A DNA stretch of 28,467 bases, from positions 1 to 28,467 of the IMG/VR virus record IMGVR_UViG_3300044301_003257, one strand, 5' to 3'. Origin of the DNA: a virus. A model generated the notes under the pieces. The model worked only from the letters and a program-made list of their open reading frames with translations, made no database searches and had not been told where the DNA came from. A program made the translations under genes and the position numbers. This document shows positions 1 through 28,467 of this stretch, piece after piece (positions within the stretch are counted from its first letter, which is position 1; the number at the start of each line of letters is the position of its first letter).

Positions 1-58
1 TAAACTTCAAAATAAAATAGCAGAACTTGAAGCTGAGATAAAGTCCTTAAGACGTTAG
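1..58 (+). CDS. C-terminal tail of an upstream gene (partial)
   Basis: An open frame enters at the left edge (codons from base 2) and stops at TAG 56-58. The 18 readable residues are charged and helical, with the heptad-like spacing of a coiled coil (IAELEAEIKSLRR). The stop lies 6 bases before the next ATG, so this is probably the last part of a gene in the same rightward unit as the 397-aa protein. No function can be read from so short a piece. It could be a chance open stretch, but the composition matches a real C-terminus. Confidence 0.45.
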   Translation, partial: KLQNKIAELEAEIKSLRR

Positions 59-64
59 ACAATA

Positions 65-1258
65 ATGGCTCAAGAACTTAAACCTATCGATAATAGTTTT
101 TTCGGAGGTCGTCGATCTTGGCGTGATGAAGCTAGACTTAGACTACAGCAAGCACTCGGTGAAACAGGTGAACGTCTGGGCGAAGGTCTATTGGGCGAGA
201 GTGAAGAAGAAAAATATCTAGAATTTTTACAAAGAACGTATGGCTCTGAACTCCCTAGAGATGAAGAGGGAAATATAGATGTTCCACTTAGTAGACCTAT
301 GGGTGATGCGTTAAGAAATATGTCGGATATAGGTGCAGCAGATAAAATTTTAATGATGTTAAGTGGGAGTGGTTCTGTTATGCCTAAAGCTGCATCTATT
401 GCAGCAGGTACTGAAACAGCTGCATTGTTAGGCGACGCACAAGGTGAATTCCGTAAGGATAATCCTTTGGGTGGAGGCATTATGACTGCAGCAGCAGCAC
501 TGCCTTTTGGAATTAACAGGTTATTGAAAGAAGGCTCTCGTAATAGAACAAAAAATACTCCTTTACTTCCTGACCAAAATAGGAGACAATTCGTTAAGGG
601 ATTAGGAGTAGGCATTGCTGGTTTAGGTGTAATGGCTTCTCCTTTAGGAACATTAATGAGAACAACGGGAAAAGTTATGGAAAAAATAAATCCAACAAAA
701 TTTTTAAATAAATTAACTGAAATAGATCCACGGCTTCCTAAGATAACTGACAACAGTATTTCGAAAATAGGTTTTAACCAATCATATCAAACACCAAACA
801 CTACAAAAGTTTTAGATGACAATTGGAATGATTTAGCAACACCTCTATGGAATAAACTTGGTCGTGATAAGGATGAACTTTTAGCTTATGCCAGTCAAGA
901 AACTGAACTTCTTTCTAAGTTTGGAAAAGAGCATTTTTCTAAATACGGTTTAACTCCTGATGATATAAACGAAGTTTTTGGAGAAAGTTTATCTTATGAA
1001 GAAGCAATTAAAGGTCTTTATAAAGGGGACAAGTATGTAGGTGATGATTTATATGAACTAGAAAAAATAATTTGGAATGATCCTAAGGCAATACGAATTG
1101 AAACTCCAGGAACAGACACTCCAGGAAAACCATGGACCTATGCACAAAAAGGTGTGATGACTACAATTGATGATATTCCTGTTGCTGTTGCAAGACATGA
1201 GTATGAAAATGTTCTGTACATACCAAATGAACAAGGGTTAGCCAAATTGGCTAAATAA
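65..1258 (+). CDS. Hypothetical phage protein, possibly virion-associated, with internal twin-arginine-like motif
   Basis: A 397-aa protein of no family I can name. The N-terminal third is charged. Residues about 93-150 are rich in Ala, Gly and Met and look like amphipathic or membrane-active helix. Residues 173-178 read RRQFVK and are followed by a Gly/Ala/Val-rich hydrophobic stretch to about 195, the pattern of a Tat signal but deep inside the chain. The C-terminal half is soluble-looking and acidic. The gene is rightward and ends convergently against the helicase gene; if the genome is circular or permuted, it sits where a late module would end. A minor virion or ejected protein is my inference. 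The start at ATG 65 lacks a clear Shine-Dalgarno but no better start is visible. Confidence 0.6.
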   Translation: MAQELKPIDNSFFGGRRSWRDEARLRLQQALGETGERLGEGLLGESEEEKYLEFLQRTYGSELPRDEEGNIDVPLSRPMGDALRNMSDIGAADKILMMLSGSGSVMPKAASIAAGTETAALLGDAQGEFRKDNPLGGGIMTAAAALPFGINRLLKEGSRNRTKNTPLLPDQNRRQFVKGLGVGIAGLGVMASPLGTLMRTTGKVMEKINPTKFLNKLTEIDPRLPKITDNSISKIGFNQSYQTPNTTKVLDDNWNDLATPLWNKLGRDKDELLAYASQETELLSKFGKEHFSKYGLTPDDINEVFGESLSYEEAIKGLYKGDKYVGDDLYELEKIIWNDPKAIRIETPGTDTPGKPWTYAQKGVMTTIDDIPVAVARHEYENVLYIPNEQGLAKLAK

Positions 1259-1283
1259 CTCGCGTGTGTGCGTTCCTTTTTGT

Positions 1284-1305
1284 GTAGTTGTTAGGGTATA
1301 ACTAC
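1284..1305. terminator. Weak hairpin between convergent genes
   Basis: GTAGTTGT and ATAACTAC form an 8-bp stem (one G-U pair) around a six-base loop in the 70-base gap between two convergent genes. No U-run follows on either strand, so if it stops transcription it is not a classic intrinsic terminator. Confidence 0.3.
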
Positions 1306-1328
1306 TTGTAAAGTCCTTGTGTGTATGA

Positions 1329-2771
1329 CTATAACCAGTCTTTCCAGTTATCTTCGCCCATAACTGTTTGTGCTAAATTAAGTTTACTTCTTAACGCTTT
1401 TACAATTTTCTCATCGACTGTATCCTTACAAACGATATCAATATATGTAACTTTATTCGTCTGACCGATACGATGAGCACGATCTTCTGATTGTAAACGC
1501 TTTTCTAAGTCGTAACTGTTAGAAAAATAAACAACAGTACTCGCAGCAGTCAGCGTAATACCATAACCACCAGTCTGTGTGTTACCTACGAAGAAACGTA
1601 GAGGACTATCCTTATCTTGGAACTTTGTAATTAAATCTTCTCGATCAGCATCCGAAGTATCTCCGTAATATGTTCCTACACTTTCTTCACCATACTCTTT
1701 TACGATTAGATTATATATTCTGTTTATATCGTGTCGATAGTTTGCCCATATTATTACTTTACCTTCTGTTTCCTCCAGTATTTGTAACAATTCTTCGGTG
1801 CGATTATTTTTAATATCTGTAACTACACTGTCGTCAGTAGAAACAAAACCACAGGCAATTTGATGTAAGCGTATAATCTGTGTAATTACGGAAGAAGCAG
1901 AAACAGTGCCTACGGACAGTTCTGATATAGCATACTTCTGTATCTCTTTATAAACTTTTTTCTGCTCAGGTGACATCTCTATTTCACGTTTAGTGTACAC
2001 TTTATCAGGTAAATCTAAACAATCCTCTTTTAACACACGATAGCTAAAAGGTTGCATTAATTGATTAAGTTCGTCTAAATTTTGGAAACCCACTACTTGT
2101 TTGAATGTTCGACCACCTGCACTCCTGTCTACGAGCAATGCATAACGATTTCTAAACGAATAATAAGAACTAAACCCTAGTAATGCTGGGTCTAAAAACT
2201 GACACTGTGTATAGATGTCTAATGGTGATCTAGTTATAGGTGAACCAGTTAATATTCTACGATAATAACAGTATTTTCCTAGCTTAACTATATTCTTTGT
2301 TCGTTTTGCTGTTGGGTTTTTTATAGTTGTACTCTCGTCAACAGCCATTAATGTATCGTGGTTAGCTATAAATTTCCATGCATACTTAACACCTTTGGGT
2401 GTGCTTAATGCTTCTACGTTCATAACTAAAAACTTTATTTCCGAAGAAGGTTTTATAAAGTCTTCCTTCTCTTTTAGCATCTTAGCTGACTCTCCAGGAG
2501 TCCACAGGTACACCTGTCTTTCTATAAAGTCTGGCATGTGTATTGGTATTTCTCGCTTTGCCCAATTACGATAGACTCCTTTAGGTGCTACAATAAGAAC
2601 AGCGTTTATTTTCCCTTTAGTGTGTAGATGTGTTACGTTATCAACAAGAACTTTAGATTTACCTGTTCCCATTTCCATAAAATAAGCATAGTTTTCTCTA
2701 TCACAACTTTTTTCTAACGCAGTTAGTTGGTGTTCGTATGGCTCAGTTTTAAATACGAAAGCTGTTTTCAT
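1329..2771 (-). CDS. SNF2-family DEAD-like ATPase/helicase
   Basis: A 480-aa superfamily 2 DNA translocase. Visible motifs: Q-like YEHQLTAL (12-19), Walker A MGTGKS (34-39), motif II VDEST (144-148; a DEST box in place of DEAH/DEGH), motif III LTGSP, and the C-terminal SNF2 signature QSEDRAHRIGQ with a preceding TGGYGITLTAA. Length matches phage single-domain SNF2 proteins, which carry both RecA-like lobes and no accessory domain. Such proteins sit near primase/polymerase modules in many phages and may remodel replication or recombination forks; the exact role is unknown. It follows the 161-aa gene with one base between stop and ATG, and lacks a good Shine-Dalgarno, so it is probably translationally coupled. 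Its mRNA would start at the promoter near 3281-3310. Confidence 0.93.
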   Translation of the reverse strand: MKTAFVFKTEPYEHQLTALEKSCDRENYAYFMEMGTGKSKVLVDNVTHLHTKGKINAVLIVAPKGVYRNWAKREIPIHMPDFIERQVYLWTPGESAKMLKEKEDFIKPSSEIKFLVMNVEALSTPKGVKYAWKFIANHDTLMAVDESTTIKNPTAKRTKNIVKLGKYCYYRRILTGSPITRSPLDIYTQCQFLDPALLGFSSYYSFRNRYALLVDRSAGGRTFKQVVGFQNLDELNQLMQPFSYRVLKEDCLDLPDKVYTKREIEMSPEQKKVYKEIQKYAISELSVGTVSASSVITQIIRLHQIACGFVSTDDSVVTDIKNNRTEELLQILEETEGKVIIWANYRHDINRIYNLIVKEYGEESVGTYYGDTSDADREDLITKFQDKDSPLRFFVGNTQTGGYGITLTAASTVVYFSNSYDLEKRLQSEDRAHRIGQTNKVTYIDIVCKDTVDEKIVKALRSKLNLAQTVMGEDNWKDWL

Positions 2772-2772
2772 A

Positions 2773-3258
2773 TTAGCACCACCATGTAGGTTGTCGCTCA
2801 GGCAATTTATTCCATTTAGCGTAATGTTTCTCGCTTACAACATAATCACGATATGCTTTTATAGGATCTTGGCATTTATATTCGTCAGGCATCGCTTGAG
2901 GCATAGTTGTTTTATGTGATACAGTTATGTTTAATGGTAAGTTGCATAGTTTATCGTTTAATTTAGTAAAACTCAAATGCTCCCTGCCATAACGTGTAGT
3001 GTATTCGCTACATAATGCGTAAAAATGTTCGTAAAGCCACATATAATTTTCGCTAGTTTCTCGTACCCAGATAGTACAAGGATGGTTTTTCATAGCAGTC
3101 TTATATAATCCTAAAGTATCGGCACGCTCGTCGCCATCTAAGACACGATGTGCAGTAGATAACATTTGAGCAGATTCTAAAGGCATTTTTACCACGAGTT
3201 TATCTGGTAAACAAATCGCTGCGTCAGTGGGGTTTTCGTTAACGTAAAAGATATTCAT
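2773..3258 (-). CDS. Conserved phage protein, function unknown
   Basis: A 161-aa protein beginning MNIFYVNENP. A longer frame opens at 3285, but ATG 3258 is chosen because it is preceded by the strong AGAAAGGAG site seen before many genes in this window. The segment with CLPDKLVVKMPLESAQMLSTAHRVLDG resembles a widespread family of phage proteins of unknown function with a conserved D/H-K-VVKM...E-AQ-LSTAHR core. Two Trp and a Cys close the chain (PTWWC). It is first in a two-gene leftward operon with the SNF2 helicase, so a link to DNA metabolism is plausible but only by position. Confidence 0.8.
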   Translation of the reverse strand: MNIFYVNENPTDAAICLPDKLVVKMPLESAQMLSTAHRVLDGDERADTLGLYKTAMKNHPCTIWVRETSENYMWLYEHFYALCSEYTTRYGREHLSFTKLNDKLCNLPLNITVSHKTTMPQAMPDEYKCQDPIKAYRDYVVSEKHYAKWNKLPERQPTWWC

Positions 3259-3280
3259 AAGTTTCTCCTTTCTTACTGAT

Positions 3281-3310
3281 ATCATATACTGATTCTATAT
3301 AAAAGGTAAA
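3281..3310 (-). promoter_or_regulatory. Leftward promoter for the 161-aa protein/SNF2 operon
   Basis: On the minus strand CTCCTTTACC is followed after 18 bases by TATGAT (3286-3281), matching the promoter design repeated through the window. Expected start near 3274 would give a short leader that holds AGAAAGGAG just before ATG 3258. Confidence 0.7.
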
Positions 3311-3373
3311 GGAGTATTTAATTTATGAAGCTAATACCCATCTAATAGGGAGAAAACAATAGGCTAAAATCTC

Positions 3374-3402
3374 TTTACTCTTGCATGTTTGCCTGCTATG
3401 TT
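3374..3402 (+). promoter_or_regulatory. Upstream rightward promoter candidate
   Basis: TTTACT at 3374-3379, 17 bases, TATGTT at 3397-3402. The -10 end overlaps a tandem TTATTGGC repeat, which would cover the transcription start. It stands in tandem with the promoter at 3484. Confidence 0.45.
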
Positions 3403-3416
3403 ATTGGCTTATTGGC
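3401..3416. repeat. Tandem octamer TTATTGGC x2
   Basis: TTATTGGC is repeated perfectly back to back. The same octamer occurs at 25258-25265 and 25396-25403 and inverted as GCCAATA at 25319-25325 in the other large non-coding region. It could be a protein binding site or part of an origin; neither is shown. Confidence 0.5.
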
Positions 3417-3483
3417 TGTGTCACAATTTTTAGAAAAATAATTTTGTAAAAATAACTGTTCATGAAGCCGATAGGAAATACCC

Positions 3484-3512
3484 TTTACTTTTTTGTCAAT
3501 AAAGTTTATCAT
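3484..3512 (+). promoter_or_regulatory. Rightward promoter for the replication operon
   Basis: CCCTTTACT with TTTACT at 3484-3489, a 17-base spacer, and TATCAT at 3507-3512. Expected start near 3519, 30 bases before ATG 3549. This is the last promoter before the long replication gene run. The rest of the 3259-3548 gap is AT-rich and holds only the opposing promoter and the repeat. Confidence 0.65.
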
Positions 3513-3548
3513 CTATACCTTATTAGAAACTAGAGGTAAGAAAAAAGA

Positions 3549-3854
3549 ATGGCAAAAGTGTATGCGATACAAGAAACACCAGGAAAGAATCTCCTTGCAG
3601 CTACAAATTACGGCGAGTTAGAGTTCTTACTCCCTCCAAAAACAAACTTGATGTTCACAACAGAACCAGCTGTTAAAAAGATACGAGCAGGTCTAGAGAA
3701 TTTTGGAGAAGATGATTACTTGTTATTAGTTGGTGATCCAATCTCTATTGGGATTGCCACACACTATGCTGCTAAATTTTCTGGAGTTGTAAACTTTTTA
3801 AAATGGGACAATAGGGAGTATAAATACTTCCCTGTCAGTGTAGATTTTATATAA
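3549..3854 (+). CDS. Conserved phage protein, function unknown
   Basis: A 101-aa protein starting MAKVYAIQETPGKN. The layout (N-terminal VYAIQE.PGKNLL, central LLVGDPISIGIA, C-terminal NFLKWDNREYKYFPVSVD) matches a small protein I recognise from many phage genomes next to replication genes, but no function is established to my knowledge. It is the first gene after the promoter at 3484, preceded by AGAGGTAAG. The next gene begins 11 bases downstream, so it is part of the replication operon. Confidence 0.8.
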   Translation: MAKVYAIQETPGKNLLAATNYGELEFLLPPKTNLMFTTEPAVKKIRAGLENFGEDDYLLLVGDPISIGIATHYAAKFSGVVNFLKWDNREYKYFPVSVDFI

Positions 3855-3865
3855 AGGGGAAATAG

Positions 3866-4432
3866 ATGAGTGATATGGAAAAAATGTGGGAAGAAGATAC
3901 GAATCCTGAAATTAAGGGTGAGTTAAAAAACGAATCTTTAAAAGAAGTATCTTTTTGGGCACAAGAACAAATACGTTTATCTGAAGAAGTTTCGGTTGCC
4001 GAGGAAAAACTCGCTGACCTTAAGAAAGAACTTAAAGATATATCCGAACAAAAACTACCAGACGCCATGCGTGAATGCAATTTATCTGAGATAAAGTTGG
4101 CAGACGGAGTAAAGGTTTCTGTACAGCAGTTTTATTCTGCTCGTATAGGGAAAGAGAAGGAAGAAGAAGCATTCGCTTGGCTTAAAGCTAATGGACACGA
4201 GGACATTATAAAAAATGTTGTGTCTTTACAGTTTGGTCGTGGTGAAGATGATTCTGCTGAGAACATGTTGCAAAGTTTAACTTCGCAAGGGTACTCACCT
4301 TCTAACAAACGCTGGGTAGAGCCAATGACTCTGAAAGCGTTTGCAAGAGAGCAGGTTGAAAATGGTACTGACCTCCCATTTGAGACCTTTAATGTGTATG
4401 TAGGTCAAAAAACTAAAATAACAAAAGGTTAA
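3866..4432 (+). CDS. Hypothetical coiled-coil protein of the replication operon
   Basis: A 188-aa acidic protein. Residues about 30-65 form a Glu/Lys-rich coiled coil (SEEVSVAEEKLADLKKELKD). A C-terminal region follows with SLQFGRGEDDSAENML and ends PFETFNVYVGQKTKITKG. AAGGGGAAA precedes the ATG. It lies directly before the SSB-like gene with only 3 bases between them, a pairing I associate with phage replication modules, so a role with single-stranded DNA handling or an annealing complex is possible. No catalytic motif is visible. Confidence 0.75.
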   Translation: MSDMEKMWEEDTNPEIKGELKNESLKEVSFWAQEQIRLSEEVSVAEEKLADLKKELKDISEQKLPDAMRECNLSEIKLADGVKVSVQQFYSARIGKEKEEEAFAWLKANGHEDIIKNVVSLQFGRGEDDSAENMLQSLTSQGYSPSNKRWVEPMTLKAFAREQVENGTDLPFETFNVYVGQKTKITKG

Positions 4433-4435
4433 ATA

Positions 4436-5209
4436 ATGAATGAAAAAACTGAAAATAAAAAAGAACCAATAGCAAAACAAGAAAAGAATGAAATTGCTTT
4501 AACTGAAGCTGATATGCTTAGCGATGCCAACTCTGGTCTCGAGAACGTAACTTCTGAAGATTTAGCAATACCTTTTTTGCGTATAACACAAGCTATGAGT
4601 CCCCAAGTAAACGCTCGTGATGGTAAATACATCAAAGACTGTGAACAAGGAGACATATTTAATACTGTCGACAATACTCTTTATAAAGGAGCAAAAGGTG
4701 TAACAGTAGTGCCTGTGGCTTACAGAAGAACTTATCTAGAATGGATGCCAGAAAGAAAAGGTCTTGCTGGGGTTCATGACTCTTCTGAAATATTGAAAGA
4801 GGTCGTTAAAAGCGAAAAAGGACAAGACTTTTTACCTAATGGCAATTTATTGTCAACTACTGCTAACCATTACGTGTTAGTGTTAGATAATAAAGGTGGT
4901 TTTAACCAAGCAATTCTTGCTTTTGGTGGCAGCCAATTGAAAAAGTCTAAGAAATGGAATTCTATTATGTCAGGTTTAAAAATTAGAACCAAAGATGGTA
5001 ATGTTTTTACACCACCGACATTTTCACATAAGTATCAACTTACTTCTGTCGTAGAACAGAATGATCAAGGATCTTGGTATGGTTGGGACATAGCGTTAGG
5101 TGATCAACTTACAGCTGATGATGGTTTCATTTACTCTGCTGCAAAACAGTTTAGCCAAAACGTAAACGCTGGTTCTGTTAAAGCAAGCCAAGAAGAAGCA
5201 CCCTTTTAA
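4436..5209 (+). CDS. Probable single-stranded DNA-binding protein (gp2.5-like role)
   Basis: A 257-aa protein. The N-terminal 25 residues are charged and probably disordered. The core holds PFLRITQAMSPQVN, a YKGAKGVTVVPVAYRRTYLEW segment and a C-terminal beta-rich part. The chain ends QEEAPF, an acidic tail with a terminal Phe like the SSB tip that docks polymerase and helicase partners; this is the best evidence. It sits between a coiled-coil protein and the primase. I do not see a canonical OB-fold signature by eye, so the call rests on tail and context. A structural search finding an OB fold would settle it. Confidence 0.6.
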   Translation: MNEKTENKKEPIAKQEKNEIALTEADMLSDANSGLENVTSEDLAIPFLRITQAMSPQVNARDGKYIKDCEQGDIFNTVDNTLYKGAKGVTVVPVAYRRTYLEWMPERKGLAGVHDSSEILKEVVKSEKGQDFLPNGNLLSTTANHYVLVLDNKGGFNQAILAFGGSQLKKSKKWNSIMSGLKIRTKDGNVFTPPTFSHKYQLTSVVEQNDQGSWYGWDIALGDQLTADDGFIYSAAKQFSQNVNAGSVKASQEEAPF

Positions 5210-5221
5210 GTGAAAAAACGT

Positions 5222-5295
5222 AGTGCACTAAATAGCACTCCGCCCAAATTTTGGGGAGAAGTTTGCTGGTTACTTCTAAATAAAAACCAGCATTT
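5222..5295 (+). terminator. Cluster of hairpins in the SSB-primase gap
   Basis: The 100-base gap holds three inverted repeats: AGTGC/GCACT (5222-5239), CTC-CCCA/TGGG-GAG around 5239-5258 with a two-base bulge, and GCTGGTT/AACCAGC (5265-5271 with 5285-5291) followed by ATTTTAT. The last resembles a weak intrinsic terminator. Together they may attenuate read-through or set mRNA ends between the abundant SSB and the primase. Confidence 0.45.
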
Positions 5296-5309
5296 TATAA
5301 GAATTAAAT

Positions 5310-6824
5310 ATGGAAAAAATAGCAGAGCAGTTTTCTCAGCTATTTAAAGGATCCGAAAGAGCACATGGTCATTTTGAAATTAAACAAGACAGAAACGATG
5401 GAAAGAAACAAGGAAAAGCCGTTACGATTAAAACGTCTGGACCAACTGTGCAATTTTGGCAAAAACATTTACAGGGAGAATATGGGTTAGGAGTAATTCC
5501 TATCGACGATGACAACGAATGTCATTGGGGTTGTATAGATGTAGATGTTTATCCATTAGATATAGCTGAATTGGTAAACAAAATAGAGGAACAGAAGTTA
5601 CCTTTAGTTGTCTGTAGAAGTAAAAGTGGTGGGGCACATATATTGTTGTTTGTTGCTGAGCCTGTAGAAGCTGGCGAAATGCAAGATAAACTAAGAGAGA
5701 TAGCAGCAGGATTAGGTTTCGGAGGGTTAGAAATATTTCCTAAACAGAGACAAGTTTTAGCAGACAGAGGTGATATTGGTTCTTGGTTAAATATGCCATA
5801 CTTTGGTGGCGACGATTCCACACGTTATGGGTTTTCTCCTAAAGCCGAATCATTAACGATGGAACAGTTCCTGTCTTTTGCCATAGAAAGACAAGTAGCA
5901 ACAGCAGAAGAGTTATACGACATTAAAATTGCAGCGATAGATGATGATTTAGAGTTTGGACCACCTTGTTTAAAAATATTATTAAAACAAGGTTTCCCAG
6001 AAGGAACTCGTAACAACGGACTCTTTAATGTTGCTGTGTATTTACAGAAAGCACATCCTGAATCTTGGGAAGATAAGTTAGAAGACTACAATAGGAAATA
6101 TTTTAAACCACCTTTACCAGCTAACGAAGTGTCGGCTCTTATACAACAACATAAAAAGAAAGACTACAACTATAAGTGTAACGATGAACCAATTAAGTCT
6201 TATTGTAACCCAACGAAATGTAGAACATGTAAGTTTGGTGTAGGTGCTGGTCACGACGCTCCTTTGTTTTCTAGTTTAGCTAAATTAAATACTGACCCAC
6301 CTCTGTGGTTTATGTCGGTAAACGATAAACGATTAGAACTAACAACCGAACAGTTACAGAACCAAATACGTTTTCAACGTGTCTGTATGGAAACATTAAA
6401 TATAATGCCACCTAAAATGAAAGAACAAACTTGGCAAGGTTTGGTACAATCGTTATTAGAAAATGGTTTAGAGATCATAACTGTAAGCGAAGACGCATCG
6501 ATTGAAGGACAGTTTAACGAACTACTAGAATCTTTTTGTACAGATATAGCACAAGCGTCTACTCGTGAGGAAATGTTGTTAGGAAAACCATGGACTAACG
6601 AGAATAAAACACATTTTAGAATACGTGATTTGATGGATTATCTACAAAGACACAGATTTATGGAAATGAAAACGAATCAGGTGGTTGTAAAATTAAAAGA
6701 TATGGGTGCAGAACATGTGTTTTTTAATGTGCGAGGTAGAGGTATAAACGCTTGGGTCATACCTGCTTTTGTAACTGAAGAAGCAGACATAGAATTACCA
6801 AACATGAAGCAAGATCCATTCTAG
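5310..6824 (+). CDS. Archaeo-eukaryotic primase superfamily (AEP) DNA primase
   Basis: A 504-aa protein. Motif I is IDVDVY (76-81; two catalytic Asp), motif II SKSGGAH (104-110), motif III region EIFPKQ followed by GSWLNMPYF (141-165). This is the layout of phage and TOTE-type AEP primases. A second region (about 216-310) has RNNGLFNVAVYL and cysteines C220, C290, C299, C304 and C307, resembling a primase C-terminal module that could bind zinc or an Fe-S cluster. The last 180 residues are helical and unassigned. It would make primers for the family A polymerase at 15627; no DnaG or DnaB-type protein is in the window. No strong Shine-Dalgarno precedes ATG 5310. Confidence 0.88.
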   Translation: MEKIAEQFSQLFKGSERAHGHFEIKQDRNDGKKQGKAVTIKTSGPTVQFWQKHLQGEYGLGVIPIDDDNECHWGCIDVDVYPLDIAELVNKIEEQKLPLVVCRSKSGGAHILLFVAEPVEAGEMQDKLREIAAGLGFGGLEIFPKQRQVLADRGDIGSWLNMPYFGGDDSTRYGFSPKAESLTMEQFLSFAIERQVATAEELYDIKIAAIDDDLEFGPPCLKILLKQGFPEGTRNNGLFNVAVYLQKAHPESWEDKLEDYNRKYFKPPLPANEVSALIQQHKKKDYNYKCNDEPIKSYCNPTKCRTCKFGVGAGHDAPLFSSLAKLNTDPPLWFMSVNDKRLELTTEQLQNQIRFQRVCMETLNIMPPKMKEQTWQGLVQSLLENGLEIITVSEDASIEGQFNELLESFCTDIAQASTREEMLLGKPWTNENKTHFRIRDLMDYLQRHRFMEMKTNQVVVKLKDMGAEHVFFNVRGRGINAWVIPAFVTEEADIELPNMKQDPF

Positions 6825-6862
6825 AAACTATACAAAGAGAGTAGTAAGACTTATGATAATGT

Positions 6863-7111
6863 ATGCCAAAAGACGACATCAACGAACTTTTCCATGCTAT
6901 GGAGTTAGCAGAAAAACTTTCTGCCAAAATCTACTCAATGCTTACCGAAAACGAAAAAGACGACGAAGCATTAATAATAGCTTTGATTTGGGCAGCAATT
7001 GCTATCGGTTTAAAATCAGAAATCCCTCAAGAAATTTTGCGTGCTGTAATTCAATACGCAACAGATTCTGCTCTGGAAGAGTACATAGAATTAAACGAAA
7101 CTATACATTAA
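6863..7111 (+). CDS. Small hypothetical protein
   Basis: An 82-aa acidic, mostly helical protein with a hydrophobic run EALIIALIWAAIAIGL (about 35-50) that could be a buried helix or a weak membrane segment. It follows the primase by 38 bases. An overlapping frame from 6853 gives a Cys/Arg-rich product that looks like a shadow. The ribosome binding site is unclear because AAAGAGAG lies too far upstream. Confidence 0.6.
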   Translation: MPKDDINELFHAMELAEKLSAKIYSMLTENEKDDEALIIALIWAAIAIGLKSEIPQEILRAVIQYATDSALEEYIELNETIH

Positions 7112-7146
7112 CAAACTACTTTACTTTTAAAAAGTTAAGGAGTATC

Positions 7147-7290
7147 ATGATGGGTATGGAGTTATTATCGATACATAAAAACGAGGTTTACGAGGGATCT
7201 TTCAGCCCCTCTTCACAGAACTACCTCAGTGGCGTGCTGTCGGTAATAACTTCTTTTTTAATAACTAGGAGAAAATTATGTCAGAAATGA
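7147..7290 (+). CDS. Candidate tiny protein
   Basis: AAGGAG at 7137-7142 lies at ideal distance before ATG 7147 or 7150. The 47-codon frame has a hydrophobic C-terminal stretch YLSGVLSVITSFLI and basic end TRRKLCQK, ending 13 bases inside the next gene. A short inverted repeat GAGGG/CCCTC (about 7194-7213) lies inside it. It may be a small membrane peptide or simply leader sequence. Confidence is limited by length. Confidence 0.35.
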   Translation: MMGMELLSIHKNEVYEGSFSPSSQNYLSGVLSVITSFLITRRKLCQK

Positions 7291-7541
7291 ACATAGAAAC
7301 TAAAACTTGGGTGGATCCTTTTACTAGCGATCTGTTTTTTAATGCTAATCATGACAATTATGATGCAGCAACTACACTAAATAATGAGTACTCTGGACTA
7401 GAGTCTACTGAGGAAGAAATTTTTCAAGCATTAGTAAAAGATGCCGAAGAGTTTATCGAAGTAATCGGACAAAGTTTTAGTGGTGTAAGTATAGACCATG
7501 AACCAGAGGCTTACGCTAGAAACTTTTTAGAGAGAGTTTAA
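7278..7541 (+). CDS. Small hypothetical protein
   Basis: An 87-aa acidic protein preceded by TAGGAGAAAATT. It contains TEEEIFQALVKDAEEFIEVIGQ, a helix-rich segment, and no cysteines or catalytic motif. It overlaps the next gene in a TAATG junction (stop 7539-7541, ATG 7541), so the two are co-translated. No family recognised. Confidence 0.65.
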   Translation: MSEMNIETKTWVDPFTSDLFFNANHDNYDAATTLNNEYSGLESTEEEIFQALVKDAEEFIEVIGQSFSGVSIDHEPEAYARNFLERV

Positions 7542-7834
7542 TGTCTAGTATGAGATCTAACGTCGAGCAGTACATAATACTGCTCGAGTCTCGTGTAACT
7601 CCTGAACATGTAAAGCAACCCATAAGGGAAGCATTGTTAATTTTAGGTGATGTAGCAGACGTACTTAACGAGGATCCATTAGTAGGTGGTTTTGTAAACG
7701 TACCAGAAGAACTTCCGAAAGAAGAGGTGAAGGAGATAGTTAAAGGCACGTTTACTGAGAAAGAGGGTGAACCGACTGCTGCTTATGTGAACCAAGACCC
7801 AGATCTAAAGAAAGCTATTCTGGAGCCAGAATGA
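7541..7834 (+). CDS. Small hypothetical protein upstream of the UvrD-like helicase
   Basis: A 97-aa protein with an N-terminal helical part (VEQYIILLESRVTPEHVKQP) and an acidic Lys/Glu-rich C-terminal tail. Its stop overlaps the helicase start (ATGA at 7831-7834), indicating coupled expression. A helicase partner or assembly role is possible from position alone. No family recognised. Confidence 0.65.
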   Translation: MSSMRSNVEQYIILLESRVTPEHVKQPIREALLILGDVADVLNEDPLVGGFVNVPEELPKEEVKEIVKGTFTEKEGEPTAAYVNQDPDLKKAILEPE

Positions 7835-9339
7835 CATGGAACATAATCCTTGGTCCACCTGGCACTGGTAAAACAACTAAACTGTTAAATCTAACTGAGG
7901 ACTATTTAAAGGATGGTGTAGCACCACATAAGATAGGTTACTTAGCTTTCACTAAAAAGGCTGCAAACGAGGCTTTAGAACGTGCAAGTGATCGATTCGA
8001 TTTAGATGAGGACGATTTAACTTTTTTTCGAACAATACATTCCCTATGTTATCATTGGCTGGGTTTAAAAACAGCAGACATTATGGCTCGTGCACATTAT
8101 AAAGAATTTAGTAAACTTATGGGTGAGCCATTAAATGGTCAATTAAGTAAAGAAGAAGGTGCAGTTTTTGGGTTATCAAAAGGTGACCAGATGCTGTTTA
8201 TGGAAAATATTGCTAGGAATAAAAAAGTTTCTATCAGAGAGCAATGGGAACAGGCTAACTTAGATATTCCTTGGAACCATGTGAATTGGTTTTGTACTGG
8301 ATTACACAAATTTAAAGAAGAGCGTTTCTTAAAAGATTATACGGACATGCTGTATTTATTTTTAAAAGAAAAAACTAAACCTTCGCTAGACGTTCTTATA
8401 GTTGACGAAGCACAAGACTTATCTAAACTGCAGTGGGACTGTATAAAGAAATTAGCAGAAGGTGTGGATAATGTACACATTGCTGGTGATGACGACCAAG
8501 CTATTTATCAATGGGCAGGAGCAGATGTAGAAACATTTATACAGTTAGAAGGCGAAGTAACTGTGTTAGAAAACTCTTATCGTATTCCTAGAAAAGTACA
8601 CGAAGTTGCGCAAGGAATTCTTAATCGTATTCCTGTTGAAAATAGAAGAGTCAAATCTTGGACTCCTAGATCAGTAGAGGGTGAAATCATGATTCACATT
8701 TCCCATGAACATCTAGACTTTAGTGATGGAGAATGGCTGGTACTTGCTCGAAACGGATATATATTAAATCGGGTAGAAAAATTTTTGCAACAAATTGGAT
8801 TCATTTACGCTAGAAATAATGTGCTTTCCGTGAAACAAGAATTGTTAGATGCCATTGGTAATTGGGAACTGTTACGCAAAAATAGAAAAGTATCTGCCAG
8901 CAAAATACGAGACATATATTTTTTTATGTCTGTTGGTAAAGGTGTGGCAAGAGGTCATAAAAAATTGCCAGGAGTTGGAGAAGATGAATTATTAAGTATA
9001 GAAGATTTAAAAGAAAAACATGGACTCTTGACTGATAGTATTTGGCACGAAGCACTTGATAGGGTAGGTGCTACTCAAAGAGAATACTTAATTGCCTGTC
9101 TAAGAAGAGGTGAACGAGTATCTAACCCTAGAATTCGTTTGTCTACTATACATGCTGCAAAAGGTGGTGAGGCAGATAATGTGGTGGTGTTTACAGATAT
9201 CTCCGTCAAAACTTGGAACGAACTGTATTCTAGACCTGATGGGGAAAACAGAGCATTTTATGTAGCTGTTACTCGTACTCGCAAAAATTTACACATAGTT
9301 CAACCGAACACGTCTAAGTTTTTTAGACCAATTTTATAA
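7831..9339 (+). CDS. UvrD/Rep-type superfamily 1 DNA helicase
   Basis: A 502-aa helicase with all main SF1A motifs: Walker A GPPGTGKT (8-15), motif Ia YLAFTKKAANEA, motif II VDEAQD (191-196), motif III AGDDDQAIYQWAGA (219-232), motif IV NSYRIP, motif V STIHAAKGGEADNVVV and motif VI FYVAVTRTR near the C-terminus. It is shorter than cellular UvrD (about 720 aa) because the 1B/2B insertions are reduced, as is common in phages. It likely unwinds DNA at the fork or in repair. Its ATG overlaps the preceding stop; the next gene starts two bases after its stop. Confidence 0.95.
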   Translation: MTWNIILGPPGTGKTTKLLNLTEDYLKDGVAPHKIGYLAFTKKAANEALERASDRFDLDEDDLTFFRTIHSLCYHWLGLKTADIMARAHYKEFSKLMGEPLNGQLSKEEGAVFGLSKGDQMLFMENIARNKKVSIREQWEQANLDIPWNHVNWFCTGLHKFKEERFLKDYTDMLYLFLKEKTKPSLDVLIVDEAQDLSKLQWDCIKKLAEGVDNVHIAGDDDQAIYQWAGADVETFIQLEGEVTVLENSYRIPRKVHEVAQGILNRIPVENRRVKSWTPRSVEGEIMIHISHEHLDFSDGEWLVLARNGYILNRVEKFLQQIGFIYARNNVLSVKQELLDAIGNWELLRKNRKVSASKIRDIYFFMSVGKGVARGHKKLPGVGEDELLSIEDLKEKHGLLTDSIWHEALDRVGATQREYLIACLRRGERVSNPRIRLSTIHAAKGGEADNVVVFTDISVKTWNELYSRPDGENRAFYVAVTRTRKNLHIVQPNTSKFFRPIL

Positions 9340-9341
9340 AC

Positions 9342-10286
9342 ATGAAAGTCCTTTACAAAGTTAAGGAGTTAAGATATGATAATTTCATGGGAGAAAAACG
9401 AAGGTTGGTTCATGTACATAAAGGTCTTATACAAATTCTAGACCTTCTTCCTGTTATGGAAGTAGTTAAAAACAACCCCACTCGTCAAAAATATAAAGAA
9501 AAACATAAACTAACTTGTTGTGAATGTAAGAAAGAATTTACCTATGAAAGTAGAAGTTCAATACAACGTAAGTACTGTTCTGATACTTGTAGAAATATTG
9601 TTCGCAAACGCAGATACTACTATACAACTAATGAAGAAAAAGTAAGGTTCTGTGCTGTTTGTGAAAATCCCATGCCTTTAGGAACAGATATTATTTGTTC
9701 AGAAGAATGCAAGAGACAGCAACATACAGAAAATACTAAAAATCCTTTTCCTTTAAAAAGTTTAACAGAAAACAGATACCCTCACGAACCAGATGTTATG
9801 GGGGAATGTTACGTTGACCCAGATATATTAGAGCAAGCAATACTTTACACAGATTGTGCGACAGATATAGAAAATAATGGTTACGCTTGCGCAATATATG
9901 AAGACATGGCAGAACTAGATAGAATAATGATGTATGAGTTACAGATGAAACCTACACGTTATGAAAAAAGACACAAAGCTGTATGGAGTGGACAAAATTA
10001 TCAAAAAGTAAAACAAAAAAGAAACTATCGTAGAAAACAACTAGGTTTAGAAAAAGTACCTTCTATAAAAACCAGTAATCTTGATAAGCAAATGAAACAG
10101 AATGTCGAAAGAAGACTTGGTAAAAGACCTAAATTAAAATTTAGCAAAAAAGAACTGCAATATCGAGCAGAAGAAGCAGGAATTATAGGGTTTGCAACAA
10201 TAACACCCATGAGAACTAAGAGTGGTAAATCAGTAGCAGAAGTGTTAGATACTGTTCAAAAAAAGAAAGTAGCAAGAGGAGGTTAG
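9342..10286 (+). CDS. Zinc-binding protein with paired Cys clusters
   Basis: A 314-aa basic protein. Two treble-clef-like clusters are visible: CCECKKEF...YCSDTC (about 57-85) and CAVCENPM...ICSEEC (about 104-124). The rest is Lys/Arg-rich, with YRRKQLGLEKVPS-type segments, suggesting nucleic-acid binding. No enzyme motif is seen. The annotated ATG 9342 has no Shine-Dalgarno and overlaps a promoter (TTTACA 9352, TATGAT 9375-9380). ATG 9387 (residue 16) lies six bases after that -10, so a leaderless start there is likely, possibly with read-through initiation at 9342. It sits just before the hypermodification genes, with one base between its stop and the next start. Confidence 0.75.
   Translation: MKVLYKVKELRYDNFMGEKRRLVHVHKGLIQILDLLPVMEVVKNNPTRQKYKEKHKLTCCECKKEFTYESRSSIQRKYCSDTCRNIVRKRRYYYTTNEEKVRFCAVCENPMPLGTDIICSEECKRQQHTENTKNPFPLKSLTENRYPHEPDVMGECYVDPDILEQAILYTDCATDIENNGYACAIYEDMAELDRIMMYELQMKPTRYEKRHKAVWSGQNYQKVKQKRNYRRKQLGLEKVPSIKTSNLDKQMKQNVERRLGKRPKLKFSKKELQYRAEEAGIIGFATITPMRTKSGKSVAEVLDTVQKKKVARGG
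9352..9380 (+). promoter_or_regulatory. Promoter at the head of the hypermodification operon, possibly leaderless
   Basis: AAAGTCC then TTTACA (9352-9357), exactly 17 bases, TATGAT (9375-9380). It shares the AAAGTCCTTTAC block of other promoters here. The predicted start falls on ATG 9387. It would drive the zinc-binding gene and the genes from 10288 onward. Confidence 0.6.
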
Positions 10287-10287
10287 T

Positions 10288-11136
10288 GTGTGGTATAAAA
10301 GTGAAGGTGTGAAAAACTATTTCAAATTTTTAAACGAAAGACATTTAATTTATTTACGAAAAACTAGAGGAGAAGAATATCCTTGGACAACTGATCCTAT
10401 TCTACAAAAATATAAGTTTACTAACGTGTTCCGTGAAAACGATAGAACTACAGTGTGGTTCAGAGAAAATGTGCGTGAAAACATGCGTGATGAAATGGAT
10501 GTAGCGTTGGCGACTATTATGTTTAGATGGTTTAATTTAATAGAAACAGGAAAGATTTTATTAGAACACGATTTATACAGAGATTGGGACAGTGACTACT
10601 GTGTTGAAATTTTAAGAGATCAACCACAATGGGTTACAGGAGCGTACATTATAAAGACACCGAATGGCATGAACAAACTAGAAGGTGTGTGTTGGTGTAT
10701 CGACCAGATAGCTAACGACAACAATAAGTTTATAGATTCAATGCACGAAGCGAAAGGTTCACTAAAAGCGTTGTGGGACGTGCTTATGCCTTACCCATAC
10801 ATGGGTCCATTTATGGCTTATGAAGTAGTTACCGATTGGCGACATACATTTTTAGGCGACGAAGCTACAGACATTATGACATGGGCAAATCCTGGACCAG
10901 GAGCAAAACGTGGTTTAAACAGAATACATGAACGACCTTTAAATAAACAAATAAAAAGTGACATAAATATAGAGGAAATGCAAGTATTGCTTGAGTTAAG
11001 TCAAGAGTGGTTACATGGACAAGTACCTAGTTTAGAAATGCGTGATATCGAACACACCCTTTGCGAGTTCGATAAGTATGAGCGTGTAAGAAATGGCGAA
11101 GGAAAACCAAGGAGTATATATAAATGGAAGGGATAG
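10288..11136 (+). CDS. DNA base hypermodification protein (aGPT-pyrophosphorylase / 5-hmdU DNA kinase helical-domain family)
   Basis: A 282-aa all-helical protein, GTG start with AGAGGAGG just upstream. It shows PWTTDPILQKYKFTNVFREND (32-52), RWFN (80-83), a helix-hairpin-helix-like MGPFMAYEVVTD (172-183) and GPGAKRGL (203-210). I associate these with the glycosylase-fold family called alpha-glutamyl/putrescinyl thymine pyrophosphorylase, also described as the helical domain of 5-hydroxymethyl-dU DNA kinase. No P-loop is present, so any kinase partner must be elsewhere. In known systems such proteins act on DNA carrying 5-hydroxymethyluracil and help install bulky groups. Neighbours (FkbM methyltransferase, glycosyltransferase, thymidylate-synthase relative) support this. 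The exact reaction cannot be told. Confidence 0.82.
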   Translation: MWYKSEGVKNYFKFLNERHLIYLRKTRGEEYPWTTDPILQKYKFTNVFRENDRTTVWFRENVRENMRDEMDVALATIMFRWFNLIETGKILLEHDLYRDWDSDYCVEILRDQPQWVTGAYIIKTPNGMNKLEGVCWCIDQIANDNNKFIDSMHEAKGSLKALWDVLMPYPYMGPFMAYEVVTDWRHTFLGDEATDIMTWANPGPGAKRGLNRIHERPLNKQIKSDINIEEMQVLLELSQEWLHGQVPSLEMRDIEHTLCEFDKYERVRNGEGKPRSIYKWKG

Positions 11137-11768
11137 AATATTTAGAAAAATTTGGGGGATGGGTGCGTCCTGGCACACTAGACGAATATGTGTTTAAAGA
11201 GATACGTCCTTCGTACAACATGTTGGACATACAGGAAGGCGACACAGTTTTAGATATCGGAGCAAACATTGGTGCGTTTAGTTTATACGCAACACAAGAG
11301 GGTGCTGACAAAGTGTATTCTTACGAACCAGATGAAGATAATTTCCAACTGTTAAATGTAAATAGTCCTAACTCTGTAAACACACGTTGTGCTGTTGTTG
11401 GTGATGATAGTGATTATGTTTATCTGTATGTAAACTCTAAGAAAAACAAAGGTTTACATATGACTCGTGAAGTTAGAGGAAGAGACGCAGTAAAAGTGTT
11501 GGCGTTAAAGTTTGACGACATCATAAACGATAGAAAACCTAACAAAATAAAAATAGATGTAGAAGGAGCAGAGTATGGGTTTATGCCTTATGTGTTCCCA
11601 GATTATGTTGAAAAACTTGTGATGGAAATACATTTTCAATATGATTCTACATGGCGTGCTAAAGGTAAAGAACTTAACCAAAGCATGTTGGATCAAGGGT
11701 TTAAACCTATGCGAGAGTATAGGGACACTGGTAATAATTGGCACACTATAGGAGCATACACAAGATGA
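11124..11768 (+). CDS. FkbM-family SAM-dependent methyltransferase
   Basis: A 214-aa Rossmann methyltransferase. SAM motif I is VLDIGANIGAF (42-52), motif II acidic loop YEPD (67-70), and the FkbM hallmark KIDVEGAE is at 143-150. AAGGAG precedes ATG 11124, which overlaps the previous gene by 13 bases. FkbM enzymes usually O-methylate small hydroxyls on sugars or polyketides. In this operon a plausible target is a sugar or hydroxyl on a hypermodified base, but a role in modifying host surface glycans cannot be excluded. Its stop overlaps the next start (ATGA). Confidence 0.88.
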   Translation: MEGIEYLEKFGGWVRPGTLDEYVFKEIRPSYNMLDIQEGDTVLDIGANIGAFSLYATQEGADKVYSYEPDEDNFQLLNVNSPNSVNTRCAVVGDDSDYVYLYVNSKKNKGLHMTREVRGRDAVKVLALKFDDIINDRKPNKIKIDVEGAEYGFMPYVFPDYVEKLVMEIHFQYDSTWRAKGKELNQSMLDQGFKPMREYRDTGNNWHTIGAYTR

Positions 11769-12070
11769 ATAATGATTTTACAAAATTTGAAAACATGCGA
11801 GTAATCGCACAAAACGATGTTGATAAATTACAGATAGCAGAAAAATCTTATGGCACTTCTTGGCGACAAAGAGGTGGTGTAGGTGCATTTATGATGCTGG
11901 CTCGTAAATGGGATCGTATCGAAAATCAAGTTAAAAAAGTTGCTTACGATATATTCGAAGCACACGAAAAAGATTCACGAGCAGAAGGAATTTTAGACGA
12001 TATTCAAGATCTAAGAAGATATTTGCTTTTAGTTGAAGAACATGTAACCAAAAGAAAGGAGGAACTATGA
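11765..12070 (+). CDS. Nmad1/DUF1599-like small helical protein (tentative)
   Basis: A 101-aa protein starting MNNDFTKFEN; ATG 11765 is chosen for its AGGAG at 11750-11754 and ATGA overlap with the methyltransferase. The core K.YGTSWRQRGGVGAFMMLARKWDRIEN and C-terminal GILDDIQDLRRYLLLVEEH recall DUF1599, also named nucleotide modification associated domain 1, a helical family with a YG.SW motif found next to phage base-modification genes. The assignment is by eye and not certain; MazG-like all-alpha pyrophosphohydrolases are a possible alternative. Its last codons overlap the glycosyltransferase start. Confidence 0.65.
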   Translation: MNNDFTKFENMRVIAQNDVDKLQIAEKSYGTSWRQRGGVGAFMMLARKWDRIENQVKKVAYDIFEAHEKDSRAEGILDDIQDLRRYLLLVEEHVTKRKEEL

Positions 12071-13404
12071 AAATATTGGTAACAATGTATGGGATTAACA
12101 GTCCTGGTGGTATAATAAACCACAATGAAAATTTAATTTCTGGCTTTAAACTACAAGGTCATCACGTTGACTTTATAGAACTTGTGTGGCGAGACAGCAT
12201 TAAAGAAAAAACCACAAAGGACAACAGTGGTTATGAGCATAGAGGATCTGGTATTCCTGTTCATCAAGGAAAAGGTTGGCTGTTTCCAAAAAATAGTCGA
12301 TTTGCGTATAAGGGTAACAGTAATCTTAAAAGGTGGAAAGAGTACGTTGCTGAATACGATTTAATTGTGTGGCAGATACCTGTTCCTACAAAACAAAGAG
12401 ATAACGAAGGCAACACGGATTGGTTAGCTTTGTACGACTTACCTGATAGGATTAAACAGGTAGCTGTTATTCACGATGGTAATATGCAAAAAAGCTATCC
12501 ATGGATTAGCCAAATAGCACATCATTTGAATGGTTTAGCTTGTGTGCATCCTTGTGCTTACCATGGTGCTGCAGTGTTAGACGTACCTAGAGCATTAATA
12601 CTTAACCCACAAGACATAACAACCATTGATGACAAACCTAATTGGAACAGCAGAAAAGATGGTTTTATCTCTATGCAAACATTTAAAGGTTGGAAGCATG
12701 TTGATGATTTAGTCAGAGCCATCCCACATTTACCAGAACATTTTCAGAAACGCATGGCTGGTGGTGGGATAGAGCACAATTACATGACCTCTAAAGATAA
12801 GTGTAAAGAAAACTATTTTGTTAGTCCTGAGAGAGATCCAGATATTGGTTATCAACATCATGGTAAAAAAATATGGGACGTAGCTTTAGATTATGGTATG
12901 GAATGGTTTGGTTATCTAACAGAGGATAAAGTTAGGGAACATCTAAGACAGGTTAAGTGCGTAATAGACCCATCTTGGTCAGTTGCATACGCAAAAATAG
13001 GTGACCATTTTAATCGAGTGATCGTCGATGGGATAATAGAAGGAGCAATACCCATTGCGAGGAACTATGGAATCTCTACCAATGCCGAAGGTGAGGGAGA
13101 AGTGTTTAAACCTTCAGAAAATTATATGATGGTGCCTCATGATGCTACTCCTCAAGAGTTCGCTTCTGTTATTATAGAAACTGTAAACCTACATCAAGAT
13201 TGGGCAGAGGATATACAGGAAAACAACAGAAAACTCGCACAGCATTTCGAAAGAGAACGAGTTGCTCTTCAATATCTGTCATTAGCTAACAACACCCCAA
13301 CAGGGTTTTACAACAAACTCGAAACAGGGGAAGTGTCAGATAAAATTGTTTCTAAAACAAAAGAAATTATGACAGACTTTTTTAGACTGTCCACTGAAAT
13401 ATAA
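12067..13404 (+). CDS. GT-B glycosyltransferase, candidate DNA-base glycosyltransferase
   Basis: A 445-aa protein. The N-terminal domain begins MKILVTMYGINSPGGIINHNENLISG, the Rossmann start with a glycine-rich loop typical of GT4-like enzymes. The middle reads KVFISMQTFKGWKHVDDLVRAIP-like (about 200-220), and the C-terminal donor domain has FGYLTEDKVREHLRQVKCVIDPS and DGIIEGAIPIARNYG (about 282-335), where GT-B enzymes bind the sugar nucleotide. AAAGGAGG lies just before ATG 12067. In this operon it most likely transfers a sugar to a hydroxymethylated base, analogous in logic to T4 glucosyltransferases, though a surface-glycan role is possible. Confidence 0.85.
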   Translation: MKILVTMYGINSPGGIINHNENLISGFKLQGHHVDFIELVWRDSIKEKTTKDNSGYEHRGSGIPVHQGKGWLFPKNSRFAYKGNSNLKRWKEYVAEYDLIVWQIPVPTKQRDNEGNTDWLALYDLPDRIKQVAVIHDGNMQKSYPWISQIAHHLNGLACVHPCAYHGAAVLDVPRALILNPQDITTIDDKPNWNSRKDGFISMQTFKGWKHVDDLVRAIPHLPEHFQKRMAGGGIEHNYMTSKDKCKENYFVSPERDPDIGYQHHGKKIWDVALDYGMEWFGYLTEDKVREHLRQVKCVIDPSWSVAYAKIGDHFNRVIVDGIIEGAIPIARNYGISTNAEGEGEVFKPSENYMMVPHDATPQEFASVIIETVNLHQDWAEDIQENNRKLAQHFERERVALQYLSLANNTPTGFYNKLETGEVSDKIVSKTKEIMTDFFRLSTEI

Positions 13405-13420
13405 CAGGAGATTATAGCAC

Positions 13421-14470
13421 ATGGTAAAGACTATAAATAGCAGAAATGTTCATGAAGCATTTATTTTAGGTATGGACGCATTTACTTGGGATGGTGATGT
13501 TGTTGAACAAGACAGTAGAGCAGGGCAAACTTTAGAGTTTGAAGGTCCAGTTGTAACAACATACGAAAATCCTTGTGAACGTGTAATTTTTTGGGAAGGC
13601 AGGGATGCTAACCCATTCTTTCATTTTATGGAAGGGTTGTGGATGCTGCAGGGCAGAGAAGATGTAGAGTTTGTATCGTACTATAACAAAGGGATGGAAG
13701 CGTTCACTGATAATGGTGAAACTTTTAATGGTGCTTATGGGTATAGGTGGCGAAACTTTTATGAAAAAGATCAACTAGATGTTGTTGTGCGTAGATTAAA
13801 AGAAAACCCTGATGACAGACGTTGCGTAGTAGCGATGTGGGAATGTGATAATGATTTAGACAGAACTACATTAGACACTCCTTGTAACACACACATATAT
13901 TTCAAAGTGCGAAGTGGAAAACTCAACATGACTGTATGTTGTAGGTCTAACGACATGATATGGGGAGCGTATGGTGCAAACGCTGTGCATTTCTCTATGC
14001 TACAAGAATATATGGCAGCAAGAATTGGTGTAGAGGTTGGTGTGTATAATCAAGTAAGCGACAGTTTTCATGTGTACACAAAACTTTTTAACGAAATGAA
14101 AGAAAAATTACCAGAGTTTGATTACTACAGTTTCAAATATCCATTAGTGGGTAATCCTTATAAAGAATTATCGACGTATTCTATGGTCAACTCTCCTGAA
14201 GAGTTTGATGAAGATTTAGATGCATTTTTTAGAGGTCAACAGGTTGCTTTTGCAAACCATTTTTTCTCAGATGTTGCTGTGCCTATGCAAACTGCGTGGC
14301 GAATGCACAAAACTGATAAAAACACTCAAGGAGCAATAGGTGTTTTAAAATCATATTGTAAAGCACAGGATTGGAAAATAGCTTGTGTTGAATGGCTTGA
14401 AAGAAGACAAAAAGGTAAAGAAGAAACTAAAGACATAGAAGCAGTTATAGGAGATAGTGATGTCAAATAA
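13421..14470 (+). CDS. Thymidylate-synthase family enzyme, likely dUMP hydroxymethylase
   Basis: A 349-aa enzyme of the TS fold. Catalytic Cys is C155 in TPCNTH; the general-base Glu is E71 in FMEGLWML; RSND (175-178) matches the phosphate/active-site segment; N187 in YGANAVHF corresponds to the Asn that recognises the uracil ring (Asp in dCMP hydroxymethylases), so dUMP rather than dCMP is the expected substrate. The NDMIWGAYGANAVHFSMLQEYMAARIG block differs from cellular ThyA (one extra residue before the Asn) and resembles phage TS relatives near hypermodification genes. It could be a plain thymidylate synthase or form 5-hydroxymethyl-dUMP. AGGAGA precedes the ATG. Confidence 0.88.
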   Translation: MVKTINSRNVHEAFILGMDAFTWDGDVVEQDSRAGQTLEFEGPVVTTYENPCERVIFWEGRDANPFFHFMEGLWMLQGREDVEFVSYYNKGMEAFTDNGETFNGAYGYRWRNFYEKDQLDVVVRRLKENPDDRRCVVAMWECDNDLDRTTLDTPCNTHIYFKVRSGKLNMTVCCRSNDMIWGAYGANAVHFSMLQEYMAARIGVEVGVYNQVSDSFHVYTKLFNEMKEKLPEFDYYSFKYPLVGNPYKELSTYSMVNSPEEFDEDLDAFFRGQQVAFANHFFSDVAVPMQTAWRMHKTDKNTQGAIGVLKSYCKAQDWKIACVEWLERRQKGKEETKDIEAVIGDSDVK

Positions 14471-15134
14471 TCGTTGGTCGTACAGTAGGTTGTCTGTTTT
14501 TGAGCAATGCCCAAAAAGATATTATTATGCTAATATAGAAAAGATTCCTACACCACAGCATCCTGCTGCAACACGAGGAACAGATATACATAACGAAGCA
14601 GAACTGTATATAAAAGGTGAAGGTCCAATGACTCGTGGGTTAAGTTTTTTTGAGGAAGGTTTCGAACAATTAAGAGAGGGTTACGAAGAAGGAACAGTAT
14701 TCGTAGAAGAAGACTGGGCATTCGATATAGAGTGGCAACCTGCTGCATGGAACGAGGACAAAACTTGGTGTAGGTATAAAATTGATGCGTATGTAAAAAA
14801 ACCTAATCGCACTGTAGTTATCGATTTTAAAACAGGCAGATTTATGGGCAACGAATCTTCACACGAACAGCAGTGTGCTTTGTATGCATCAGCCACCTAC
14901 AATCGTGACCCGAGTATAGAAAATATACAAGCTGAGTTGTGGTATCTAGATCATGGTAAAATTTCTAGACACTCCTATACTGTCGAGGAGATAAAAGAAA
15001 GACAAGAAACATTTCATAACAGAGCATTAAAACTAACAGAAGCAACTGAATACCCAGCAAAAGCTAGTGTTCAAAACTGTAAGTGGTGTCATTATGGTAA
15101 ATCAGGAGTATGTAGTGACTATCGGAGCATCTAA
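14460..15134 (+). CDS. RecB/Cas4-like PD-(D/E)XK exonuclease
   Basis: A 224-aa nuclease starting at ATG 14460, preceded by AGGAG at 14449-14453 and overlapping the TS-like gene by 11 bases. Motifs: WSYSRLSVFEQCPKRYYY (N-terminal), RGTDIHNEAE (QxxxY-type motif I), KIDAYVKK...TVVIDFKTGR (catalytic D and ExK-like DFK), and EQQCALYA. One N-terminal Cys (FEQC) plus three C-terminal Cys (CKWC and GVC) match the 4Fe-4S pattern of Cas4/AddB nucleases. It probably resects DNA ends for recombination or replication, next to polymerase. Confidence 0.88.
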   Translation: MSNNRWSYSRLSVFEQCPKRYYYANIEKIPTPQHPAATRGTDIHNEAELYIKGEGPMTRGLSFFEEGFEQLREGYEEGTVFVEEDWAFDIEWQPAAWNEDKTWCRYKIDAYVKKPNRTVVIDFKTGRFMGNESSHEQQCALYASATYNRDPSIENIQAELWYLDHGKISRHSYTVEEIKERQETFHNRALKLTEATEYPAKASVQNCKWCHYGKSGVCSDYRSI

Positions 15135-15630
15135 CGTAAACGAAGTATTAGACGTATTAGACGGAGGGGAAGTTAAACGCTACCACACTCTGTCAACTAT
15201 CGGAGAACAAACAGTAGGAAGCCATTCTTGGGGTGTTGCTGTTATTTTAAATTGGTTAAAACCAGACATAAGTAAGACAGCTATATTAAAAGCGTTAACA
15301 CATGATGTAGCAGAGAAGCTAACTGGCGATATGCCAGCACCAACAAAATGGAACAACAAAGATTTAGCACTAGAGTTAGCTTTAGTAGAAAAGAACATAG
15401 AAAAAAATCTTGGTGTTGATTACGAGTTGACACCAGAAGAGAAAGAGTTTTTTAAACAATCTGATTTGTTTGAACTTTTATTTTACTGTGTAAATCAACG
15501 TAGTTTAGGCAACACTAACGTAAATGTTGTGTTTAGTAATGGTGTTGAAAAATTAGTTGATATGCAATTAAACGCAAAAGGAAAAGCATTATTGGCACAT
15601 TTAGTACAATCATATGGAGCAACGGAATGA
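15115..15630 (+). CDS. YfbR-like HD-domain 5'-deoxynucleotidase
   Basis: An HD phosphohydrolase of about 171 aa. Metal-binding residues are visible in RYHTL, GSHSWGVA and LTHDVAE, followed by KLTGDMPAPTK, the signature of YfbR-type enzymes that dephosphorylate dNMPs. The frame is open from GTG 15067; starts at ATG 15094 and GTG 15115 are both possible. I prefer GTG 15115 because CAGGAG sits six bases upstream and the product then begins TIGASNVNEVLDVL, as relatives do. In a phage with altered thymine it could remove competing dTMP or balance pools. The stop overlaps the polymerase start. Confidence 0.82.
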   Translation: MTIGASNVNEVLDVLDGGEVKRYHTLSTIGEQTVGSHSWGVAVILNWLKPDISKTAILKALTHDVAEKLTGDMPAPTKWNNKDLALELALVEKNIEKNLGVDYELTPEEKEFFKQSDLFELLFYCVNQRSLGNTNVNVVFSNGVEKLVDMQLNAKGKALLAHLVQSYGATE

Positions 15631-17507
15631 AACAACAACCTATGTTTACCCCAAACTCGGATTGGGTTCCTCCTGACACATTACCTGATTTATCCTCAGC
15701 GAAACGTATAGCTGTTGATTTGGAAACTAAAGACCCAGACCTAAGACTTTCTGGTCCAGGATGGGCAACAGGTAATGGACACATCACAGGAATAGCTGTG
15801 GCAACAGATAATTGGAGTGGGTACTTACCTATTCGCCACGATGGTGGTGGTAATTTAGATCCTGCGTTTGTGTTGCGTTGGTTAAACAAATCATTATCAG
15901 GAAGCGCAGATAAAATTTTTCATAACGCACTTTACGATGTTGGTTGGCTAAAACGAGAAGGTGTAGAGGTACGTGGTAAAATACACGATACTGTAATTGC
16001 TGCACCTTTAGTTGATGAGCATCGTAGAAGATATTCATTAGATTCTCTCGGTGAGGATTATTGTGATGATAGAAAAGACGAGACTTTATTAAAAGATGCT
16101 GCGAGTGCATGGGGAATCGACCCAAAAGCAGAAATGTATGTTTTACCTGCTAAATATGTAGGTGAGTACGCAGAACAAGATGCTGTGTTAACATTAAAAC
16201 TGTGGGATATACTACAGAAAAAGTTAATAGATGAGAATCTACAATCTATTTATGATCTTGAGTCTAGCCTCATTCCTCTTCTTGTTGAAATGAGATGGAA
16301 AGGTGTGCGTGTTGATATAGATAAAGCTGAGCAGAGTGTAGAGACTCTTAAAAAACAGGAAAAAGACTGTATTAAGCAAATAAAGTCTAAATATGGTCTT
16401 GATGTAGATGTTTGGGCGTCTGCAAGCGTCGCAAAAGTGTTTGATAAGGCAGGTCTAAGCTACCCAAGAACGCAGAAGACCAATGCACCTAGTTTTACAG
16501 GCAAATGGCTAGAAAGTTTGAATCATGATTTACCTAAACTCATCGTACAAGCCAGAAAATATCAAAAAATTCGTAGTGCGTTTATAGAAAATATGATTTT
16601 AGAACATGCACATAATGGTAGAATACATGGGCAAATGCATCCTTTACGTGGTGACTCAGGTGGAACTGTTAGTGGAAGATTTAGCTATAGCACACCTAAT
16701 TTGCAACAAGTACCAGCTAGAGACCCTGTTCTTGGACCTTTAGTGCGTGGTTTATTTTTACCAGAAGAAGGGCATAGTTGGGGTGCGTTTGATTATTCCC
16801 AACAAGAACCACGTTTAACTGTGCATTATGCATCTAGAATGAAACTTCCTGGTGCAGAGGAAGCAGTATCTGCGTATAAAGAAGATGATGCAGATTTCCA
16901 CCAGATTGTGGCTGATATGGCAGGTATTGCTAGAAAAGATGCAAAAGTTATAAATTTGTCCCTAAGTTATGGAATGGGCAAAACTAAATTAATACAAGCA
17001 CTCGGTATAAATGAACTAGAAGCTGATGCTCTGTTTAACAACTATCATTCAAAAGTGCCTTTTATTAAAGAACTAACTTTATCCTGCTCTCGTAAGGCAG
17101 AAAATGTTGGCTTTATAAAAACACTTTTGGGTAGAAAATGTCGTTTTGACATGTATGAACCTAGAAACGAGAAAAGTACACCCCTTCCTTTTGAACAAGC
17201 GTACGAAGAATATGGAGCGAATTTACGTCGGGCATATACTTATCGTGCATTTAATCGTTTGATACAGGGTAGTGCAGCAGATATGACAAAACAAGCCATG
17301 TTAGATATGTGGAACGAAGGAATTATCCCCCATATACAAGTACATGACGAGTTAGACGTATCTGTTCAAAATAAAGAAGAAAGTAGAAAGATTGTAGAAA
17401 TCATGGAAAACTGTGTTGATCTGGCTGTTCCATCCAAAGTTGATGCTGAAATAGGCGATACTTGGGGGACTGCTGTGGTTGACCATAATAAATATTGGAG
17501 CAAATAA
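15627..17507 (+). CDS. polA: Family A DNA polymerase with 3'-5' exonuclease (Leu at the 762 position)
   Basis: A 626-aa replicative polymerase. Exonuclease motifs: VDLETK (30-35; D31, E33), FHNALYDVGW (98-107) and YAEQDAVLTL (181-190). Polymerase motifs: A in FDYSQQEPRL (388-397; D389), B (O-helix) RKDAKVINLSLSYG (436-449), C VHDELD (572-577; D574, E575). There is no 5'-3' exonuclease domain, as in T7-like phages. In the O-helix the residue aligned to E. coli Phe762 is Leu444, a variant known from environmental viruses and thought to change speed and fidelity. Its ATG overlaps the nucleotidase stop by four bases; the HTH gene starts immediately after it. Confidence 0.97.
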   Translation: MKQQPMFTPNSDWVPPDTLPDLSSAKRIAVDLETKDPDLRLSGPGWATGNGHITGIAVATDNWSGYLPIRHDGGGNLDPAFVLRWLNKSLSGSADKIFHNALYDVGWLKREGVEVRGKIHDTVIAAPLVDEHRRRYSLDSLGEDYCDDRKDETLLKDAASAWGIDPKAEMYVLPAKYVGEYAEQDAVLTLKLWDILQKKLIDENLQSIYDLESSLIPLLVEMRWKGVRVDIDKAEQSVETLKKQEKDCIKQIKSKYGLDVDVWASASVAKVFDKAGLSYPRTQKTNAPSFTGKWLESLNHDLPKLIVQARKYQKIRSAFIENMILEHAHNGRIHGQMHPLRGDSGGTVSGRFSYSTPNLQQVPARDPVLGPLVRGLFLPEEGHSWGAFDYSQQEPRLTVHYASRMKLPGAEEAVSAYKEDDADFHQIVADMAGIARKDAKVINLSLSYGMGKTKLIQALGINELEADALFNNYHSKVPFIKELTLSCSRKAENVGFIKTLLGRKCRFDMYEPRNEKSTPLPFEQAYEEYGANLRRAYTYRAFNRLIQGSAADMTKQAMLDMWNEGIIPHIQVHDELDVSVQNKEESRKIVEIMENCVDLAVPSKVDAEIGDTWGTAVVDHNKYWSK

Positions 17508-17783
17508 ATGCAAGGAATAGACGAGCAGTCGGCTAAAAACTTTCTAGACAGAAACGAAACCATTTACAATCTGTATAAAAATGGAGCAACTATGGAACAG
17601 ATAGGTGCAAAATTTGGTGTTTCAAAACAGCGTGTACATCAGATAATTCGAAGATGTAAAATCGGAGAAGGACATTATTATAATGCGCACAAACTGGAAA
17701 CAGATAAAAAAGAAACAGACCCAGCTAACTATAGTGCTTGGTTAAAAGAAAAAGGTGTGAAAACTATCAAAAGAAACTTTTGA
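17508..17783 (+). CDS. Helix-turn-helix protein, sigma-70 region 4-like
   Basis: A 91-aa protein. Residues about 19-48 (IYNLYKNGATMEQIGAKFGVSKQRVHQIIRR) form a clear HTH of the sigma-70 region 4 / resolvase type, the helix that contacts -35 DNA. The C-terminal tail is basic. GGAG lies eight bases before ATG, directly after the polymerase stop. A transcription regulator, perhaps for a gene switch, is likely; there is no region 2, so it is not a full sigma factor. Its last codons overlap the start of the nuclease gene. Confidence 0.78.
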   Translation: MQGIDEQSAKNFLDRNETIYNLYKNGATMEQIGAKFGVSKQRVHQIIRRCKIGEGHYYNAHKLETDKKETDPANYSAWLKEKGVKTIKRNF

Positions 17784-18178
17784 AAGAAAACGCATTTTGG
17801 GGTTTAGTCAGCAAAAATCTAAAAAATATACACATCCAGCGAATCGAGACTGGGGGTACTGGGCGTGGAATCCCAGATTTTAACGCATGCGACGATGGTG
17901 TTGAGTATTGGGTAGAATTAAAGGTTGTAAACTCTGGTAAAAAGATAGGACTTCGACCTGAGCAAATAGGGTGGTTGGTAAAACGCTCTATGCATGGTGG
18001 TCGTTGTTTCGTTTTAGTTAGGACTCCTGATGCACAAATATATTTATATAATGGTGCTGATGCGAGAGAAGTAGCTGACGAAGGACTACGCTTAGAACCA
18101 GAGTTGGCACTTAAAAAACCTTATGATTGGGATTTATTAAAAAAGTCCTTTACTTTATTGCACAATAAGATAGAATGA
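17780..18178 (+). CDS. VRR-NUC / Holliday-junction-resolvase-like PD-(D/E)XK nuclease
   Basis: A nuclease of about 132 aa. GRGIPDFNACDDGVEYWVELKVV gives the catalytic D and ExK, followed by a downstream Q (RPEQIGW) and RCFVLVR strand, the VRR-NUC pattern. It would cut branched or single-stranded replication intermediates. The frame is open from TTG 17738, but TTG 17780, which overlaps the previous stop as TTGA, gives a start LKENAFWGLV that fits family members; the start codon is uncertain. The last 30 bases of the gene contain a promoter (18149-18176) for the following gene. Confidence 0.8.
   Translation: MKENAFWGLVSKNLKNIHIQRIETGGTGRGIPDFNACDDGVEYWVELKVVNSGKKIGLRPEQIGWLVKRSMHGGRCFVLVRTPDAQIYLYNGADAREVADEGLRLEPELALKKPYDWDLLKKSFTLLHNKIE
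18149..18176 (+). promoter_or_regulatory. Promoter embedded in the 3' end of the nuclease gene
   Basis: AAAAGTCC, TTTACT (18149-18154), 16 bases, TAGAAT (18171-18176). It lies wholly inside coding sequence (residues LKKSFTLLHNKIE) and would start transcription near 18183, 29 bases before ATG 18212. Confidence 0.6.
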
Positions 18179-18211
18179 CTGGGTATTAATCAATAAAGAA
18201 AGGAGAAAAAT

Positions 18212-18505
18212 ATGCGTAATACATTTAAAGACTTAGATTTTAAAAGAATAGACCCTTATCATTCAGTGCTATACTTAACCGAGGACTGTTCTTTTGCTAT
18301 GGCTGTTTTAAAAAGTAGTGAACTCGGAAAACTGCTTAATGTTGGTTCCGTCTCTGCTGGCTTTGCTAATCCGTCGGCTTCTAATAATCTATCGACCTTC
18401 GTTTACGAAGACGACCAATTTACTTATGTTATTAACCAAATAAACAGTTATGACCATACTGTGTTTGCTGGTATTCGTTATGATAAAGTCGTAACCGAGG
18501 TTTAA
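18212..18505 (+). CDS. Small hypothetical protein
   Basis: A 97-aa protein with strong AAGAAAGGAGAAAAAT before ATG. It is Ser/Asn/Tyr-rich with beta character (VLYLTEDCSFAMAVLKSSEL; STFVYEDDQFTYVINQI) and no recognisable motif. It is the first gene of the accessory region, between an embedded promoter and the hairpin-promoter at 18513. Confidence 0.65.
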   Translation: MRNTFKDLDFKRIDPYHSVLYLTEDCSFAMAVLKSSELGKLLNVGSVSAGFANPSASNNLSTFVYEDDQFTYVINQINSYDHTVFAGIRYDKVVTEV

Positions 18506-18512
18506 TAAACAG

Positions 18513-18541
18513 AGGACTTTGTTATGATTTAACAAAGTCCT
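18513..18541 (+). terminator. Hairpin fused to a promoter
   Basis: AGGACTTTGTTA and TAACAAAGTCCT form a perfect 12-bp stem with a five-base loop (TGATT), followed by TTTACTTTAC. The 3' arm supplies the AAAGTCC block of the next promoter, so one element may end one transcript and start another. Confidence 0.6.
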
Positions 18542-18568
18542 TTACTTTACTGTAGAGTGATATATGAT
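18541..18568 (+). promoter_or_regulatory. Promoter before the zinc-ribbon gene
   Basis: TTTACT (18541-18546), 16 bases, TATGAT (18563-18568). Expected start near 18575, then AAGAAAGGAGAAAAAA before ATG 18596. Confidence 0.75.
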
Positions 18569-18595
18569 AACTTTAAAAAGAAAGGAGAAAAAATA

Positions 18596-18730
18596 ATGGA
18601 CGAACCAAAAATAACAGAAACGAATATGAGTGAAAATTGTCTAGAATGTGGGTTTGTATTAGATCAAGATGAACAAGAAACAGACATATTAGTTTGTCAT
18701 AAATGTGGGCTAGGTTGGGAGAAAAGCTAA
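18596..18730 (+). CDS. Tiny zinc-ribbon protein
   Basis: A 44-aa acidic protein with CLECG and CHKCG, 16 residues apart, a minimal zinc ribbon. A strong AAAGGAG site lies before ATG and its stop overlaps the next start (TAATG at 18728-18732). Small zinc ribbons of this kind in phages may modify host polymerase or bind nucleic acid; nothing more specific can be said. Confidence 0.65.
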   Translation: MDEPKITETNMSENCLECGFVLDQDEQETDILVCHKCGLGWEKS

Positions 18731-19236
18731 TGGAAGATTTTATTTTTAAACAAACAAGTAATACTTTTTTTGAATCAGATTACAACGATTATGGATTGCG
18801 ATGCGAAATTACTGTTCTTGGTGAACGTAGATATAGGGTTGTACTTATAGCTTACGACTGCGAAGTAATCAGGTGCTTTTTTTGTAGAACAACCATAGAG
18901 TGTAAAGCTGAAGTATATGAGGATGCTAAACACTTAAAAGAAATAAATAAGATTACTTGTGGTAATTTTGAAGTAGATGATTACGAATTACATCATTCAT
19001 GGTGTTATGCAGATGCTTCAGACATAGAGCGACTTAAAGAGATTTGTTCTAAGTATGATGACAATAAACATAAATGCGAATTAGAAAGTGCCTATGAATA
19101 TGTAGAGGAATACAAAACATTAGATAAAAAAATTCGTGGGGAAAAGTGGCAAGCAGATTTTAAAAAAGTGCTATCTTCTAAAAACATAAAAGAAATGAAA
19201 GCACAAGCTAAAAAAATGCTGTCTGAACAAAATTAG
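18730..19236 (+). CDS. Hypothetical protein
   Basis: A 168-aa protein starting MEDFIFKQTSN; ATG 18730 is chosen over an upstream in-frame codon because of the TAATG coupling with the zinc-ribbon gene. The N-terminal half is beta-rich with six cysteines (CFFCRTTIEC among them); the C-terminal 45 residues are Lys-rich helix (KWQADFKKVLSSKNIKEMKA). No known family. It is followed immediately by the promoter at 19240. Confidence 0.65.
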   Translation: MEDFIFKQTSNTFFESDYNDYGLRCEITVLGERRYRVVLIAYDCEVIRCFFCRTTIECKAEVYEDAKHLKEINKITCGNFEVDDYELHHSWCYADASDIERLKEICSKYDDNKHKCELESAYEYVEEYKTLDKKIRGEKWQADFKKVLSSKNIKEMKAQAKKMLSEQN

Positions 19237-19239
19237 TCC

Positions 19240-19267
19240 TTTACTTTACTGTAGAGTGCGATATGAT
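19240..19267 (+). promoter_or_regulatory. Promoter of the structured leader
   Basis: TAGTCC, TTTACT (19240-19245), 16 bases, TATGAT (19262-19267). Expected start near 19274, giving an unusually long (about 165-base) leader before ATG 19441. Confidence 0.72.
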
Positions 19268-19310
19268 AAACTGTATGAATTTAAGAAAAAGATAGGCAAT
19301 ACATGAATCC

Positions 19311-19425
19311 GATAGGTGCGTGCTCTTGGGTGCCGATGTTCTAGGTAAATGTGTGTGACGCCCATTGTGCTGCCAAATATCTTTCATAACGACTGGGCTA
19401 ATTTACCACCAAGAGCAACTTTTTA
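19311..19425 (+). ncRNA. Candidate structured RNA leader or small RNA
   Basis: Nested pairings span the only long leader in the accessory region: TGCTCTTGG (19321-19329) with CCAAGAGCA (19409-19417); inside it GGTAAAT (19444-style block at 19344-19350) with ATTTACC (19401-19407); inside that GCCCA (19360-19364) with TGGGC (19394-19398). The outer stem is followed by ACTTTTT (19418-19424), so the fold could end in termination and release a small RNA of about 150 bases, or act as an attenuator or riboswitch just before AAGAAAGGAG of the next gene. I do not recognise it as a known riboswitch class or tRNA. Confidence 0.5.
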
Positions 19426-19440
19426 AGAAAGGAGAAAAAT

Positions 19441-19698
19441 ATGATATTCGACAAAGTTTTAGAAGAGTTTAAAAAAATCCATCCACATTATTCCAGAACA
19501 CCGAGTGAAAAGTTTTCATCCGCACGGATGGGTGGCTGGTTACTTAGGGATGCTGATAACATGTATATTGGTTTTTTAAGTAAGCGTGGTGGTTGCGAGG
19601 TTGTTGATCTTGTAGAAACTACCCCAGAAAACAAACCTCAGATTCGTGGGGTAAACGACGAGAAATACAAAGAATTCAAACAGAGGTATAAAAAATAA
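19441..19698 (+). CDS. Small hypothetical protein behind the RNA leader
   Basis: An 85-aa basic protein starting MIFDKVLEEFKKIHPHYSR, with an AAGAAAGGAGAAAAAT site right after the RNA element. MGGWLLRDADNMYIGFLSKRGG suggests a small alpha/beta fold. No known family. If the leader is regulatory, this gene is its target. The stop overlaps the next small ORF (TAATG). Confidence 0.65.
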   Translation: MIFDKVLEEFKKIHPHYSRTPSEKFSSARMGGWLLRDADNMYIGFLSKRGGCEVVDLVETTPENKPQIRGVNDEKYKEFKQRYKK

Positions 19699-19811
19699 TG
19701 GACGTTTTCTTATTTATTCTACAGCTTCCTTGGTTTTTATTTCAGTGGTTTATCATTATTGCAAGCTGGGCAATATTAGTTACATATATATGGAGAATAT
19801 TTGATGAGTAA
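19698..19811 (+). CDS. Tiny membrane protein
   Basis: A 37-aa, very hydrophobic and Trp/Phe-rich peptide (FLFILQLPWFLFQWFIIIA...) that would span the membrane once or twice. It starts in a TAATG overlap with the previous gene and overlaps the following ORF by eight bases. The coupling on both sides argues it is translated. Confidence 0.55.
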   Translation: MDVFLFILQLPWFLFQWFIIIASWAILVTYIWRIFDE

Positions 19812-19929
19812 AGGATCACAGCGAAGACCAGAAAACACGGACAAATTTAAAGAGAATTTTGACAAAATATTTCGTGAAGTATTCGAAGATGAAAAAAAGA
19901 AAAAGGAGAAAAAAGATGAGGAAAGTTGA
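19804..19929 (+). CDS. Small conserved phage protein of the MSKG..RRP type
   Basis: A 41-aa protein starting MSKGSQRRPENTDKFKENFD and ending in a Lys/Glu-rich tail. The N-terminal MSKGS.RRP and the FDKIF motif match a tiny protein I recognise from many phages, function unknown. It overlaps the membrane peptide by eight bases and the dUTPase by fourteen; the poly-purine tail encodes the dUTPase ribosome binding site. Confidence 0.6.
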   Translation: MSKGSQRRPENTDKFKENFDKIFREVFEDEKKKKEKKDEES

Positions 19930-20359
19930 ATTAAAAGTCACACAAACAAATGGAACGTACCCATCCCCACCAGAATACGCTACTGTTGGCTCAGCAGGTT
20001 TAGATTTAGTTTCTTTAGAAGATAAAAAACTACTCCCCAAAGAGTCGCATAAATTTGACATAGGTCTGGCTATTTATCTTGGTGATACAGAAATATGTGG
20101 TTTAATTTGCCCACGCTCTGGTTTAGCAAGCAAAGGAATTTCACTTAAAAATACAATAGGCATTATAGACTCGGATTATCAAGGTTCACTAATTGTAAAT
20201 CTTGTAAACAATTCTGAAGAAGAATATGTTGTGAAAAAAGGCGATCGAATTGCACAGCTTTGTATCTTGCCAGTCATTAATGTACTGTGGACTCCTGTAA
20301 TGGAATTCAGTGGCGTTACTAAACGAAGCATGGGTGGGTTTGGTAGCACAGGAGAATAG
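19916..20359 (+). CDS. dut: Trimeric dUTPase
   Basis: A 147-aa dUTP diphosphatase (dUTP to dUMP and pyrophosphate). The five motifs are present: ATVGSAGLDL, PRSGLASKGI, NTIGIIDSDYQGSL (catalytic Asp, uracil pocket), KGDRIAQLCILP and the P-loop-like RSMGGFGSTG at the C-terminus. ATG 19916 is chosen because AAAAAGGAGAAAAAAG lies just before it; the open frame upstream codes Lys/Arg-rich shadow. It lowers dUTP and supplies dUMP to the thymidylate-synthase-like enzyme, which fits a phage altering its thymine. Confidence 0.95.
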   Translation: MRKVELKVTQTNGTYPSPPEYATVGSAGLDLVSLEDKKLLPKESHKFDIGLAIYLGDTEICGLICPRSGLASKGISLKNTIGIIDSDYQGSLIVNLVNNSEEEYVVKKGDRIAQLCILPVINVLWTPVMEFSGVTKRSMGGFGSTGE

Positions 20360-20360
20360 T

Positions 20361-20510
20361 GTGAGAAAAGCAACAATTAACATAACGCATGTATCCAATA
20401 CTGGATCAAGAGGAAAGAAAACTTCAATCGGTCGTAGAAATTTTGGCACAGCTACACTTAATAAACACAAACGTAGATGTTTGAAAAAATATAGGGGACA
20501 GGGAAAATGA
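20361..20510 (+). CDS. Small basic conserved phage protein
   Basis: A 49-aa, strongly basic protein from GTG 20361, which has AGGAG six bases upstream and lies one base after the dUTPase stop. The pattern RKATINITH...GKKTSIG...NKHKRRCLKKYRGQGK matches a small phage family of unknown function that I have seen widely. DNA or RNA binding is likely from charge. It overlaps the next gene by four bases (ATGA). Confidence 0.65.
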   Translation: MRKATINITHVSNTGSRGKKTSIGRRNFGTATLNKHKRRCLKKYRGQGK

Positions 20511-20782
20511 AAGATATTGAAGATTTTAAAAACGAGTGGAAAAACGAAGTTGAGTCTGAAATGGATACTTACATTATCAGAGCAGAAAGAACATTAGTAG
20601 GTTACTACACCATCAAAACTAAATCACTAAAAGAAGCTAAAGCACAAGCTAAATATCAAATGGCAGTCAGTCCTAGAACCGTGATAGAGCATGAAAAACA
20701 AGAAGAAATTATTTTGCCCCAAAAACCCATGGTGATACAAACCCACAACGAGTTTACAGATAAGGAGAAAAAAGATGTATAA
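20507..20782 (+). CDS. Small hypothetical protein
   Basis: A 91-aa protein. Residues 20-50 (DTYIIRAERTLVGYYTIKTKSLKEAKAQAKYQ) give two strands and a helix; a similar pattern occurs in the 56-aa protein at 23886, so the two may be distant paralogues. It starts in an ATGA overlap and its end overlaps the next ORF. No function known. Confidence 0.6.
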   Translation: MKDIEDFKNEWKNEVESEMDTYIIRAERTLVGYYTIKTKSLKEAKAQAKYQMAVSPRTVIEHEKQEEIILPQKPMVIQTHNEFTDKEKKDV

Positions 20783-20954
20783 AAGAGAAAAAATCTTTAA
20801 CATAATCAGTAACATAATAGACTTAGTACAAGACAATTTGAAAATTTATACAAGTTTTGTTGTAGCTTTTACAAGTTTAATTGTCTATGTCTATGTAGTA
20901 TTTTTTTGGCTCGACACAGTCGAATCTATAGAATTGGTTGTGAGGTATTTTTAA
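20775..20954 (+). CDS. Small single-pass membrane protein
   Basis: A 59-aa protein with AAGGAGAAAAAAG before ATG. Residues about 25-46 (YTSFVVAFTSLIVYVYVVFFW) are a clear transmembrane segment; the N-terminal part is basic. It overlaps the previous gene by eight bases and the next by one (TAATG). A membrane-active early protein is possible; there is no sign of a holin partner nearby. Confidence 0.6.
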   Translation: MYKREKIFNIISNIIDLVQDNLKIYTSFVVAFTSLIVYVYVVFFWLDTVESIELVVRYF

Positions 20955-21145
20955 TGGAAGAGTTTAAGTACAGTAAAAAACAAACATACAAAACAAATTT
21001 AACACGTTGGCGAATACTTAACGCAAAAGAACGTAATGCGTTTAATCAACCAGAGTTATCGGAAAAAGAAAGTAAAGAAAGGTTTGACGAATTGTATGGT
21101 GCTAACAAAAAATCTCTTAAAAATTGGGTGTTAGGTAATTCGTAG
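20954..21145 (+). CDS. Small hypothetical protein
   Basis: A 63-aa basic, helical protein starting MEEFKYSKKQTYK; ATG 20954 overlaps the membrane protein stop. It ends tail-to-tail with the oxygenase gene, sharing 15 bases. No recognised family. Confidence 0.55.
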   Translation: MEEFKYSKKQTYKTNLTRWRILNAKERNAFNQPELSEKESKERFDELYGANKKSLKNWVLGNS

Positions 21146-21817
21146 CGATGCTTCTTCTGGAATATCCCCTTTCATCCAATATGTAAGTGAATACCTCTTA
21201 CCTCTTGTTATGTTTAATGCTGTATGTCTGTGTGTTACTCTAGATGGAAACAGTATCGCGTGACCTATAGGTAATGGACCAGCAGAAAATTTCTGTCTTT
21301 CAAAATACACACCACCATCATCAAAATCATCGTTTAATTGCACCGATAAACTTATTTCAGCTAATCCATCATGGTGCCATCCTGGATTTCCAATTTGTCC
21401 ATCCATACTGTGTTTGACCACAAAAGCAGAAGACAGCCAGACTACAGGAAAACTCCACACAGAATTAGTTATGGGTACTATGTGCTTTTCTATGTTTTGT
21501 ATGTGTGCTGTGTTGGCATAAGGTGATAAATCTTTTAAGTCTATTTCTGGTGCTGGGTAAACATCACCAGGACGATGTTTAAATTGACCAATTTTTTCGC
21601 ATACTTCTATTAGTTGAGCACAGTACTCTGGTGTTAAAAAAGGAAAACTTATTATATTGTCTGCTGGCTCCTCGACTAAGTCTAAAACTTTTTTACGAAC
21701 ATCGTCTGTTGGCATAAAAGAATCTTCTGGAACCAGAACATAATCTTCTGTTGCTTTTAATAACTCTGGTGCTATATTGTCTGGTGAATAATTAAAGATC
21801 TTAGATAGATCGACCAT
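21131..21817 (-). CDS. 2-oxoglutarate/Fe(II)-dependent dioxygenase (prolyl-hydroxylase-like)
   Basis: A 228-aa enzyme. The iron ligands are H148 and D150 in WHHDG and H196 in RVTHRHTA; the 2-oxoglutarate-binding Arg is R205 or R208 in TRGKRYSL. The double-stranded beta-helix follows an N-terminal helical part. Such oxygenases are common in marine phages; substrates may be proteins or nucleic acid bases. It is the only leftward gene in the accessory region, with TATAAT six bases before ATG and no Shine-Dalgarno, suggesting a leaderless mRNA. A role in base modification is possible but unsupported beyond the phage's other enzymes. Confidence 0.88.
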   Translation of the reverse strand: MVDLSKIFNYSPDNIAPELLKATEDYVLVPEDSFMPTDDVRKKVLDLVEEPADNIISFPFLTPEYCAQLIEVCEKIGQFKHRPGDVYPAPEIDLKDLSPYANTAHIQNIEKHIVPITNSVWSFPVVWLSSAFVVKHSMDGQIGNPGWHHDGLAEISLSVQLNDDFDDGGVYFERQKFSAGPLPIGHAILFPSRVTHRHTALNITRGKRYSLTYWMKGDIPEEASLRIT

Positions 21818-21823
21818 GATTCT

Positions 21824-21852
21824 ATTATAAAGGTTTAAAAAAAGTTAAAAAA
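21824..21852 (-). promoter_or_regulatory. Leftward promoter of the oxygenase gene, possibly leaderless
   Basis: On the minus strand a consensus TATAAT (21829-21824) lies six bases before ATG 21817, so transcription would start at the ATG. The -35 region is only an A/T tract (TTTTTT at 17 bases). It is back to back with the rightward promoter at 21857. Confidence 0.5.
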
Positions 21853-21856
21853 GTCC

Positions 21857-21884
21857 TTTACTTTATTGTAGAATCATGCATGAT
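21857..21884 (+). promoter_or_regulatory. Promoter before the zinc-binding gene
   Basis: AAAGTTAAAAAAGTCC (possible UP element), TTTACT (21857-21862), 16 bases, CATGAT (21879-21884). It leads to AAGAAAGGAGAAAAAAT and ATG 21918. Confidence 0.72.
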
Positions 21885-21917
21885 AGTGTTATTGTTTTAA
21901 AAGAAAGGAGAAAAAAT

Positions 21918-22244
21918 ATGACAATATTAGAATTTTGCAAACATCCCTTGGTAGAATATGCCGATGCGGAAAGTCCTCGTAAAGAGTCTAGAGAGTTTGA
22001 ATATGTTGAAGGTGAAAGATGTATTCTTTGCAATAAAGGTGTAGATAAACCTAAAATATGGGTTCATCTTTGTAATGGTGGTTCTGAACTTGCCCACGCT
22101 GAAGATAGTGCTACGATTGAGCACTACCATGATGCTGGTAATCTAGGTTGCCACCCTATTGGTCCCGAGTGTAAACGCAAACTTGCGAAAGTTATTCGTG
22201 AGCAAGGTTGTGATCCAAAAAACTACATAACTGTAGAAAACTAA
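21918..22244 (+). CDS. Small zinc-binding hypothetical protein
   Basis: A 108-aa protein; ATG 21918 is chosen for the strong ribosome site in front of it. Cys/His pairs (RCILCNKG, VHLCNGG, EHYHDAG, GCHPIGPECKRKL) look like a zinc-binding fold of the kind seen in small phage proteins. It heads a run of five genes joined by AAGGAG sites or stop-start overlaps. No function known. Confidence 0.65.
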   Translation: MTILEFCKHPLVEYADAESPRKESREFEYVEGERCILCNKGVDKPKIWVHLCNGGSELAHAEDSATIEHYHDAGNLGCHPIGPECKRKLAKVIREQGCDPKNYITVEN

Positions 22245-22257
22245 GAAAGGAGAAATT

Positions 22258-22431
22258 ATGACAACAACTTATAAAATCATTCGTTTTAGAAAAGATTCTG
22301 ATGGGTTTCCAAAACGTACCAATAAAGTGATCAAACGTGGACTTTCTGAGACAGAAGCTCAAGAGCACTGTCAAAGAGAAGACACTCATGGTGAAAATTG
22401 GTTTGATGGCTATACATCAGAAAATAACTAA
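22258..22431 (+). CDS. Small conserved phage protein
   Basis: A 57-aa protein with GAAAGGAGAAATT before ATG. The pattern YKIIRFRK...KRTNKVIKRGLSETEAQEHCQRED...WFDGY is shared by small proteins in many phages (beta strands, GL..EEAQ.HC helix, closing WFDGY), function unknown. This match is the reason to accept so short a frame. Confidence 0.7.
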   Translation: MTTTYKIIRFRKDSDGFPKRTNKVIKRGLSETEAQEHCQREDTHGENWFDGYTSENN

Positions 22432-22441
22432 AGGAGAAATT

Positions 22442-22663
22442 ATGAATATTTTTAAATGTGGGGCGATGATATTTATTGGCGTAGTTTTGGCTATGCTCAT
22501 CGCGGAAAATGATCTCAGAAAGGGTGTCGAATTGGTCGGCATCTTGGGAGTGTTACTTTCTGGTGCTATATCGATGTTCTACGCTTTGGAAACAAAGCTA
22601 GAGCGTCTATGGGCATTAGAAAGAGCATACACTAAACTATGGAATAAGAAAGGAGAATACTAA
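22442..22663 (+). CDS. Small membrane protein
   Basis: A 73-aa protein; ATG 22442 follows AAAGGAGAAATT. Two hydrophobic segments (MIFIGVVLAMLIA about 9-21 and LVGILGVLLSGAISMFYAL about 31-49) and a basic C-terminal helix suggest an inner-membrane protein. The size would fit a holin, but position far from lysis genes gives no support. Its stop overlaps the next gene (TAATG). Confidence 0.6.
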   Translation: MNIFKCGAMIFIGVVLAMLIAENDLRKGVELVGILGVLLSGAISMFYALETKLERLWALERAYTKLWNKKGEY

Positions 22664-23022
22664 TGTCAAATCCATATAACAAAAACCTGTCGACTGTGTT
22701 TAAAACGCTCAGAAAAGCTGTCGATGGCAACCCTAATGCTGAAGAAGCATTAGCATTATTGTCTGAGCATGTAAAACGTAAAACCCCAAAAAGTCGTAAG
22801 ACTCGGGATTACGGGATAAACCCTACGGACATAGTAGAACAGTCTGCAGGCTTTAAATCTGGATACTGTGTGCCACGTTCCCAAAACATAAAGGAAATGG
22901 TTCACGGAATCGGAGTTAAAGGTCGTCCTGTGCGAATAGTCAAGAAAGAACTTGGTATTTGTGAGGATAACTTGAATTATCTTCGTAAATGGGGTTATGT
23001 CGAAATTAGGAGTGCCTCGTGA
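22663..23022 (+). CDS. Hypothetical protein
   Basis: A 119-aa basic protein with an N-terminal helical part and a C-terminal segment GRPVRIVKKELGICEDNLNYLRKWGYVEI that looks like a winged-helix or small helix-strand module. It is coupled on both sides (TAATG before, GTGA after). No family recognised; DNA binding is a guess. Confidence 0.6.
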   Translation: MSNPYNKNLSTVFKTLRKAVDGNPNAEEALALLSEHVKRKTPKSRKTRDYGINPTDIVEQSAGFKSGYCVPRSQNIKEMVHGIGVKGRPVRIVKKELGICEDNLNYLRKWGYVEIRSAS

Positions 23023-23357
23023 GAGGCATCCTCATCGATCCTACTGCTAGATCGGTAACCGAAGTAAACTATAGTGGCGACTACAAGCAGATATACAAAC
23101 TGTGTGACTTTGATCTTTTTGAGTGTGCTCAAATTGACGAAGATCACACACTATTTATTGATGAGGAAGGTTTACTGAAGAATAATAATGATTTCTTCAG
23201 AATCCTTGGCGAGCCACCACGCAGTTTTGCTGGCAAAGGTCTAGTATTGGGTCTTAATTATGAAGGCGAGTCTGTCGGCTCCCAGCTAACTGTCGATGAC
23301 ATAAAAGAAAAAGTCAAGTTCTTTGAAGATGGTGAAATAGTGGGGTGGCTGGAATGA
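23019..23357 (+). CDS. DUF3846-like protein
   Basis: A 112-aa protein from GTG 23019 (GTGA overlap). RGILIDPTARSVTEVNYSGDYKQIYKL...LFIDEEGLL...SFAGKGLVLGLNYEGE follows the layout of DUF3846, a family of phage and plasmid proteins of unknown function. It is acidic. The stop overlaps the next tiny membrane ORF. Confidence 0.75.
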   Translation: MRGILIDPTARSVTEVNYSGDYKQIYKLCDFDLFECAQIDEDHTLFIDEEGLLKNNNDFFRILGEPPRSFAGKGLVLGLNYEGESVGSQLTVDDIKEKVKFFEDGEIVGWLE

Positions 23358-23452
23358 CATTTACTGATATTATGTTGGTAATTTCAATAATGGCTCCTTT
23401 TATGATCTTGACAATAGTCATTCTTGCTGTGTTTTTCGTGGGAAGAAAATAA
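23354..23452 (+). CDS. Tiny membrane peptide
   Basis: A 32-aa frame starting in an ATGA overlap with the DUF3846 gene; nearly the whole chain is hydrophobic (IMLVISIMAPFMILTIVILA) with a basic end GRK. It ends one base before the next ATG. Coupling supports expression. Confidence 0.5.
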   Translation: MTFTDIMLVISIMAPFMILTIVILAVFFVGRK

Positions 23453-23453
23453 T

Positions 23454-23798
23454 ATGAGAAGAGGAAGACCACGCAAAAATGCGATTTATCGATTTTCCTT
23501 GGACCATGGTGGTCAAATATATGTGTTCGGTAAGGGTACATTAAAGGAAGGAGCAAAGCTGGTTAGAAAACTAGACAGCGAATTTGCAATAAGATTCGAA
23601 AAAGATCCTGATGGATTCTTCACTCTTGACTTTCCTTTTCATAAAGTGCCAATCAAAACTTTGGAAGGTGCAGATATTTGTGCGTACAATAACGAAGATG
23701 ATGAGATATTGTATTTTGGCTTTTATTATGATAACGAAACGGAAACCTACATACCTTTTGAAGAAGGTGAGGAATATACAGAAAAGTATTGGAATTAA
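23454..23798 (+). CDS. Small hypothetical protein
   Basis: A 114-aa protein starting MRRGRPRKNAIYRF, an AT-hook-like RGRP core, followed by a beta-rich, acidic C-terminus. GGAAGAAAATAAT precedes ATG 23454. RGRP could bind the minor groove of AT-rich DNA; no family recognised. Confidence 0.6.
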   Translation: MRRGRPRKNAIYRFSLDHGGQIYVFGKGTLKEGAKLVRKLDSEFAIRFEKDPDGFFTLDFPFHKVPIKTLEGADICAYNNEDDEILYFGFYYDNETETYIPFEEGEEYTEKYWN

Positions 23799-23824
23799 AT
23801 CTTTTTAAAAAGTTAAAAAACTCC

Positions 23825-23853
23825 TTTACTTTTATTCTAGAATAGTGCATCAT
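23825..23853 (+). promoter_or_regulatory. Promoter before the 56-aa gene
   Basis: AAAAAGTTAAAAAACTCC, TTTACT (23825-23830), 17 bases, CATCAT (23848-23853) in GAATAGTGCATCATAAT. AAGAAAGGAG follows before ATG 23886. Confidence 0.7.
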
Positions 23854-23885
23854 AATTGTATTCATTAATAAGAAAGGAGAAAAAA

Positions 23886-24056
23886 ATGAAAGAATATAAA
23901 GTAAAGGTAATAGTGACTGAAATACACTACATAACTGTAGAAGCTAAGAATATAGCAGAAGCTGAGGGTAAAGGAGAATCTTATGGTTTTCATGCACAGG
24001 ATGCTATATCTACAGAAGTAGAAGTAGAATCAGTACAACTTATAGAAAACAAATAG
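23886..24056 (+). CDS. Small hypothetical protein
   Basis: A 56-aa acidic protein; ATG 23886 follows AGAAAGGAGAAAAAA. The strand-strand-helix pattern (EYKVKVIVTEIHYITVEAKNIAEAE) resembles the protein at 20507. It forms a single-gene unit with its own promoter and terminator. Confidence 0.65.
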   Translation: MKEYKVKVIVTEIHYITVEAKNIAEAEGKGESYGFHAQDAISTEVEVESVQLIENK

Positions 24057-24072
24057 TCTTACCTCTTGATAG

Positions 24073-24097
24073 ATGACTCCTTCGGGAGTCATTTTTT
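24073..24097 (+). terminator. Intrinsic terminator with UUCG loop
   Basis: ATGACTCC-TTCG-GGAGTCAT followed by TTTTT. An 8-bp stem with the stable UUCG tetraloop ends the 23886 transcript. Confidence 0.9.
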
Positions 24098-24125
24098 ATG
24101 GGCGAAAAAAAGTTAAAAAAAGTCC

Positions 24126-24154
24126 TTTACTTTTATTGCCGAATAGTCCATCAT
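24126..24154 (+). promoter_or_regulatory. Promoter before the 142-aa gene
   Basis: AAAGTTAAAAAAAGTCC, TTTACT (24126-24131), 17 bases, CATCAT (24149-24154). The leader carries AAAGAAAGGAGAAAAATT before ATG 24190. Confidence 0.72.
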
Positions 24155-24189
24155 TATATTGTTGTTAACTAAAAGAAAGGAGAAAAATT

Positions 24190-24618
24190 ATGAAAACTAA
24201 ACAACAAAAAGCAATAGAGTTATTCTGGTCTTTAGATCGTGATCAAACTTTTATGGCTGGTGACTACAGTATTATTGACTGTGAGCGTGGCTTCGTGGTG
24301 CTTAATGATGAGAAAAAGACTTTTGAAATTTTTGAGTCTATCGAAAAAGCCATGGACTCTGTGCCTGAGGAAGACTTACTTAGCAACCCTTATATTGATG
24401 ACGAGGAGGACTCGTTTAAGGAAGCTGGGTTTACACATTTAATTGACGATAAGGAATTATACTTTGAAGAATTAGATGGACTCAGGGAAGGTGGTTATAA
24501 TGGTGAGTCTTTTAATATGCATGGTGCTCCTAAGTGGCTAGAGGAAAATTACGACCTTAGCACGAAAGAAGCTGAGTTTGTATTTAACCAGTGGAAAGAA
24601 ACTGTGGAGGAAGAGTAA
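24190..24618 (+). CDS. Acidic hypothetical protein
   Basis: A 142-aa, strongly acidic protein (many Asp/Glu, e.g. NPYIDDEEDSFKEAGF and the closing ETVEEE). Charge of this kind occurs in phage DNA-mimic antirestriction proteins, but no signature supports that here. It starts behind a full promoter-RBS cassette and overlaps the next gene (TAATG). Confidence 0.65.
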   Translation: MKTKQQKAIELFWSLDRDQTFMAGDYSIIDCERGFVVLNDEKKTFEIFESIEKAMDSVPEEDLLSNPYIDDEEDSFKEAGFTHLIDDKELYFEELDGLREGGYNGESFNMHGAPKWLEENYDLSTKEAEFVFNQWKETVEEE

Positions 24619-24806
24619 TGGCGATGAAATTTGATCTACACATATATATGGGGCATATTCTTCTTAACTTTTGTCAGAAGAATAGTCTAGAGCCTTTAAG
24701 TGCATCCGAGATAGCTTGGGAAACCGAAGAGCAAAGAGTTTGGTTAGAAAGGTTTGTCGATATTTGGGATCGCTTAGAGGATAGATATAGAGCACAACAT
24801 AAATAG
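24618..24806 (+). CDS. Small hypothetical protein
   Basis: A 62-aa helical protein; ATG 24618 overlaps the preceding stop, and an in-frame codon upstream is rejected for that reason. Trp/Leu-rich helices (EEQRVWLERFVDIWDRLEDRY) suggest a partner-binding protein, perhaps with the 142-aa product. A terminator follows. Confidence 0.55.
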   Translation: MAMKFDLHIYMGHILLNFCQKNSLEPLSASEIAWETEEQRVWLERFVDIWDRLEDRYRAQHK

Positions 24807-24822
24807 CTTTTAGACTCTTAAT

Positions 24823-24850
24823 AAATGGCTCCTTCGGGAGCCATTTTTTT
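24823..24850 (+). terminator. Intrinsic terminator with UUCG loop
   Basis: AAATGGCTCC-TTCG-GGAGCCATTT plus TTTT: a 10-bp stem, the same sequence as the terminator at 25224. Confidence 0.92.
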
Positions 24851-24865
24851 ATTTTAATAAAGTCC

Positions 24866-24894
24866 TTTACTTTTATTGGCGAATAGTCCATCAT
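24866..24894 (+). promoter_or_regulatory. Promoter before the 91-aa gene
   Basis: AAAGTCC, TTTACT (24866-24871), 17 bases, CATCAT (24889-24894) in GAATAGTCCATCATA. The stretch from AGTCC to the -10 is almost identical to the promoter at 24126. Confidence 0.72.
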
Positions 24895-24931
24895 AGCTGT
24901 ATTGTTTATCAATTAAGAAAGGAGAAAAATT

Positions 24932-25207
24932 ATGATAAAATGCGACGACGAAAAACAAACTGCCAAACAGTATGTAAATGGCAGGTTTGAAAGCTATATC
25001 TCTGTCATCCTAGATTGTGTGGGTGCGTTAAGAACCGATGAGGACATTATGAACGATGAATTGTTCGCGGATGCTTTTTACTTTTTCCACACAGACGAGA
25101 ACGATTTAGTAAATATGACACTTAACGAGCGAAAACATGTTATGCGACAGTTAAGCAAGCAGGGTGGTAGGTTGCTAAAAATAGTAGATCCTAAATACAG
25201 AGATTAA
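24932..25207 (+). CDS. Small hypothetical protein
   Basis: A 91-aa acidic protein with AAGAAAGGAGAAAAATT before ATG. It contains VNGRFESYISVILDCVGALRTDED and FFHTDENDLVNMTLNERKHVMRQL. No recognised family. It forms the last promoter-gene-terminator cassette of the accessory region. Confidence 0.65.
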   Translation: MIKCDDEKQTAKQYVNGRFESYISVILDCVGALRTDEDIMNDELFADAFYFFHTDENDLVNMTLNERKHVMRQLSKQGGRLLKIVDPKYRD

Positions 25208-25223
25208 TCTGTTGCCTCTTGAT

Positions 25224-25248
25224 AAATGGCTCCTTCGGGAGCCATTTT
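25224..25248 (+). terminator. Intrinsic terminator with UUCG loop
   Basis: AAATGGCTCC-TTCG-GGAGCCATTT, then T and C. The U-run is short, but the stem is identical to that at 24823. It closes the accessory region. Confidence 0.85.
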
Positions 25249-25416
25249 CGTATTGGGTTATTGGCATATATATGAGGAATGGATTTTTCTTTTTGAGTTA
25301 GTCAAAAACTTCGAAACAGCCAATAGGGTAATAGGGAAGGGATAAAAGACTCTTGTGGAAGGGAATACAGCGTATTGGTATGACCTATTAGAAGGTTATT
25401 GGCACAGGAAGGTAAT

Positions 25417-25435
25417 ATGCGTAATCCATGCGTAA
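25417..25435. repeat. Direct repeat ATGCGTAA x2, 11-bp period
   Basis: ATGCGTAA at 25417-25424 and 25428-25435. An 11-bp spacing puts both copies on the same helix face just upstream of the -35 element at 25438, where an activator could bind. Confidence 0.5.
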
Positions 25436-25437
25436 AC

Positions 25438-25467
25438 TTTACCATAGCAAGGTTTTAGTATTATGAT
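25438..25467 (+). promoter_or_regulatory. Promoter of the terminase-portal operon
   Basis: TTTACC (25438-25443), 18 bases, TATGAT (25462-25467). Expected start near 25474, followed by GGAGGAG before ATG 25523. It lacks the AAAGTCC block of the accessory-region promoters, so it may be controlled differently. Confidence 0.55.
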
Positions 25468-25522
25468 ATGCAAAAACAACGTATCCACGTCCTTATATAG
25501 TGTGTACGGAGGAGTAATATAA

Positions 25523-26065
25523 ATGGAACCTAGTCGCAAGGAAAAGAAGCTAACACCGAAACAGGAAAAGTTCGCACAAGCTGTAGCATCGGGAACTAGC
25601 TTGAAAGAGGCAGCCGAGGTTGCTGGCTATTCACACAAAAACTCTGCCAGAGCAGGAGCATACTTGGCGAACCACGAGCCATTAGTCCAGAACAGAATAC
25701 AGGAGTTACAGAACAGGGGTGCTGCGAGGGCAACGCTCACATTATCTAAGCACCTAGACAATTTAGAGGAGTTAAGGGACAGGGCACTCCAGAATAATGC
25801 CTTTGGTGCTGCAGTAACTGCTGAAGTAAGTCGAGGGAAAGCTGCTGGTATATATGTCGAACGTAAGGAGTTAACAGTAAATAAAACTTCTGATATGACA
25901 AAGCTAGAAGTTATTCAACGACTCAAGGAACTTCATCAAGAGTCAGGAGGGATTCTGCCATCGACCACCTACACTATTGAAGGACAACAGTCAAAGGACT
26001 CCGAGCCTGAGTTCGAGAACAATATTCCAGAAGAGTCAAAGGACAATAGTTCGGGAGTTAATTAA
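25523..26065 (+). CDS. terS: Terminase small subunit
   Basis: A 180-aa protein with a strong GGAGGAGTAATATAA before ATG. Residues 10-60 (LTPKQEKFAQAVASGTSLKEAAEVAGY...) are the HTH DNA-recognition domain typical of small terminase subunits; a central helical oligomerisation region and an acidic, Ser-rich C-terminal tail follow. It recognises the packaging site and recruits the large subunit, encoded just downstream. Confidence 0.88.
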   Translation: MEPSRKEKKLTPKQEKFAQAVASGTSLKEAAEVAGYSHKNSARAGAYLANHEPLVQNRIQELQNRGAARATLTLSKHLDNLEELRDRALQNNAFGAAVTAEVSRGKAAGIYVERKELTVNKTSDMTKLEVIQRLKELHQESGGILPSTTYTIEGQQSKDSEPEFENNIPEESKDNSSGVN

Positions 26066-26067
26066 CC

Positions 26068-26214
26068 ATGACCAGGATTCTTTTCTATGTGGACTCATGG
26101 TATCTTGCCTCAGAGGATGATGACCCCCCCTGCATGTATGACTTTTATATAAAAACTTTACGTTGGTTCACAGTCTTTGTGTTCCAAAAAATTTTGCAAC
26201 AAAAAATAATATGA
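26068..26214 (+). CDS. Candidate tiny protein between the terminase genes
   Basis: A 48-aa frame with GGGAG about ten bases before ATG 26068, two bases after the TerS stop, and an ATGA overlap with TerL. The product is aromatic-rich (MTRILFYVDSWYLASED... KTLRWFTVFVFQKIL). TerL itself lacks a Shine-Dalgarno, so translation of this ORF could couple the two terminase genes. It could also be only a spacer. Confidence 0.4.
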   Translation: MTRILFYVDSWYLASEDDDPPCMYDFYIKTLRWFTVFVFQKILQQKII

Positions 26215-27719
26215 AAGAAAAAGAACTAGAGCACATTCCCCAAGAGTTATTGGTCGAACATCTCGAATTATCGGAACGATTGGCGGAACTCCAGAAAAAG
26301 GAAACCATACAGACAAACTTTCTTCCATTCGTAAAAGCGATGTGGTCAGATTTCATAGAAGGTGAGCACCACCGCATAATGGCAAGAGCCTTTGACCGAA
26401 TAGCTTCGGGCGAACTAAAAAGATTAATCGTTAACATGCCACCACGTCATACTAAATCGGAATTCGCCTCCTATATGTTCCCAGCATATCTGGTCGGTAA
26501 GAATCCAGGACTCAAGATAATACAGGCAACGCACACGGCAGACTTAGCTGTTCGTTTTGGTAGAAAAATTCGTGATCTAATCGACACCAACCAATATAGA
26601 GAGATTTTCCCGAACGTAGAACTCAACCCTGAGAGTAAAGCAGCAGGAAGATGGGAGACAAGAACAAAAGATGGTAAGATGAACGGCGAATACTTTGCGT
26701 CAGGTGTCGGTGGTGCACTGGCTGGTAGAGGTGCGGACTTATTTATTATTGACGACCCACACTCAGAGCAAGACGCCATGAGTGCTAACGCTCTGGATGA
26801 TGCGTACGAATGGTACATGACTGGACCAAGACAAAGACTACAGCCAGGAGGTGCCATAGTAATGGTGATGACGCGTTGGTCTAAAAAAGATTTGACAGGT
26901 CGTGTTGTTAAAAAGATGATGGAATCTGACGAAGCTGATCAGTGGGAGATTATTGAACTCCCTGCTATTCTCCCTTCAGGTAAGTCGTTATGGGAAGGAT
27001 ATTGGCCATTACCTGAGTTAGAGAGAATTAAAGCATCCATATCTCCATCTAAGTGGGCAGCTGAATATATGCAAAACCCCACTGGGGAAGGTGCTTCCAT
27101 TATTAATAGGGATTGGTTCAAAATCTGGGATCAAGATTCTCCGCCACACGTGGACTATATTATTCAATCTTACGACACGGCTTTTTTAAAAACTGAAAGA
27201 GCAGACTACTCAGCTATTACTACGTGGGGAGTCTTTTATCCTGAGGGAACAATTGGAGAAGAAAACTACCCAGGCAATGAAGCACATATTGTGTTATTGG
27301 ACTCAGTTCGCGAGAGGCTTTCTTTCCCTGAATTAAAGGAGAAAGCATTAGAGCAATATAAAGCGTGGGATCCTGAGTCTGTAATTATAGAAGGCAAGGC
27401 ATCGGGCATGCCTCTGACGCAGGAACTCCGTGCTCTTGGCATACCTGTACAAAACTTTACACCGAGCAGAGGGCAAGACAAAGTTGCGAGACTTAACTCT
27501 TGTACTCCGTTGTTCAGTGGTGGGTACGTGTGGGTGCCAGAAACTAACTGGGGAGAACAATTAATGGACGAAGTGTCGGACTTTCCTTACGGAGAACACG
27601 ACGATTTAGTTGACAGCACAACACAAGCATTGATGAGATTTCGTCAGGGTGGTTTCGTAAAACTAGGAACGGACTACGAGGAAGAACCAATCTATCGGAG
27701 GAAACGAGTTTACTATTGA
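26211..27719 (+). CDS. terL: Terminase large subunit
   Basis: A 502-aa packaging motor. ATPase: Walker A-like PPRHTKSE (about 77-84) and Walker B LFIIDDPHSEQD. Nuclease: SYDTAF, VIIEGKASG and HDDLVDSTTQAL supply the acidic metal ligands of the RNase H-like domain. ATG 26211 is chosen over upstream frame because of the ATGA overlap with the small ORF and family length. It translocates DNA into proheads and cuts concatemers. The portal gene follows 48 bases later. Confidence 0.96.
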   Translation: MKEKELEHIPQELLVEHLELSERLAELQKKETIQTNFLPFVKAMWSDFIEGEHHRIMARAFDRIASGELKRLIVNMPPRHTKSEFASYMFPAYLVGKNPGLKIIQATHTADLAVRFGRKIRDLIDTNQYREIFPNVELNPESKAAGRWETRTKDGKMNGEYFASGVGGALAGRGADLFIIDDPHSEQDAMSANALDDAYEWYMTGPRQRLQPGGAIVMVMTRWSKKDLTGRVVKKMMESDEADQWEIIELPAILPSGKSLWEGYWPLPELERIKASISPSKWAAEYMQNPTGEGASIINRDWFKIWDQDSPPHVDYIIQSYDTAFLKTERADYSAITTWGVFYPEGTIGEENYPGNEAHIVLLDSVRERLSFPELKEKALEQYKAWDPESVIIEGKASGMPLTQELRALGIPVQNFTPSRGQDKVARLNSCTPLFSGGYVWVPETNWGEQLMDEVSDFPYGEHDDLVDSTTQALMRFRQGGFVKLGTDYEEEPIYRRKRVYY

Positions 27720-27767
27720 GGACTTTTTAAAGTATGATTCAAATGATAATTATTCGACAAAAGTAAT

Positions 27768-28467
27768 ATGGCTGTAGAAAAATCAACATTATCTCCTATT
27801 TCATCCGAAGAATTAGAGATAGAACTTCCTCTCGAAGAACAAGAAATACTCCCAGAAAACATAATTATTGAAGGCGAGGAAGAAGAATCTAACATAGCTG
27901 TAGTCCCTGATCCGATTGAAGATTTCAATCAAAATTTAGCAGACGTTATAAACGAAGATGACTTACGTTCTCTTTGTATGGATCTTGCTTCAGATTTTGA
28001 CGAGGACGAAGAGTCACGTAGAGAATGGCTAGAAGCATTCACTAAAGGTTTAGATCTATTAGGTATAAAAACTGAAGATAGATCTGAACCTTTCCCAGGA
28101 GCCAGTGGTGTACACCACCCTCTACTGTCTGAATCTGTAGCACAGTTCCAAGCACAAGCGTATAAAGAATTATTGCCTGCTGATGGACCTGTCAAAACAC
28201 AAGTCTTAGGTAATGCTGATGCTTCAAAAGAGCAACAAGCACAGAGAGTCAAAGAGTTTATGAACTATCAGATAACATACAATATGGAAGAGTTCGATCC
28301 TGAACTTGACCAGCTGTTGTTTTATCTACCACTTTCTGGTTCAGCGTTTAAAAAAGTGTATTACGATCCTTCTAAAGCTAGAGCCGTCAGCAGCTTTATA
28401 ATGGCAGAAGATTTTATAGTTTCGTATTCGACGACAGACTTACTTGATTGCCCTAGAGCAACACATC
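27768..28467 (+). CDS. Portal (head-tail connector) protein, partial
   Basis: The first 233 residues of a portal protein, cut by the window end. After an acidic N-terminal arm, EPFPGASGVHHPLLSESVAQFQ-, ELLPADGPVKTQ- and LDQLLFYLPLSGSAFKKVYYDP-type segments match a portal family common in podovirus-like marine phages. Its place directly after TerL supports this. ATG 27768 has no strong Shine-Dalgarno. The tail type of the phage cannot be settled from it alone. Confidence 0.88.
   Translation, partial: MAVEKSTLSPISSEELEIELPLEEQEILPENIIIEGEEEESNIAVVPDPIEDFNQNLADVINEDDLRSLCMDLASDFDEDEESRREWLEAFTKGLDLLGIKTEDRSEPFPGASGVHHPLLSESVAQFQAQAYKELLPADGPVKTQVLGNADASKEQQAQRVKEFMNYQITYNMEEFDPELDQLLFYLPLSGSAFKKVYYDPSKARAVSSFIMAEDFIVSYSTTDLLDCPRATH

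Follow-up and report, generated by a model that had tools for sequence, protein, structure and literature searches.

A Structured RNA with a Predicted Double Pseudoknot in One Lineage of Marine Phages

Introduction

The window analysed here corresponds to an entire IMG/VR virus contig, 28,467 bases in length. A leader in front of one of its small open reading frames (ORFs) had been singled out in a first-pass annotation, made from the sequence alone, as a set of nested stems ending in ACTTTTT, and had been read as a possible new riboswitch, attenuator or released RNA. Structured RNAs of phages are few and are often ribozymes, guides or host-takeover factors. The locus raises two questions: whether a structured RNA is encoded here, and whether it serves the gene that follows or forms a module of its own.

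Results

Nested Stems in the Window

The features of the locus, with the observations on which each is based, are as follows.

19240–19267, plus strand: promoter-like site TTTACT-16-TATGAT upstream of the RNA, whose −10-like TATGAT ends at 19267 (consensus scan; repeated cassette families D1/D2)
19292–19418, plus strand: RNA element (covariance models R1 and R2, 124–138 bits)
19295–19303, plus strand: helix a 5′ strand, GGCAATACA (paired counterparts in the members)
19315–19319, plus strand: helix b 5′ strand, GGTGC (45/45 cells paired)
19321–19329, plus strand: P1 5′ strand (compensatory changes)
19330–19334, plus strand: helix b 3′ strand, GTGCC (pairing across members)
19344–19350, plus strand: P2 5′ strand, GGTAAAT (invariant in all members)
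19351–19359, plus strand: J2/3 joint, GTGTGTGAC (family consensus GTGnGTGAY)
19360–19364, plus strand: P3 5′ strand (compensatory changes)
19366–19374, plus strand: helix a 3′ strand, TGTGCTGCC (pairs with 19295–19303)
19382–19389, plus strand: TTTCATAA (kept in most members, absent in L104)
19394–19398, plus strand: P3 3′ strand (compensatory changes)
19401–19407, plus strand: P2 3′ strand, ATTTACC (TA before it and a bulged A after it in all members)
19409–19417, plus strand: P1 3′ strand (compensatory changes)
19418–19424, plus strand: ACTTTTT (shared by no homologue)
19425–19434, plus strand: ribosome-binding site (RBS) of the following ORF, AAGAAAGGAG (sequence; end of the repeated cassette)
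19441–19698, plus strand: downstream ORF of 85 aa with its ATG at 19441 (no Pfam match)

The three nested stems of the first-pass annotation are present, and P1 (9 bp), P2 (7 bp) and P3 (5 bp) consist entirely of Watson–Crick pairs in the window copy. None of 1000 dinucleotide shuffles contained nested Watson–Crick stems of at least 9, 7 and 5 bp, and a second nested 9/7/5-bp set is absent from the rest of the plus strand of the contig. The folding energy of the stretch gave no signal (z = +0.85 and +0.10), and the minimum-free-energy fold of the single sequence retained P1 and lost P2, so that the case for structure rests on comparison.

Homologues and Their Distribution

The RNA element is known from 11 records, the window and ten other phage contigs, which hold nine distinct sequences. 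Relatives of the polymerase supplied three close copies (L005, L006 and L009), covariance model R1 picked up a distant copy in the L003 record, and pattern scans filtered with covariance models added L096, L099, L101, L102, L104 and L138. All eleven records score 78–124 bits with model R2, and the R2 scan gives one copy per genome. When the centre of P2 was freed in the search pattern, zero new members were obtained; freeing J2/3 yielded one, L138. Pattern matches in L088, within a radC gene, and in L089, a Comamonadaceae MAG, lack the fold and were set aside as chance. Searches by blastn, with four members as queries against 50,697 phages and one against 72,556 plasmids, gave only chance matches.

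The nearest sequenced relatives of the phage that carries the window RNA are the Pelagibacter phages HTVC023P, HTVC027P and 023Pt_psg01 and phage DSL-LC04, with amino acid identities of about 50–54% in the polymerase and 55–59% in the terminase. These cultured phages have no copy of the RNA in the R2 scan, and it is likewise absent from about 40 contigs whose polymerase is about 50% identical. The RNA occurs in a lineage of marine phages, whose presumed host assignment comes solely from kinship with Pelagibacter phages.

Covariation and the Conserved Core

Covariation in homologues, on which the first-pass annotation had staked its reading, was found, with two-sided (compensatory) changes in 12 of the 21 stem pairs of the nine distinct sequences. 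In these sequences, 97.3% of the stem cells of P1–P3 are paired, as against 28–50% in slid controls; none of 500 shuffles matched the observed pairing, and RNAalifold, unaided, returned the identical 20 pairs. P1 and P3 are freely covarying helices, with compensatory changes in 7/9 and 5/5 pairs, respectively. P2 (GGUAAAU/AUUUACC) is nearly invariant, its 5′ strand being identical in all members; it should be noted that the search patterns included the ends of P2, so that this invariance is partly a selection effect. The J2/3 joint, with the RNA core GUGnGUGA, is also nearly invariant, and it is conserved even among the matches of the pattern that left it free.

By our own count, 27 paired cells are G-U and, in the same count, zero unpaired cells are A-C. 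Since G-U is present and A-C absent, the comparison points to an RNA read from the plus strand as the functional molecule.

Two Further Helices and a Double Pseudoknot

The fold of the first-pass annotation stands as to its three stems and was incomplete, having overlooked two pseudoknot helices. In helix a, positions 19295–19303 pair with the loop behind P3; the window copy has 8 of 9 pairs and one A.C mismatch, and the helix is fully paired, with different sequences, in the eight other distinct members. Its 3′ strand begins 0–2 nt behind P3 across the members (1 nt in the window). The sequence of helix a is wholly different between phage groups, and each strand matches its own partner:

L009 and L005: CACGATATA/TATATCGTG
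L006: CTGTTAAGTC/GACTTAACAG
L096: CTTCAGTA/TACTGAAG
L104: GCACGAC/GTCGTGC
L138: GACGTGG/CTACGTC
L101: GGGTGC/GCACCC
L094: AGGTGC/GCACCT

The summed score of the strands with their own partners is 171, compared with a mean of 72.6 for permuted partners (fraction 1.5e-5).

The two strands of helix b lie on either side of the P1 5′ strand, with the consensus G-S-U-R-M just 5′ of P1 and K-Y-G-N-C just after the P1 5′ strand. Two of its five pairs show two-sided changes (G-C to C-G and C-G to A-U). The resulting strand order, a b c b′ d e a′ (optional hairpin) e′ d′ c′, is that of a double pseudoknot. The optional hairpin behind helix a is found in the distant members L094, L101, L104 (4260–4285) and L138 (2200–2330) and not in the window group.

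A search of Rfam 15 (4227 families, gathering score) gave 0 matches in the window, only chance matches to the element (E 0.5–6) and, for four loci of homologues, no match with E ≤ 1. This is the outcome of the Rfam/Infernal check proposed with the first-pass annotation, and it fits the claim of a new RNA. Covariation, pseudoknots and zero Rfam matches together lend that claim strong support, and comparison makes it practically certain that the window contains a structured RNA of about 125 bases. The family appears to be undescribed, new as a family and not necessarily as a kind of activity.

Certain other readings of the locus were tried and rejected. P2 together with ACCA might be read as tRNA-like, but the ACCA is not kept (ACTG in L104, L138 and L094); no tRNA or tmRNA was found. 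The motif GUGUGAC, which we take to be complementary to helix 44 of 16S rRNA over about 7 nt, is not kept in L094, and the pairing was taken as chance.

Genomic Context

In the window, a cassette promoter is followed by the RNA, the RBS and the 85-aa ORF, and no second promoter is present between RNA and ORF. In L005 and L006, the order is promoter, RNA, a further promoter copy and ORF; in L009, it is promoter, a 61-aa ORF, the RNA beginning at its stop codon, a promoter copy and ORF. A promoter-like cassette directly precedes the RNA in the window and in L005 and L006, and not in the members located behind stop codons. The latter are found right behind the stop codons of unrelated ORFs in L009, L096 (a 66-aa ORF), L094/L101 and L104. 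L104 and L138 both carry the RNA behind one kind of ORF, close to the small-terminase gene, and differ in the gene behind the RNA; in L104, the RNA abuts a start codon, the ATG lying 4 nt behind P1.

In L094/L101, the RNA follows an 85-aa ORF of another family and is itself followed by an intrinsic terminator and then by a separate promoter. The terminator hairpins just after the RNA have energies of −20.4 kcal/mol (z −6.5) in L101 and −18.2 kcal/mol (z −4.6) in L094; the terminator scan missed them, as their stem extends into the T tract. No terminator was found after the RNA in seven of the nine distinct members. With regard to the first-pass suggestion of a released RNA ending at ACTTTTT, this T-run is private to the window copy, and a strong terminator does follow the RNA in two distant homologues; release of the RNA is thus plausible. 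As a separate observation, in L094 (1463–1530, minus strand), the P1 3′ strand ACTGTT may pair alternatively with the terminator 5′ arm GGCAGT, which would make a possible switch in that lineage only.

Overall, the homologues show five unrelated downstream gene contexts, and the 85-aa ORF of the window is present without the RNA in L008, and in the L104 and L138 records it lies apart from the RNA. This variety, together with the ORF occurring elsewhere without the RNA, indicates that the RNA forms an independent module and is not the leader of one gene.

Several other features of the window were recorded. A repeated promoter–RBS cassette (AGTCCTTTACTT...CATGATA...AAGAAAGGAGAAAAAT) precedes many small ORFs, in related contigs too, giving the impression of one phage-type promoter per gene; its copies in the window lie at 18137–18177, 18529–18569, 19228–19268, 21838–21931, 23807–23900, 24108–24201 and 24848–24941. 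Three near-identical terminator hairpins (TGGCTCCTTCGGGAGCCATTTTT; 24063–24101, 24815–24853 and 25216–25254) alternate with these cassettes. A 91-aa protein with a sigma-70 region 4/helix-turn-helix match, encoded at 17508–17783 immediately after the polymerase gene, is a candidate recogniser of the cassette promoters. A 2OG-Fe(II) oxygenase-like gene (21131–21817, match below the curated cut-off) lies on the minus strand, opposite to its neighbours, and an FkbM-type methyltransferase gene and a glycosyltransferase-like gene (11124–11768 and 12067–13404) lie within the replication region.

Discussion

The best overall explanation of these data, to which we would give about an even chance, is a compact phage non-coding RNA of about 125 nt with a double pseudoknot, stand-alone and with a recognised core. 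The comparison shows P1, P2 and P3 stacked as one irregular stem, with the 5′ strand of helix a joined to the loop directly behind P3 and helix b flanking the P1 5′ strand, so that an H-type double pseudoknot holds the invariant P2 and the joint GUGnGUGA at the centre. The RNA would be made as a separate molecule from its own cassette promoter in the window phage and two relatives, whereas other phages would make it as the 3′ portion of an operon transcript. The invariant core would be a putative binding site whose most likely partner is a protein or complex of the host or the phage, with a small ligand as a further possibility. The RNA would then act in trans or within an RNP, and the variable helices would serve as a scaffold. 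For a stand-alone, trans-acting mechanism, we would put the chance somewhat short of even. The stand-alone reading is preferred because the core is fixed while the scaffold varies, three phages have a promoter-like cassette directly before the RNA, the L094/L101 lineage has a terminator behind it, and the neighbouring genes seem to be a matter of indifference. Counting against it are the position of the window RNA in the 5′ UTR of the 85-aa ORF without a second promoter, the start codon abutting the RNA in L104, which suits a cis role there, and the seven of nine distinct members without a following terminator.

A cis-acting riboswitch or attenuator, in which the core would bind a ligand or protein and the state of the P1 region would control termination or translation of the next gene, appears unlikely. 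The compact pseudoknotted fold with invariant joints would suit a switch, as would the promoter–RNA–RBS–ORF order of the window, the ATG close behind P1 in L104 and, in L094/L101, a terminator after the RNA whose GGCAGT could pair alternatively with the P1 3′ strand. However, the downstream genes are unrelated, with no consistent gene or pathway association over the five contexts; in L005, L006 and L009, the gene is separated from the RNA by a second copy of the promoter, and a separate promoter lies behind the terminator in L094/L101. There is also no shared expression platform, the terminator being confined to L094/L101 and the ATG abutting P1 to L104. Given the differing downstream genes, the second promoter in three relatives and the gene that exists without the RNA, the first-pass suggestion of a riboswitch or attenuator for the following gene is not upheld as the general role. 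Alternatively, the RNA might act in cis on RNA polymerase, by processive antitermination of the put or EAR type, or protect the end of the transcript; independence of the following genes would suit such a role, and a precedent is provided by the put RNA of phage HK022 (PMC9378689). The location near promoters in the window, L005 and L006 and directly before strong terminators in L094 and L101 agrees with it as well. We nevertheless consider this role quite improbable, as most members have no coding-strand terminator in the next few hundred bases and the RNA matches the epsC/EAR model of Rfam in neither sequence nor structure.

The strand order found here is unlike that of all small ribozymes compared, no Rfam ribozyme matched the window at E up to 10 or the loci of four homologues at E up to 1, a small ribozyme would rarely have a 7-bp helix that is fully invariant, and a conserved cleavage-site context is not recognisable. 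These points make a new self-cleaving ribozyme that trims phage transcripts decidedly unlikely, even though the double pseudoknot, the invariant core and the freely covarying helices are in its favour, as are the scattered sites behind stop codons, which recall known phage small ribozymes (hammerhead and HDV-like theta; PMC3088659, PMC10879173). It is very improbable indeed that a short peptide, or an element acting as DNA (operator or origin), accounts for the conservation instead of RNA. A frame is open to GGT AAA TGT GTG TGA in most members, and the inverted repeats could fold in single-stranded DNA, but four helices show compensatory changes, with G-U pairs and without A-C. A short conserved peptide is excluded by the in-frame stop in L096, where a start is also missing, by J1/2 indels that break the frame and by zero synonymous changes in the supposed codons.

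Nearest in habitat are the manA and wcaG motifs and the phage glutamine riboswitches. The manA and wcaG motifs are orphan-function RNAs of marine cyanophages, found mostly in marine metagenomes and phages, with a pseudoknot suspected in manA (PMC2864571). Like the window RNA, they are structured RNAs of marine phages; they sit in the 5′ UTRs of metabolic genes, whereas the window RNA differs in strand order and core sequence and has no match to them in Rfam. The glutamine riboswitch (glnA RNA), found in marine phages such as Melnitz and Mosig (PMC9004378), is comparable as a compact RNA with a regulatory role that is carried by phages of streamlined marine bacteria, but the window RNA does not match its model and has no fixed downstream gene.

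In mode of action, the nearest relatives may possibly be the HDV-like theta ribozymes and the put RNA. The put RNA consists of two simple hairpins. Like the epsC/EAR RNA, it acts near promoters and terminators, whatever genes follow, a setting comparable to that of the window RNA. HDV-like ribozymes, including theta, occur in phages (PMC10879173). They share with twister, glmS and the window RNA two interlocked pseudoknots around a conserved core, but the window RNA differs from these double-pseudoknot ribozymes in strand order and matches none of their covariance models.

A further reading, which we regard as rather unlikely, is a new catalytic RNA class or a new kind of phage RNA whose invariant double-pseudoknot core would take hold of a central host machine. 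The RNA is a defined molecule of 125 nt that can be made directly and tested for cleavage and for ligand or protein binding, and its family is present once per genome in relatives of the Pelagibacter phages that dominate the ocean.
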